Assembly (NCBI GenBank): GCA_903921365.1
Contig: CAIXPS010000548.1
Location: 1-53,126 of the forward strand
Reading direction: 5' to 3'
Length of the DNA: 53,126 nucleotides
Source of the DNA: an uncultured bacterium
GTDB taxonomy: Bacteria > Chloroflexota > Anaerolineae > J036 > Brachytrichaceae
The position numbers and the translations under genes were made by a program. The notes under the pieces are model-generated. The model was not told where the DNA came from. It searched no databases and saw nothing but the letters and a program-made list of their open reading frames with translations. Shown here one piece after another: positions 1-53,126 of the stretch (the stretch's first letter is position 1; each line of letters starts with the position of its first letter).

Positions 1-4
1 GTTC

Positions 5-10
5 TACAAT
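5..10 (+). promoter_or_regulatory. Candidate -10 box of nurA (TACAAT)
   Basis: TACAAT lies 6 bases before the nurA ATG, the distance at which transcription would begin at or next to the start codon, giving a leaderless message. No ribosome-binding site is visible. The -35 region lies outside the window. Confidence 0.45.
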
Positions 11-16
11 AGCCAC

Positions 17-1258
17 ATGCCGGTTGATGTCATACAACTCATCCCCCAACTGCGCCAGATGGCTGTGCGATCTGCGGAAGGACGCAAGACGCGCGACCAG
101 CAGGTGACGCGCCTGCGTCGCATTTTTGCTCCGGATTTCGACGCCTCGGAAGCCTCGGCATTGGCGGGCGCAGTCGCAGCAGTCACGCAACTATCGACGG
201 TCAAGTGGGCCGGGGCGCGTTTCACCAGCAGTGAAGTCATTAATCAGTTCTATCCCACAGGCACAGAACCCGAGGACTATGCGCTCATCGCGACAGACGG
301 CTCGCAGATCATGCCAGACCGGCACAAAGCGGTGCAATACGCGGCCATCCAGGCGGCAGCGGCTGGGATCGTTTATGGCCATGCCGCCATGCCCGACCGG
401 CTGCCCGAGGCGCTGGCCGCGATAAAACGCAAACCGATTACATTTAAAGATGAGACGCAACTGTACGATGACGCGGGCGAACTGGTCTCGCCAGGCGAGA
501 TCAACACCGAGCGCGATCTGATGGAGATCGAGTTGCTGGCAACCCTGTGTGAAACTCTCCATGCGGCCGGCCTCAGACCCATCGCGGTAGCGGACGCCTC
601 CATCGTCCCGTTTGCGTTGCTAAACGAGCAGTTTGTGCGCAATAGCCCACGCCGGGCGGCTGAGCTGCTCGAACGGATCATCGGAGCGCTCAACCGCATG
701 CGAGCCTGTAAAGCAATTGTGGGTGGATACATCGACCGCCCCAACAGCAACGCGTTGACGCGCACCTGCGCGCTTGCGGACGCGCCGATCGAGGCGTTGA
801 CTGACAAACGCAGATTGAGCGACCTGTTGAAACGCAGCGACCAGAACATCCGTGGCATCAGCGACCGCTACCTGCTGGAACCCCTGCTGCAGCCCTCCAT
901 GCGCACAGCATTGTTCGAACCGACCTGGCTCGTCAACGGGCCGTCCTATCTGGGGCAGTCGGGCCATACGATGATGTGCTGCTATCTGAACGTTGGCTCT
1001 GCCCGTCCGGCGATTGTGCGCATCGAGATGCCAGAATGGTGCAGCGACGCGATTTCTGTGGGCAGCATGACCAAAGTGATGGAACGGCACGCCAACATGG
1101 GCGGGGGCTACCCGTTGATCCTCAAAGCGGCCCACGAAGAGGCCGTGCTCTCGCCCAGTGACGAACGCGCCATTGATCACATGATCGAACGGGGTATGAT
1201 CGAAGAGGGTATTCTTGCAATGCCATCGTTCAAACAGGAAGCGAAAGATAAACGCTAG
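17..1258 (+). CDS. nurA: NurA-domain 5'-3' nuclease
   Basis: 413 residues. NurA is the Mn-dependent nuclease partner of the HerA hexameric translocase; together they process DNA ends. The family's metal-binding aspartate motif is visible as TDGSQIMPDRH with D94 near residues 93-103, and the C-terminal half carries the expected DRYLLEPLL and GGGYP segments before a final helical tail. It is the first gene of a tight run: 13 bases separate it from the next gene, and herA follows that, which strongly supports the call. The start is the first ATG, 6 bases after a TACAAT box, with no Shine-Dalgarno sequence, so it may be translated from a leaderless transcript. Family assignment is by motif and neighbourhood. 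Confidence 0.88.
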   Translation: MPVDVIQLIPQLRQMAVRSAEGRKTRDQQVTRLRRIFAPDFDASEASALAGAVAAVTQLSTVKWAGARFTSSEVINQFYPTGTEPEDYALIATDGSQIMPDRHKAVQYAAIQAAAAGIVYGHAAMPDRLPEALAAIKRKPITFKDETQLYDDAGELVSPGEINTERDLMEIELLATLCETLHAAGLRPIAVADASIVPFALLNEQFVRNSPRRAAELLERIIGALNRMRACKAIVGGYIDRPNSNALTRTCALADAPIEALTDKRRLSDLLKRSDQNIRGISDRYLLEPLLQPSMRTALFEPTWLVNGPSYLGQSGHTMMCCYLNVGSARPAIVRIEMPEWCSDAISVGSMTKVMERHANMGGGYPLILKAAHEEAVLSPSDERAIDHMIERGMIEEGILAMPSFKQEAKDKR

Positions 1259-1271
1259 AGGTATTCGATAA

Positions 1272-1922
1272 ATGATTGTCGGCAAAGTGTTACACGCCAA
1301 TATGCGCGCGTTCGTATTCGGCACGCGCATCCCTGAGAGCGACGTGCCAACTTTCGGCGCACTGGTGCGCACGCGCAACCCGTATCGCCAGACGACCATC
1401 TATGGCCTTATTTATGACATCGCCATCAAGGATGATGAGCGCGGCATGGTCAAACTCCTGTCAGTGGCTGATAACGCGCGCGAGGAGGATATCGAGTGGC
1501 TGCGCAGCCAGTTGATCCCGCTGGAGGTCAGCGTTCTGTGCGTGGGCTATCAGTCGCAGGACGACCAGCCCATTCGACACGGCCTGCCACCGCAACCGCC
1601 GATTGCGCTTCACGGCATTGAGTGCAGTGAGGATGCGGAGGTTGTCCGATTTACGGAACAATTGGACTTCTTCCGCCTGGTGCTGGAATCACAGGAGGCG
1701 CCAGTGGATGAGCTGCTCGCGGCGACGATACGCATGGCGACAGCGGCGCGCGCCCAGGGACAACAGAAGACGTTCGCGTTGGCGTGCGGACGCGAACTCG
1801 CGCGACTGCTGGCCTATGACGGATCACGCCTGGAAGGAGTGCTGCGGCGTCTTCGCTACGATTTGCCATCGATGGCCCGCTCCCCCCGCCAAGCCGCCCC
1901 TCCCTCAGGGCGGGAGAGTTAG
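1272..1922 (+). CDS. Probable HAS-barrel-type protein between nurA and herA
   Basis: 216 residues, no well-known family recognised with certainty. The first 60 residues (IVGKVLHANMRAF, then GALVRTRN and IYGLIYDIAI) read like the small beta-barrel at the N-terminus of HerA and ATP synthase subunits (HAS barrel). Residues about 120-200 are predicted helical. Lying between nurA and herA with 13- and 17-base gaps, it is probably a third component or adaptor of the same complex (inference). The last 15 or so residues (SPRQAAPPSGRES) are encoded by a G/C-rich low-complexity stretch at 1879-1926 that looks unlike the rest of the gene and may be a short insertion that altered the C-terminus. Confidence 0.6.
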   Translation: MIVGKVLHANMRAFVFGTRIPESDVPTFGALVRTRNPYRQTTIYGLIYDIAIKDDERGMVKLLSVADNAREEDIEWLRSQLIPLEVSVLCVGYQSQDDQPIRHGLPPQPPIALHGIECSEDAEVVRFTEQLDFFRLVLESQEAPVDELLAATIRMATAARAQGQQKTFALACGRELARLLAYDGSRLEGVLRRLRYDLPSMARSPRQAAPPSGRES

Positions 1923-1939
1923 AGGGGGATGAGACACCT

Positions 1940-3628
1940 ATGACAGAAAATCTGCTTTCCGACTTGAATCCACTTGTCCCGCTTGATCGCGCGCGCCTGT
2001 TTGGCAGTCGCGACCGGCTCGGCATTGTCGTAAGTGGTTCGCTGAACGACGGGCTTGACATCAAGATCGACCGCGACACGATCATCGAAGGGCTGGCAGT
2101 GGGCAGCTATGTCACAATTGACGGCCAGACCAGCCGGCGATTCTTCGGGTTGGTCACAGACATCCGCCTGGATGCCGCCGATGCCAATATGCAGAAGATG
2201 CCGCCGATCCTCGATGACTTCGTGACACAGATCTATCGTGGCACCTCGGTCTACGGCGTATTGCACGTGAAACCAATGCTGGTGCTGGAAGAAGGCGCTA
2301 AAGAACCCAAACCGATCAGAACCGTTCCGGCGCACTTCACGACCGCCTACCGAGCAACACCGGAAGAGGTGAAGGAGATTTTCGCCGATGAGGGTGAAGG
2401 CAGCTACCAGATCGGCGCTTCCGTCGATGATGAGAACATCAAAATCAACCTGAATCTCGAACGATTCGTGGAACGGTCGAGTGCAGTGTTCGGGCGCAGC
2501 GGCACGGGCAAAACGTTCCTCACCCTGCCCCTGCTCGCAAGTGTGATCAAGCACGATATCGCCTCGGTGCTGATCTTCGACATGCACAACGATTACGGAT
2601 ACACCCTCAAGGGCGACAAGTCGAAGACTTTCAAGGGATTGAAACAACTCTCGGCCATCGGCTCGCGGGTCAAGGTTGTCACACTGGACGAGGAGTCGTC
2701 TCTCGCGCGCAAGGCTCATTTTGAATATGCGTTGCACATCGGTTACGATCAGATCGAGCCAGAAGATCTGGAAATGCTGCAAAGCGTGCTCAGCCTCTCC
2801 GACGTGCAGGTCAATGCGCTCTACGCCCTCAGCCGCAAGTTCCCCGGCGACTGGGTGAGCAAGCTCATGAAGGACGACGACGACGACGACATCACCAGCA
2901 TGATTGAGGGCAATAAGATATCGGAAGGCACTTATTACGCCATCCAGCGCAAACTCAAGCGCCTGCTGAAGTTCGGTTTTATCCGTGAGAAGACGACCGA
3001 GAACTTCGTTAATCGTATTGTGGCGTCTCTCACCAAAGGCGACAATATTGTGGTTGAGTTCGGGCGCTACGGCAATGACTTGCCCGCCTATGTTTTTGTC
3101 GCCAACTTCATCACGCGGCGCATCCACGAGAAATATGTCGCGATGAAAGAAGCGGCCGAGGGCGGTGGCGTCGAACCGCGCAAGCTGGTCATCGCCGTCG
3201 AAGAGGCTCACAAGTTCCTTGACCCAAGCGTCGCCGGGCTGACGATCTTCGGCACCATCGCCCGCGAGTTGCGCAAGTACAACGTCACACTCCTGATCGT
3301 TGACCAGCGCCCCAGCCAGATCGACGCCGAGGTCATGTCGCAGATTGGCACGCGGATTACGTGCGCACTGAGCGACGAGAAAGACATCAGCGCCGTTTTC
3401 ACCGGCATGAGCGGGACGCAACAACTGCGCAGTGTGCTGGCGTCACTGGACAGCAAACAGCAGGCGCTGATCATGGGTCATGCGGTGCCGATGCCAGTGG
3501 TCGTGAAGACAAAGGAATATGGCCAGGCAGTCTACGAGGAATATGCGGGGTCAGCAACGACTACGGCTGACAAACATGCGATCAACCAGCGCCGATTGGG
3601 GCGCGCTGACGATGACGGTTTGATCTAG
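1940..3628 (+). CDS. herA: HerA-type hexameric DNA translocase ATPase
   Basis: 562 residues. HerA pumps duplex DNA and drives NurA. The N-terminal 150 or so residues form the HAS-barrel region. The FtsK/HerA ATPase core follows, with Walker A GRSGTGKT at 185-192, Walker B VLIFDMH around 209-216, a second conserved acidic strand VIAVEEAHKF around 417-426, and the DQRPSQID segment around 455-462 that carries the arginine finger in this family. An acidic run (six Asp) sits near residue 316. The start has a G-rich Shine-Dalgarno (GAGGGGGAT) upstream. The gene is co-directional with nurA and the HAS-barrel protein, and the ECF ATPase starts 9 bases after its stop. A very long antisense reading frame over this gene is a coding shadow. 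Confidence 0.92.
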   Translation: MTENLLSDLNPLVPLDRARLFGSRDRLGIVVSGSLNDGLDIKIDRDTIIEGLAVGSYVTIDGQTSRRFFGLVTDIRLDAADANMQKMPPILDDFVTQIYRGTSVYGVLHVKPMLVLEEGAKEPKPIRTVPAHFTTAYRATPEEVKEIFADEGEGSYQIGASVDDENIKINLNLERFVERSSAVFGRSGTGKTFLTLPLLASVIKHDIASVLIFDMHNDYGYTLKGDKSKTFKGLKQLSAIGSRVKVVTLDEESSLARKAHFEYALHIGYDQIEPEDLEMLQSVLSLSDVQVNALYALSRKFPGDWVSKLMKDDDDDDITSMIEGNKISEGTYYAIQRKLKRLLKFGFIREKTTENFVNRIVASLTKGDNIVVEFGRYGNDLPAYVFVANFITRRIHEKYVAMKEAAEGGGVEPRKLVIAVEEAHKFLDPSVAGLTIFGTIARELRKYNVTLLIVDQRPSQIDAEVMSQIGTRITCALSDEKDISAVFTGMSGTQQLRSVLASLDSKQQALIMGHAVPMPVVVKTKEYGQAVYEEYAGSATTTADKHAINQRRLGRADDDGLI

Positions 3629-3637
3629 GCCGGAATA

Positions 3638-5302
3638 ATGACCATTCGCGTCACGAACCTGTCGTACCACTATCGCAACCAACGCGAACGCACACTCGAC
3701 GGACTATCGACGGAGTTCAAGCCGGGCGAGGTCACACTGATCGCGGGCGCGAGCGGGTGCGGTAAAACAACGTTGATCCGCTGCATCAACGGTCTGATCC
3801 CGCGCAGCTACACCGGGGGTGAACTGTCTGGCGCGATCGAGTTATTCGGGCAAGACACTGCCGCCCTGACGCTTGCGACCATCTCACAAATCATAGGCAC
3901 TGTGCTGCAAGACCCTGAGAAACAGATCGTGGCATCCGATGTGACCAGCGAGATTGCATTCGGGCTGGAAAACCTGGGGTTGCCACGGGATGAAATCAGA
4001 GAACGCATCGCTCATACCGCGGAACTACTGCACATCAGCAACCTGCTCACGCGCGAGACGTTTCTACTCAGCGGCGGTGAAAAGCAGAAAGTCGCCCTGG
4101 CCGGCGTATTAGCGATGCGCCCAAGGGCAGTGTTGCTGGACGAGCCGCTTGCATCGCTAGACCCAGCCTCTGGCCGCGAGGCATTAGCCTTGATGCGCCA
4201 TTTAGCTGACGCTGGCATTGCGGTTGTCATCATCGAACATCGCATCGAGGATGTGCTGGCAATTCACCCGGAGCACTGCGTCTACATGAGCGCCGGTCGC
4301 ATCACTTATGATGGCGATGCCGCAGGTCTGCTGCAATCCGTGGACTGGCGCGAGATTAAATTGCCGGCGTCAGTCGTCATGCAACGCGTCCGAGCCGCGG
4401 GCATGGCGGTCCCTCATAGGGCGCGCAGCAAATCGCCAGAACAAGTGGGCAGCAAATCGATCATCGAATACCGTCAGGTGGGGTTTGGCTACGCCGATGG
4501 CCCCGAGGTGTTGCACGACATCAACTGCGCCATACGACGCGGCGAGATCATCGCGCTGATCGGGCCAAACGGCGCAGGAAAATCAACGTTGCTCAAACAT
4601 GCCATCGGCCTGAATCGCCCTGTGCGCGGCCAGGTGCTGGTCGATGGGGTAGACAGCGCCGCACTGACAGTCGCACAGCTTGCGCGCGCGGTCGGGTTCG
4701 TATTTCAAAGCCCCAGCCATATGCTGTTTGCGCCTACTGTGCGGGAAGAACTGGCCTTTGGCCCGCGCAACATCGGACTCGACGCGGAGACCATCGCGCT
4801 GAACACGGATAACGCGCTTGCCACGGTCGCGTTGACCGGCACAGAGGACCAACCTCCGCTTGCGCTCAGCTTTGGACAGCAGAAGCGCATCAGCATCGCG
4901 AGCATCCTGACGATGAACCCGCGCATAGTGATCATGGACGAACCCACTGCCGGCCAGGACTATGCCAACTACACCCACTTCATGGATGATATCGTCAGTC
5001 ACATGCGGACAGACGCCGAAAGCGCCAACGCAAAGCCGGGATTCGAGGCACTGGCGTTCATTACGCACGACCTCGATCTTGCCATCACCTACGCGAACCG
5101 GATTATGCTCGTTGCGGATGGCCGTATCGTGGCCGACGGCACGCCCGAAGAGGTATTGCTGGATACAGCCAGGCTGGAGCGATGCCGTATTCATCCGACA
5201 TCGCTGCTTGAGGCCAATCTGGCAGCATTGAATAAAACCACTCCCAGCGGGATGCAAAGCCATCGATTCATGTCTGCTGCGGAACTTGCATTCCTGGCAT
5301 AA
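3638..5302 (+). CDS. ECF transporter ATPase, two fused ATP-binding domains (EcfA-EcfA)
   Basis: 554 residues with two complete ABC ATPase modules in one chain. Module 1: Walker A GASGCGKT at 37-44, signature LSGGEKQK from 144, Walker B LLDEP with D168-E169. Module 2: Walker A GPNGAGKS at 309-316, signature LSFGQQKR from 410 (Phe in place of the usual Gly), Walker B IMDEP with D434-E435. Energy-coupling-factor importers for vitamins and metals use two such ATPases; the fused form is known from YkoD-like systems. EcfT follows after 15 bases. No S component (substrate-specific membrane protein) is adjacent, so the substrate cannot be named. It starts 9 bases after herA and may be read through from that operon. 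Confidence 0.9.
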   Translation: MTIRVTNLSYHYRNQRERTLDGLSTEFKPGEVTLIAGASGCGKTTLIRCINGLIPRSYTGGELSGAIELFGQDTAALTLATISQIIGTVLQDPEKQIVASDVTSEIAFGLENLGLPRDEIRERIAHTAELLHISNLLTRETFLLSGGEKQKVALAGVLAMRPRAVLLDEPLASLDPASGREALALMRHLADAGIAVVIIEHRIEDVLAIHPEHCVYMSAGRITYDGDAAGLLQSVDWREIKLPASVVMQRVRAAGMAVPHRARSKSPEQVGSKSIIEYRQVGFGYADGPEVLHDINCAIRRGEIIALIGPNGAGKSTLLKHAIGLNRPVRGQVLVDGVDSAALTVAQLARAVGFVFQSPSHMLFAPTVREELAFGPRNIGLDAETIALNTDNALATVALTGTEDQPPLALSFGQQKRISIASILTMNPRIVIMDEPTAGQDYANYTHFMDDIVSHMRTDAESANAKPGFEALAFITHDLDLAITYANRIMLVADGRIVADGTPEEVLLDTARLERCRIHPTSLLEANLAALNKTTPSGMQSHRFMSAAELAFLA

Positions 5303-5317
5303 ACGCACATATCACCC

Positions 5318-6163
5318 ATGCTTGTCACCTGGAAATACCGACCTCGCAATACGCTGATGCAACGGCTGGACCCGCGCGCGCGTTTGATCTTCTTTCTGTG
5401 CTACCTGTTGAGCGTTTTCATGTTCTGGGATGTGCGCGTGCTGTCAGGATTCCTGGTCATTACACTCCTGACGGTTCTATCTGCCAAACTGTCGTGGAAA
5501 GATACCCGGCAGACCTGGTTGCTCCTGGGAAGCTTTACGACCTTCTACGCGTTGATCACATTCATCACAGGGCGCGCAGGGAACAACCTGTATCAAACCG
5601 AACATATCATTGCGGTATTGCAGGCGCCATTTGTCGTCCTCGGTTGGCAGCCGACAGTCGCCATCAGCATCGAGCAGGTGTTCCTTGCACTCAGCCAGTT
5701 TTCCCGCGTATCGAGCATCGCGGCAATCACGCTTCTGATCCCCTATACCTTTGATCCTGCGATGTATGGCGTTACCTTTCGCCAGTTAGGCCTGCCGGAC
5801 AAGCTGGCATTTGCGCTGGACCTGACGATGCGGTTTGTGCCGAGTCTGGGTCGCGATTTTGCGATGACGATGGATGCCCAAAAGGCGCGCGGGTACGAAA
5901 TGGAACGGCGTTCAGGCGGCCTGCTGGGTCAGGTGCGCAAGCTGACGCCGTTATTAGTGCCAGTCGTGATACACAGCATCATCAGCGGCGAGGAGATCAC
6001 AGACGCAATGGACTTGCGAGCATTTGGCACACAACCGCGCACTTGGTTGCGCCGGTTGAGCTATGCCCGGCGGGACTACATCGTCATCGCGGTAAGCCTC
6101 ATCCTGCTTGCAACCTCGGTCGCTGCGAATTTGTCAGGACTGGGTCGTTTCTGGGCGCCTTGA
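5318..6163 (+). CDS. ECF transporter transmembrane component EcfT
   Basis: 281 residues, the membrane scaffold that couples the ECF ATPases to an S component. Hydrophobic segments occur near residues 24-45, 47-65, 70-90, 130-150 and 245-268. The two coupling-helix motifs of the family are visible: ARG at 190-192 (QKARGYEMER) and the second, related DLRAFG at 232-237. It lies 15 bases after the fused ATPase, confirming that pair. Like CbiQ/EcfT proteins it ends with a hydrophobic helix near the C-terminus. No S component is found nearby, so this is probably a shared (group II) module or its S gene lies elsewhere. Confidence 0.9.
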   Translation: MLVTWKYRPRNTLMQRLDPRARLIFFLCYLLSVFMFWDVRVLSGFLVITLLTVLSAKLSWKDTRQTWLLLGSFTTFYALITFITGRAGNNLYQTEHIIAVLQAPFVVLGWQPTVAISIEQVFLALSQFSRVSSIAAITLLIPYTFDPAMYGVTFRQLGLPDKLAFALDLTMRFVPSLGRDFAMTMDAQKARGYEMERRSGGLLGQVRKLTPLLVPVVIHSIISGEEITDAMDLRAFGTQPRTWLRRLSYARRDYIVIAVSLILLATSVAANLSGLGRFWAP

Positions 6164-6189
6164 AAACGGTGTGCTCGACGCCCAGAGAC

Positions 6190-6945
6190 TCAATGCAATA
6201 TCTGGTTCAGGAATACCCGGGTGCGCTCTTCGCGGGGACTAGCAAAGAAATCATTCGGAGTGCCCCGTTCCACAATCACGCCTTTGTCCATAAAAACGAT
6301 CTCGTCAGCCGCGTTACGGGCAAAACCCATCTCATGCGTCACAACAACCATCGTCATGCCTTCTTTCGCAAGTTCCAACATGACATCCAGCACCTCTTTG
6401 ATCATCTCAGGGTCGAGGGCTGACGTAGGCTCGTCAAACAGCATCACTTTCGGATTCATCGCCAGCGCGCGCGCGATGGCCACCCGCTGCTGCTGACCGC
6501 CCGAGAGTTGACCAGGGTAGAAGTTCGCTTTCTCTGGCATCCCTACCCGTTCAAGTTGCTTCTGCCCCATCTGCGCCGCCTCTTCCGGGTTGCGCTTCCG
6601 CACTACCCGCTGCGCCAGCATGATGTTCTCAATCGCCGTGAGGTGTGGAAACAAGTTGAACTGCTGGAACACCATCCCGACCTCTGCGCGGATGGCGTTG
6701 ATATCTTTGTGGTTGTGGGTCAAATGAATCCCATCCACCCAGATTTCCCCGCTGGTCGGCACTTCCAGGTGATTGATACAGCGCAGCACCGTTGACTTGC
6801 CAGACCCGCTGGGCCCAATGATGACGACTACTTTGCCCTGCTCCACTTCAAGGTCCACACCATTGACGGCGTCGACCCGGCCAAAGGACTTGACCAGGTT
6901 CTTTATCGCGACCATAGGTTGTTTTGAATCAGACACCGCGGCCAT
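6190..6945 (-). CDS. Polar amino-acid ABC transporter, ATP-binding protein (GlnQ type)
   Basis: 251 residues, full length for a GlnQ/HisP ATPase. Walker [10 protein letters not shown] at 44-52, Q-loop [10 protein letters not shown] near 94, signature LSGGQQQRV from 147, Walker B VMLFDEP at 167-173, and the switch histidine in VVTHEMGFA. The QFNLFPHLT and VTHEMGFAR segments are typical of the polar amino-acid family. It is the last gene of a minus-strand operon ordered binding protein, permease, ATPase; its start overlaps the permease end by 17 bases, suggesting translational coupling. Substrate within the amino-acid class cannot be read from the ATPase. Confidence 0.95.
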
Positions 6946-7807
6946 TTTTGCTCATCCTATTCTCAATCCATTTGACGCCCAGTGAAAGCAGGATCGTCAT
7001 GGTGAGATAAACAAACGCCAATGTGTTGTAGGTTTCAGGATAGCGAAACGATGCAGACACATACAGGCGCGCTTCCTGGGTGATGTCTCGGACGCCCAGA
7101 ACGGAAACCAGCGAAGAATCCTTCAGCATGGCGATGAAGTCATTGCCGAGTGGCGGCAGTATCCTCCGGATCGCTTGCGGCAGAATGATGTAACGCATCG
7201 CTTGAAAATAGCTCATCCCCAGCGAACGCGCCGCTTCCATCTGGCCGCGCCCGATCGACTCGATACCGGCGCGAAACGTCTCAGCCTCGAACCCGCCATA
7301 GGCAAGCGCGAGAGCCACCATGGCGCGTGCCAGTAGCGAAACGTCCTGCGTTGTCGATGTCACCATGAAGTTATCCGGGCCGAGGGCAGGGATCAGCGAT
7401 TTGCCAATGGCGTTCAACAGGGTAAAGAAAGCGGGTGTGACCACAAACGCGACATAGAATATCTGCACCAGTATCGGCAGGCCGCGGATCACCTGGACGT
7501 ACAGGGTGGCGAGGTTGAAAATGATGCGGTTCTTCGATACACGACCCAGTCCAGCAATCAGTCCCAGGATGATGGCAGTAGTAAATGCCGTCAGTGTCAC
7601 GAAGATCGTAGTGGAAATGCCGCCCACCAGTCTGCCCAGAATCGCTGTGTAGAGTTCATTTGTAAGGAACTGATACAGCAGGATCACCCCGGCAAACAGG
7701 AGCAACAATAGCCACCACGGCAATTGCGCCAACCATTGCACAAACTCGGCCTGGGTTGAGGATCGTTTGGACTGAATTGGAGATGCAGCCATGTTTGTCA
7801 CACCCAT
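6929..7807 (-). CDS. Polar amino-acid ABC transporter, permease (His/Glu/Gln/Arg type)
   Basis: 292 residues. The permease that lets the amino acid through the membrane. Hydrophobic segments begin near residue 32 and continue through five or six helices. The conserved EAA-type coupling loop is clear: [18 protein letters not shown], followed by [13 protein letters not shown], both hallmarks of this family. The start is uncertain: ATG at 7807 or the in-frame ATG at 7792; neither has a convincing ribosome-binding site. A 10-bp hairpin lies just upstream, between this gene and the binding-protein gene. Confidence 0.93.
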
Positions 7808-7813
7808 GTGTAA

Positions 7814-7842
7814 CCCCGCAAGGCAGCTTAAACCTTGCGGGG
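7814..7842. terminator. Intercistronic stem-loop between binding protein and permease
   Basis: A perfect 10-bp stem, CCCCGCAAGG (7814-7823) and CCTTGCGGGG (7833-7842), encloses a 9-base loop. It has no T-run on the minus strand, so it is more likely an mRNA-stabilising or partial attenuating hairpin than a full terminator. In importer operons of this order such a hairpin commonly allows more binding protein than permease to be made (inference). Confidence 0.6.
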
Positions 7843-7909
7843 CTACTCAAATGTCTCGACCGCGCCGAGTCACGCATTAGACGACGGACGCGGTTATATA
7901 ACTCGAAAA

Positions 7910-8920
7910 TTACTTAGAGGGCGTCGCCGTTGGCGCAGCGGTTGGGCCGGGCTTAACTGCATCGTAAGTCAACTTAAAGTCAGGGCCAAACCATTTCGCG
8001 TTGATCTTGTCCAACGTCCCATCGGCCTTGATTGCCTTAATCGCCGCATTGAACGGCGCCACCAGGTCTGAACCCTTGGGGAAGACAAAGCCAAGTTGCT
8101 GCCCCACGAGTTTGCCTTCCAGCAGACCGACTTTGTCCGCGTTCACACCGACATAGCCCTGCCCGGCAGTGTCATCGATAACCACGGCATCAGCATCTTT
8201 CGAGATCAATGCCTGAACAGCATCGCCAAAGGTGTCGAATGCGGTTACGCGTGATTCACCAACGAGTTTAACGGCTTCGTCGTAGTTGGTGGTGCCTTTC
8301 TGGGTTGAGACCTTGAACTTACCATTCTTCAACTCATCAACCGTCTTAAAGCGATCCTCACCCTTGCGAATCAGAATGCGCTGATCGACGGCAATGTAAC
8401 CATCGGAGAAGTCAACCACTTTGGCGCGGTCATCGGTAATCGTGATGCCATCCGCTGCCAGGTTGAACTGACCTCCAGCCACGGCGGCGATCATGTTGTC
8501 CCACGCGATCTCTTTGAACGCCAGTTTGCAGTTCAGGCGCTTGCAAAGCTCGGCAAGGGAATCGTAGTCCCAGCCTTCGGCTTTGCCATTGTCAAGACGG
8601 ACATAGTTGAATGGCAAATAGGCGTTCTCAATCGCAACTGTCAGTTCCCGGCCTTTCAGATCAGGCAAGCCTGCCGGAGTTGCAGTCGGCGCAGTTGTGG
8701 CCGTAGCGACTGGCGCAGAGGTAGCGGTTGGCTTGGGGGCCTCAGTCGCCTTGGGCGCTTCGGTTGGTTTTGGCGCATCTGTCGGTTTGGGCGCTGTTGT
8801 CGGAGCAGCAGCCTGGGTGGGAGCAGGCGCTGATGTGGCAGTTGGTGCAGCCGGCGCGGCGCACGCAACCAGAACAGTTCCTGCAAGCAGCAGAAAACTT
8901 AGAAAACGTAACTGTTTCAT
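7910..8920 (-). CDS. Amino-acid ABC transporter substrate-binding lipoprotein
   Basis: 336 residues. It begins with a lipoprotein signal (MKQLRFLSFLLLAGTVLVAC) with the acylated Cys at 20, then a Pro/Thr/Ala-rich linker of about 75 residues with repeated APKPTEAPK-like units, then a family 3 solute-binding domain: LTVAIENAYLPFNYV, EGWDYDSLAELCKRLN, AADGITITDDRAKVVDFSDGY and a C-terminal AIKADGTLDKINAKWFG. The ATG at 8920 is chosen over one 39 bases further upstream because a strong GAGGAGGAGA ribosome-binding site lies 8-10 bases before it. First gene of the importer operon; the linker tethers the domain away from the membrane of a single-membrane or unusual envelope. Confidence 0.93.
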   Translation of the reverse strand: MKQLRFLSFLLLAGTVLVACAAPAAPTATSAPAPTQAAAPTTAPKPTDAPKPTEAPKATEAPKPTATSAPVATATTAPTATPAGLPDLKGRELTVAIENAYLPFNYVRLDNGKAEGWDYDSLAELCKRLNCKLAFKEIAWDNMIAAVAGGQFNLAADGITITDDRAKVVDFSDGYIAVDQRILIRKGEDRFKTVDELKNGKFKVSTQKGTTNYDEAVKLVGESRVTAFDTFGDAVQALISKDADAVVIDDTAGQGYVGVNADKVGLLEGKLVGQQLGFVFPKGSDLVAPFNAAIKAIKADGTLDKINAKWFGPDFKLTYDAVKPGPTAAPTATPSK

Positions 8921-8951
8921 GATGAAAGTCTCCTCCTCAGGATAATAAAAT

Positions 8952-8977
8952 AGGTGCACCGTTTTGACAGCGCACCT
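8952..8977. promoter_or_regulatory. Inverted repeat in the control region of the amino-acid importer
   Basis: AGGTGC (8952-8957) and GCACCT (8972-8977) face each other across 14 bases, and GGTGCACC at 8953-8960 is itself an 8-base palindrome. It lies 32-57 bases upstream of the binding-protein start, in the region between two diverging genes, so a repressor site or leader hairpin is possible. No regulator gene is adjacent. Confidence 0.3.
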
Positions 8978-8991
8978 GGCTTAGGCCGCAA

Positions 8992-9020
8992 TTGTACCGC
9001 AGTCATGCTTTTGCTATACT
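8992..9020 (+). promoter_or_regulatory. Promoter of the HAD-like gene (TTGTAC-N17-TATACT)
   Basis: TTGTAC at 8992-8997, a 17-base spacer and TATACT at 9015-9020, with TGC directly before the -10 box (extended -10). Transcription should start near 9027, about 43 bases before the chosen ATG at 9070. Confidence 0.6.
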
Positions 9021-9069
9021 CGTCCTGTGGCACGCGTGGCGCGGCTTCATGCGACAATCAACACACACT

Positions 9070-10146
9070 ATGTTGATACTCCTTGACCTTGACGGCACGC
9101 TCATTCATGACCGCGCCTATCGTGAAGCCATCGACGCCACAACAATCCGATACGCGACCGCGAACACTCTTCCGATCTTCCCACCTTTTGACGATGATAT
9201 CCATGTCCTGCACGCCCACGGCTACAGCAACGAATGGGACCTGGTTGCCTTTTTGGCTGGCATCCTGCACCGCAACAAGTTACTCGGCGACACAAATCGC
9301 CCCGATTACCAAGGTTGGACGCGCAAGACAGCCGGCGCGCCCGGACTGCCCAATGAACGGGCGCGGGATGTGCTGCTAAACGAGTCGCCGGCAGTATTAC
9401 ACCCTCTGTTGCACTTTCTACTGGACAACGTCACCGATGTTGAACACGCGCCGACGACGCGCCTGTTTGCAGAAATCGTCCTTGGCTCGCAACTGTTCAG
9501 CCAGCACTATGGCCTGACCCCCAACCTGAACACCCCCTCACTGTTGCTGGCGCGCGACATATCGCTCTTGAACGAACTGGGGCGCGCAGTGATCATGTCA
9601 CATCGATGTTGCATCTTTACAGCTCGTCCAAGCCTGCCTCCCGGGCATCGCATGGATCAGCCGTCAACCGCGAACAACAGCGCGCTCGTTCACCCTCCAG
9701 AGGCTGAAATCGGGCTCAGGTTGCTTGGGTTGGAGCACTTGCCGATGATTGCTCTCGGACATGTCCAGTGGGTCGCTGATCGCTATGGCGAACGCGTCTA
9801 TGACTTAACAAAGCCAGGGCCCGTGCAGGCGTTGGCAGCACTCCTGGCTGCGTCGGGAACAGAAGAAAAAGCGGCCCTGATTGCAGGCTATAACCTGTGG
9901 AAAACGGGTGAAGTCTCTGAGTTGTACAAAGCGGTCGAAGGGCAGCACGTCTATGTGCTTGAAGACAATGCCGCCGGGGTAAAAGCCTGTCACGCTGCAG
10001 CAGGCCTGCTGCAACGCTATGGCATCGCTGTCGCCATTCACGGGCTGGGAATTTCAAAGGCTCCGGCAAAACGCGCGGCGCTTGTGCCGGTGTGCGATGC
10101 CCTGTTCGACGATCCCAACTCGGCGCTTGCCTCCATCCCCGGCTGA
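9070..10146 (+). CDS. HAD-superfamily hydrolase-like protein
   Basis: 358 residues from the ATG at 9070, which puts the catalytic motif LLDLDGTLIH (nucleophile D6, acid D8) at the very N-terminus as in HAD phosphatases. In-frame starts 21 and 78 bases upstream would add a tail of no clear homology and have no better ribosome-binding site. A late HAD motif is visible as YVLEDNAAGVKAC near residue 300. The length between the motifs is greater than in simple phosphatases, so a large cap domain is present and the substrate is unknown. A PlsC-like acyltransferase begins 24 bases after the stop, so the two may be cotranscribed; a role in lipid or sugar-phosphate turnover is only a guess. Confidence 0.65.
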   Translation: MLILLDLDGTLIHDRAYREAIDATTIRYATANTLPIFPPFDDDIHVLHAHGYSNEWDLVAFLAGILHRNKLLGDTNRPDYQGWTRKTAGAPGLPNERARDVLLNESPAVLHPLLHFLLDNVTDVEHAPTTRLFAEIVLGSQLFSQHYGLTPNLNTPSLLLARDISLLNELGRAVIMSHRCCIFTARPSLPPGHRMDQPSTANNSALVHPPEAEIGLRLLGLEHLPMIALGHVQWVADRYGERVYDLTKPGPVQALAALLAASGTEEKAALIAGYNLWKTGEVSELYKAVEGQHVYVLEDNAAGVKACHAAAGLLQRYGIAVAIHGLGISKAPAKRAALVPVCDALFDDPNSALASIPG

Positions 10147-10170
10147 GTCACCAGATCGATTGCCCATAGA

Positions 10171-10923
10171 ATGCTCACCGCGCAAAAGAACAGCTTCTTG
10201 AATGCTTTGCTCTACCGGTTGCTCATTCGCAGCGCGGTCAGGCAAAGCTTTCACGGCGTCTACTATCGCCAGAACTCGCCAACACCCAGCCATGACGGCC
10301 CCCCCGTGATCTTCTTCGCCAATCACAGCGCCTGGTGGGACGCCCATCTCGCGATGGTGTTTAACGAGCAGATATGGCGCCGTGACGCCTATGTGATGGT
10401 GGAGGATGCACAGCTCAGGCGCTACCCCTTTTTCCGCTACATGGGGGCATTTTCTGTGAGTCGAACTAACCCCCGCGCGGCAGCGGCCAGCATGAAATAC
10501 GCTGCCAGGTTGCTCCGCGCCGAGCCGAATCGCCTCATGTTGATCTTTCCGCAGGGCGAGATACAGGCCAACGATTTGCGGCCGTTCAAACTATTCCGTG
10601 GCACAGGCGCCATTGCGCGGGAGAGCGCCCCTTGTCTCGCTTACCCGCTGGCGTTGCGTTATGAGTTTATCGGTGAACAAAAACCAGATGCTTTTATCAG
10701 CATAGGCAGCCCGATCCATATCGAAACCTCCAGCACAACGGCAAAAGACTTGACCGAGGAAATGACGCTCAGGTTGACAACGGAAATGGATCAGATGCGC
10801 GAAGACGTTATTGCGCGGAACTTCAGCGGGTTCACAGCGCTTTTACGAGGCAGTTTGAGCATCAACCGCTTGTGGGACGCTGTCAGAGGCCGCTCTCAAA
10901 TCAAGTCGATTGGGCCTGACTGA
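10171..10923 (+). CDS. PlsC-like 1-acyl-glycerol-phosphate acyltransferase family protein
   Basis: 250 residues. The acyltransferase catalytic H-x4-D motif is NHSAWWD at 51-57 (H52, D57), and the glycerophosphate-binding motif appears as FPQGE at 126-130 in place of the usual FPEGT. A block RNFSGFTALLRG follows near the C-terminus. This family transfers acyl chains to lysophosphatidate or related lipids at the membrane; the altered second motif means the acceptor may differ. It follows the HAD-like gene closely and is followed by an acidic-protein gene with its own likely promoter. Confidence 0.75.
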   Translation: MLTAQKNSFLNALLYRLLIRSAVRQSFHGVYYRQNSPTPSHDGPPVIFFANHSAWWDAHLAMVFNEQIWRRDAYVMVEDAQLRRYPFFRYMGAFSVSRTNPRAAAASMKYAARLLRAEPNRLMLIFPQGEIQANDLRPFKLFRGTGAIARESAPCLAYPLALRYEFIGEQKPDAFISIGSPIHIETSSTTAKDLTEEMTLRLTTEMDQMREDVIARNFSGFTALLRGSLSINRLWDAVRGRSQIKSIGPD

Positions 10924-10940
10924 CTATGCCAAATTCACCT

Positions 10941-10963
10941 AACACCGTTATAATGCCGGTGTT
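10941..10963 (+). promoter_or_regulatory. TATAAT inside a 7-bp inverted repeat upstream of the acidic-protein gene
   Basis: AACACCG (10941-10947) and CGGTGTT (10957-10963) frame a 9-base loop containing TATAAT (10949-10954). It could be a -10 box covered by an operator, or a weak stem-loop after the acyltransferase gene. No good -35 box is seen. A second -10-like site (TGCGATAGAAT) lies at 10997-11007. Confidence 0.35.
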
Positions 10964-11037
10964 GAAAGGCAACAACTTCTGCCTGGCAACTGGGCGTGCG
11001 ATAGAATACAGCGCTATTAAAGAAACTAAACGAGGGA

Positions 11038-11436
11038 ATGAAAGTGATAGCACTTGGACACGATGCATTGATCCGCGAAATTGACGAAACCGTGCTCGAT
11101 TACGCTGAGTCGAAAGACGCTGCGCGCGCACCCTTCATCGATCTGTCGTCTTATCTGCCACCCAAAGACGATGACGATGATGCGATCGACGACCTGGACG
11201 AAGACGATCTCGACGATGTTCTGGAAGACGACTCCGACGAGGATGAGGAAGAGGGTGTGGATAGTCTGGATGAAACCGACGAGGACGATCCAGACGACAT
11301 CGACAACCTCGATGATTCGGACGAAACCGAGGATGACGATCCTGACGAAGAGGACGAAATCAGCCTGGATGACCTCGAAGAAGACGACGACGAAGATGAG
11401 GCGCTCTGGGGCGACGAAGAAGAAGACGAATATTAA
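11038..11436 (+). CDS. Hypothetical extremely acidic protein
   Basis: 132 residues from the ATG at 11038, or 130 from the GTG at 11044. The GTG is better placed for the GAGGGA ribosome-binding site, which directly abuts the ATG. Residues 1-40 look like a short folded segment (ALGHDALIREIDETVLDYAESK); from about 44 to the end the chain is almost entirely Asp and Glu with Leu, Ser and Thr spacers, arranged in loose repeats of the type DDLDEDD. No cysteine and no membrane segment. Similar acidic tails occur in RNA polymerase delta subunits and histone-like chaperones, but the N-terminus is not recognisable as either, so no function is assigned. The coding frame is supported by the ribosome-binding site and by its convergent overlap of stops with the next gene. 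Confidence 0.6.
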   Translation: MKVIALGHDALIREIDETVLDYAESKDAARAPFIDLSSYLPPKDDDDDAIDDLDEDDLDDVLEDDSDEDEEEGVDSLDETDEDDPDDIDNLDDSDETEDDDPDEEDEISLDDLEEDDDEDEALWGDEEEDEY

Positions 11437-12566
11437 GTAGTCATCAATTCACCTGCACACTGCGCCACTATCCGAGCGATATCGAGCGCAGAATCGGGTC
11501 TGGCAAGTTTGGCCGAGGCGTTGCGCATGGCGTCCCTCCTGGCTTTGTCCGTGATCAGCAGCTTTAATTGCTTGGTTACAGCATAGGGCAGGAAAGGACA
11601 CCATACGCCGGCGCCTTGGTTTACAACGTAATCCACATTGCCCTCTTCCTGGCCGGGAACCGCGTCATATAACACAATTGGCAACCCGGCAATAAAGGCT
11701 TCTGCAATGGTGCCCGGCCCTGCCTTGGTCACCAGTATGTCTGCAGCCCCCATTAACTCCGGGATATTGTTTACGAAACCCAGCACTTTCATCGGAATGC
11801 GCGGGTTGATATACTCCATCTCGCGCTTGACGGTCTGGTTCCGACCACACACGATCACCATCTGCAATGGCAACCCGCTGAAGGCGATTTCCTGGCCCGT
11901 GATTCCCAGACGCCCCATCCCGTCGCCCCCGCCTATCAAGAGCACCAACGGCAGGGTTTCGCTTAAACCAAGTTCAGCGCGGGTTGCGGCGCGATTGCCC
12001 ATGCGCGCGCGAAAGTCTGGCCACACGGGTTGACCCACCACCGTTATCTTCTCGTCAGGAACAAGGTTTTCCAAGGCGTCCCTGCGGGCTTCTTCGGTTG
12101 GAACAAGACACAGGTCGACTTCCGGCACGTAGTGGGCGATATGACCAGAGACGAGATCCGTGACAACGTTGATAAACCTTGATGCGACCCCCAGGCGTTT
12201 GATGGCCGCGGGCATGGCTTCGTTATAGATGGGATGGGTGGACACGTACACGTCTGCTGGCTCAGTTTTGAGAATCTCTTCCGCAACCGAATCGCCGATC
12301 GGCTCAAACATGCGCCGAATAGCAGCCACTCTGCGCCGACCATTCGTGGCGTGATAACTCAAAGCATAGATCATTCTTCCGTAGTTCACCCACATCGGAT
12401 AATCTAAATCAACATTCCGCAGGAGCGAGGGAAGAAATTGAAAACCATTCAGATATGAAATCTGAAACTGATCGCCATAGAGGCTTTTCAAGCCGATAAC
12501 AATGGCATCGGCAGCGCTGCGATGACCGCCGCCCGAATCGCCGTACAGCATGACAATACGTTTCAT
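11433..12566 (-). CDS. MGDG synthase/MurG-like glycosyltransferase (GT28)
   Basis: 377 residues. The N-terminal motif YGDSGGGHRSAADAI is typical of monogalactosyldiacylglycerol synthases and UgtP-type processive glycosyltransferases, and the C-terminal sugar-nucleotide site reads ADILVTKAGPGTIAEAFIAGLPIVLYD with GQEEGN following. It probably transfers a sugar to diacylglycerol or another lipid at the inner membrane face. ATG at 12566 is chosen because AAGGAT lies 10 bases upstream; a longer reading frame would overlap the DUF951 gene. Its nearness to a PlsC-like acyltransferase fits glycerolipid metabolism, though the two genes are on opposite strands. Confidence 0.82.
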   Translation of the reverse strand: MKRIVMLYGDSGGGHRSAADAIVIGLKSLYGDQFQISYLNGFQFLPSLLRNVDLDYPMWVNYGRMIYALSYHATNGRRRVAAIRRMFEPIGDSVAEEILKTEPADVYVSTHPIYNEAMPAAIKRLGVASRFINVVTDLVSGHIAHYVPEVDLCLVPTEEARRDALENLVPDEKITVVGQPVWPDFRARMGNRAATRAELGLSETLPLVLLIGGGDGMGRLGITGQEIAFSGLPLQMVIVCGRNQTVKREMEYINPRIPMKVLGFVNNIPELMGAADILVTKAGPGTIAEAFIAGLPIVLYDAVPGQEEGNVDYVVNQGAGVWCPFLPYAVTKQLKLLITDKARRDAMRNASAKLARPDSALDIARIVAQCAGELMTT

Positions 12567-12585
12567 TGTGCCAGTATCCTTGATT

Positions 12586-12798
12586 TTAATTGCTTGCGCC
12601 TTTGTTTGAAGTATGTGTAACAAGGCGTTTTTCCAGCTCGCGGCGCGTCAGCAAAACACGCCGACCACAGGTGCGGCACTTTAGCCCGATATCTGCGCCG
12701 AGCCGAACAACCAGCCACTCATGCCCACCGCAAGCATGCGGTTTTCGCAACCGCACCAAATCGTTCAACTCAAGCGGCGTAATCGAAAATGAGGACAC
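12586..12798 (-). CDS. DUF951 family small protein
   Basis: 70 residues from GTG. The pattern [19 protein letters not shown], then [17 protein letters not shown], matches the DUF951 family: a basic domain with a C-x-x-C pair (KCRTC) and an earlier Cys in HACGG that may bind zinc. Function is unknown for the family. The GTG start lies 7 bases after a TATAAT box, so the message is probably leaderless. It sits 19 bases upstream of the GT28 gene and is likely transcribed with it. Confidence 0.8.
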
Positions 12799-12805
12799 GA
12801 GCGGA

Positions 12806-12811
12806 ATTATA
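12806..12811 (-). promoter_or_regulatory. -10 box (TATAAT) for DUF951, probably leaderless
   Basis: TATAAT read on the minus strand, 7 bases before the GTG start codon, places the transcription start at or next to the first codon. The -35 region is weak. Confidence 0.55.
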
Positions 12812-12836
12812 ACTGCACCCGCATCAACACATATAC

Positions 12837-12842
12837 TATAAT
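12837..12842 (+). promoter_or_regulatory. -10 box (TATAAT) for the site-2 protease gene
   Basis: TATAAT, 15 bases before the ATG at 12858, would give a leader of only about 9 bases. A second TATAAT at 12851-12856 is too close to the ATG to serve. It faces the DUF951 promoter, so this is a compact divergent control region. Confidence 0.45.
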
Positions 12843-12857
12843 CCCTTCGTTATAATT

Positions 12858-13532
12858 ATGAATGGACCATTGATACAGTTAATCCAGGGAATTAGCCAGG
12901 GTAATCCAGCGGCTATTTTGTCTTCTTTCATCGTTATTGCCTTATTGTTACTGGTATGTTTCCCGGTACACGAGTTCGCACACGCATACGTTGCCATGCG
13001 ACTGGGCGATGATACGGCGCGATTGATGGGTAGAATTACGCTCAATCCATTGGCGCATCTTGATCCGATGGGATCGATTTTGTTTCTTGTCGCCGGCTTT
13101 GGCTGGGCCAAACCGGTGCCAGTATCCCCCAATCGCCTTAACGGCGATCCGAGAACGGGCATGGCAATTGTGGCGCTGGCTGGCCCAGCTTCAAATGTGT
13201 TGCTGGCAATCGCCTTCGCAATTATGTATCGCGTTATGAGCCCATTGAGTGGCACTACCAGTGTACTTACGTCAACCATAGACGAAGTTCTCGTCACGGC
13301 AGTATTTCTCAACCTGATCCTGGCCTTATTTAATATCATCCCAATCCCGCCACTGGACGGGTCACGTATCCTGGCGGCTTTGCTGCCCGAAGAAGGCGCC
13401 CGTCTGATGTCAATGATTGAACGCTATGGGTTCATGGTGCTCATGATCATTACCTTCGCTGTGCCCACACTCATGTCCAGCCTCGTCATGGGGCCGGCCA
13501 CGACTCTGGCTCGACTGTTGCTCGGGTTCTAG
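12858..13532 (+). CDS. Site-2 protease (M50) family zinc metalloprotease
   Basis: 224 residues, a minimal M50 membrane protease that cleaves within the bilayer. The zinc motif HEFAH is at 38-42 inside the first helices, and the third ligand lies in NIIPIPPLDGSRIL (residues 159-172, Asp 167). Four to six hydrophobic segments are visible. It lacks a PDZ or CBS domain, so it resembles the short S2P group of unknown substrate. It heads a plus-strand run; prephenate dehydrogenase follows after 19 bases. Confidence 0.92.
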   Translation: MNGPLIQLIQGISQGNPAAILSSFIVIALLLLVCFPVHEFAHAYVAMRLGDDTARLMGRITLNPLAHLDPMGSILFLVAGFGWAKPVPVSPNRLNGDPRTGMAIVALAGPASNVLLAIAFAIMYRVMSPLSGTTSVLTSTIDEVLVTAVFLNLILALFNIIPIPPLDGSRILAALLPEEGARLMSMIERYGFMVLMIITFAVPTLMSSLVMGPATTLARLLLGF

Positions 13533-13551
13533 TTTCTCTTAGAAATGCATA

Positions 13552-14571
13552 ATGGCAAAAACACGTATAACCATTGTTGGATGCGGTTTCATCGGGACTG
13601 CAATTGCGATCGCGCTTCGCGGGCTTTACAAAGACATTGAGATCGTTGGTCACGACAAGGAACAGCTCAACACAAAGCGCGCAGAAAAACTCAAGGCAAT
13701 CGACCGGAGCAATTGGAACCTGCCGTCAGCATGTGAAAATGCTCAACTCATCGTCCTGGCGATACCCTTTGGCGCAATCGAGCCGACGCTGCGCGCGATT
13801 GCGCCGGACATCATGCCTGGAGCCATCATCACAGACACTTGCGCCACCAAGGCGCCTTTGGCTGGGTTTGTGAGCAAGTACCTCCCCGCTAACGCGGTCT
13901 ATATCAGTTCCGATATCATCTTTAACCCGTCCAAAGTCCCGCCCACGCAAAAGATTGAAACGCTGACCGCGGATGCGTTTATTGGCGCCGCATGGACTGT
14001 GACACCCATTGCCGGCACACCCGACTCAGTGGATGCTTTTGCAAGTCTCATCACGGCCACCGGCGCAAAACCCATCTTCATGGATGCGGCGGAACATGAC
14101 GGTCTGCGACTCAGTGTCGACACCATCCCCTCAGCCTTGAGCAGTGCGCTCATGCTGGCAGTTACATCCGATGCTGCCTGGCGCGAACGAAAGTGGCTGG
14201 CTGGATCGAGATTCGATGCGGCCACCATTAATGTGGACTCGACGGATGCCGAGGAAATCGCCAGCGTATTGGTCGCGCAAAAAGAGGCTTCAACACACTG
14301 GCTGAACCAGGTCATGCTTCAGTTGATGGAGATGCGGGACGCCATCGAACAGGGGCGCAATGACAAAGTGACACTGCTTCTGACTCATGCGCGTGAGCAG
14401 CGCGAGCAATGGGCCAGCGATTGGTTTAAGGGGCGAGATGAAGGCAACGCGCCCATAGATGCACAGAAACCGAGCCTGCTTGGCATGTTTGTTGGCAGCC
14501 GCATGGCGTCGCGCATTGAAGAAAAGCCTGACAAACCAGGCGCCGGGAACAAGAACAAGCCAAAGCGCTAG
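13552..14571 (+). CDS. tyrA: Prephenate/arogenate dehydrogenase family protein
   Basis: 339 residues. The N-terminal NAD(P)-binding fold shows ITIVGCGFIGTAIAIAL and VGHDKE, followed by LIVLAIPFGAIEPTL and DTCATKAPL, the pattern of TyrA-type dehydrogenases that oxidise prephenate or arogenate in tyrosine synthesis. The middle HDGLRLSVDTIPSALSSAL segment is the all-helical dimer domain. The C-terminal 40 or so residues are Lys-rich and not conserved in appearance. The expected SSDIIFNP stands where many TyrA proteins have GxHPMAG, so the substrate site is divergent and a related NAD-dependent enzyme is possible. Confidence 0.72.
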   Translation: MAKTRITIVGCGFIGTAIAIALRGLYKDIEIVGHDKEQLNTKRAEKLKAIDRSNWNLPSACENAQLIVLAIPFGAIEPTLRAIAPDIMPGAIITDTCATKAPLAGFVSKYLPANAVYISSDIIFNPSKVPPTQKIETLTADAFIGAAWTVTPIAGTPDSVDAFASLITATGAKPIFMDAAEHDGLRLSVDTIPSALSSALMLAVTSDAAWRERKWLAGSRFDAATINVDSTDAEEIASVLVAQKEASTHWLNQVMLQLMEMRDAIEQGRNDKVTLLLTHAREQREQWASDWFKGRDEGNAPIDAQKPSLLGMFVGSRMASRIEEKPDKPGAGNKNKPKR

Positions 14572-14599
14572 GCTGGTTTTCAGGCACATCACACAACCC

Positions 14600-15874
14600 G
14601 TGTCACATTCTCCACAGCCCGCACAGCCTATCCCAAACCCCGGCGCATTGAGGGTTCTGAGTATTGCGCCGACATCGTTTTTCGGTGATTATGGCTGTCA
14701 TGTCAGGATTCTGGAAGAAGCGCGCGCCCTGAAAGCGCTCGGTCATGAAGTCACTATTCTGACATACTTCAAGGGTAAAGATGTGTCCGGTTTCCGCACC
14801 ATCCGCACCGGCCCAACCCCATGGCACGGGGACTACGAGGTAGGGTCGTCGCGCCATAAGCTCGCATTCGACGCGTTATTGGCCATCCGGCTGGCGCGTG
14901 TGCTCGCAAGAAACCGATTCGATGTGATTCATGGTCATCTGCATGAAGGCGCGCTGATTGGAAGTATCATTGCGCGCCCATGGCGCATACCGGTCTGCTT
15001 TGATTACCAGGGCAGCCTGACGAGTGAAATGCTGGATCACGGGTTCCTGAAACACGGCACAAAAGCCCTGGGGCTGTGGAAACGCGTCGAGCGTCTGGCG
15101 GAACGCCTGCCCGCACAAATTTTCACCAGCACCATCAATGCCGCAGACACACTCCGCTCTAGCATGCCATATCACACCCGCATCCAATCGCTGCCAGACG
15201 GCGTAAATCACGAGGATTTTCGCCCGGATGTCCTCACGGTGAATGAACGCGGCGCCCGGCGGGCATCGTTCGGTTTGCACCCGGAAGACACAGTCGTCGT
15301 GTTCCTCGGGCTGCTCGCCAAACACCAGGGGATTGGGTGCCTGATTGAAGCGGCGGCGCGCTTGAAGGCACAAGGACGCAACGTCAAGTGGCTGGTGATG
15401 GGTTACCCCGGCGTGGGTTACTGGAAAAATGTCGCGGCAACTTATGGCGTCCTGGATCGTATCATCTTTACCGATCGCATCCCTTATGCGAATGCCCCTA
15501 AAATGCTGGCGCTTGGCGATATTGCCATCGCGCCGAAGTTGTCTCAAACTGAGGGCAGCGGGAAAATACTCAACTACATGGCAATGGCGTTACCGACAGT
15601 CGCTTTCAACACCACCGCACAAACCGAACTACTTGGACATCTGGGGGTATATGCGCCAATTGGGGATATAGAACAGCTCGCTGCCCGCATAGCGGAATTA
15701 ATAGATCAACCGGAGCGTCGCAAGGCGCTGGGGCAAAGCGCGCGGTTGCGCGTGATCCAACAGTACAGTTGGGAACGCGTCGGCAACGTGCTGGAAACCG
15801 CCTATCGCAACCTGACGACCTGTCAGCAGCCCTACCCATTGATGATGCGGTCAGATTCAGATACACTGCACTGA
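14600..15874 (+). CDS. GT4-family glycosyltransferase
   Basis: 424 residues from GTG 14600, chosen because it lies downstream of the tyrA stop; the reading frame is open further upstream but overlaps tyrA. No strong ribosome-binding site is seen, so the start is uncertain by some 15 codons. The GT-B fold is clear: SIAPTSFFGDYGCHVRILEE at the N-terminus, FDVIHGHLHEGAL, VVFLGLLAKHQGIGCLIEA, and the nucleotide-sugar site around LSQTEGSGKILNYMAMALP (EX7E-like). It probably adds a sugar to a lipid-linked glycan or exopolysaccharide. A polysaccharide-export permease follows 59 bases later. Confidence 0.85.
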   Translation: MSHSPQPAQPIPNPGALRVLSIAPTSFFGDYGCHVRILEEARALKALGHEVTILTYFKGKDVSGFRTIRTGPTPWHGDYEVGSSRHKLAFDALLAIRLARVLARNRFDVIHGHLHEGALIGSIIARPWRIPVCFDYQGSLTSEMLDHGFLKHGTKALGLWKRVERLAERLPAQIFTSTINAADTLRSSMPYHTRIQSLPDGVNHEDFRPDVLTVNERGARRASFGLHPEDTVVVFLGLLAKHQGIGCLIEAAARLKAQGRNVKWLVMGYPGVGYWKNVAATYGVLDRIIFTDRIPYANAPKMLALGDIAIAPKLSQTEGSGKILNYMAMALPTVAFNTTAQTELLGHLGVYAPIGDIEQLAARIAELIDQPERRKALGQSARLRVIQQYSWERVGNVLETAYRNLTTCQQPYPLMMRSDSDTLH

Positions 15875-15933
15875 ACACGCCGGCGTGCTTGATACTATGA
15901 ACCCTATCATTTTGAAATTCGTATCGCTTACTT

Positions 15934-16764
15934 ATGAATGAGTCCCTAAAAGGTCTATGGACCGACCTCAATGAAATCTGGACCTACCGTCACCTGCTGA
16001 GAATGCTGGTGACGCGCGACCTCAAGACCCGCTACAAGAACTCCATCTTCGGGGTTGCCTGGTCATTCCTGCAACCGCTGGGGATGATGATTGTGCTTAC
16101 ATTCGCATTTGGCGTGATCAATAAGGGTCCCTCTGACCTGCCCAATTTCAACGTCTTTATATTGTCGGGTTATCTCGCATGGACGTTCTTTTCAAGCGCC
16201 GTCGTCAGCGGAACCGGCAGCGTGGTCAGCAACAGCAGTCTGGTAAAGAAGGTCTATTTCCCCCGCATCCTGCTGCCTCTCTCAGTGGTGTTTTCCAACC
16301 TCATCAACTATGTCCTGGCGCTGCCGATGTTTGTGATTGTGGCAGTGGTGTCAGGCCATCCGCTCTACTGGACGCTTGCGCTAGTGCCATTGGCGATGGT
16401 GATTCAGGTGATTTTCTGCTGCGGGCTGACGCTCTTCTTGTCGACCATCAATGTGTTTTACCGCGACACCCAGTTCATCATCGATCTTGCCATGCTGGCG
16501 TGGTTTTTCCTGACGCCCATCTTCTATGATATCCGGACGGCCAAAGCAGCCGTCTTTCTGGGGCAGACAATTGATACCGCGCTGTGGCTGCGGCGGTTGA
16601 ATCCAATGGCGTCTCTCGTAAACATCTATCAGGACTTGATGTATCGAGGCGTGCCAACCAATCTTGATTTCTGGATACGCACAGCGGTAACTTCGGTGAT
16701 CGTATTTATTCTGGGTTACTTTTTCTTTCAGCATTTCAACAAGCGTTTCGGCGAAGAGCTATGA
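15934..16764 (+). CDS. ABC-2 type polysaccharide export permease (Wzm/TagG-like)
   Basis: 276 residues with six hydrophobic segments. The start matches the family: LLRMLVTRDLKTRYKNSIFGVAWSFLQPLG, and the C-terminal GYFFFQHFNKRFGEEL is also typical. Such permeases export undecaprenyl-linked O-antigen, teichoic acid or similar polymers and need a partner ATPase (Wzt/TagH). No such ATPase is next to it or elsewhere in the window, which is unusual. It overlaps the amidohydrolase gene by 4 bases (ATGA), so the two are translationally coupled. Confidence 0.9.
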   Translation: MNESLKGLWTDLNEIWTYRHLLRMLVTRDLKTRYKNSIFGVAWSFLQPLGMMIVLTFAFGVINKGPSDLPNFNVFILSGYLAWTFFSSAVVSGTGSVVSNSSLVKKVYFPRILLPLSVVFSNLINYVLALPMFVIVAVVSGHPLYWTLALVPLAMVIQVIFCCGLTLFLSTINVFYRDTQFIIDLAMLAWFFLTPIFYDIRTAKAAVFLGQTIDTALWLRRLNPMASLVNIYQDLMYRGVPTNLDFWIRTAVTSVIVFILGYFFFQHFNKRFGEEL

Positions 16765-18146
16765 GCAGCAAGTCCATTGCCCTGACGAACATCCACACGC
16801 TGATCCCCATGACGGGCGAGCGCGGCGCCAACGCGAATGCGCGCGCCCTGCATGATGCTGCGGTGATCGTTCAAGACAACGTCATCACATGGGTTGGATA
16901 CTCGAGTGCGATTCCCGACATGCGCGAACCATACGAGGTGATCAGTCTGCGCGGGCATATCGTTTTGCCGGGGCTCGTGAACACGCACCACCATCTTTAT
17001 CAGACACTCACACGAGCGATTGCGCAGGATTGCGAGTTGTTCGATTGGCTGAAGACGCTATACCCGATCTGGTTGGGGATGGATTCTGAGGCGATCTACA
17101 CCAGCGCTTTGACGGGCATGGCAGAGCTGATCTTGAGTGGATGCACAACCGCCAGCGATCACCTGTACATTTATCCGAACGACTGCAAGATTGATGATGA
17201 AGTCCGGGCTGCGACTGAGATCGGCCTGCGCTTCCATGCGACGCGCGGTTCAATGTCGCTTGGCGAATCCAAGGGCGGCCTGCCGCCGGATCGCGCGACT
17301 GAAGACGAAGCCGCGATCCTGAAAGATACAGTGCGAGCCATAGAGACATTTCACGACAGCCAACGGTATGCGATGCAACGCATCGCGGTCGCCCCATGCT
17401 CGCCGTTCTCGGTGACCACAGACCTGATGCGCGAAAGCGCGGCGCTGGCGCGCCAATACGGCGTGATGCTGCATACGCACCTGGCCGAAACGCGCGATGA
17501 AGAGGCCTTTTGTATTGCTCGGTTTGGCAAGCGCCCGCTTGACTATGCCGAGTCAGTAAACTGGCTCGGCGCCGACGTATGGTATGCGCACGGTGTGCAC
17601 TTCAGTCCCGCTGATATTGGCAGAATGGCAACCTGCGGCTGCGGTGTTGCGCACTGCCCAACCAGCAACATGCGTCTGGCATCCGGCATTGCCCCGATCC
17701 GGTTGATGCTGGACAGCGGGATGAAAGTCGGTCTCGGTGTTGACGGCAGCGCCAGCAATGACAGTTCGCATCTGCTGGCAGAATCACGCCAGGCATTGCT
17801 GTTGCAGCGGGTGCAGAATGGCTCCACCTCCTTTAGCGCCACTGATGCACTCTGGTTGGCCACACGCGGAGGCGCCAGTGTCCTGGGACGCGATGACATT
17901 GGCCAGATCGCCCCTGGTTACGCCGCAGACATGATCGCAATCAACCTTCAGCGCGTGGGGTATGCCGGCGCAACGCATGATCCGCTGGCAGCAGTCGTGT
18001 TCTGCGCGCCGCAAGGCGTCGATTTCAACATGATCAACGGGCGGGTGATTGTAAAGGATGGCCGCTTGACAACCCTCGACATCGGCAGCCTGATTGAAAA
18101 GCACAACAAGATCAGTCTTAAACTGGTGAGTAATCCAGGCGTATGA
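16761..18146 (+). CDS. Amidohydrolase, 8-oxoguanine deaminase/TrzN-AtzB-like
   Basis: 461 residues of the metal-dependent amidohydrolase superfamily. The metal and active-site landmarks appear in order: LVNTHHHLYQTL (His 76-78), TASDHLYIYP, VAPCSPFSVT, MLHTHLAET, WYAHGVHF, VAHCPTSNMRLASG and GLGVDGSASNDSS. The SDHLYIYP and PCSPFSVT pattern is that of deaminases acting on 8-oxoguanine, hydroxyatrazine or related rings. It begins inside the last codons of the export permease (4-base overlap), a pairing with no obvious metabolic logic. Exact substrate is uncertain. Confidence 0.82.
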   Translation: MSSKSIALTNIHTLIPMTGERGANANARALHDAAVIVQDNVITWVGYSSAIPDMREPYEVISLRGHIVLPGLVNTHHHLYQTLTRAIAQDCELFDWLKTLYPIWLGMDSEAIYTSALTGMAELILSGCTTASDHLYIYPNDCKIDDEVRAATEIGLRFHATRGSMSLGESKGGLPPDRATEDEAAILKDTVRAIETFHDSQRYAMQRIAVAPCSPFSVTTDLMRESAALARQYGVMLHTHLAETRDEEAFCIARFGKRPLDYAESVNWLGADVWYAHGVHFSPADIGRMATCGCGVAHCPTSNMRLASGIAPIRLMLDSGMKVGLGVDGSASNDSSHLLAESRQALLLQRVQNGSTSFSATDALWLATRGGASVLGRDDIGQIAPGYAADMIAINLQRVGYAGATHDPLAAVVFCAPQGVDFNMINGRVIVKDGRLTTLDIGSLIEKHNKISLKLVSNPGV

Positions 18147-18156
18147 GCGCCATCTG

Positions 18157-19443
18157 ATGACAATTCGCAAGATCGCGTTGATCAGTTACCACACGTCGCC
18201 GCTTGCCACTCTAGGGGGCAAGGACACCGGCGGAATGAACGTATTCGTGCGCGAAACAGCGCGCGAGTTTGCCCATCGCAACATTGCCGTAGATGTATTC
18301 ACTCGCAGCCAGAGCACACTCACGTTGCGGATTGATCCGCGTATCGCGCCCAACGCCCGGGTAGTCCATGTTCCCGCCGGCCCGGAAGCGCCTGTGCCAA
18401 AACGCGAGTTGAGGAAGTATGTCGCTGCGTTTACAGAATGGATGTGCAAGTTCACAACCGGCGAGAGCGATTCGCTCAAACACCCCACCCAACCATACGA
18501 TGTCATCCACAGCCACTATTGGCTGTCGGGCCTGGTTGCAGACTCTTTGCGAAAATGCTGGGGCACTCGTTTTGTGCAGACGTTTCATACCCTGGCTGAG
18601 CTAAAAAATCAGATTGCGCAGCGACCCGAGGAGCGCGAGCCCGAGGAACGCGTCAAAGCCGAACATGCGCTCGTGGGGAGCGCTGACATACTCACGGCGT
18701 CAACCAAGGTGGAGCAACAGCAGCTGACGCATTACTACAACGCGAACGCATCCCATATACGAATTGTTCCGCCAGGCGTGGATACCGGCCGGTTCCACCC
18801 CATCGAGCAGTCGTACGCAAAGTCGGTCATTGGCATTCAGCAGTCCCATCGCATGATTCTGTTCGCCGGGAGAATAGAACCGCTCAAAGGCATCGACACT
18901 TTATTTCGGGCGATGGCCATATTGCGAGATCGCGCCGTCGAAACAGGCAGTCCAGCCGCATCGTTCTTTGGCAATTTATGCCTCATCGTCATTGGCGGGG
19001 ATACCTCTGAGCGTGGGCTGCGCGAAAACGTTGAGATGGCGCGCCTGCATGCGTTGCGCGATGAACTTGGCCTGCAGGAATTGATCACGTTTATCGGCGC
19101 GCGCGATCAGGATACTTTGCAGTATTATTACTCTGCCGCCGACTGTCTTGTCATGCCGTCCCACTACGAGTCGTTCGGCATGGTGGCATTGGAAGCCATG
19201 GCCTGCGGCACCCCTGTAATCGTCTCGGATGTCGGGGGGTTGAGCCAACTTGTGAGGCATAATCAGACCGGATTACGCGTGAATGCCAAGGATGATGCAG
19301 CCATGGCTGACGCGATACAGAGGTTGCTTGGAAATGAAGTGGTGCGCAGAAGAATGGGATATCGCGCAGCCTGTTACGCCGAAGATTACAGCTGGGTCAA
19401 AGTAGTAGACAAATTGCTCGCCGTTTATGAGGAGATAAAATGA
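18157..19443 (+). CDS. GT4-family glycosyltransferase, MshA/sucrose-phosphate-synthase-like
   Basis: 428 residues. The N-terminus IALISYHTSPLATLGGKDTGGMNVFVRE and the VIHSHYWLSG segment are typical of MshA and sucrose-synthase-like GT4 enzymes. FHTLAELKN, VPPGVDTGRFHP and MPSHYESFGMVALEAMACGTPVIVSDVGG complete the GT-B signature, with the catalytic E-x7-E within the last one. MshA makes GlcNAc-inositol phosphate, but mycothiol is not expected outside actinobacteria, so a general sugar transfer to an acceptor of unknown kind is the safer call. It overlaps the next gene by 4 bases. Confidence 0.88.
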   Translation: MTIRKIALISYHTSPLATLGGKDTGGMNVFVRETAREFAHRNIAVDVFTRSQSTLTLRIDPRIAPNARVVHVPAGPEAPVPKRELRKYVAAFTEWMCKFTTGESDSLKHPTQPYDVIHSHYWLSGLVADSLRKCWGTRFVQTFHTLAELKNQIAQRPEEREPEERVKAEHALVGSADILTASTKVEQQQLTHYYNANASHIRIVPPGVDTGRFHPIEQSYAKSVIGIQQSHRMILFAGRIEPLKGIDTLFRAMAILRDRAVETGSPAASFFGNLCLIVIGGDTSERGLRENVEMARLHALRDELGLQELITFIGARDQDTLQYYYSAADCLVMPSHYESFGMVALEAMACGTPVIVSDVGGLSQLVRHNQTGLRVNAKDDAAMADAIQRLLGNEVVRRRMGYRAACYAEDYSWVKVVDKLLAVYEEIK

Positions 19444-19790
19444 TATCAAACCACATCAGCTACATTGCGCTTTGGTCAAAAGAACTACAGGTAAACCGCA
19501 GCGTATTCGCGAATCTCCTTGGTCTGCCGATTGCCTATGAGGATGAGAACGTTGTGGTGTTCCAAACCGAGGGCACTCAGCTTGTCCTGCAACGCGCTAT
19601 TGATGCTGACGCCGACCTGGACGGCACGATCCAGTTTGGCTTTGAAGTTGCCGACCTGGATGGAGTGACAAAGTCGCTCGAAAACGGCGGTCAGATGATC
19701 ACCGTCAATCGTGAAGAACTAGAACTCGACCAGCGCGTCACCGTGTTGCGGCTGGCTTCAGGACAGAAAGTCGAGTTCATCGGCAAGTGA
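19440..19790 (+). CDS. Glyoxalase/bleomycin-resistance (VOC) family protein
   Basis: 116 residues, one vicinal-oxygen-chelate fold with two beta-alpha-beta3 halves: ISYIALWSKELQVNRSVFANLLGLP at the N-terminus and TIQFGFEVADLDGVTKSLENGG in the second half. The usual metal His in the first strand is not obvious (SNHISYIALWS offers H4 only), so an enzymatic role is unsure. The ATG lies in the stop region of the upstream glycosyltransferase (ATGA overlap), so it is probably translated with it. Confidence 0.75.
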   Translation: MISNHISYIALWSKELQVNRSVFANLLGLPIAYEDENVVVFQTEGTQLVLQRAIDADADLDGTIQFGFEVADLDGVTKSLENGGQMITVNREELELDQRVTVLRLASGQKVEFIGK

Positions 19791-19805
19791 TGCAAGTGGC
19801 GTAAA

Positions 19806-20318
19806 TCATGCGCCATTGCCGGCTTTTTCGAGCATCTTCTCCAGGTCTGCCTGCGCGGCGCGGTAAGGCAGCCAATCAGACATCTGCTTACCGCCAAGGT
19901 GGTTGTAGAACCGCAGGGCGGGCTCATTCCAATGCAACACCTGCCACTCCATGCGCCCGCACCCTGCCTGATACGCCACGCTGGCGCAGTGTAAAAATAG
20001 TGCTTTTCCAACCTTCTTCGACCGGTACTCCGGCAGGACGAACAAGTCCTCCAGGTAAAACGTTGGCAACGCCAGAAACGTCGAATAAGTGTAAAAGCTA
20101 ATCGCATAACCCGCTGCCACTCCGTCCACTTCGCCAAACCATGTGTCGATGCGAGGATTAGGGCCATAGGCATCGCGCGCCAAACGCTGGCGCGCCTCGG
20201 CAGTGGGTCGAGGAAGTTTTTCATAATCTGCAAGCGCCGCGATCAGATCGCCCAGTAATTGTGCATCTGCCGCAACGCCCTTACGCACTAGAATGTCAGA
20301 AGTATTTGTGAGAGCCAT
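19806..20318 (-). CDS. GNAT family N-acetyltransferase
   Basis: 170 residues. The acetyl-CoA site is seen in LEDLFVLPEYRSKKVGKALF (motif A, R/Q-x-x-G-x-G/A type) and WNEPALRFYNHLGGKQMSDWLPYR (motif B and the end of the fold). The sequence resembles diamine/polyamine or amino-group acetyltransferases of the short GNAT class. The start at 20318 is chosen because translation further upstream would run antisense through the oppositely oriented lipoprotein gene. Only 34 bases separate it from that gene's start, so the two must share a very compact control region. Confidence 0.85.
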   Translation of the reverse strand: MALTNTSDILVRKGVAADAQLLGDLIAALADYEKLPRPTAEARQRLARDAYGPNPRIDTWFGEVDGVAAGYAISFYTYSTFLALPTFYLEDLFVLPEYRSKKVGKALFLHCASVAYQAGCGRMEWQVLHWNEPALRFYNHLGGKQMSDWLPYRAAQADLEKMLEKAGNGA

Positions 20319-20352
20319 AGTATGTCGCTCGATTTTACATGTGATAGAGTCA

Positions 20353-22218
20353 ATGTCGAAAATGAGACTAAAAGCTGAAACGCATCGGACTACGCGCCGG
20401 TCAGTTAAAACACTTTCCACCACGTTGCTGCCATTCCTGATCGCGTTTACCCTCGCACTGAATGGTTGTTCACTTTTACCATCACAACTAGAAAAAATCG
20501 CCGGTATTGCCGGCACTCCCAACGCCTTTAGCAGTGTAGCCACCGCCACTGTCGCGCCGCCATCACAATCGACGGCAGCGCTCGTTAAAGAGCGCAGCAA
20601 ACTGCGTGTCGGGATTCGATTTGACGCCCCACCCCTTGCAAGCGTGAATGCAGATGGCAAACTTGAAGGTATGGATGTGGACATCACGCGGGAGTTCGCC
20701 CGTCGCTGGCTGGGCAGTCCTGATAACGTTGAATTTGTCCAGACAACATCAGCATCTGCGCCACGAATGATCGAACGGCGGGAAGTTGATTTTGCGCTTG
20801 GGGGCCTGGTAGAAACAAAAGCCGCTTCTGCCCATGCTGACTTTGGGCTGACTTACATGTACGATGGCGAAGCCGTGCTGGTGCGCACGGGCTCATATGC
20901 GGATTTCCCATCATTAGCGCGGCGCAATGTCACCTATATCGATCTACCCTCGACGAATGCACTGAGTGACGCCCAGATCAGCAATAACATCACAGTCACA
21001 CTGCAATCCGCGCCATCCTATGCAGCAGCAATCCGCCAGTTGCGTGATGCGCAGACCGACGCGGTTGTGGGACGCTGGCGGCGCCTGCGCACCGAGGCTG
21101 GGCGCGACCCGGCGCTTACCGTGCTCACGCTCTTTCAGCGCGAACCCGTGGCAATCATGCTTCCCCGGAACGACTCCGATTGGTCTGCGCTGGTCAACAT
21201 CACTCTTAGCGCTCTGGTTGCCGATGGCACATTCGCCAGTATCTACAAGAAATGGTTTAACCAATTGCCAGAGCCGGTGTATCCGCTGCCAAACGCCATC
21301 GATATCCAGTTAGCCACATTGCCCGACAAGATTACGCCCCATGACGCGCTTAGCCGCGTCCGGGGCAGCACCAGTGTGCGAATCGGGTTTATCGCGCAGG
21401 CCGATCCACTGGCCACGCTTGATGCAAACGGTGAGGTGGTCGGATTCGAGGTTGACCTCTGCCGCGAACTGGCGCGAAGATGGTTCCAGAACCCGTCCGT
21501 AGCTGAATTCACCGCAGTGCCTGCCGGCGACGTAGCTGGTCTGCTGCGCAGCAATGCAATCGATATGGCCATCGGCGGGATGGCGCGGACACAGGCAAAC
21601 TCCCGCGTGATGGACTTCAGTTCGATTACCTATCAAAGCGGCGTCGGTATTGCGGTTTTAGAAACCTCAACCACCAACGATGTGTCAACGCTCAATGGCA
21701 AGGTGGTTGGAAGCATCCAGGGGAAAGCGGATGCCGATGTGCTGACGGCCATTGCCAGGGCTCGCAACCTTAAAATAACCACGCGTCCTTACGCCGAATT
21801 GGAAACGATGATTGACGCGCTGCGCAATGGTGAGATCGATGGTGTTTTAGCCGATCAGGCCGCATTAATCGCGCTAGCGCGCACGGCTAAGGATATCCGT
21901 GTTTTGTCGGAGCGGCTCAACAACCTGCCTATCGGCATCGCTCTGGCTCGAGACGACTCGACATTCAAGGCCTTTGTCAATTTGACATTGCAGGAGTTCT
22001 TTACAGACGGCACATACGCATTTCTGTACAAGAAGTGGTTTGGCACGGCGCCGCCCGACATGGACATCTGGCCAGGAGAAGCAACGGTGCAAACCGTTCT
22101 AATCGCGCCTACCGGAACCCCTCTGGCGACGGTGACGCCGGTATTCAGTGTGCTCGATACCCCCGTGCCAATTCAGATACCGCCAACACCGCTGCCAACA
22201 CCCACACCCAAGAAGTAG
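20353..22218 (+). CDS. Lipoprotein with two tandem family-3 solute-binding domains
   Basis: 621 residues from ATG 20353, with a long basic n-region, a hydrophobic stretch (TLLPFLIAFTLAL) and a lipobox-like LNGC with Cys 39. Two homologous periplasmic binding domains follow: about 83-305 (LRVGIRFDAPPLASVNADGK, ending DGTFASIYKKWF) and about 335-585 (VRIGFIAQADPLATLDANGE, ending DGTYAFLYKKWF). Each has its own GMDVDITREFARRW- or GFEVDLCRELARRW-type helix and DFALGG/DMAIGG strand, so this is an internal duplication. A Pro/Thr tail ends the protein. No permease or ATPase is adjacent. It may serve the amino-acid importer at 6.2-8.9 kb or act as a sensor (inference). Confidence 0.85.
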   Translation: MSKMRLKAETHRTTRRSVKTLSTTLLPFLIAFTLALNGCSLLPSQLEKIAGIAGTPNAFSSVATATVAPPSQSTAALVKERSKLRVGIRFDAPPLASVNADGKLEGMDVDITREFARRWLGSPDNVEFVQTTSASAPRMIERREVDFALGGLVETKAASAHADFGLTYMYDGEAVLVRTGSYADFPSLARRNVTYIDLPSTNALSDAQISNNITVTLQSAPSYAAAIRQLRDAQTDAVVGRWRRLRTEAGRDPALTVLTLFQREPVAIMLPRNDSDWSALVNITLSALVADGTFASIYKKWFNQLPEPVYPLPNAIDIQLATLPDKITPHDALSRVRGSTSVRIGFIAQADPLATLDANGEVVGFEVDLCRELARRWFQNPSVAEFTAVPAGDVAGLLRSNAIDMAIGGMARTQANSRVMDFSSITYQSGVGIAVLETSTTNDVSTLNGKVVGSIQGKADADVLTAIARARNLKITTRPYAELETMIDALRNGEIDGVLADQAALIALARTAKDIRVLSERLNNLPIGIALARDDSTFKAFVNLTLQEFFTDGTYAFLYKKWFGTAPPDMDIWPGEATVQTVLIAPTGTPLATVTPVFSVLDTPVPIQIPPTPLPTPTPKK

Positions 22219-22219
22219 A

Positions 22220-22990
22220 TCATGTCCGTGAGGTCTGGGCGGTCTTCTCAATCACAAGAAAGTGCGACAGGCCAAAAGCCTGCAGTGGCGACAGTTCCAT
22301 CGCCTGGATGACGCTACGAAGCGCCCGACCAGCCGAACCATAGCGCGCCACAAAGTTATCAAAGCCAGGGTACACCTGCTTGTGTAACACGACCCGCACC
22401 GAAGCGCCGCCAAACAGGTCGCGTAAACCGGCGGATGTATACGCCTTCACGTGGGGCGCCAGTTTGTTGCGCCATACATCAGGCAACCAGTTGATCAAGG
22501 GCTTGTTCCCGAAGTGATACTGTCCGCGCCAGTAGAGACCATGCGTCTCAAAGGGATACAACCGGTTTGGCGCGAAGATCGCCGCGCGTCCGCCCGGGCG
22601 CAGCACACGCACTATCTCGCGGCAGGCCTGCCGGTCATCCTGCACGTGCTCCAGAACCTCGTGGCTAAACACAACATCAAAACTGGCGTCGGGAAAGGGG
22701 AGTCGCTCGCACACCGCTGCCATGAGGTTTGGCACGCCGTTCTGTGAGCCCTCAATAACGCGTTCTACTTCAATATCCAGGCCGATGACGCGCTCAGTGA
22801 AACGCCGAATGCCATTGACATACATCCCGATACCGCAGCCATCCACCAGCACTTGTTTGGCAGTAAGGCTTACGGCATGATCGAGCATGGCAAGCCGGCG
22901 TTCCTGACCGGTGCGCCATACCAGCGATGGCACGCCGCGGGTTGCCGACTTTGGGCTCTCGGATGTGGTGTGTGTATGCTCTATTGTCAT
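22220..22990 (-). CDS. Class I SAM-dependent methyltransferase (Methyltransf_11 type)
   Basis: 256 residues. Motif I reads VLVDGCGIGMYV at 47-58, motif II GLDIEVERV, and the LPFPDASFDVVFSHEVLEHVQDD block is the usual post-II/III region; RVLRPGGRAAIFAPN follows. The Cys in DGCGIG replaces the common Ala/Gly. The C-terminal half has a GLYWRGQYHFGN segment seen in methyltransferases acting on glycans or small molecules; the substrate is unknown. Last gene of a minus-strand group after DUF4126 and holB, 39 bases downstream of holB. Its end is 1 base from the convergent lipoprotein gene. Confidence 0.82.
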   Translation of the reverse strand: MTIEHTHTTSESPKSATRGVPSLVWRTGQERRLAMLDHAVSLTAKQVLVDGCGIGMYVNGIRRFTERVIGLDIEVERVIEGSQNGVPNLMAAVCERLPFPDASFDVVFSHEVLEHVQDDRQACREIVRVLRPGGRAAIFAPNRLYPFETHGLYWRGQYHFGNKPLINWLPDVWRNKLAPHVKAYTSAGLRDLFGGASVRVVLHKQVYPGFDNFVARYGSAGRALRSVIQAMELSPLQAFGLSHFLVIEKTAQTSRT

Positions 22991-23029
22991 TTATTCGCAC
23001 AACTGTGTTCTGGTGGATTTCGTGCTATC

Positions 23030-24010
23030 TTACACGACAGGCATTTTGAGCATAAGCGCATCAAATGCCAGGCGCGCATTTGCATTTTGCTGGAGATAAA
23101 ACAAGGTGTTAATAACGGCGCGCACCATCTTGACTGCGTCTGCTGTGGTGACATGCTCAGCGATCCGCCGGATGGACGCGGCGCGATCCACGTTATGCAA
23201 TGAGTGTTGTTGCTCCAATTGCGTTAGTGAACCACCGGCTCGAACGACATCAAGCCAAAATAATAGCCATTCTTCAAGCAACACCTGAAGCGTCTCACCA
23301 TCTGTCTTAGCGAGTGTTTCGGCGTAGGCGAACCGTCGCGTGCGGTTTGCGGGGATCAGTTCTTCGAGATCCGAAATGCGTTGTGCCCGCTCCGCCAGTA
23401 ACTCATCGCTCTGTGTTGCGCGCAACGCCCACCCGGGCCGGCCGCGCGCGAGTTGAGCGACCAGGGCAGCCTTGGTTGCATCCACGCCTCGTCCGACCAG
23501 TGCTTCAGAAATAACCTGTAGCGCAACCGGTCTCAGGTGAAGCACCTGACAACGTGAAGTAATGGTTGGCAGCACGCCATCGGTGCTTGGCGCAATCATG
23601 ATGATGACTGTCGACTGGTTGGGCTCTTCGAGTGTCTTGAGGATTGCGTTCTTGCTTCCGTCAGTCGCCAGATGAGCGTCGTCAATGACCGCGACACGAT
23701 AGCGGCCTTCGATCGGCGCAAGCGTCAACGCGTGCAGCATATCGCGGACTCTGTCAACCTTGACGCTGCCATCCTCGGCCCCTACCCAGGTTAGATCAGG
23801 ATGTTTATTGCTCTGCGCCAAACGCTGGGTGCGCCCCGGATCCGCCGCCTGTATGGAGAGCACTGCGGCTGCCATCGCGCGCGCAACAGCCGCTTTTCCA
23901 ACGGATGGCGGCCCGACAAACAGGTGCGACTGCGCCAGTTGCTCTGACACAATTTGTTGCTTTAAGCGGCGCACCGCCCAATCGTGACCGATGATTTTCC
24001 AGTCATTCAT
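23030..24010 (-). CDS. holB: DNA polymerase III delta' subunit
   Basis: 326 residues, a clamp-loader AAA+ subunit. LAQSHLFVGPPSVGKAAVARA holds the P-loop at 33-40 with Ala after the Lys in place of Thr/Ser, which suggests weak or no ATP hydrolysis, as known for delta'. Other marks are VAVIDDAH (Walker B), NAILKTLEEPNQSTVIIM (sensor-like, very typical) and the SRC motif in LPTITSRCQVL, the arginine finger supplied to its neighbour. The four-cysteine zinc site of the delta' family is not seen, so the zinc module is missing. Twelve bases follow the DUF4126 gene. Confidence 0.92.
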   Translation of the reverse strand: MNDWKIIGHDWAVRRLKQQIVSEQLAQSHLFVGPPSVGKAAVARAMAAAVLSIQAADPGRTQRLAQSNKHPDLTWVGAEDGSVKVDRVRDMLHALTLAPIEGRYRVAVIDDAHLATDGSKNAILKTLEEPNQSTVIIMIAPSTDGVLPTITSRCQVLHLRPVALQVISEALVGRGVDATKAALVAQLARGRPGWALRATQSDELLAERAQRISDLEELIPANRTRRFAYAETLAKTDGETLQVLLEEWLLFWLDVVRAGGSLTQLEQQHSLHNVDRAASIRRIAEHVTTADAVKMVRAVINTLFYLQQNANARLAFDALMLKMPVV

Positions 24011-24022
24011 ACTTTTCAGTCT

Positions 24023-24607
24023 TCAGAGCTGTTCCCGGGCGACTCTATTGGCATTGGCGCGGCGTCGCTGAAACCGGTTAAACACCTTATATGCAATAAA
24101 CGCGAGTGCCGCAACAAACAAGACCAGCAACACCGGCGCATAAATCGCAAGGATTGAGGCAATTGCAGAAGTAACATCTTCAACGACACTCACGACCGGC
24201 GCGCCAATGCCCAATGTCGTCGCATTGATCACCGGCCTGGCAGCGGCCTTGGTGGCGTGCACTCCAAACGCCAGCAACAGTCCCACGATGAGCGCGAGCA
24301 ACGGGCTCGCATCCTTCACAAGTCCAACGTTTGCGGCAAACAGAATCGCGCCTGCGGCTGGCCGGATAAATGTCTGAATCACATCATTCACGTGATCGGC
24401 GCCAGGCACTTTATCTACTACAACCTCAACGATCAACAAGATGACAAGCGCCCCAATTGCCCACCAACTGGTGAGAATGTCAAATGGAGCGTTCAGTTTT
24501 ACCACCTCGGCCCGCCCCAGAATGGCCACGATCAATAGCGGGATATAGGCATTCAATCCCGCAGCCCCAGCCAGACCGAAAGCACTCACAATATTCGTCA
24601 ACGCCAT
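24023..24607 (-). CDS. DUF4126 membrane protein
   Basis: 194 residues with four or five hydrophobic segments: NIVSAFGLAGAAGLNAYIPLLIVAILGR at the N-terminus, a helix at about 46-66, a third around 84-120, and a last one around 155-178, ending in a basic tail (RFQRRRANANR). The SAFGLAGAAGLNAYIP and PAAGAILFAANVG pattern is the DUF4126 family, of unknown function, common in Chloroflexi and actinobacteria. First gene of the minus-strand group with holB. A TAGACT hexamer lies 6 bases before its ATG, so the message may be leaderless. Confidence 0.85.
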   Translation of the reverse strand: MALTNIVSAFGLAGAAGLNAYIPLLIVAILGRAEVVKLNAPFDILTSWWAIGALVILLIVEVVVDKVPGADHVNDVIQTFIRPAAGAILFAANVGLVKDASPLLALIVGLLLAFGVHATKAAARPVINATTLGIGAPVVSVVEDVTSAIASILAIYAPVLLVLFVAALAFIAYKVFNRFQRRRANANRVAREQL

Positions 24608-24634
24608 AGGGATAGTCTAACGCAATTGTGCGAG

Positions 24635-24640
24635 TATGAT
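24635..24640 (+). promoter_or_regulatory. -10 box (TATGAT) for nadE
   Basis: TATGAT lies 8 bases before the nadE ATG, again a spacing that makes a leaderless or nearly leaderless transcript. No convincing -35 box or ribosome-binding site. Confidence 0.4.
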
Positions 24641-24648
24641 ATTGAACG

Positions 24649-26643
24649 ATGACGACCCAAACTGCTTTGTTCACTCGTTCGGCACTCGGCCTCGCGCGCA
24701 TTGCCGCCGTCTCACCAGAGATGCGCGTAGCCGATGTGTCCTTCAACGTTACTGCGACAATATCCGCCCTTGGACTCCTGTCGAAACGGGCGTGTCAGGC
24801 GGCTGTGTTCCCTGAACTTGGTATCACAGCGTATACATGCGGCGATCTGTTCTACCAAACGTCACTCATCAGCCAGGCTCGCGCCTCGCTCAAACTCATC
24901 ACGGCTGAAGCCACACGCCTCGGCGTCTTGTGCGTGGTTGGGTTGCCATTCTCTGTGCACGGGAAACTGTATAACTGCGCTGCTGTGCTTGGCAACGGCA
25001 AAGTGCTTGGCATCGTGCCCAAGACGTATCTGCCAAACACAAACGAATACTACGAGCAACGCTGGTTTACTTCGGCAACCCATGCAACGGCGCAGTCAGT
25101 CATGATTGATGGCGCAGAGACGCCATTTGGCGCCGACTTATTGTTCCCCGCCAGCAATATGGACGGATGCACGTTTGGCGTCGAGATCTGCGAAGATCTG
25201 TGGGCAGTAAACCCGCCCAGCGGGGATATGGCGCTGGCTGGGGCAACCGTCATCCTCAACCCATCCGCGAGCGTCGAGCTTCTTGGGAAGTCAGAGTATC
25301 GGCGCGACCTGGTAAAGCAGCAATCCGCGCGTTGTCTGGCCGCCTATTGTTACGCAGGCTCCGGGCCGAACGAATCAACGATGGACACCGTTTTCGGCGG
25401 GCATTCGCTGATCGCCGAGAATGGCAGTCATCTGGCCGAAACGGAGCGGTTTCATTTCACCACGCAAATCGCCATGGCAGACATCGACCTGCAACGCTTG
25501 ATCCACGAACGCTTGAACAACAGCAGCTACTCCTCTGCCGACAGCCGGCGCAGCTATCGGCATGTTCTGTGTGAACTGTCAAACACAGATACGGCGGCGC
25601 CGCTCGACGATCTCTTGCGCCCGATTGCCCAGACGCCATTTGTGCCTGCCGACCAAGGGCAAAGGGCGCGCCATTGCCGCGAGATATTCAGCATCCAGTC
25701 CACCGGCCTCGCGAAGCGCCTGCGCCACACGGGCGTAAAACGCGTCACCATCGGCATATCCGGCGGACTCGACTCGACGCTCGCTCTGCTTGCTACTCTG
25801 CGCGCATTCGATATTGCCGGTCTGCCGCGCGAAGGAATCACGGCAATAACCATGCCGGGCTTTGGCACAACAGCCCGCACGCGCAGCAATGCCGAACGCC
25901 TGGTCGAACTACTGGGACTCACGCTATTGCGCATCCCCATCAACACCGCGGTGCGCCAGCACTTCAGCGACATCGGGCATGATGAACATGTGCACGATGT
26001 CGCCTATGAAAACTCCCAGGCGCGCGAACGCACGCAGATTCTGATGGACGTTGCCAACCAGGTGGGTGGTTTTGTCGTGGGCACCGGTGATCTAAGCGAA
26101 CTGGCGCTGGGCTGGGCGACCTTTAACGGCGATCACATGTCGATGTATCACGTCAATGCCGGCGTGCCAAAGACACTGGTGCGGTACTTGATTGAGTGGA
26201 CCTCTGACAGCGAGTTCGCCGGCGAAGTCGCGACCGTATTGCGCGACATCTGCAACACACCGATTACGCCGGAGTTGCTGCCGCTGGGCGAGGGCGACAA
26301 ACTTCAGCAGGAAACCGAGGTCACGATTGGCCCATACCTGCTGCACGATTTCTACCTTTTCAACATCGTGCGTTACGGATATCCACCACGCAAGGTTTTC
26401 TTCCTGGCGCGGCATGCGTTCAGGAACACCTACCCGCCAGATGTGCTGCTGCACTGGCTGGACTTGTTCTATCGGCGTTTCTTCTCACAACAGTTCAAAC
26501 GCTCAGCGATGCCGGACGGGCCGAAAGTGGGCACCGTTGCCCTTTCTCCGCGCGGCGATTGGCGTATGCCAAGTGACGCCAACAGTGATCTGTGGCGCGC
26601 TGAAGTGGAGCAAATACGCGCCAGCCTGGGACAGGGAGCATAA
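24649..26643 (+). CDS. nadE: Glutamine-dependent NAD+ synthetase
   Basis: 664 residues, the long bidomain form (as in Mycobacterium). The N-terminal nitrilase-type glutaminase has its triad in PELGITAY (E56), [13 protein letters not shown] (K125) and [10 protein letters not shown] (C181). The C-terminal synthetase has the ATP pyrophosphatase loop GISGGLDST at 369-377 and downstream [14 protein letters not shown] and [12 protein letters not shown]. It amidates deamido-NAD to NAD using ammonia channelled from glutamine. A likely own promoter (TATGAT) stands directly before it, and it diverges from the DUF4126-holB group. Confidence 0.96.
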
Positions 26644-26716
26644 ACGAACCCCAACCCATTCAGTGTATGCTTCACGAAAGAGTTGACAAACCCGTCATCG
26701 TAAGAGGAATGTGACA

Positions 26717-27637
26717 ATGACCTTCAAGTTAAAACGCTACGCGACAACGCCAATCATGGCGCCAGATATAGCAAGCCCATGGGAGAACTACAACGTTTTC
26801 AATCCTTCAGTCATCTATGCGAACGGTTTGTTCCATATGCATTACCGCGCGCAGGGCGTGGACTGGATCAGCAGAATCGGGTATGCCGTCAGTGCTGACG
26901 GTGTCCATTTCAACCGACTGCGCCAGCCAGTACTACAACCGGAATATGACTATGAGAGTCGTGGCGTCGAGGACCCGCGCGTGACAGGCATCGACGGCAT
27001 GTTCTATATGGCTTACACCGCCTATGGGCCATACACCGGCATTGGCGGTATCGTCGCCGACGGCAGCATCCTGCCCATGATCGCGCGCAGCACCAACTTG
27101 ATCATCTGGGAACGCCTCGCGCCCATCGTGCGCGGTGAAGATAACAAAGATCATGTGCTCTTTCCGCGCAAGTTTAACGGTCGTTATTTAGCCTTCCATC
27201 GTCGCCGACCATTCGTCTGGCTGGCATATAGCGATGACTTATACACCTGGCCTGAAACGGATATGAAGCAGGTGTTTGGCCCGCGCGAAGACAACTGGTG
27301 GGACAACACGAGCGTCGGCGGAAACGGCGTGCCCATCGAGACCGAACATGGCTGGCTGGCGTTTTACCACGCATACGACAACACCGGGACATATCGTATT
27401 GGCGCGCTATTACTGGACAAGGAAAGTCCGGGCAAGGTGCTGGCGCGACCGAAGGAACCGATCCTGTGGCCCGAAGAATTGTGGGAGATGAAAGGCGATG
27501 TCCCGCGCGTCGTGTTCAGTAATGCCAATATCCTTGTTGGCGATACTGTCTACGTGTACTACGGCGGCGCCGATCACGTCATCGGTCTGGCAACCTGCAA
27601 GCTGAATGATCTGCTCGATTTTGTGCTGCACGCGTGA
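26717..27637 (+). CDS. GH130-like beta-mannoside phosphorylase/glycosidase
   Basis: 306 residues. Five-bladed propeller enzyme: [22 protein letters not shown] at the start, the family-defining [22 protein letters not shown] around residue 90 (catalytic Asp in EDPR), then [15 protein letters not shown], and a C-terminal [29 protein letters not shown]130 enzymes cleave beta-mannosides with phosphate or water; the substrate is not read from sequence. The ATG at 26717 is chosen because AGAGGA lies 8 bases upstream; a GTG two codons earlier is possible. A TTGACA at 26683-26688 has no matching -10 box. Confidence 0.85.
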
Positions 27638-27673
27638 CGTGAATGGGCGATTGGCTTGACAAGACGATCACGA

Positions 27674-28465
27674 TCAGGCGGTGGACATTGGCGACTTTTC
27701 GCGCCGCTGTCGCGCCGCCTCAAACAGAATCACACCGCAGGCGACCGCTGCATTCAGTGACTCCAGATGATTCGACAGGGGGATCGTCACAATAGCGGTC
27801 GCTTGCGCAAGCGCTTCAGCACTCAGTCCTGCCGCTTCGCTGCCGATGATGAGTGCATTTGGCGCGGTCCAGGCAACCGCGTCATACGTATGCTTGCCAT
27901 TCGCATCAGCAGCCCAGATCGGGCGCCCCGCACACAACTGGCGAATGTCATCCCACGACACACGCACAACCTGGATACGCGCATGCGCACCCATCCCACC
28001 CCGCACGACTTTGGGGTTATACGGGTCAACACAGCCCGGTGAGAGCAGCACCAGACGGCAATCGGAACCGGCCGCCACGCGCAAACACGCGCCAAGATTG
28101 CCGGGGTCGCGCAATGTGTCAAGAATCAATACTTGATCTGGCAGTGACTGTGCAAGCGTGGCAACATCGAAACGCGGCAAATTAAACACGACAAGAACGC
28201 CGGGCGGCGTCGTTTCTTGCGAAACACTTCGCATAATCGTGTCGGTCACGGTGACACACTCGACCTCACGATGCTCTTCGCGCCATTTCTGCGCGATCGA
28301 CTGCTCGCTGAGCAATGCAAAGCTGGCGCGCATTCCCGCGCGCAAAAAGTCATCGGCCAGGCGCAACCCTTCAGCAACAAATAAACCCTCACTTTCGCGC
28401 GAGTCACCCTGTTGCTGTAATTGTCTAACCAGTTTTACGCGCCCATTCTGAAGCGATGTAAGCAT
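27674..28465 (-). CDS. SpoU-family RNA 2'-O-methyltransferase (TrmH/RlmB-like)
   Basis: 263 residues. The SPOUT trefoil-knot motifs are clear: VLILDTLRDPGNLGACLRVA (motif 1), ALIIGSEAAGLS (motif 2), IPLSNHLESLNAAVACGVILFE (motif 3). An N-terminal substrate-binding domain precedes (LVRQLQQQGDSRESEGLFVAEG). It probably methylates a ribose in rRNA or tRNA. The ATG at 28465 is used because an ATG 21 bases further upstream falls inside the terminator stem after rplT. It follows the translation operon, probably separated from it by that terminator, with no ribosome-binding site in front. Confidence 0.88.
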   Translation of the reverse strand: MLTSLQNGRVKLVRQLQQQGDSRESEGLFVAEGLRLADDFLRAGMRASFALLSEQSIAQKWREEHREVECVTVTDTIMRSVSQETTPPGVLVVFNLPRFDVATLAQSLPDQVLILDTLRDPGNLGACLRVAAGSDCRLVLLSPGCVDPYNPKVVRGGMGAHARIQVVRVSWDDIRQLCAGRPIWAADANGKHTYDAVAWTAPNALIIGSEAAGLSAEALAQATAIVTIPLSNHLESLNAAVACGVILFEAARQRREKSPMSTA

Positions 28466-28469
28466 ACGC

Positions 28470-28495
28470 AAAATAGCCCACCGCAATGGTGGGCT
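28470..28495 (-). terminator. Rho-independent terminator after rplT
   Basis: On the minus strand AGCCCACC (28495-28488) and GGTGGGCT (28482-28475) form an 8-bp GC-rich stem with a 5-base loop, followed by TATTTT. It ends the infC-rpmI-rplT message about 37 bases after rplT and stands just before the SpoU methyltransferase start. Confidence 0.75.
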
Positions 28496-28531
28496 ACCTG
28501 GAATCCCTTAAACGGGAAGATTCAGTAGGTG

Positions 28532-28879
28532 TCAGGCGCTCGCAGCACTTACAACCGCGCTGAATGCAGATGCATCGCGCACGGCCAGATCCGCCAGTAC
28601 CTTGCGGTCGAGACGGATATTGGCGCTTTTCAAGTTGCTGGTCAGCTTGCTGTAGGTTATGCCGTTCAGTCGAGCGGCGGCGTTGATGCGCACAATCCAC
28701 AAACGGCGCAGATCACGCCGGCGATTGCGACGGTCGCGATAGGCATACCACAGGGCATGCAGCCGCGCTTCAGTAGCGCGACGAATTGAATTCTTGCGCG
28801 CGCCGAACTGGCCTTTGGTGACTGCCAGAACTCGATTGTGGCGACGGCGGGCTTTAATCCCACCCTTTACTCTTGCCAT
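28532..28879 (-). CDS. rplT: 50S ribosomal protein L20
   Basis: 115 residues, the usual length. [48 protein letters not shown] and [18 protein letters not shown] are typical L20 sequence. L20 binds 23S rRNA early in large-subunit assembly. Third gene of the infC operon, 9 bases after rpmI. The short Ser/Ala-rich end ([13 protein letters not shown]) is normal for the family. Confidence 0.97.
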
Positions 28880-28888
28880 GTGTCTCCT

Positions 28889-29098
28889 CTACTTCTGATA
28901 CAGATAAGGCGCCAGTTTAAGCACGCGCTTGATCTGACCCTTGGCCGTTACTACATGCATTTCAGGCAATTCGGCCTTGATGCGGCTGCTCTTCTTGCGC
29001 CTCAAATGGCTCTTGCCAAGGCGCGTGCGCATTAACTTGCCGCTACCGGTCAAGCGAAAGCGCTTCGATGTTGACTTGTGCGTTTTGATCTTTCCCAT
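28889..29098 (-). CDS. rpmI: 50S ribosomal protein L35
   Basis: 69 residues. MGKIKTHKSTSKRFRLTGSGKL, then the very basic LGKSHLRRKKSSRIK segment, matches L35. Middle gene of the conserved infC-rpmI-rplT order, 99 bases after infC; no signal was recognised in that gap beyond the usual ribosome-binding region. Confidence 0.97.
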   Translation of the reverse strand: MGKIKTHKSTSKRFRLTGSGKLMRTRLGKSHLRRKKSSRIKAELPEMHVVTAKGQIKRVLKLAPYLYQK

Positions 29099-29197
29099 TC
29101 CATTCCTCGATTATTCGCATTGAGAGGCAAGCGGCCATCTATGACTATATCTGCCTGCCTCTGCCTTATAAACGATTCAATTATACGAGCAGAACGC

Positions 29198-29980
29198 CTA
29201 TGGCAGATTAAACTGCTCCTGACTGCGTTCCTTAGCGCGTTTCACGCGGTTCACCGCCTTGCGCACTGTCTTGTCCTTGATGACGCCATTCTCGCCTTGA
29301 ACGATGACTTCGGAAGTCTCGTCGTCTTCCACCTCGTCAAAATCGTCCTCGTCATCATCCTCTTCTTCGACAAAGCCCTGAGCCTTATCTTCTTCCAGTT
29401 CAGCCTGGATGCGAGTCTGCGTTGACTTCAGCGTTGACGCCGCCACAGTTGCAGCAGTTGGAGCCAGGACCATAAGCATCGTCTTGCCTTCCATCTGGGG
29501 CGCAAACTCAATAACTGCAAGATCGGCGCAGCCCGTGCTCACCTTATCCATCATACGCCGCGCAACATGCGGAATCTGGTCTTCCCGTCCTTTGAACCGG
29601 ATACTCACCTTCACCTTGTTGCCCTGTTGCAGGAACCGACGCCCGCTCCTGATCTTGAACGACAAGTGGTGATCGGTAGTCTTAGGTCGAAGGCGTATGC
29701 CCTTTATCTCGGTGACCTTTAGATTCTTCTTCGCCTCGCGTTCTTTTTTCTCGCGTTCGTAGATGAACTTGCCGTAGTCAAAAATGCGGCACACGGGCGG
29801 ATCGGCATTCGGCGCAACCTCGATTAAATCCAGGTGCTGAACTCGTGCCTGATACAGTGCATCACGTGTTTCCACTATTCCTTTATTACTGCCATCCGCG
29901 GCAATCAGGCGGACGTGCGGGACACGGATCTGCTCGTTAATTCGAAATTGCGCTGTTACCTGAGCTCTAATTGGCGGTAT
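29198..29980 (-). CDS. infC: Translation initiation factor IF-3, with non-standard ATA start and acidic C-terminal tail
   Basis: 260 residues from ATA at 29980-29978. RINEQIRVPHVRLIAADG begins the N-domain; RPKTTDHHLSFKIRSGRRFLQQGNKVKVSIRF and VARRMMDKV are the 30S-binding C-domain. IF-3 checks start codons and is known to control its own synthesis through a rare start codon. Here no ATG, GTG or TTG follows the strong AGAGGAGG site at 29989-29996; the in-frame codon 8 bases after it is ATA. The upstream ATG at 30070 lies in the -35 box, before the transcription start. The tail of about 75 residues beyond the usual end contains EEEDDDEDD-type acidic runs and is absent from ordinary IF-3. Confidence 0.9.
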   Translation of the reverse strand: MPPIRAQVTAQFRINEQIRVPHVRLIAADGSNKGIVETRDALYQARVQHLDLIEVAPNADPPVCRIFDYGKFIYEREKKEREAKKNLKVTEIKGIRLRPKTTDHHLSFKIRSGRRFLQQGNKVKVSIRFKGREDQIPHVARRMMDKVSTGCADLAVIEFAPQMEGKTMLMVLAPTAATVAASTLKSTQTRIQAELEEDKAQGFVEEEDDDEDDFDEVEDDETSEVIVQGENGVIKDKTVRKAVNRVKRAKERSQEQFNLP

Positions 29981-30041
29981 ACCTAAATCCTCCTCTGCAA
30001 TCAAGCAGACTATTAAACCTTTCTTGAATTTTAGTGTCCTG

Positions 30042-30070
30042 ATTATACCGAATGACGGGATAGCCGTCAA
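30042..30070 (-). promoter_or_regulatory. Promoter of infC-rpmI-rplT (TTGACG-N17-TATAAT)
   Basis: Read on the minus strand: TTGACG at 30070-30065, a 17-base spacer and TATAAT at 30047-30042. The transcript should start near 30035, leaving a leader of about 55 bases before the ATA start. This is the best vegetative promoter match in the window together with those of the tRNA and trp genes. Confidence 0.78.
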
Positions 30071-30083
30071 ACGAAACTCGTTC

Positions 30084-30089
30084 TATAAT
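30084..30089 (+). promoter_or_regulatory. -10 box (TATAAT) of alaS
   Basis: TATAAT ends 9 bases before the alaS ATG, so the leader would be about 3 bases. The -35 region overlaps the divergent infC promoter and shows no good match. Confidence 0.5.
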
Positions 30090-30098
30090 TTCGGTCTT

Positions 30099-32789
30099 AT
30101 GCTGAGCAACCAAATTCGCAGCGCCTTCATTGACTATTTCGCGCGCAACGGCCATCAGACTGTGCCGTCGTCGTCGCTCATCCCGTATGGCGATAAAACC
30201 ATTCTCTTCACCAACGCAGGAATGAATCAGTTCAAGAACCTGTTTCTTGGTTTGGAGAAACGTGATTATACCCGCGCAGTCACAGCCCAGAAAGTGATGC
30301 GCGTCAGCGGTAAACACAACGACCTCGAAAACGTTGGCCCAAGCCCGCGCCATCACACCTTTTTTGAAATGCTGGGAAATTTCTCCTTTGGGGATTACTT
30401 CAAAGAAGATGCCATGAAGTATGCGCTCGAGCTTGTCACGAAAGAATACTCGCTCGACATGGAGCGCTTATGGTTTACGATCTACCGCGACGATGACGAA
30501 GCGGAGGTGCTTTGGAAGAAACTTGGCGTCCCGGCATCACGCATCCTGCGGTTCGGCGAGAAGGACAACTTCTGGCAAATGGGCGAGACGGGGCCGTGTG
30601 GCCCGAACTCAGAAATCCATTACTTTACAGGCGCAAAGAAAGCGGACAACACGGCTAACCGTGTTAACTCTGACGACGATCAAGTCACTGTCGAGTTCTG
30701 GAATCTTGTGTTCATGCAGTTTGACCGGGATCCAAGCGGGAAGCTTACGCCGCTACCCCGTCCCAGCATCGATACGGGGATGGGTTTTGAGCGCATGTGC
30801 CGGCTCGTCCAGGGCACACCCACCAATTACGAAACAGACCTGTTCGTGCCGATCTTTGACCGGATTCAGGAACTTGCCAAACACAGCAACGCGCAACGGG
30901 CAGAAGACTTTATCGCATACCGCGTCGTAGCCGACCACGTCCGCGCTGCATCGTTCCTGATCGGCGACGGCGTTCTGCCGGGCAACGAAGGGCGCAACTA
31001 CGTGCTGCGTATGATCCTGCGCCGCGCAGCGCGCTTCGGGCGCAAAGTGGGCTTCAGCGACCCTTTCCTCTATCATGTGTCTGAGTCGGTAATCGACAAG
31101 ATGGGCGAGCACTATCGCGAGTTGGTCGACCGGCGCGCCCATATCCTGAACACGATTCATCAGGAAGAGGAGCGCTTCGCCCGCACGCTCGACACCGGAC
31201 TGCAACGGCTGGATGACATCATCGACGAATTGAAGGCAACCTCTACTCAGACAGCCTCAATACCCGGTGATGTGGCGTTCCAACTGTACGATACATTTGG
31301 CCTTCCGATTGAGATCACCAAAGATGAGGCGCGCGAGCGCGGCGCGACGGTTGACGAAGCCGGCTTTATCGCTGCGCGCCAGGCTGCCCGCGAGCGCAAC
31401 CGTGGCGGCGACCAGTTTGCCGCAGACTATGATCTGCGCCGATCTTATGGCGAAGCTTTTGACACCTTAAAAGCGAGCGGGCAACTCGCCCCGACTGGCG
31501 TCATCCACACTCCCTACGGCCCTTTGTCTGTCAATACGACTGTCGCTGCTGTGCTGCGTGATGGCTTGATGGCTGAGCACGCCGTGCCGGGCGAGCGAGT
31601 CGAGATCGTTTTGCCGGTCACGCCGTTTTACGTCGAGGGTGGCGGGCAGGTTAGCGACATCGGGCAGATCACAGCAGCGACGTGGCGCGTGATCGTTCGA
31701 GATACACAGCGGCCGGCGCCTGGGTTTATCGCGCATGTGTGTGAAGTTGAGTATGGCGAGCCCCGCATCGGAGATGCCTGCGTGGCCGAGGTCGATGCAG
31801 GCCGGCGCGGCGACATCATGCGCAACCACACCGCCACTCACCTGCTACAAAAGGCCTTGCGCGCCATCCTTGGGACTCATGTGGCGCAGCAAGGATCGCT
31901 CGTTGCCCCTGATCGCCTGAGATTCGACTATTCGCACAATGCGCCACTGACACCGGAACAGGTCGACAATGTGACTGCAATGGTGAACGACGCCATTCTG
32001 GCAAACTATCCAGTTACGGCCACGGAGCGCCCCTACAAGGAAGCACTTGCATCAGGCGCAATGGCATTCTTCAGCGAGAAGTATGGCGACACTGTCCGCG
32101 TTGTGCGCGTAGGCGACACTGCTGGGACTGCGTTCAGCATGGAATTGTGCGGCGGCGCACATGTGCGCCAGACAGGAGACATCGGCAGCGCGATCATCAT
32201 CGCCGAAACAGCCATTGCCGCAGGCGTGCGGCGCATTGAACTCGTCACCGGTCATGGCGCACTCACTTTCGTTAAGCGCCAGACTCAACTTCTGACGCAG
32301 GCTGCGCAATCCTTGAGCACAACAACAGATAACGTCGCTGCGCAGACCGAAAAAGTGCTTTCGACGCTTTCTGAGACGCAGAAGGCGCTTGAGCGAGCGC
32401 AAAAAGAACTGGCGCGCGCGCGGTTCAGCGAGGTATTCGCATCAGCAACTATGGTGAAAGGTGTTCCCACCCTGGTCGCACTGGTTCAAGCAGATACGAT
32501 TGACACATTGCGCGACATGACGGACTGGTTCCGCGAGAAGCGACCCACCGGCATCGCTGTGCTCGGCGCTGTCGTGGCAGACAAGCCGGCGCTAGTCGTT
32601 GCGGTGTCTAAAGATTTGAACAGCAGAGGCCTGGACGCAGGGAAACTGGCGCGCGAAATTGCCAAGGTTATCGGCGGCAGCGGAGGAGGACGGCCGACCC
32701 TTGCGCAGGCTGGTGGTAAAGATTCCTCCAAACTGGGGAGTGCTTTGTCGCAAGCGCTGGAATTGATCGACGCATGGCTGAAAGCGTGA
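30099..32789 (+). CDS. alaS: Alanyl-tRNA synthetase
   Basis: 896 residues (family about 875). The start at 30099 (MLSNQIRSAFIDYFARNGHQ) is the standard AlaRS N-terminus; the reading frame extends upstream but overlaps the promoter. The class II core is seen in HHTFFEMLGNFSFGDYFKEDA, the editing domain zinc site in NHTATH (H577, H581) with CGGAH (C684, H688), which removes serine and glycine mischarged to tRNA-Ala, and the C-Ala domain with GGSGGGRPTLAQAGG near the end. It starts a plus-strand run with a baseplate-J-like gene, ruvX and mltG. Confidence 0.97.
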   Translation: MLSNQIRSAFIDYFARNGHQTVPSSSLIPYGDKTILFTNAGMNQFKNLFLGLEKRDYTRAVTAQKVMRVSGKHNDLENVGPSPRHHTFFEMLGNFSFGDYFKEDAMKYALELVTKEYSLDMERLWFTIYRDDDEAEVLWKKLGVPASRILRFGEKDNFWQMGETGPCGPNSEIHYFTGAKKADNTANRVNSDDDQVTVEFWNLVFMQFDRDPSGKLTPLPRPSIDTGMGFERMCRLVQGTPTNYETDLFVPIFDRIQELAKHSNAQRAEDFIAYRVVADHVRAASFLIGDGVLPGNEGRNYVLRMILRRAARFGRKVGFSDPFLYHVSESVIDKMGEHYRELVDRRAHILNTIHQEEERFARTLDTGLQRLDDIIDELKATSTQTASIPGDVAFQLYDTFGLPIEITKDEARERGATVDEAGFIAARQAARERNRGGDQFAADYDLRRSYGEAFDTLKASGQLAPTGVIHTPYGPLSVNTTVAAVLRDGLMAEHAVPGERVEIVLPVTPFYVEGGGQVSDIGQITAATWRVIVRDTQRPAPGFIAHVCEVEYGEPRIGDACVAEVDAGRRGDIMRNHTATHLLQKALRAILGTHVAQQGSLVAPDRLRFDYSHNAPLTPEQVDNVTAMVNDAILANYPVTATERPYKEALASGAMAFFSEKYGDTVRVVRVGDTAGTAFSMELCGGAHVRQTGDIGSAIIIAETAIAAGVRRIELVTGHGALTFVKRQTQLLTQAAQSLSTTTDNVAAQTEKVLSTLSETQKALERAQKELARARFSEVFASATMVKGVPTLVALVQADTIDTLRDMTDWFREKRPTGIAVLGAVVADKPALVVAVSKDLNSRGLDAGKLAREIAKVIGGSGGGRPTLAQAGGKDSSKLGSALSQALELIDAWLKA

Positions 32790-32835
32790 ACCATATTCAC
32801 CCATTAGCCACGCGCAATGGACGGTTGACCCTAGC

Positions 32836-34365
32836 ATGATCGGCAAAATCGTCACTCTTACAGCGGACGACGACCTGGCCGGCGCGCGCGACCGGATTGA
32901 GTGGTCGCGCGCCGATCGTGTCGTGTTGGTGCTTGGCGCATCACACGCGCATGGCGCGCATGGCGCGCATAAATGGCGCGAGGTCGACTTCGACCTCATC
33001 CGGCGCGCCGGTGTGGAGTTCGGCTGCGAGATCGCAATCGTATCGTCCAGCTTGGCGCTACGGCAACTTGCCGGGAATGCTGGATTGATCACGTTTCGCA
33101 CTACCGCTCAGGCAATCGGGCGGAAATGGATCGCGAACGGCAATGTTGATCCGATTGAACGCACAACACCGTTGCGTCGTTTTATCCCTGATACACTACG
33201 GCGCTTCTTCCCACGGCGGAACTGGTTCCTGATCGGCTTGCGCCTGCTGATGACGCTCGCGACAGTAGCTATCGTTAGCGCCGCCGCACTGGTAGTGGCG
33301 CCAACAGCCAAGGTGACTTTGACCGCATCAAGCCAGGACATCAGCACAATCATCCCCGTTTCGCTGGATGCACAGATCGACAAGGTAGATGTCGAGTCAC
33401 GCAGAATTCCAGCACACCGTATCGATGTCGTCGTGGAAGACACCGGGACTGCATCGACCACAGGCGCAAAGGACATTCCCAAGGGGAAAGCCCAGGGCAC
33501 GGTTTTGTTTTTCAACATTCTCGCGACGCCTTTCAAGGTTCCCCAAAACACCGTCGTGCGAACCTCGTCTGCGAGCGTGGCGATTCGTTTCGTGACGCTG
33601 AGTGATGTCGAAGTTCCTCCGGCGGGGCACATCGCAGTTGCAGTGCAAGCGCTGGAGGATGGGCCGGGCGGAGATGTGCCGGCCAATCAAATCAACCAGG
33701 TTGAGGGTATGCCGGCGCTGGCGGTGCGCGTCCTAAACTCGCAACCAACGAGTGGCGGAGGAATCGAGACAGTTCACGCTGTCACACTTGAGGACTACAA
33801 ACGCGCCAGGGCGGCGGCGATGGACAAGCTACTGCAGGTTGCCTTAGACAAGATGATGATTGACCCCGAAGTAATCCGCAATGGGTGGCACGTTGTCCCA
33901 AACACTTTGTTCATTGCCGATATTCAGGACGAAACCTACGACCGCTTCGTCACCGAGCAAGCCGATGAGGTTAAATTGAACCTGCGTCTGCAGGTCGCGG
34001 GATTGGCGGTCGCGCCTGGAGATTTGGACACGGTTGCGAAAACCGTCATCGCCGATAAAGTCCCCACGGGCTACAGTCTGCTTGATGTGAGCACCGCGCG
34101 CGGTGACGTGGCCGAGGAAGGCACTGGTCTGCGCACCGAGTTCTTCATTACTGCGCGGGCGCGCGCAGGCGCACTGATTGACGAGAACGAAGTAAAGAAA
34201 CTGGTGCGAGGCAAAACGGTTGCCGACGCACAGTCGGCGCTCTTACAGAAATTCTCGCTAAAGGGAAATCCATTAATCACGGTAGGCCCGGATTGGCTAT
34301 TGCGCTATCTGAACCGGATGCCTTTTGTGACATTGCGAATCGAAACCGCCGTAAATCGTGAGTAG
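32836..34365 (+). CDS. Membrane protein with baseplate-J/gp47-like domain
   Basis: 509 residues. Residues 1-100 form a soluble alpha/beta domain (VTLTADDDLAGARDRI, VVLVLG, AIVSSS) with a His/Gly/Ala repeat (HAHGAHGAH, residues 38-45). One transmembrane helix follows at about 130-155. The rest is extracytoplasmic and includes GTVLFFNILATPFKVPQNTVVRT and ALEDGPGGDVPANQINQVEG, which read like the baseplate-J domain of contractile-injection and phage baseplates. No other phage or injection gene is near. The fixed place between alaS and ruvX suggests a housekeeping, probably envelope-linked, role; function is unknown. The ribosome-binding site is weak. Confidence 0.7.
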   Translation: MIGKIVTLTADDDLAGARDRIEWSRADRVVLVLGASHAHGAHGAHKWREVDFDLIRRAGVEFGCEIAIVSSSLALRQLAGNAGLITFRTTAQAIGRKWIANGNVDPIERTTPLRRFIPDTLRRFFPRRNWFLIGLRLLMTLATVAIVSAAALVVAPTAKVTLTASSQDISTIIPVSLDAQIDKVDVESRRIPAHRIDVVVEDTGTASTTGAKDIPKGKAQGTVLFFNILATPFKVPQNTVVRTSSASVAIRFVTLSDVEVPPAGHIAVAVQALEDGPGGDVPANQINQVEGMPALAVRVLNSQPTSGGGIETVHAVTLEDYKRARAAAMDKLLQVALDKMMIDPEVIRNGWHVVPNTLFIADIQDETYDRFVTEQADEVKLNLRLQVAGLAVAPGDLDTVAKTVIADKVPTGYSLLDVSTARGDVAEEGTGLRTEFFITARARAGALIDENEVKKLVRGKTVADAQSALLQKFSLKGNPLITVGPDWLLRYLNRMPFVTLRIETAVNRE

Positions 34366-34387
34366 CGGCTAAACTGGCAAGAAGAAT

Positions 34388-34840
34388 ATGGCGCGCAGCC
34401 TTGGTTTGGATATTGGTAAAAGGCGTATCGGCGTGGCAACCTGCGATACGTTAAAAGTGATCGCAAGACCACTCGACATCATCGACCGCAGAACGCAGGA
34501 CGCCATAGGCGCGATCATTGCCCACGCACAAACACAGCAAGTCGATGAGATCGTGGTGGGTTATCCGTATCACGCGAGCGGGGCGGTGAGTGAACAGGCT
34601 CAGTCCGTTGAGCGATTTATTGATGCACTCCGCGCGCGCGGTAACATCTCGATCGTCTATTGCGACGAGCGCTACAGCACTGGCGAGGCGCGCGAGATCA
34701 TGGGCGCGCAACGTCGCCTGGGCGCCGGTCAACACGACGATGCCATTGCGGCAGCAGTCATCCTGCAACGCTACCTGGACGCGCGACGCGATCAAAGCAT
34801 AGATGAGCGCGAAGACGACTCCTACAGTGCGGATGCATAA
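34388..34840 (+). CDS. ruvX: RuvX/YqgF family pre-16S rRNA nuclease (Holliday-junction resolvase-like)
   Basis: 150 residues. RNase-H-like fold with LGLDIGKRRIGVA (first catalytic Asp), EIVVGYPYHASGAVSEQAQSV (strand with the conserved Gly-Pro/Tyr turn), YCDERYST and HDDAIAAAVILQRYLD (last acidic residues). Bacterial YqgF proteins mature the 16S rRNA 5' end. The family's usual VGLP appears as VGYP. Twenty-two bases after the baseplate-J-like gene and 24 before mltG, the order typical for ruvX-mltG. Confidence 0.92.
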   Translation: MARSLGLDIGKRRIGVATCDTLKVIARPLDIIDRRTQDAIGAIIAHAQTQQVDEIVVGYPYHASGAVSEQAQSVERFIDALRARGNISIVYCDERYSTGEAREIMGAQRRLGAGQHDDAIAAAVILQRYLDARRDQSIDEREDDSYSADA

Positions 34841-34864
34841 GATGCATCATCCGAATTTTCCAAT

Positions 34865-35992
34865 ATGAAGAAACAGTACAAATTCTCACCCGTCAAGCTG
34901 ATCATCTTCGCCGTCGCGTTGGGCGCGCTGGCGTATGCCGGATCAGTGTTTTCAAAACGGGCTGTCTCACTGGGCACAACAACCACCCAATTGACCAGCC
35001 TCGACAAGACCGTGATCGGTCTGTACCTTGACCTCCTGCGCAGTAACGACCTGACCCGCCCGATGGGTAACGACCCCACGCCGGTGCAGTTTCAGGTCAG
35101 CCCCGGCGAATCCATCAGCGATATTGGCATGCACCTGCAACAGCAGGGGTTGGTTAAAGATGGCGACTTGTTCCGCTTGTATGTCCGCACCAACAACCTG
35201 GATACCACGATCACCTATGGCCGGTTCACGTTGCGACAAAACATGAACATTTCTGAGATCGCACGGACACTGCAACGCGGTTTCGCTATTGAGACCCAGG
35301 TCACGATTCCCGAAGGAAAACGACTGGAAGAAGTCGCCGAGTTGCTACAGGCACAAGTTAACATAAACGCAGACGAGTTCATCCGGCTGGCGCGGCGCGC
35401 GGACTATAGTTATCCCTTCCTGAAAGACCTTCCGGAAGGCGCATCCGTTGAAGGGTACCTGTTCCCAGACACCTATCGCCTGCCACAGAACCCCACGGCG
35501 CAAGATGTGTTATTGAAAATGCTGGATAACTACGGCACGAAGGTCGCTCCCCTGCTCGCACAGGCAAACAAGACCGGTAAAACACCGCGACAATTGCTCA
35601 CACTCGCCTCAATCGTCGAGCGCGAAGCGGTGGTGACTACAGAGCGCCCCCTCATTGCGAGCGTGTACTTTAACCGCATGAAGATCGGAATGGCGTTGCA
35701 GGCAGACCCTACCACGCAATATGCGCTGGGATATCAACCAGACCAGAAGACGTGGTGGAAGAAAAACCTGACGCTTGACGATCTTAAGTACGTCGATCCC
35801 GCCGGGTACAACACCTACGTCAATCCCGAACTGCCACCCGGGCCCATCGCGAGCCCTGGTTTGTCTTCAATTACAGCGGTCATCAGCCCGGCCGAAACCA
35901 GTTATTTGTTCTTTGTCGCAGCATGCAACCAAGACGGCACACATCAGTTTTCGAACACTTTTGAGGAGCATCAGAAGAAGCTCTGTCCTTAG
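34865..35992 (+). CDS. mltG: Endolytic murein transglycosylase MltG (YceG-like)
   Basis: 375 residues. A single N-terminal membrane helix (residues 8-28) is followed by the LysM-like segment (VSPGESISDIGMHLQQQGLV) and the catalytic domain TLASIVEREAVVTTERPLIASVYFNRM, where E252 corresponds to the catalytic Glu, then LQADPTTQYALG and NPELPPGPIASPG. It cleaves nascent peptidoglycan strands and helps set glycan length. This shows the organism makes peptidoglycan. The last 4 bases overlap the convergent DUF971 gene. Confidence 0.95.
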   Translation: MKKQYKFSPVKLIIFAVALGALAYAGSVFSKRAVSLGTTTTQLTSLDKTVIGLYLDLLRSNDLTRPMGNDPTPVQFQVSPGESISDIGMHLQQQGLVKDGDLFRLYVRTNNLDTTITYGRFTLRQNMNISEIARTLQRGFAIETQVTIPEGKRLEEVAELLQAQVNINADEFIRLARRADYSYPFLKDLPEGASVEGYLFPDTYRLPQNPTAQDVLLKMLDNYGTKVAPLLAQANKTGKTPRQLLTLASIVEREAVVTTERPLIASVYFNRMKIGMALQADPTTQYALGYQPDQKTWWKKNLTLDDLKYVDPAGYNTYVNPELPPGPIASPGLSSITAVISPAETSYLFFVAACNQDGTHQFSNTFEEHQKKLCP

Positions 35993-36318
35993 TCGGGACG
36001 GCGCTTATCGAGTTCGAGAAGGTAATCCCATGTATAGATGCCAAATCGGCAGCCTTCTTTCCACACGATATTGATGGCATACGCGCCGACAGCTTCAATG
36101 TGATCGAGGTAACTTGACTTCGGCTTGAAATCCAGCGTGGGATCAAGCCCTTGCACTGCCAGTTTCTGCCGTTCATCATTGCAGTTTGCGCAGGGGCAAG
36201 CGGCGCTCAAATCATAAAACGGGTAATTGGTAGTGCGGCCATCGCTCCACGCGATACTCAGAATCGCGCTATTTCGGTCTGCCGTAACACCAGCGGGTCT
36301 CACTGTTGGTTTCACCAT
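35989..36318 (-). CDS. DUF971 domain protein
   Basis: 109 residues from ATG 36318 (a longer reading frame starts 48 bases upstream without support). SIAWSDGRTTNYPFYDLSAACPCANC is the DUF971 pattern, with a C-x-C-x-x-C metal site, and HIEAVGAYAINIVWKEGCRFGIYTWDYLLEL closes the domain. The same fold occurs at the N-terminus of gamma-butyrobetaine hydroxylase; stand-alone forms are linked to Fe-S cluster assembly proteins, but there is no such partner here. Confidence 0.85.
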   Translation of the reverse strand: MVKPTVRPAGVTADRNSAILSIAWSDGRTTNYPFYDLSAACPCANCNDERQKLAVQGLDPTLDFKPKSSYLDHIEAVGAYAINIVWKEGCRFGIYTWDYLLELDKRRPD

Positions 36319-36383
36319 AGTCTGATACAGCGATTCTACCCCGCACCGATAACCTCCTATCACCACAGATCATTGCCGGGTCA

Positions 36384-36413
36384 TTGGTGTTGTTCTCGTT
36401 TCCAGTGTAAAAC
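36384..36413 (+). promoter_or_regulatory. Candidate promoter of the UroD-like gene (TTGGTG-N18-TAAAAC)
   Basis: TTGGTG at 36384-36389 and TAAAAC at 36408-36413 with an 18-base spacer, 21 bases before the start codon. Both boxes are imperfect. Confidence 0.3.
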
Positions 36414-36434
36414 TAACGCACAAAGGAGAAACAC

Positions 36435-37556
36435 ATGACAATTACACCGTGCCGCCCTAAATGGGCCGGCGCAATGACCGATCGAGAGCGCTTTAACCGG
36501 CAGATGCATTACCAGTCCGTGGACCGTTGTTTCAACATGGAGTTCGGATACTGGGATGAAAACTTCAAACTATGGCCACTGTTTGCGGATAACGGCATAA
36601 AAAACAACCCTGAAGCAGACATCTTCTTTAACTTCGACCGAATCGAGACCATCGGCGGAACTATCTGGTTGAACCCGACCTTCGAAGGGTCTATCGTAGA
36701 GGAGCGTGAGACGACCAACATCATCATGAACGCTGATGGCCTGTTGGCCGAGATACCGAAAGATGCGCATGACACGATTCCACACTACATAAGTTCTTCA
36801 ATTCATACTCCTGCTGACTGGGAAAAAGTAAAGGCTGAGCGCTTCCGGCGCGACGATCCCGCGCGCATTGTTGACATCGATGCGCTGAAAGCACAACACC
36901 TTGCGGATCGCGATTATCCCCTGGGAGTCGCGTGTGGTTCGATGATCGGCAAAGTGCGCGACATGCTTACCTTTGAAGGGCTTGCCTATGCATGCAGCGA
37001 TTATCCAGAGATGGTCGAGGATATTGTCGAAACGTCATGTGTGATGGTTGAAGACTTCCTCGATCAGGTCTTGCCGCATTTTGACTTTGACTACGCTTCC
37101 GGTTGGGAAGATATCTGTTTCAAGAACGGCCCAATCGTATCGCCGCGCTTCTTCAAGCGCGTGGTCATGCCGCGCTATAAGCGTATTCACCAGAAGATCA
37201 AGGCCGCTGGCATTGACATCTGGTATACGGATTGTGATGGCGATGTGCGCCCTATCCTGCCTGCGATGATGGAGGGCGGCATCAATTGCCTCTTCCCATT
37301 TGAGGTGAATGGTTGCGCGCATCCCGCCGAACTGCTGAACCAGTATGGAAAAGACCTGCGCATCATGGGCGGCTTCGATAAAATCGAAATGGGCAAGGGA
37401 CGCGACGCGATCGTGGCGTATATGAAAACCCTCGTTCCACTCGTCGCACGCGGCGGTTACATCCCATTCTGCGATCACCGCTGCCCGCCCAATGTTGACC
37501 CTGATGATTACCTTTTCTACCTGGACCTGAAAGAAGAGATGTTTGGAATGCACTGA
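36435..37556 (+). CDS. Uroporphyrinogen decarboxylase (UroD)-like protein
   Basis: 373 residues. TDRERFNRQMHYQSVDRCFNMEFGYWDE at the N-terminus, PLGVACGSMIGKVRDMLTFEG, and a C-terminal DIWYTDCDGDVRPILPAMMEGGINCLFPFEV and LRIMGGFDKIEMGKG place it in the UroD superfamily, which also contains corrinoid methyltransferases (MtaA, CmuA). The YTDCDG segment carries a Cys not found in true UroD, so a methyltransferase or other non-haem role is likelier. A good AAGGAG ribosome-binding site precedes the ATG. It is a single-gene unit, followed by a strong terminator. Confidence 0.75.
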   Translation: MTITPCRPKWAGAMTDRERFNRQMHYQSVDRCFNMEFGYWDENFKLWPLFADNGIKNNPEADIFFNFDRIETIGGTIWLNPTFEGSIVEERETTNIIMNADGLLAEIPKDAHDTIPHYISSSIHTPADWEKVKAERFRRDDPARIVDIDALKAQHLADRDYPLGVACGSMIGKVRDMLTFEGLAYACSDYPEMVEDIVETSCVMVEDFLDQVLPHFDFDYASGWEDICFKNGPIVSPRFFKRVVMPRYKRIHQKIKAAGIDIWYTDCDGDVRPILPAMMEGGINCLFPFEVNGCAHPAELLNQYGKDLRIMGGFDKIEMGKGRDAIVAYMKTLVPLVARGGYIPFCDHRCPPNVDPDDYLFYLDLKEEMFGMH

Positions 37557-37572
37557 TTGCTTCACCAGGAAG

Positions 37573-37608
37573 CAAAAGAGCCGCTCTCCAGCGGCTCTTT
37601 TGTTTATC
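37573..37608. terminator. Bidirectional rho-independent terminator
   Basis: CAAAAGAGCCGCT (37573-37585) pairs with AGCGGCTCTTTTG (37590-37602) around a 4-base loop, with T-rich flanks on both strands (CTTTTGTTT on plus, CTTTTGCTT on minus). It ends the UroD-like gene from the left and the tRNA from the right. Confidence 0.88.
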
Positions 37609-37611
37609 AGA

Positions 37612-37683
37612 TGGTGATGGCGGGATTTGAACCTGCGACCAAGGGCTTATGAGTCCCCTGCTCTACCACTGAGCTACATCACC
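37612..37683 (-). tRNA. tRNA with CAT anticodon (elongator Met or Ile2)
   Basis: 72 bases: 7-bp acceptor stem (GGTGATG/CATCACC), D arm GCTC-AGTGGTA-GAGC, anticodon loop CTCATAA, T loop TTCAAAT, discriminator A; CCA is not encoded. The CAT anticodon could be methionine, or isoleucine after TilS converts C34 to lysidine. The TTGGTCG variable region resembles bacterial tRNA-Ile2. Two pairs are imperfect: A31 opposite G39 next to the anticodon loop and an A-C pair in the T stem. It is not an initiator, since the acceptor starts with a G-C pair and the three G-C pairs under the anticodon loop are missing. Its own promoter and terminator flank it. Confidence 0.9.
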
Positions 37684-37699
37684 AGTTGAGAGCGGAGGA

Positions 37700-37728
37700 A
37701 TTCTACCGGATCACGTCGGCTACGTCAA
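37700..37728 (-). promoter_or_regulatory. Promoter of the tRNA gene (TTGACG-N17-TAGAAT)
   Basis: On the minus strand TTGACG (37728-37723), a 17-base spacer and TAGAAT (37705-37700). The start would be near 37693, about 10 bases before the tRNA 5' end, as usual for a tRNA transcript. Confidence 0.72.
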
Positions 37729-37733
37729 GTCAA

Positions 37734-38390
37734 TTATGCCTTTTTGACAACCTGAATGGCTTTTAGAAGGTCAGACGCGCGTTGCTGCATGATCGCCAGG
37801 CCGCCTTCCTGCTTGACATACTCGCCGATCAACGCGCTGCCCATGCCGACGCCGACCGCGCCAGCTTTCATGAAGTCAGCCGCGTTGTTTAGCTCAACGC
37901 CGCCTGTCAACACAAACGGCACCTTGTTCAGCGGCCCGCGAATCGTCTTAAAGTAAGTCAGATCAGCGGGGAACAGCTTTACCAGCGTCGCGCCCAGGTC
38001 AACCGCGGTGAGAATTTCCGTGGCCGTATACGCGCCTGGGATCACGCACACATCTCGTTTCACGCAGTACTCGATCACCTTTGGATTGGTGTTCGGCGCG
38101 ACAATGAACTGCGCGCCTGCGCCGATCGCCGCTTCGGCGTGACCCTCATTCAAAACAGTGCCGGCGCCCATCAGCACTTTGTCGCCTAATTCCTGTCGCA
38201 CCAGGCGGATGCCTTCCAGAGCTTTCGGCGAGTTCATTGTCACTTCCATCGCGACCACGCCGGCATCGGCCAGTGTCTGTGCGATTTTCACAAACCAGCC
38301 GTCGTAGTTACCGCGCAAAATGGCGATCACGCCGCTCTGCGCGATAATAGTCTTTACTTGTTCTGCATTGTTGCTTGACGCATTACCCAT
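37734..38390 (-). CDS. KDPG/KHG-type aldolase (Eda-like)
   Basis: 218 residues, a class I aldolase barrel: VIAILRG (R26), VVAMEVTMNSPKALE (E49), MGAGTVLNEGHAE, FIVAPNTNP, VIPGAYTATEI and LVKLFPA with the Schiff-base lysine K138, then VLTGGVELNN. Such enzymes split 2-dehydro-3-deoxy-phosphogluconate or 4-hydroxy-2-oxoglutarate. No kdgK or dehydratase gene is adjacent. The ATG lies about 9 bases after a TATTTT box whose TTGCAA partner is 17 bases away, so a short-leader transcript is possible. The control region is shared with the divergent ffh gene. Confidence 0.87.
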   Translation of the reverse strand: MGNASSNNAEQVKTIIAQSGVIAILRGNYDGWFVKIAQTLADAGVVAMEVTMNSPKALEGIRLVRQELGDKVLMGAGTVLNEGHAEAAIGAGAQFIVAPNTNPKVIEYCVKRDVCVIPGAYTATEILTAVDLGATLVKLFPADLTYFKTIRGPLNKVPFVLTGGVELNNAADFMKAGAVGVGMGSALIGEYVKQEGGLAIMQQRASDLLKAIQVVKKA

Positions 38391-38404
38391 AATACCGTTA
38401 AAAT
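38375..38404 (+). promoter_or_regulatory. Promoter of ffh (TTGACG-N18-TAAAAT)
   Basis: TTGACG at 38375-38380, an 18-base spacer and TAAAAT at 38399-38404; the start of transcription would be near 38411, 20 bases before the ffh ATG. The -35 box lies inside the start of the divergent aldolase gene. Confidence 0.6.
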
Positions 38405-38430
38405 ACTACGCTTTTGGTGATTTTGCAAAT

Positions 38431-39762
38431 ATGTTCGAAAACCTGAGTGATAAATTACAAGCGGTGTTCGACCGCCTCAACAAACGCGGCATCCTGAATG
38501 AACAGGATGTCGATGTCGCGTTGCGCGAAGTGCGCCTGGCGCTGCTCGAAGCGGATGTGAACTTCAAAGTAGTGAAAGAGTTCCTGGCGCGCGTGAAGCT
38601 ACGCGCCATCGGCGCCGAGGTGCACAAAAGCCTCACGCCCGGCCAGGCCGTGGTAAAGATCGTCCACGAGGAACTACTTACCACCTTGGGCGAACCGGGC
38701 AAACTCGATCTGGGCGGGCCAGCGCCGCACGTGATCATGCTGGTGGGTCTGCAGGGCTCCGGCAAAACAACCACCGCCGCGAAGCTGGCGCTCCGTCTGA
38801 GGAACAGTGGCATGCGGCCAATCCTGGTTGCCGCCGACACGTATCGACCCGCCGCTATCCTGCAGCTTGAACAACTGGGCAAACAGCTCAATATCCCAGT
38901 TCATGCGGAAGGCAATAAAATCCCGCCCCCTCAGATCTGTCAGAATGCAGTCAGCCACGCTGTCCAGGGCGCATATGATGTCGTCATTCTCGACACCGCC
39001 GGCCGTCTGCAAATCGACGAGACGATGATGGCAGAGGTTGAGAAGATCAAAGCCGTGACAAAACCCCAGGAAGTGCTACTGGTTGCGGACGCGATGACCG
39101 GACAGGAAGCAGTCAACATTGCGGATGCGTTCAACAAGCGCCTTGGGCTGACGGGATTGATACTGACGAAAGTGGATGGCGACGCGCGCGGCGGCGCAGC
39201 CATCAGCATGCGCGCAGTCACCGGCGTGCCGATCAAGTTCATGGGCGAAGGTGAAAAACCAGATGCCTTTGAACCGTTCTACCCCGACCGTCTTGCTGGA
39301 CGCATTCTGGGGATGGGCGATATGCTGAGCCTGATTGAGAAAGCCCAGGTGAACTATGACGAAGCAGAAGCTGCCAAAACGGCAGAGAAGCTGATGTCAG
39401 CGAAATTCGACCTGGATGACTTCCTCGGACAGATTCGCCAGATTAAGAAGATGGGGCCGCTGAACGAGGTCATGGCGATGATCCCGGGTTTGAACAAACT
39501 CAGCAAGGAACTGACGCCGGACATGACCGACAAGCAGCTCAAGCGCGTCGAGGCGATCATCAGTTCGATGACTATGCACGAACGCCATAATCCCGACGTA
39601 TTGAACGCATCGCGAAAACGGCGCGTCGCGAAAGGCAGTGGGACGAGCGTTCAGGAGATCAACCAGATCGTCGTGCAGTTCCGGCAGACTCAGAAGATGA
39701 TGAAGCAGATGTCCACCAACCCCCGGATGCGTGGTCTCGGTGGAATGTTCGGCAAAAGATAA
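38431..39762 (+). CDS. ffh: Signal recognition particle protein Ffh (SRP54)
   Basis: 443 residues. The N domain begins MFENLSDKLQAVFDRLNKRG; the G domain has GLQGSGKTT (from 106), LVAADTYRPAA, DTAGRL (from 188), TKVDGDARGG and GRILGMGDMLSLIEKAQ; the M domain ends MKQMSTNPRMRGLGGMFGKR. Ffh with 4.5S RNA brings ribosomes making membrane proteins to FtsY. The ATG at 38431 is the family start; the open frame upstream overlaps the divergent gene. It leads the row rpsP-khpA-rimM-dprA. The 4.5S RNA gene is not seen here. Confidence 0.97.
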   Translation: MFENLSDKLQAVFDRLNKRGILNEQDVDVALREVRLALLEADVNFKVVKEFLARVKLRAIGAEVHKSLTPGQAVVKIVHEELLTTLGEPGKLDLGGPAPHVIMLVGLQGSGKTTTAAKLALRLRNSGMRPILVAADTYRPAAILQLEQLGKQLNIPVHAEGNKIPPPQICQNAVSHAVQGAYDVVILDTAGRLQIDETMMAEVEKIKAVTKPQEVLLVADAMTGQEAVNIADAFNKRLGLTGLILTKVDGDARGGAAISMRAVTGVPIKFMGEGEKPDAFEPFYPDRLAGRILGMGDMLSLIEKAQVNYDEAEAAKTAEKLMSAKFDLDDFLGQIRQIKKMGPLNEVMAMIPGLNKLSKELTPDMTDKQLKRVEAIISSMTMHERHNPDVLNASRKRRVAKGSGTSVQEINQIVVQFRQTQKMMKQMSTNPRMRGLGGMFGKR

Positions 39763-39769
39763 GTCGACT

Positions 39770-39797
39770 TTGGAAATGGCTTGTTTGCCAGTATAAT
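39770..39797 (+). promoter_or_regulatory. Promoter of rpsP (TTGGAA-N16-TATAAT)
   Basis: TTGGAA at 39770-39775, a 16-base spacer and perfect TATAAT at 39792-39797. The leader of about 30 bases contains an AAGGAG ribosome-binding site, unlike the leaderless genes of the window. It could let the rpsP row be made apart from ffh. Confidence 0.65.
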
Positions 39798-39833
39798 AGT
39801 TGTTCGCTATAAGCGATTATTCTAAGGAGTTAA

Positions 39834-40208
39834 ATGGTACGAATTCGTCTACGTCGCATGGGATCCAGACATCAGGCAGTTTACCGCATCGTAGTGGCTG
39901 ACAAAGAGTCGCCGCGCGATGGCGCTTTTATTGAAATCATCGGCACATACAATCCGCGCACACAACCTGAGACGGTCACGCTTAAGGAAGACCGAGCGTT
40001 GTACTGGATGAAAGTTGGCGCGCAGGCCAGCGACTCGGTGCTGCAGATCTTCCGCAAGACTGGCACATCGGCTCGCTTTGAGCGCCTCAAGAGCGGTGAA
40101 GCCCCCGACGTGTTGCTTGCTGAAGCCGCGGCACAAACTGCAGCAGCGCCGGCAATTGATCCTCGCACGCGCATTGGCCGGGTTATCACAGCCAAGCCAG
40201 CAGCGTAA
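39834..40208 (+). CDS. rpsP: 30S ribosomal protein S16
   Basis: 124 residues, longer than the usual 80-90. MVRIRLRRMGSRHQAVYRIVVADKESPRDG and IEIIGTYNPRTQPETVTLKEDRALYWMKVGAQ are typical S16; the last 35 or so residues are an Ala/Pro-rich tail (AAAQTAAAPAIDPR) ending RVITAKPAA. AAGGAG lies 6 bases before the ATG. Confidence 0.97.
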   Translation: MVRIRLRRMGSRHQAVYRIVVADKESPRDGAFIEIIGTYNPRTQPETVTLKEDRALYWMKVGAQASDSVLQIFRKTGTSARFERLKSGEAPDVLLAEAAAQTAAAPAIDPRTRIGRVITAKPAA

Positions 40209-40240
40209 ATGGCTTTGAATTCTTATCAGGACGGCGCAAC

Positions 40241-40468
40241 ATGAAAGATTTGATCGAGTACATCGCAACAGCACTGGTCGACGATGTCTCCGCGGTCAAT
40301 GTCACGCAGAGGAAGGATCGCGGGGTTCTTGTCTATATGCTGACGGTGGCGCAAGATGAGACCGGGCGCGTGATTGGCAAAGAGGGCAAGGTCGCTAATT
40401 CGATCCGGATTTTGCTGCATGCCGCGAGCGCCAAGAATGGGGACCATATCGCGCTGAAGATCATGTAG
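40241..40468 (+). CDS. khpA: KH-domain RNA-binding protein KhpA
   Basis: 75 residues, a single KH domain with the GxxG loop in GRVIGKEGKVANSIRILL. The usual neighbour of rpsP and rimM (YlqC). KhpA binds RNA, often with KhpB/Jag, and affects cell division and elongation in Gram-positives. It ends 5 bases before the rimM GTG. Confidence 0.92.
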   Translation: MKDLIEYIATALVDDVSAVNVTQRKDRGVLVYMLTVAQDETGRVIGKEGKVANSIRILLHAASAKNGDHIALKIM

Positions 40469-40473
40469 GCGTC

Positions 40474-40992
40474 GTGAATAAAACACACAGCCTGGCATTG
40501 ATTGAGATCGGCATCATTACACGCCCGCACGGGATCACCGGGGAGGTCAAGGTTCAAACCTCGCCCGGTTACCTGCGCGCGTTGGATGGCATTAAGCGCA
40601 TTTACCTCGACAACTCACCCACTGGAACACCCGTCACGGGTCATCGTATCCATCAGAACGCAATTCTCTTAAGGCTTGAGGGCATCAATACGCGCAATGC
40701 CGCTGAAGAGTTGCGCGGCAAAAGTATATCGATCAAAGTCCCTGAGCTTCCAAAACTGGCTGAAGGTGAGTATTACGCGCATCAGTTGGCTGGTATGCAA
40801 GTGCAAAATGCTGAGGGCAAGGCGATTGGACAATTGATCGAGGTTCTGGCGACTGGCAGCAATGACGTCTATATCATCAAAACAACCGAGGGCAAGGAAT
40901 TGCTGCTGCCGGCAATCGATAGTGTCATTCGCAAACTCGACATCGATGCCGGTATGATAACCGTCGTCATTCCAGAGGGGTTGAACGACTGA
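40474..40992 (+). CDS. rimM: 16S rRNA processing protein RimM
   Basis: 172 residues from GTG. IGIITRPHGITGEVKVQTSPGYL is the RimM N-domain, and YYAHQLAGMQVQNAEGKAIGQLIEVLATGSNDVYIIK with LLLPAIDSVIRKLD is the PRC barrel. RimM helps mature the 30S head with S19. trmD usually follows; here dprA does, and its likely start overlaps the rimM stop. Confidence 0.95.
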   Translation: MNKTHSLALIEIGIITRPHGITGEVKVQTSPGYLRALDGIKRIYLDNSPTGTPVTGHRIHQNAILLRLEGINTRNAAEELRGKSISIKVPELPKLAEGEYYAHQLAGMQVQNAEGKAIGQLIEVLATGSNDVYIIKTTEGKELLLPAIDSVIRKLDIDAGMITVVIPEGLND

Positions 40993-42101
40993 ATCCGACC
41001 GAGCAAAGAGCGCACTTCGTTGCACTGGCGCGCATCAAAGGAATTGGCCCTGTGCGGCTGAGGGCGATACTGGCAGTGTTTCCATCTGCCGCCGATGCTT
41101 GGCGCGCTGACCTGGCAGAATTACAATCCACCGGTCTGGACTCCAAATCGATTCACGCCATCATCGAGGCGCGCAAAGGCGTCGATCCTCAAAAGGAATA
41201 TGAGCAGGTCGTTCAAAACAAGATTGATATCCTGACCTGGGATGACCCGACGTATCCGAAACTGCTCAAACAAATCGGTGATCCTCCTCCGGTGCTGTAC
41301 ATCCGTGGCACACTCAAAGAAGAAGATGCCTGGGCTATCGGCGTTGTGGGGACGCGGCACGTGACCACCTATGGTCGCACGGTCAGCGAGACGCTGGCGC
41401 GCGACCTCGCGGCAAACCACATCACGGTCGTCAGCGGTTTGGCGCGCGGCGTTGACGGAGTCGCGCATCAAGCGGCGATCAACGCCGGTGGGCGCACGAT
41501 CGCGGTTCTGGGTTGCGGCGTTGACATCGTGTACCCACCGGATCACAGGAAGCTGGCGCACGAGATCGTTGAGCACGGCGCCTTAGTCAGCGACTACCCG
41601 CCCGGCACACAACCTGAAGGCGTCAATTTCCCACCGCGAAACCGCATCATCAGCGGGATGAGTCTGGGTGTTGTTGTCATTGAGGCGGGAGAACCGAGTG
41701 GCGCGTTGATCACAAGCGATTTCGCCCTCGAACAAGGGCGCGAGGTGTTCGCGGTTCCAGGCAGCATTTTCAGCAAGGCGAGTAAAGGGACCAACAAGCT
41801 GATCCAGAAAGGGGCCAAACTCGTGACCTGTGTGGCCGACATACTGGAAGAACTGAACATCAGCATGGTGACCGATTACATCGCGACCCAGGAGGCCGCG
41901 CCTGAGAACGACACCGAGAAGGCCGTGCTGGGACAGCTATCGCATGAACCAACGCTTACCGATGATCTGGTGAATAAACTCAATCTGCCCACTGAGGTCG
42001 TCACCGGCACGCTCGCCATCATGGAATTAAAGGGGATGGTGCGGCAGGCGAATGGGACCAGTTACGTGCTCGCACGTGAAGGCCCCACCCCATACGGTTA
42101 A
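40989..42101 (+). CDS. dprA: DNA processing protein DprA, probable CTG start
   Basis: 370 residues from CTG 40989. DprA loads RecA on incoming single-stranded DNA in transformation. The Rossmann-like core is plain: VVGTRHVTTYGRTVSE, VVSGLARGVDGVAHQAAI, TIAVLGCGVDIVYPP, GVNFPPRNRIISGMSLGVVVIEA, SGALITSDFALEQGREVFAVPGS; a winged-helix-like C-domain follows. The nearest GTG (41052) lies within the N-terminal helix-hairpin-helix sequence (ALARIKGIGPVRLRAIL), so it is too late. In-frame CTG at 40989 overlaps the rimM stop (CTGA) and has AGAGGGG 8 bases before it. Confidence 0.9.
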   Translation: MNPTEQRAHFVALARIKGIGPVRLRAILAVFPSAADAWRADLAELQSTGLDSKSIHAIIEARKGVDPQKEYEQVVQNKIDILTWDDPTYPKLLKQIGDPPPVLYIRGTLKEEDAWAIGVVGTRHVTTYGRTVSETLARDLAANHITVVSGLARGVDGVAHQAAINAGGRTIAVLGCGVDIVYPPDHRKLAHEIVEHGALVSDYPPGTQPEGVNFPPRNRIISGMSLGVVVIEAGEPSGALITSDFALEQGREVFAVPGSIFSKASKGTNKLIQKGAKLVTCVADILEELNISMVTDYIATQEAAPENDTEKAVLGQLSHEPTLTDDLVNKLNLPTEVVTGTLAIMELKGMVRQANGTSYVLAREGPTPYG

Positions 42102-42112
42102 AATGGTGAACT

Positions 42113-42796
42113 ATGCTTACTGAGTACCTGCGCATGATCCTCCGCCGCTGGTGGCTTGTCCTGATTCCGGTTATAGCGCTCGCTGTATTCACGGTCGTCA
42201 GTTACCGCGCGCCCGCGGTGAGTTACAAGGTAACGATGCGGTTTGCCGCCGGGTTGCCGCCAGAACGGACAACAGGCGTATTCAACTACGAACGGTACTA
42301 CTCATGGTTGACCTCTGAATACATGGCGAATGGCTTCGCCGACGTGGCGCGCACAAGCATCTTTGCGCAGAACGTCGCGGATAAGGTGAATGCGCAGGGC
42401 ATGGCAGTGAACGCGGACATGATCCAAGGCGCCGTTTCCTCTGACCAGAAACAAAGCCTCCTGGTGATCTACCTGACTTGGCCGGATGCTGCGCAGGCGG
42501 TCAAGATTGGAGATGCGATCAGCGCCGAGTTTGCAGAGCATGGGCTGACCTATTGGCCGCAGATTTCGTCCGCAGGCAGCGCGCCTTTAGTGCAATTGGA
42601 TCGGCCAATACCCGTGCCTTTTACACCTTCGCTGCGCGATCGCTTCGATCTGCCTATCCGGTTCATCCTTGCGCTGGTTGTCGGCGTGGCGCTGGCGTTT
42701 ATCGCCCACTTCCTCGACCCATTCGTGCATGATCGGCGTGAACTCGAACACCTGGGACTGACTGTAATCGTCGATATACCGGCAGCGAAACGCTGA
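42113..42796 (+). CDS. Wzz/chain-length-determinant-like membrane protein (1)
   Basis: 227 residues. Membrane helices at about 13-31 (WWLVLIPVIALAVFTVVSY) and 182-203, with an extracytoplasmic loop between; a Pro-rich stretch (DRPIPVPFTPSLRDRFDLP) precedes the second helix, as in Wzz co-polymerases that set polysaccharide length. Together with the next two genes it makes a Wzz-Wzz-kinase module. Nothing in the window shows the polymer made; two GT4 enzymes and an export permease are 25 kb away. Confidence 0.75.
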   Translation: MLTEYLRMILRRWWLVLIPVIALAVFTVVSYRAPAVSYKVTMRFAAGLPPERTTGVFNYERYYSWLTSEYMANGFADVARTSIFAQNVADKVNAQGMAVNADMIQGAVSSDQKQSLLVIYLTWPDAAQAVKIGDAISAEFAEHGLTYWPQISSAGSAPLVQLDRPIPVPFTPSLRDRFDLPIRFILALVVGVALAFIAHFLDPFVHDRRELEHLGLTVIVDIPAAKR

Positions 42797-42861
42797 GTGG
42801 TCGTCGGGCTCGATCTGACTTAATCATCCGGTTTCACCGATAATGAGACACTGATAATACG

Positions 42862-43512
42862 ATGGAAGCACAAGATTACCTACAACTCGCAAAACGGCGC
42901 GCCTGGATCGTGCTCGTGGTGGCAGTGATCGCCGGGATGAGTGCGTTTGTTTTCAGCAAAGCGCAAACGCCCATTTATAAGTCCACGATGGAGCTGTTTA
43001 TACAGCCGGCCAGAACCGACTTCGGGCTGACGCAATCCGCGAAGCAACTCCTGAGTTCGTACATCGGGATCATATTCAATAAGACTAATGCGGCGAAGCT
43101 CAATTCCAGTCTGGGCCTTGAGTACGGCGGCGACCGAATTTATAACAGCACGAAAGTTGCTGATGATGCGGCGCGCTTTGCCGTTCAGATCGAAATCAGC
43201 GATTATGATGGAGACACTGCCAATCGCATCGCAAAGGCATGGGCGGTGTACTTTGCCGACTGGCGCAACACCGAGAACGCCAAACAACGGCGCGAGGATC
43301 GGGTTGATGCAATTCTGGGCGACGATCCCGTATACAATCAGGATTACCCGCGCACGGCAGTCAACGTGATCGCAGGCGCCATCCTGGGCGGACTGGTTGG
43401 CATCCTCATCGTGATTGGGCTGGAATGGTCACAGGCCGACGTCCTGCGCAAACAATCCGACATTGAGCGCAAACTGGCAATACCCGTTATTGGGGCCATA
43501 CCGCATGAATAA
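42862..43512 (+). CDS. Wzz/chain-length-determinant-like membrane protein (2)
   Basis: 216 residues, beginning MEAQDYLQLAKRRAWIVLVVAVIAGMSAFVFSK (first helix about 13-31) and ending with a second helix (NVIAGAILGGLVGILIVIGL, about 171-190) and a cytoplasmic tail with ERKLAIPVIGAIP. The KAQTPIYKSTMELFI and KLLNSSLG-like middle is Wzz-type. It probably works with the kinase that follows; the tail would touch it. Confidence 0.78.
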   Translation: MEAQDYLQLAKRRAWIVLVVAVIAGMSAFVFSKAQTPIYKSTMELFIQPARTDFGLTQSAKQLLSSYIGIIFNKTNAAKLNSSLGLEYGGDRIYNSTKVADDAARFAVQIEISDYDGDTANRIAKAWAVYFADWRNTENAKQRREDRVDAILGDDPVYNQDYPRTAVNVIAGAILGGLVGILIVIGLEWSQADVLRKQSDIERKLAIPVIGAIPHE

Positions 43513-43531
43513 ACCGCGCGCATCTGTCGTA

Positions 43532-43588
43532 AAAGATTCAAGGCAATGTTTATCCAGATACACGCTAGCGCATTGCTTTGAATCCTTT
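43532..43588 (+). promoter_or_regulatory. Long stem-loop in the leader of the CpsD-like gene
   Basis: AAAGATTCAAGGCAATG (43532-43548) pairs with CATTGCTTTGAATCCTTT (43571-43588): 17 bp with one G-U pair and one bulged C, loop of 22 bases. It stands directly before the GGAAGGA ribosome-binding site and ATG at 43604 and may control translation or mRNA stability. No T-run, so not a classic terminator. Confidence 0.6.
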
Positions 43589-43603
43589 AGGGAAGGATAG
43601 AAG

Positions 43604-44251
43604 ATGAACTTGATAACACTCACCAATCCACAGTCCGCTGCCGCTGAGGCCTATCGCACCTTGCGCACAAACCTGCATTTCGCCACGCTGGACGCCCCGG
43701 TCAAGACGATTGTTGTGACTTCACCATCGGCCGGCGAGGATAAGACAACCGTGCTGGCAAATCTCGCAGTCGTGATGGCGCAGGCCGGCAAGAAAGTGAT
43801 CGCAGTCGACGCTGATTTGCGCCACTCAGTGCTGCATGAGTTCTTCGGCCTGAAAAACGAGCGCGGACTCAGCGACATGCTGACGCGCGGTGTTTCTGAC
43901 GGGCAGATACCGCTCTCTCCCACCAGTGTTGCCGGGTTGAGCGTGCTCACCAGCGGAACGGCGCAGATAAGCCCGCTGGACCTACTGGACTCGCCGCAGA
44001 TGCGCGAGACGATCAAATCACTCACATCTCAAGCGGACATCGTGCTATTCGATAGCGCGCCAATGATCGGCGTGAGCGACACCGCTATACTCGCTTCACA
44101 GACAGACGGCGTGTTAATGGTTGTGGAAATGGGCAAGACTCGCCGCGCCCATGTGCAACAGGCGCGCGATTTGCTAAGCCGCGCCCATGCGCGCCTGCTC
44201 GGCGCAGTAACATTAAATTCGACGAAAGACCGCGACCTGATTTCGTACTAG
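43604..44251 (+). CDS. CpsD/CapB-like tyrosine-kinase-type ATPase, altered P-loop
   Basis: 215 residues. Bacterial tyrosine kinases of this kind are activated by the Wzz-like membrane protein and control polysaccharide synthesis. AEAYRTLRTNLHFA is typical of the N-terminus. The P-loop is SPSAGEDKTT from S40: Asp 46 replaces the second Gly of GEGKS/T. Walker A' is VIAVDADLR (D69, D71), Walker B IVLFDSAP (D150). The C-terminus has only one Tyr (the last residue) rather than a Tyr cluster. GGAAGGA ribosome-binding site 6 bases upstream. Confidence 0.82.
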   Translation: MNLITLTNPQSAAAEAYRTLRTNLHFATLDAPVKTIVVTSPSAGEDKTTVLANLAVVMAQAGKKVIAVDADLRHSVLHEFFGLKNERGLSDMLTRGVSDGQIPLSPTSVAGLSVLTSGTAQISPLDLLDSPQMRETIKSLTSQADIVLFDSAPMIGVSDTAILASQTDGVLMVVEMGKTRRAHVQQARDLLSRAHARLLGAVTLNSTKDRDLISY

Positions 44252-44272
44252 CGGGAACAGGTTGCAATTAGG

Positions 44273-44278
44273 TATAAT
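44273..44278 (+). promoter_or_regulatory. -10 box (TATAAT) before the unknown 523-residue gene
   Basis: Perfect TATAAT, 38 bases before the GTG start. No -35 box at the right distance. The leader holds AAAAGG, 12 bases before the GTG, as a weak ribosome-binding site. Confidence 0.4.
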
Positions 44279-44316
44279 CCCTTAGTTACCATCTTAAGTA
44301 AAAGGTTCTCAAGCTT

Positions 44317-45888
44317 GTGATTCATAGGCAAACGCAAACACGTGAATACTGGTCGGCGTACGAATTCACTCAGGACGACGCCGATTTCCTTTCGAATTAT
44401 TTGCTGGAAGCAGGCAGTCCCAAGCCTTTGAGTGATCTTGCTCATGCCGTTATCCAGCATCGCACTGATAAAGAGTCGGCTGTCGTTCGTCGCGACTTGG
44501 AACGACGCACTATTTATCAGCCCAAAAAGACTTATAAGGTTGGCGAGGAGGTGATGTTCTCCACGCTGAAACTCATGGCGGGGCGCGTCATCGGATTGCG
44601 ACCAGGCCACAATCCTGAAAAGTCGTCCTTTGACGTCATCACCGTCGAACTGGCAAATGGCAGGAAGCGCGAGTTCGCAGCAAACTATGCCTGGCCGCAC
44701 CGGCTGAATGACGACAACATTCTGACCACCCTCAATGAGGGGGAGGTGCTGAAGACGCCCGAAGAATTGCATGGTTTATACGGCGCCAACATCGCTGCCG
44801 TGGTTGACGCCGGTCTGGTGCGCAACCCCGAGTTCATGCGCATCGCCAACGAATGGTTCCTGCGCGCGATGATGGCCGAAGTGAATGTCGGTCACCTGAA
44901 CCTCGCCGAAGCGGTTCTTGATATGTCTGGCGGCGGGCCGCTGCCCACCCTTACCATCCTTCAAGAACTCGGACTTCCGCCCGAAATCGCTGGCAATCTT
45001 CAGGAAATCTCGCTGAACAACGCTCTGGTTCGCGACGAGCGGTTTGACGATGTCAGCCTTGATGACGGCATTTCGGCATGGTTCCTGCGCCGCCTTGAAC
45101 CCCCTGAGGTGCGCATCGTCCCCGCAGCGCTTCGTCCGGCGCGCTTCAATGGTGAAAAGAACATCAGCCCGGAACTCGCGCAGTTGGCGGTTGAACTTGA
45201 TGATGAGTTATCGTTCGACCCGGACGCGCCAGCCGAACCCGCTCAAAGCGCATCGTTGATCCTGACCTTTCCCCACCGGCGCGCGGGCACACTGGGATGG
45301 TCATCACGCGTATCCGCTGTCCTGCCTAAAGTGAGCAAGCCGCGCGTGCCTATTACCTTTCAGGATCGCTCCACAGGCCGGCAGTTCGTAGTGTGGCTGG
45401 TTCGCGATGGACGGTATATCTACGGCTTGGGGGATTGGTACCGTCAGAATGAATTGCCTGCCGGCGCCTTTCTTGAGCTTTCGCGGGGTCAAACTGACAA
45501 CGTCGTGTTGATTGACTGCAAACGCCGCAGGCCTAAAAAGGAATGGGTGCATGTAGCAGGAAACCGTGATGGGCATCTGCGACAGGAAACCGCTCAACGC
45601 CAGGTGGCCTGTGAATTCGATGAACTCATGGCGGTGTTCGTGGATAATCCCGCAACTCTCGATGGGTTGCGCGGCGACCGTCCGCGCGACATCACACAAG
45701 CGGTGCGCGAAGCCTTCCCTGAAATTGCCAAGCTCAGCACACAGGGCAATGTGCACGCCCGCACGCTGTATGCTGTGGTAAATGTCATTACACGCGCAAC
45801 GCCGCTCGATGTCTTTGCAGCGTTGCAGGCCAGCGGATCCTATGTTCCAGTGGGTGACAACTACTGGCACTTGAGTGAGTCCCGCTAG
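44317..45888 (+). CDS. Large protein of unknown function
   Basis: 523 residues from GTG, not recognised. Residues 1-60 look helical (YWSAYEFTQDDADFLSNYLL, PLSDLAHAVIQHR), followed by a basic run (VVRRDLERRTIYQPKKTYK). Residues 73-125 read as a small beta-barrel (GEEVMFSTLKLMAGRVIGLRP, FDVITVELANGRKREFA). 130-285 are mixed, 284-308 acidic and Pro/Ala-rich. 340-440 hold beta-rich TFQDRSTGRQFVVWLVRDGRYIYGL and LELSRGQTDNVVLI. The C-terminus is helical, with TQAVREAFPEIAKLS and NVITRATPLDVFAAL. No signal peptide or membrane helix. The helical start and barrel hint at nucleic-acid binding, which is only a guess. It has a plausible own promoter. Confidence 0.75.
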   Translation: MIHRQTQTREYWSAYEFTQDDADFLSNYLLEAGSPKPLSDLAHAVIQHRTDKESAVVRRDLERRTIYQPKKTYKVGEEVMFSTLKLMAGRVIGLRPGHNPEKSSFDVITVELANGRKREFAANYAWPHRLNDDNILTTLNEGEVLKTPEELHGLYGANIAAVVDAGLVRNPEFMRIANEWFLRAMMAEVNVGHLNLAEAVLDMSGGGPLPTLTILQELGLPPEIAGNLQEISLNNALVRDERFDDVSLDDGISAWFLRRLEPPEVRIVPAALRPARFNGEKNISPELAQLAVELDDELSFDPDAPAEPAQSASLILTFPHRRAGTLGWSSRVSAVLPKVSKPRVPITFQDRSTGRQFVVWLVRDGRYIYGLGDWYRQNELPAGAFLELSRGQTDNVVLIDCKRRRPKKEWVHVAGNRDGHLRQETAQRQVACEFDELMAVFVDNPATLDGLRGDRPRDITQAVREAFPEIAKLSTQGNVHARTLYAVVNVITRATPLDVFAALQASGSYVPVGDNYWHLSESR

Positions 45889-45910
45889 CTCTATCTGCAT
45901 GATCAGTTCA

Positions 45911-45933
45911 CGCCCCCCTTAAATCGGGGGGCG
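45911..45933 (+). promoter_or_regulatory. GC-rich hairpin directly before the phosphodiester-glycosidase start
   Basis: CGCCCCCC (45911-45918) and GGGGGGCG (45926-45933) form a perfect 8-bp stem with a 7-base loop. It ends 5 bases before the ATG and contains the only G-rich run that could act as ribosome-binding site, so it may hide it. It may also serve as a weak terminator of the upstream gene. Confidence 0.55.
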
Positions 45934-45938
45934 ATCCA

Positions 45939-47228
45939 ATGAATAACTCTAAACCCAACAACAACTCCAGAATTTCTCCATGGGCCTCTTTGAAAAAATG
46001 GCTCAAACTGACAGCCGTAATCGTTGCAGTGCTATTGGTGCTGCTGCTGGGGTTAGTTGCAATCCCCGTGATCTCACCAGCTGCCGGCGCACAGATGGCC
46101 GATACACTGCGATCGATCATTGGCGTGCAGGCCGTGGCGGACATCGAAAGTTTTTCATTCCAGATACAGGATGTCTTTAACCGGACGCGCTATCAGGTGA
46201 GCGGCGAAAAACCAAAACTCTCCTTTGCCAGCACACCGGTGGATTCTCAACCCACCCTTCCACCGATTGAAACGCGCGCGCCTCGCGTTGCTTTAACCGC
46301 AACACCATCGACGACCCTGGCGGGAACGCCTGCTGCCATAAAACCAGCCGGCCCAACGCCAACTCCCATCCCGTTGCCAAGCGTCCTGGATGCCGCGCCA
46401 TACATCGACGGCGGGTGGCAGGCATTTGGCCCGATTATGTCGGGTCGCCCCATTCTCGCTCGCGGCACAGTAAAACCTGACCCGGCGCGAGCCTATGCGC
46501 AGGCTGCGGTGGTGCGAATCGATCTCTCACAGGTGGACCTTCACTTTATACTCGGCACACTGGAACCCGTGAGCGCCCGTGGCGTCCAGCCGGTGACCCG
46601 CACCGGGTTCATCCCAATCCAGGACCAATCCCCCGACACGTCAGGCTTGCTCGTGGCATTTAACGGCGGCTTCAAGTCCATCCATGGCAACTTTGGCGTT
46701 GCGATCAACGGCATAAACATCATTACGCCCTCTTACGGGCTGGCCTCACTGGTCATCTACAACGATGGGTCGATCGATCTGGGCTCGTGGGGTATCGATA
46801 TCACAAACACGACTAACATCGTTGCCGTTCGCCAGAACTGCCCGATGTTGCTTGACATGGGACATGTAAACCCCTCAGTCAATGATGGCAACCGCAAGGA
46901 GTGGGGCTACACGGTCAAGAATCTCGATACGACATGGCGATCCGGGATCGGGATCACGCGCGACGGTCGTTTCCTGATCTACGCCACAGGCCCTTCCCTG
47001 ACTGTGCAATCCCTTGGCGATGCGCTCAGAATCGCCGGCGCATACAACGCCATGCAACTGGACATCAACGGCTTCTTCACGCGCTTTGCAATCTATCACA
47101 CCGCCCCCCCCAACAGCCGCCATCCCGTGGCCGCAGACAAACTACTCAACGAGATGTCAGTGACGCCCAATCAGTTTCTTGAGCCATACGATCGTGATTT
47201 CTTCTATGTGACGCTTCACAGAAACTGA
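45939..47228 (+). CDS. Phosphodiester glycosidase (NAGPA/DUF2233) family membrane protein
   Basis: 429 residues. N-terminal helix at about 24-44 (LTAVIVAVLLVLLLGLVAIPV), then a Pro/Thr-rich linker (residues 110-145), then the NAGPA-type domain: VVRIDLSQVDLHFILGT, LVAFNGGFKSIHGNFGVAING, GLASLVIYNDGSIDLGSWG, IGITRDGRFLIYATGPSL, AMQLDINGFFTRFA. In this family the domain removes GlcNAc from phosphodiester-linked sugars or acts on envelope glycans, which fits the polysaccharide-type genes upstream. The end overlaps the convergent oxidoreductase by 13 bases. Confidence 0.8.
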   Translation: MNNSKPNNNSRISPWASLKKWLKLTAVIVAVLLVLLLGLVAIPVISPAAGAQMADTLRSIIGVQAVADIESFSFQIQDVFNRTRYQVSGEKPKLSFASTPVDSQPTLPPIETRAPRVALTATPSTTLAGTPAAIKPAGPTPTPIPLPSVLDAAPYIDGGWQAFGPIMSGRPILARGTVKPDPARAYAQAAVVRIDLSQVDLHFILGTLEPVSARGVQPVTRTGFIPIQDQSPDTSGLLVAFNGGFKSIHGNFGVAINGINIITPSYGLASLVIYNDGSIDLGSWGIDITNTTNIVAVRQNCPMLLDMGHVNPSVNDGNRKEWGYTVKNLDTTWRSGIGITRDGRFLIYATGPSLTVQSLGDALRIAGAYNAMQLDINGFFTRFAIYHTAPPNSRHPVAADKLLNEMSVTPNQFLEPYDRDFFYVTLHRN

Positions 47229-48697
47229 AGAATCTCGTCGACAACGCGCAGGGCGCCCATCGTCACCCCGGCAGTGCTTTGACCGGGGAAAATACTGTCG
47301 CCAACAAGCCATGCGTTTGGCAATCCTGTCCACGGCCCGCGCGCATTGAACAGGCTGGTAAATGGAAAACCACCCACACCCCCTTTGTGGCGGCGCGTGT
47401 AAAAACGAAAGGTCACCGGGGTTCCAGACAACAGTAAATGAACATGCCCGCGCAGGCCTGGGATGACTCGTTCGGCGTTATCCAGCATTCGCTCGGAATA
47501 AGCAGCGACGCGATCATCATATTCCTGTTGGGCGCCAGGATGGTCGCGCAACGCCCACCAATCTGCCAGGCGCGTGTGTGTGCTGATCGTCAGCGCCCGT
47601 TGACCCGGCGGCGCGCGCCGCGCATCGCCCTGCATCGAGAACGACATGAAGATCGAGTTGGTTTCGCCAAGCGGACGGCCATAGTCTGCAACGACCTGGA
47701 CATGGTCACAGGAAGGCGCAACGGATTCATCCACACCGGCATAGAGCGTAAACGCGCCCCATTCATCGGCGCGGCGCCGGGTTTCGGCCTGTAACGAAGC
47801 AGGAGCGGCATCGCCGAGCAAGCGCGCAAGGTCCCAGGGCGTGAGATTCGCGACGCAGATGTCGCACTCTGCCCTTAAGCCCTTGTTGGTGTGGACAGCC
47901 GAGACACGGCCCTCTCGCGTTTCAATCTTGACCACTTCCTGTCTGAACAACACCTGCCCGCCAAAACGCTTGATCGCATCCACCAGTTGCAGCGCGATTC
48001 CACCGATCCCGCCCTCGACATGGTTGACCCCCTTGCGCGGCAAGTCATAGGCTGCTGCGCCAAACAAAGCGCTGGCCTTGTCGGCGGTGGTCTGCGCGCT
48101 GATCAGCAACTGGGCATTCAGGAATGTTGTGAAGGCGCGATCGCGCGCGCCCACCTGCTCCGCCCACTGTTGTGCGTTCTGAAAGAGATGCGGAAGAGCA
48201 GCGATGGTGCGCGGGCGGAGAGCGAGGCCTGCCTGCGCCAGTTGCGCGAGATTTGACGGCGGCCAGGCTGGGCGGCGCGATGCGAAATCCCATACGACGT
48301 CGCTGATGCGCTCAAGGCATTCATTCATCCGCAGGATAGCGCTCACGTCATGACTGTCAGCGAAGACGCGGCTGAGTTCAGCATGCCAGTGTGCCTCATC
48401 GCCCCACCGGGTAATCGTCCGGTCGGGCAACACGATCTGCCACGCCGGGTCAACCGCATGAACGCGCCAATCAATCCCCAGTATTTTTCCCACGACGTCA
48501 TGCGGGCCGCCAGCCTGAAAGCCGCCGGCAAGCGTCGCGCCGGCGTCAAAGCGATACCCTTTGTGGTAAAACGTGCCAGCGCAGCCGCCGGGATACACAT
48601 GCGCTTCGAGCACAGTGACATTGTGACCTGCCTTTGCAAGCAAGGCTGCGGCGGTTGCGCCGCCCACGCCGGCGCCAATAACGATTACCTTTGACAT
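47216..48697 (-). CDS. FAD-dependent oxidoreductase, phytoene desaturase/carotenoid isomerase-like (CrtI/CrtISO)
   Basis: 493 residues. The FAD-binding motif VIVIGAGVGGATAAALLAKAGH is at 4-25, and GGCAGTF with RFDAGATLAGG follows, as in CrtI/CrtH. The C-terminus LPNAWLVGDSIFPGQSTAGVTMGALRV is a very characteristic signature of carotene isomerases and desaturases. GGIGGIALQLVDAIKRFGGQVLFRQEVVKI is the middle oligomeric/substrate segment. No crtB or crtE is near, so a carotenoid role is likely but unproved. Confidence 0.83.
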   Translation of the reverse strand: MSKVIVIGAGVGGATAAALLAKAGHNVTVLEAHVYPGGCAGTFYHKGYRFDAGATLAGGFQAGGPHDVVGKILGIDWRVHAVDPAWQIVLPDRTITRWGDEAHWHAELSRVFADSHDVSAILRMNECLERISDVVWDFASRRPAWPPSNLAQLAQAGLALRPRTIAALPHLFQNAQQWAEQVGARDRAFTTFLNAQLLISAQTTADKASALFGAAAYDLPRKGVNHVEGGIGGIALQLVDAIKRFGGQVLFRQEVVKIETREGRVSAVHTNKGLRAECDICVANLTPWDLARLLGDAAPASLQAETRRRADEWGAFTLYAGVDESVAPSCDHVQVVADYGRPLGETNSIFMSFSMQGDARRAPPGQRALTISTHTRLADWWALRDHPGAQQEYDDRVAAYSERMLDNAERVIPGLRGHVHLLLSGTPVTFRFYTRRHKGGVGGFPFTSLFNARGPWTGLPNAWLVGDSIFPGQSTAGVTMGALRVVDEILQFL

Positions 48698-48769
48698 ATG
48701 GATACGGGACGGTAGCGTATTACAAATCGATGAGACGCGGCTGAGATGCCAAAGGATCGCGCGCGCCTA

Positions 48770-48797
48770 TTGACATCGCCCATTCAATCCGTATACT
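48770..48797 (+). promoter_or_regulatory. Promoter of the trp operon (TTGACA-N16-TATACT)
   Basis: TTGACA at 48770-48775, a 16-base spacer and TATACT at 48792-48797; the start would be near 48804, at the first bases of the T-box leader. Confidence 0.78.
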
Positions 48798-48803
48798 TGG
48801 CGC

Positions 48804-49113
48804 ATAGAATTTAAGAACTAAGGCAACGATCAAGACGAGTATGCGGCGTAGAAACGCACAGAGAGCCGGGCCTTGAGCTGAGAGCCGGGCGCGTGGAGCG
48901 ACGCAGAATGGACTTGGGAGCCGTGATTTGAAAGCAGGCGACTGCGAGTAGATGATCCGGAACTGCCACCGTTACAGGGCAGAGCGCATGATTGTGCGCG
49001 TAACAGAGCGCGGCTATTGTTTTTCTAACCGTCATTCGCCTTAGCCGCATACCAGGGTGGCACCACGAGCAAACATCTCTCGTCCCTTATGTACGAGAGA
49101 TGTTTTGTTTTTT
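48804..49113 (+). ncRNA. T-box leader (tryptophan-type) with terminator
   Basis: The conserved T-box AGGGTGGCACCACG begins at 49054. In it TGGC would pair with the GCCA end of uncharged tRNA-Trp. A terminator with the stem AAACATCTCTCGT (49071-49083)/ACGAGAGATGTTT (49093-49105) and a T-run to 49113 follows, which the antiterminator would replace. Near the 5' end GACGAGTATGCG fits the stem I base, and TGG at 48909-48911 (in GAATGGACTT) is a plausible specifier for tryptophan. A TGG codon and trpE downstream fit each other. Uncharged tRNA-Trp would turn the operon on. Confidence 0.88.
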
Positions 49114-49131
49114 CGTGTTGGAGAATGAGAA

Positions 49132-50670
49132 GTGTTCCGCACATCCCGAATCACAATAAAACCCTCGCTCGACGAGGTGCGCGCTCTGGCCAGTCAGGGG
49201 AACATGATCCCTATCCATGTCGAGTTGCCGATCGACCTGGACACGCCTGTGTCGTTGTTCTTAAAACTGGGTGGGACCGAACCCTCCTTTCTGCTCGAAA
49301 GCGTCGTCGGTGGTGAACGCGTCGCCCGTTACTCTTTTCTCGGCGTGCGCATTCGCGAAGCACTGGTGCTGCAAAACCAGAAGCTGATGCGACACACGTT
49401 GACGGAGGCCGGTCTCACGGTTGAGGCGCGCGCAAGCGGCGAGGAGCCTGATCTGATCAGCGCCATGCGCGCGGAGATGAAACGCTTTCAATTCGTCCCC
49501 CACCCCAACCTGCCGCGTTTCTGTGGCGGATATGTCGGGTATACCGGTTACGACGTCGTCCGGCAGTTCGAGCAAATTCCCAATACCGCCGCCGACACAT
49601 TGGGAGTCCCTGACGCCGTCTACATGCTGGCGGATACGCTCGTGGTATTTGACCACGCGCGCAACCACCTGCTCATCGTTGCAAACGCACATATCACCGA
49701 TACGAGCGACGAGGGGATTGAGGCTGCCTACGAAGATGCAGTTGCGCGCATCAAGACCATCTATGCGCGTCTGGACGCACCGCTTGCCCCGCTCCTGTCC
49801 GACCCACAAGCCATCTGCTCTCCCACTCGCGGAAATAAGTCACAGTCGGAATACGAACAGATGGTGCGCGACGCGAAGGAGTTCATCAAAGCAGGCGACA
49901 TTTTCCAAGTGGTGCTGTCGCGCCGGCTTGAACGGCGCACGACCGCGCATCCATTCGCGATCTATCGCGCCCTGCGCATGCTCAACCCGTCGCCGTGGAT
50001 GTTCTACCTGAACATCGGCGATCTATTGAAGATTGAACGCGGCCCATTGCGCGTAATTGGCGCATCGCCGGAAATGCACGCGCGCTTCGAGAACGGGATC
50101 GCAACGGTTCGCCCAATCGCAGGCACGCGCAAGCGCGGGGCGACGGAGGAAGAGGACGCGGCGTTGGCGGCAGAGCTGCTGGCCGATCCAAAGGAACGCG
50201 CCGAGCATGTCATGCTGGTGGACCTGGGTCGGAATGACGTGGGACGCGTGGCGGAATATGGCAGCGTGCGCGTCCCCGACCTGATGGTGATCGAGAACTA
50301 CTCACACGTCATGCACATTACCAGTTCAGTCCAGGGGCGCGTGCGTCCGGGGCTGGATGCATTCGACGTGCTCAGCGCGACTTTCCCTGCCGGCACGCTC
50401 AGCGGCGCGCCCAAGGTGCGGGCGATGGAAATCATCGAGCAACTGGAAGGAGAACGGCGTGGCATCTATGGCGGCTGCGTGGGGTACTTTTCCTTCAGCG
50501 GCCAGATGGACACGTGCATCGTCATCCGCACGATCGTCATGCGCGGCGACACCTGTTATCTACAGGCCGGCGCGGGCATCGTCGCGGATAGCGATCCCAC
50601 CAGCGAATACCACGAAACGATGAACAAGGCGCGCGTGCTCCTGATAGCGATTGATTCTGCGGAGGCATAA
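49132..50670 (+). CDS. trpE: Anthranilate synthase component I
   Basis: 512 residues from GTG with GGAG 8 bases upstream. LELLES-type N-terminus with [21 protein letters not shown] (tryptophan-feedback region), then the chorismate-binding core: [97 protein letters not shown] and [24 protein letters not shown]. It makes anthranilate with TrpG, which begins 4 bases after its stop. Confidence 0.97.
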
Positions 50671-50674
50671 AGTC

Positions 50675-51241
50675 ATGATTGCAGTGATCGACAATTACGA
50701 CTCGTTTACTTACAACCTGGTGCAATACCTAGGCGAACTCGGCGCCGATTTGAAGGTATTTCGCAATGACAAAATCAGCATCGACGCGCTTGAGAAGCTT
50801 AAACCACAGGCGTTTGTGATCTCGCCCGGCCCGGGGACGCCAGAGAAGGATTCGGGGATCAGCAACGACGTGTTGAGGGCTTTCAGCGGTCGCATGCCAA
50901 TCCTGGGCGTATGCCTTGGGCAGCAATGTATGGGGCATGTGTTTGGCGGCAAAGTCGTCCGCGCAGCCAAACTGATGCACGGCAAGACATCAATGATCTA
51001 TCACAATGGCAAGGACCTGTTCAACGAGCTGCCGAATCCGTTTGAGGCCACGCGCTACCACTCGCTGATCGTAGAAGAACCCGTCCCCGCAGTGCTCGAA
51101 ATCACGGCCTTTACGAAGGAAGGTGAATTGATGGGGTTACGCCACCGCACCCACCCCACCTTCGGCGTGCAGTTCCACCCGGAGAGCATATTAACCCAGC
51201 ACGGAAAGTTGCTACTAGCCAACTTTCTAGCAAAGATATAG
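50675..51241 (+). CDS. trpG: Anthranilate synthase component II (glutamine amidotransferase)
   Basis: 188 residues. [23 protein letters not shown] starts the class I amidotransferase; catalytic Cys 80 is in [14 protein letters not shown], with H168 and E170 in FHPES. It supplies ammonia from glutamine to TrpE. The ATG at 50675 is used; the frame extends 24 bases upstream inside trpE. GGAGG at 50661-50665 serves as its ribosome-binding site. Confidence 0.97.
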
Positions 51242-51270
51242 AGGACAGCCATCCTAAAGGATTCAAAGCC

Positions 51271-52302
51271 ATGATTCAGCAAGCAATCGCGAAGTTATTC
51301 AATCGGCAATCACTGTCAGCCGAGGAAGCCGAAGCGGCTATGGACGAGATCATGACCGGCGGCGCCACCCCGACGCAAATCGGCGCCTACCTGGCTGCCT
51401 TGCGCCTGAAGGGCGAGACGCCCGATGAGATTGTCGGAAGCGCGCGGGCCATGCGCGCAAAGTCACTCAAGATACACACCCAGCAAACCCTGCTGGTCGA
51501 TACCTGCGGCACCGGCGGGGATCGGTCTGGAACATTCAACATCAGCACCACAGCCGCCTTCGTCGTGGCAGGCGCCGGCGTGGCAGTGGCAAAGCATGGC
51601 AACCGCGCGGCATCGTCACAGTCGGGCAGCGCAGACGTGCTGGTTGCACTGGGCGTCAATGTCACACTCACACCAGAACAGGTGGGGCACTGTATCGACG
51701 AGATCGGGATTGGCTTTGCCTTCGCCCCAGTGCATCACCCCGCCATGAAACACGCCGCCGGCCCGCGACGCGAAATCGGCGCGCGCACGATCTTTAACAT
51801 CCTTGGCCCGCTTACCAATCCCGCAGGCGCCACACGCCAGCTTCTCGGGGTGTTCGATCCAGCGCTGACCGAGATGATGGCGACCGTTCTCGGCGATCTG
51901 GGCGCGGAACATGCGTTGGTCGTCAGCGGCCCGGAAAAAGTGGATGAACTCACCACCACCGGGTTGAACAAGATCAGCGAATTGCAGAACGGGCGGGTGA
52001 CCACCTACGAACTGGATGCGACCCAGTTTGACCTGCAAGCGTCCACGCTGGTGGATATCGGCGGCGGCACGCCTGAGTTCAACGCTTCGATCACGCGCAG
52101 CATTCTGGAGGGCAAAGCCACGCGCGCGCGCCACGATGTCGTGGTGCTAAATGCCGGCGCAGCGCTGTACGTATCGGAGGCAGCCAGCGACCTGCGCGCA
52201 GGGATCGAGATGGCGCAGGAATCAATCCGAAATGGGAAAGCGCTCGCGAAACTTGAGAGCCTGGCCGCACTTACGAACAAGATGGGCGCGCCCGCCGTAT
52301 AA
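51271..52302 (+). CDS. trpD: Anthranilate phosphoribosyltransferase
   Basis: 343 residues. VDTCGTGGDRSGTFNISTTAAFV is the PRPP-binding GTGGD motif; VAKHGNRAASSQSGSADVLVALG and GFAFAPVHHPAMKHAAGPRREIGARTIFNILGPLTNPAG are the family's anthranilate/PRPP site. It is the last trp gene here: trpC, trpF, trpB and trpA do not follow, only 590 bases of non-coding DNA. No terminator was found after it. Confidence 0.96.
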   Translation: MIQQAIAKLFNRQSLSAEEAEAAMDEIMTGGATPTQIGAYLAALRLKGETPDEIVGSARAMRAKSLKIHTQQTLLVDTCGTGGDRSGTFNISTTAAFVVAGAGVAVAKHGNRAASSQSGSADVLVALGVNVTLTPEQVGHCIDEIGIGFAFAPVHHPAMKHAAGPRREIGARTIFNILGPLTNPAGATRQLLGVFDPALTEMMATVLGDLGAEHALVVSGPEKVDELTTTGLNKISELQNGRVTTYELDATQFDLQASTLVDIGGGTPEFNASITRSILEGKATRARHDVVVLNAGAALYVSEAASDLRAGIEMAQESIRNGKALAKLESLAALTNKMGAPAV

Positions 52303-52404
52303 GACGGCACGGTAACAACTACAACAATGCTTAAAGTCGCTGACCTGATTTTCGCACACAAAACGTCACATCGCACTGCCATTTTGGAATGTGCGATAGG
52401 CCGA

Positions 52405-52418
52405 ATTTCGCGCGAAAT
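52405..52418. promoter_or_regulatory. Perfect 14-base palindrome (possible operator)
   Basis: ATTTCGCGCGAAAT reads the same on both strands. It could be a binding site of a dimeric regulator. No promoter was found close to it and no regulator gene is adjacent. Confidence 0.3.
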
Positions 52419-52586
52419 ATGGGGATATGATTTGGCGTTTGTCGTCATGAGATGACGCGCAACCACGAATCAGTCTCCGGCATCTGAATAACGTTTATGA
52501 GAAGCACCCAGAGCGGAACGGCGCGCATGACGAGTTTCGAACTATCGAATATGTAATTGCGCGCCGTGTAGTTTCGTGGTAGGTAA

Positions 52587-52770
52587 CGGCCGGGATGAAG
52601 CATTGCCAGATACATCACGGCGCACATGATTCCTGTGGGCAATGCTGTCATCCCTACAATGACCGGATGAGACCACCGCATCCGTTCCGTTCCGGTCATC
52701 GTAGGGGTGATAGCATTGCCCATCGAAACGCAATCGACACAATATGTCATGGCAATGCTTCACCCGGCCG
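52587..52770. repeat. Symmetrical 184-base inverted repeat
   Basis: The outer arms (52587-52607, 52751-52770) differ by one base in 21. The inner arms TGGGCAATGCT... (52637-52667) and their partner (52691-52721) match with three changes, two of which would still pair as G-T. A central loop of 23 bases separates them. Within each arm the 8-base unit GCATTGCC (52600, 52713) faces GGCAATGC (52638, 52751) across exactly 30 bases, so either one long hairpin or two short ones can form. No transposase or target duplication is seen; it may be a MITE-like or structured RNA/DNA element. Confidence 0.8.
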
Positions 52771-52893
52771 ACGTTTACACGAATGTTACTGAGTTTTAAC
52801 CACTGGACGAGTTGGGTCTTGTGACCTTCAGCACCGCGCGTCGTCTCGGTAAGCGCCAAATGTAAGCGACATTGGCCTACCGCCTCAAAACGC

Positions 52894-53126
52894 TCAGGCT
52901 TTCAGTTGGCCGATTGTCTGCTCGATCAACCCGACGGCGTCGCGCAAGGTGCTGACGTCAAACGAGAACTTGGCGCCCGCCGTCTGGTAGAGCTGCGACA
53001 GCGTGACAGTGCCGCCTAATGACAACGCCTGGCGATACTGCTTCACCGCATTGGCCTGATTCTGCAACGAGTTGCGCCACACCTGCACCGCGCCAAGCTG
53101 GGCAAGTCCGTACTCCACATAGTAAA
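52894..53126 (-). CDS. pepF: Oligoendopeptidase F family (M3) protein, C-terminal part only
   Basis: 77 codons of the C-terminal end, cut off by the window. YYVEYGLAQLGAVQVWRN is the very typical end of M3 oligoendopeptidase F, and ALSLGGTVTLSQLYQTAGAKFSFD with LRDAVGLIEQTIGQL completes it. The zinc HExxH lies outside the window. A cytosolic peptide-degrading metallopeptidase. Confidence 0.85.
   Translation of the reverse strand, partial: YYVEYGLAQLGAVQVWRNSLQNQANAVKQYRQALSLGGTVTLSQLYQTAGAKFSFDVSTLRDAVGLIEQTIGQLKA

Follow-up and report, generated by a model that had tools for sequence, protein, structure and literature searches.

A probable inverted dimer of RAYT-linked, GTAG-tagged palindromes between a trpD-like gene and a peptidase gene in an uncultured Anaerolineae bacterium

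A 184-base stretch between two convergent genes of an uncultured Anaerolineae bacterium carries the octamer GCATTGCC four times, in alternating direction and with equal spacing within pairs. What produced this arrangement? An initial annotation had considered a mobile MITE-like element, a bistable RNA and a protein-binding array. We conclude with high confidence that the feature is an inverted dimer (BIME), with its GTAG feet facing, of a GTAG-tagged REP that RAYTs probably mobilise. The stretch lies near the end of the window, by which we mean the whole 53,126 nucleotides analysed (contig C548 of a 6.88-Mb assembly in 603 contigs). Genomes are given as G numbers and contigs as C numbers; G000 is the genome of the window.

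Two inverted units in the trpD/peptidase gap

The features of the locus are as follows.

51271..52302, plus strand: trpD-like gene (anthranilate phosphoribosyltransferase; 343-aa ORF; Pfam Glycos_transf_3 and Glycos_trans_3N), the upstream neighbour, converging on the repeat
52592..52657, minus strand: REP unit W1, GTAGGGATGACAGCATTGCC + 30-nt loop + GGCAATGCTTCATCCC (59.8 bits with covariance model R1)
52600..52607, plus strand: first octamer, inner arm GCATTGCC of W1
52638..52645, minus strand: second octamer, inner arm GCATTGCC of W1
52654-52657, read on the minus strand: GTAG foot of W1
52658..52700, no strand assigned: 43-base linker between the GTAG feet of W1 and W2
52701..52766, plus strand: REP unit W2, GTAGGGGTGATAGCATTGCC + 30-nt loop + GGCAATGCTTCACCCG (62.6 bits with covariance model R1)
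52701-52704, plus strand: GTAG foot of W2
52713..52720, plus strand: third octamer, inner arm GCATTGCC of W2
52751..52758, minus strand: fourth octamer, inner arm GCATTGCC of W2
52894..53126, minus strand: 3' end of an M3-family oligoendopeptidase gene (open ORF that runs off the end of the contig), converging on the repeat

The octamers are as the annotation had described them. They lie at 52600(+), 52638(-), 52713(+) and 52751(-), and within each pair exactly 30 bases separate one from the other. Its estimate of arms matching over about 53 positions was if anything low, the 184-base stretch aligning to its own reverse complement with 71% identity. Eight-base matches as such are not unusual in the window (6, against 5 expected). 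The inverted repeat far exceeds chance: the RNA fold of 52580-52777 reaches -108 kcal/mol (z -11.2; 0 of 200 shuffles as good), and the DNA fold of 52587-52770 has a z of -10.4. Both of the structures that had been proposed, one long stem or two hairpins (about -17 kcal/mol each as DNA), are predicted by folding. Folded alone as DNA, W1 is a hairpin with one bulged base (z -4.3) and W2 a hairpin with a z of -4.7. The ends of the linker, ATGACCGGATG and TCCGGTCAT, are inverted as well, and TCCG(A/G)TCATC is seen again ahead of the foot in several other copies. Since the window holds two inverted units, each with its own loop, both the equal spacing and the long stem are explained. The 30-base spacing corresponds to the length of the repeat's conserved hairpin loop and not to the built structure of which it had been taken as a sign, and the long stem is the product of two copies in inverted orientation.

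The genomic setting bears on whether the pair might be a functional RNA that serves both neighbours, trpD and the peptidase gene, as a bistable switch, an attenuator or a bidirectional terminator. The stem is strong and includes a few G-U pairs, and it sits between convergent genes, a common location for REPs (PMC3733652). Against such a role, a scan of 52200-53000 gave no intrinsic terminator (a hairpin followed by a T run), and the curated covariance models of Rfam gave no match to the feature up to E 1. The trpD and peptidase genes are 591 bases apart in the window, whereas G003 and G004 have the same pair nearly end to end with the element absent; the peptidase neighbour in G003 matches TIGR02289 slightly below its cut-off. 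Other copies of the repeat adjoin unrelated genes or lie in frame within genes. We therefore regard a functional RNA as very unlikely, and the annotated bistable RNA has no support, the long stem being just two inverted copies of a repeat that elsewhere occurs alone, otherwise paired or within genes. Nothing indicates a local function at trpD for the window copies. The arrival of the pair between the trpD and peptidase genes was probably a near-neutral insertion, which may have some effect on mRNA 3' ends.

A clean empty site at the trpD/peptidase junction was considered and rejected: the whole spacer differs, the gap in the relatives is short and the junction is unreadable. Separately, a 3-kb contig (G000:C21:1-1589) starts inside W2 and runs on into the peptidase gene. 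It is near-identical to window 52732-53126 (99% over the first 89 bases) and represents a second copy or a strain variant; the assembly thus forks at the repeat.

The repeat family and its conserved pairing

The unit consensus is GTAGGGGYGAYAGCATTGCC, a 28-31 nt loop and then GGCAATGCTTCRCCCC, with an alternative ending in which the tail is longer (GGCAATGTGGCTC(G/T)GCACRCCCC). Units measure about 66 nt (63-73 nt) and, as single strands, form a hairpin of 15-17 bp with GTAG at its 5' foot; the stem has one bulged base in many copies. The annotation had suggested searching the genome and its relatives, and doing so with this region returned 32 matches spread over many contigs of the same genome. 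With copies also seen by covariance model in all five members of the genus, the sequence is neither unique nor unconserved. A strict core pattern, GCATTGCC-N27-33-GGCAATG with its CACATTGCC variant included, occurs 24 times in the genome (pattern scan, places counted from lists) and 0 times in the reversed control. By the coordinates listed, 13 of the 24 strict copies lie <=250 bp from another. A covariance model built from 35 aligned units matched 39, 68, 15, 48 and 9 times in the five genus genomes, counts in which most palindromes scored on both strands. In some members of the family and class the model also picked up related palindromes; these keep GTAGGGGCGAAGC but differ in the inner arm (GCATCGCC, GCACCGCC, GCATTTCC, GCATTGGC). 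The G, A and G of GYAG are invariant across the 35 units, which were picked with GYAG, and copies found without that condition mostly carry GYAG too.

A covariance analysis, also proposed earlier, bore out the stem. Among 25 related sequences, 98% of paired cells pair and 10 of 15 pairs have changed on both sides, a result matched by 0 of 500 shuffles. Between the orthologous copies in HypF of G000 and G001, one pair has changed in a compensatory way (GGGGCGCA/TGCGCCCC versus GGGGCGAA/TTCGCCCC). Pairing, rather than the octamer sequence, is what is conserved. An array of four GCATTGCC sites built for a protein that binds duplex DNA would fit the four identical octamers, their alternating orientation and their 30-base spacing. 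In related copies, however, the octamer changes together with its partner arm, single two-arm units are common, and every copy has a loop of about 30 nt, whether it stands alone, is otherwise paired or lies within a gene. We consider such an array, one of the annotation's suggestions, hardly credible. Covariation alone does not distinguish a hairpin from paired terminal repeats.

RAYT genes linked to the repeat

Terminal repeats are what a classical MITE would require. Under that explanation the GTAGGGGCGAAGCATTGCC arms are the terminal inverted repeats of a DDE transposon, moved in trans by cut-and-paste with target-site duplication. The near-perfect symmetric ends GTAGGGGCGAAGC...GCTTCGCCCCTAC of many copies agree with it, as does a locus on C474 where, in a span of 714 bp, a gene has an arm at either end in the manner of terminal repeats. 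The check for target-site duplications that the annotation had called for found none, however, in 32 elements with both feet defined (mean match 1.56 versus 1.58 expected, longest 3). The C474 gene encodes a Y1 RAYT and not a DDE transposase, the units have a GTAG foot, and linkage to RAYT genes extends across a RAYT clade. A classical MITE is accordingly improbable. Of the earlier label 'mobile MITE-like', the parts that stand are that the element is dispersed, probably mobile and non-autonomous; it lacks target-site duplications and groups with GTAG REPs and RAYTs instead of classical MITEs.

Initial searches with PF01797 led to Y1 transposases at loci without this element, and a RAYT protein query then found linked ones. 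In the class relative G037 (C12), elements that match the model lie on either side of a RAYT ORF, and a third element is in frame within the gene just past the HUH motif, between HUH and Y. Several RAYTs were found in the window's own genome by searching with a RAYT of the G037-type clade. GTAGGG palindromes occur within 500 bp of 17 of 26 loci of this clade versus 0 of 21 other PF01797 (Y1-transposase) loci, in an exact-arm scan that leaves out C474 and C112. NCBIfam RAYT scores are 59-68 bits, with a curated cut-off of 80. In G001, the genome with the most copies, no RAYT of this clade was found in the 75%-complete assembly.

The intact RAYT gene on C474 (193 aa from its ATG) has just one arm on each side, GTAGGGATGTGCCGAGCCACATTGCC on the left and loop + GGCAATGTGGCTTGGCACATCCC on the right, which differ at 1 of 23 positions; no complete unit flanks it. 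On C112, a close paralogue of this RAYT begins beside a full unit. C474 can be read as a gene-carrying parent of the repeats or as a normal REPtron that lost its inner arms by deletion. We favour the latter, with the deletion between short repeats such as TGCACGAAA. The motifs of the C474 protein are NHIH, WQ and YILANP (HUH-Y distance 81 aa), and those of a same-clade RAYT on C110 are NHIH, WQ and YIENNP (77 aa). RAYTs of subclass 2.4 have NH[IFV]H, WQ and YIxNNP and a long HUH-Y distance (median 88 aa; PMC6006769).

By analogy with these enzymes' studied relatives, the RAYT would cleave and mobilise the repeat. A RAYT/TnpA-REP enzyme would recognise single-stranded DNA by its GTAG foot and hairpin, cut it and rejoin it nearby; units would thereby be copied or moved round the genome without target-site duplication. 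TnpA-REP cleaves single-stranded REPs and requires GTAG and, in E. coli, the bulge (PMC8266576), although the enzymes of that study, from E. coli, Stenotrophomonas and Marinomonas, belong to groups 2 and 3 and not to subclass 2.4.

Several neighbouring repeats of other types were also seen. A second palindrome type, GTAGGGGCAATCCCTTGCGGTTGCCCC, adjoins the RAYT genes of G000:C474 and G000:C112 on one side of a linker. The RAYT of G000:C110 is flanked by GTAGGGGCGAACCCGTGTGTTCGCCC, which has about a dozen loose genome copies, and GTAGGGGATGACCCACGTGTCATCCC. Two IS200-like Y1 transposases (G000:C505 and G000:C397), one with an in-frame TGA, lie beside GCGCTTTCAGCGCG / AACCGGCTTTCAGCCGGTT type repeats. 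Other Y1 transposase genes (G003 C194, G004 C217 and G004 C330) are closely flanked by palindromes that lack GTAG, for example CTCCGAGTTCT...AGAACTCGGAG and ATTCCCGGAATC. An autonomous element between the copies on G003 C41 was rejected as a candidate; the ORF there is ATPase-like by eye and encodes no transposase.

Copies within protein genes and comparison with known REPs

Repeat copies lie in frame in HypF of G000 and G001 as inserts of about 22-23 residues (SRGAALPAKPGITETSWQCCAPT in G000), at a loop that has no insert in several relatives and in PDB 3vth. HypF of G002, G003, G004 and G011 has other inserts at the same loop. An in-frame copy in HsdM of G001 appears as a gap relative to 3khk, and one in HsdS of G003 follows the first specificity domain. 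Some insertions seem to break genes: a related element (G004:C236 1169-1231; inner arm GCATTGCC/GCAATGC) is found in a VOC/bleomycin-resistance-like gene, and past the element the C-terminal part of that gene is no longer recognisable. Long ORFs over many other copies were discounted as in-gene copies, being antisense or starting after the element. HypF (G000 C460; G002, G003, G004 and G011) also has further in-frame inserts at tolerant loops. Some are coded by short tandem motifs, e.g. CAATCTCCAATC (NLQSPISNL) and GACTTCTGACCTCTGG, and the same two loops have been hit repeatedly across species.

The repeat is a new family of a known kind, the GTAG REPs, as judged against the families of PMC3733652 (Di Nocera) by their description and not by their 24 printed consensuses. 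Those families, whose hosts include Chloroflexi, likewise have a GTAG (or GCAG) foot and a palindromic stem, are dispersed and mostly intergenic, frequently form inverted dimers 20-100 bp apart, include some copies within ORFs and are linked to RAYTs. Their stems are mostly 6-9 bp, in contrast to 15-17 bp here, and the loop here is long (28-31 nt). A unit of 63-73 nt with such a loop is outside the REP norm of 20-40 bp and a short loop, which we do not treat as excluding a REP since both PMC3733652 and PMC6006769 also describe REPs that are long and loops that are long. The TnpA-REP subclass 2.4 / RAYT group 4 REPtrons (PMC6006769) share long REPs, G-C pairs at the stem foot, double-foot GTAG...CTAC, REPs in frame between HUH and Y of the transposase gene, and the HUH and WQ motifs. 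C474 differs in having YILANP instead of YIxNNP, and this likeness is judged on RAYT motifs and not on a tree. E. coli REPs/BIMEs with TnpA-REP are alike in GTAG foot, bulged stem and inverted dimers, and unlike in the sequence and length of stem and loop and in RAYT subclass. Rickettsia palindromic elements (RPE) are also palindromes inserted in frame in unrelated conserved proteins, but RPE-4 and RPE-6 are CGTC-tagged with no known transposase (PMC3733652), whereas the repeat here is GTAG-tagged and RAYT-linked.

The C474 gene between two arms suggests a more speculative possibility, which we think doubtful: that the dispersed palindromes derive by internal deletion from a RAYT-carrying unit and are its ends, RAYT and REP having once moved as one true transposon, and that the family, its sequence being frame-compatible, has repeatedly supplied inserts that proteins tolerate (HypF, HsdM, HsdS, the RAYT itself).

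The repeat adds to the GTAG REPs a long-loop family with strong stem covariation, and the C474 RAYT with its element is a concrete candidate enzyme-substrate pair in one genome. The family is notable mainly for its few copies in frame within protein genes, and those in HypF, HsdM and HsdS extend the list of proteins with palindrome-coded inserts.
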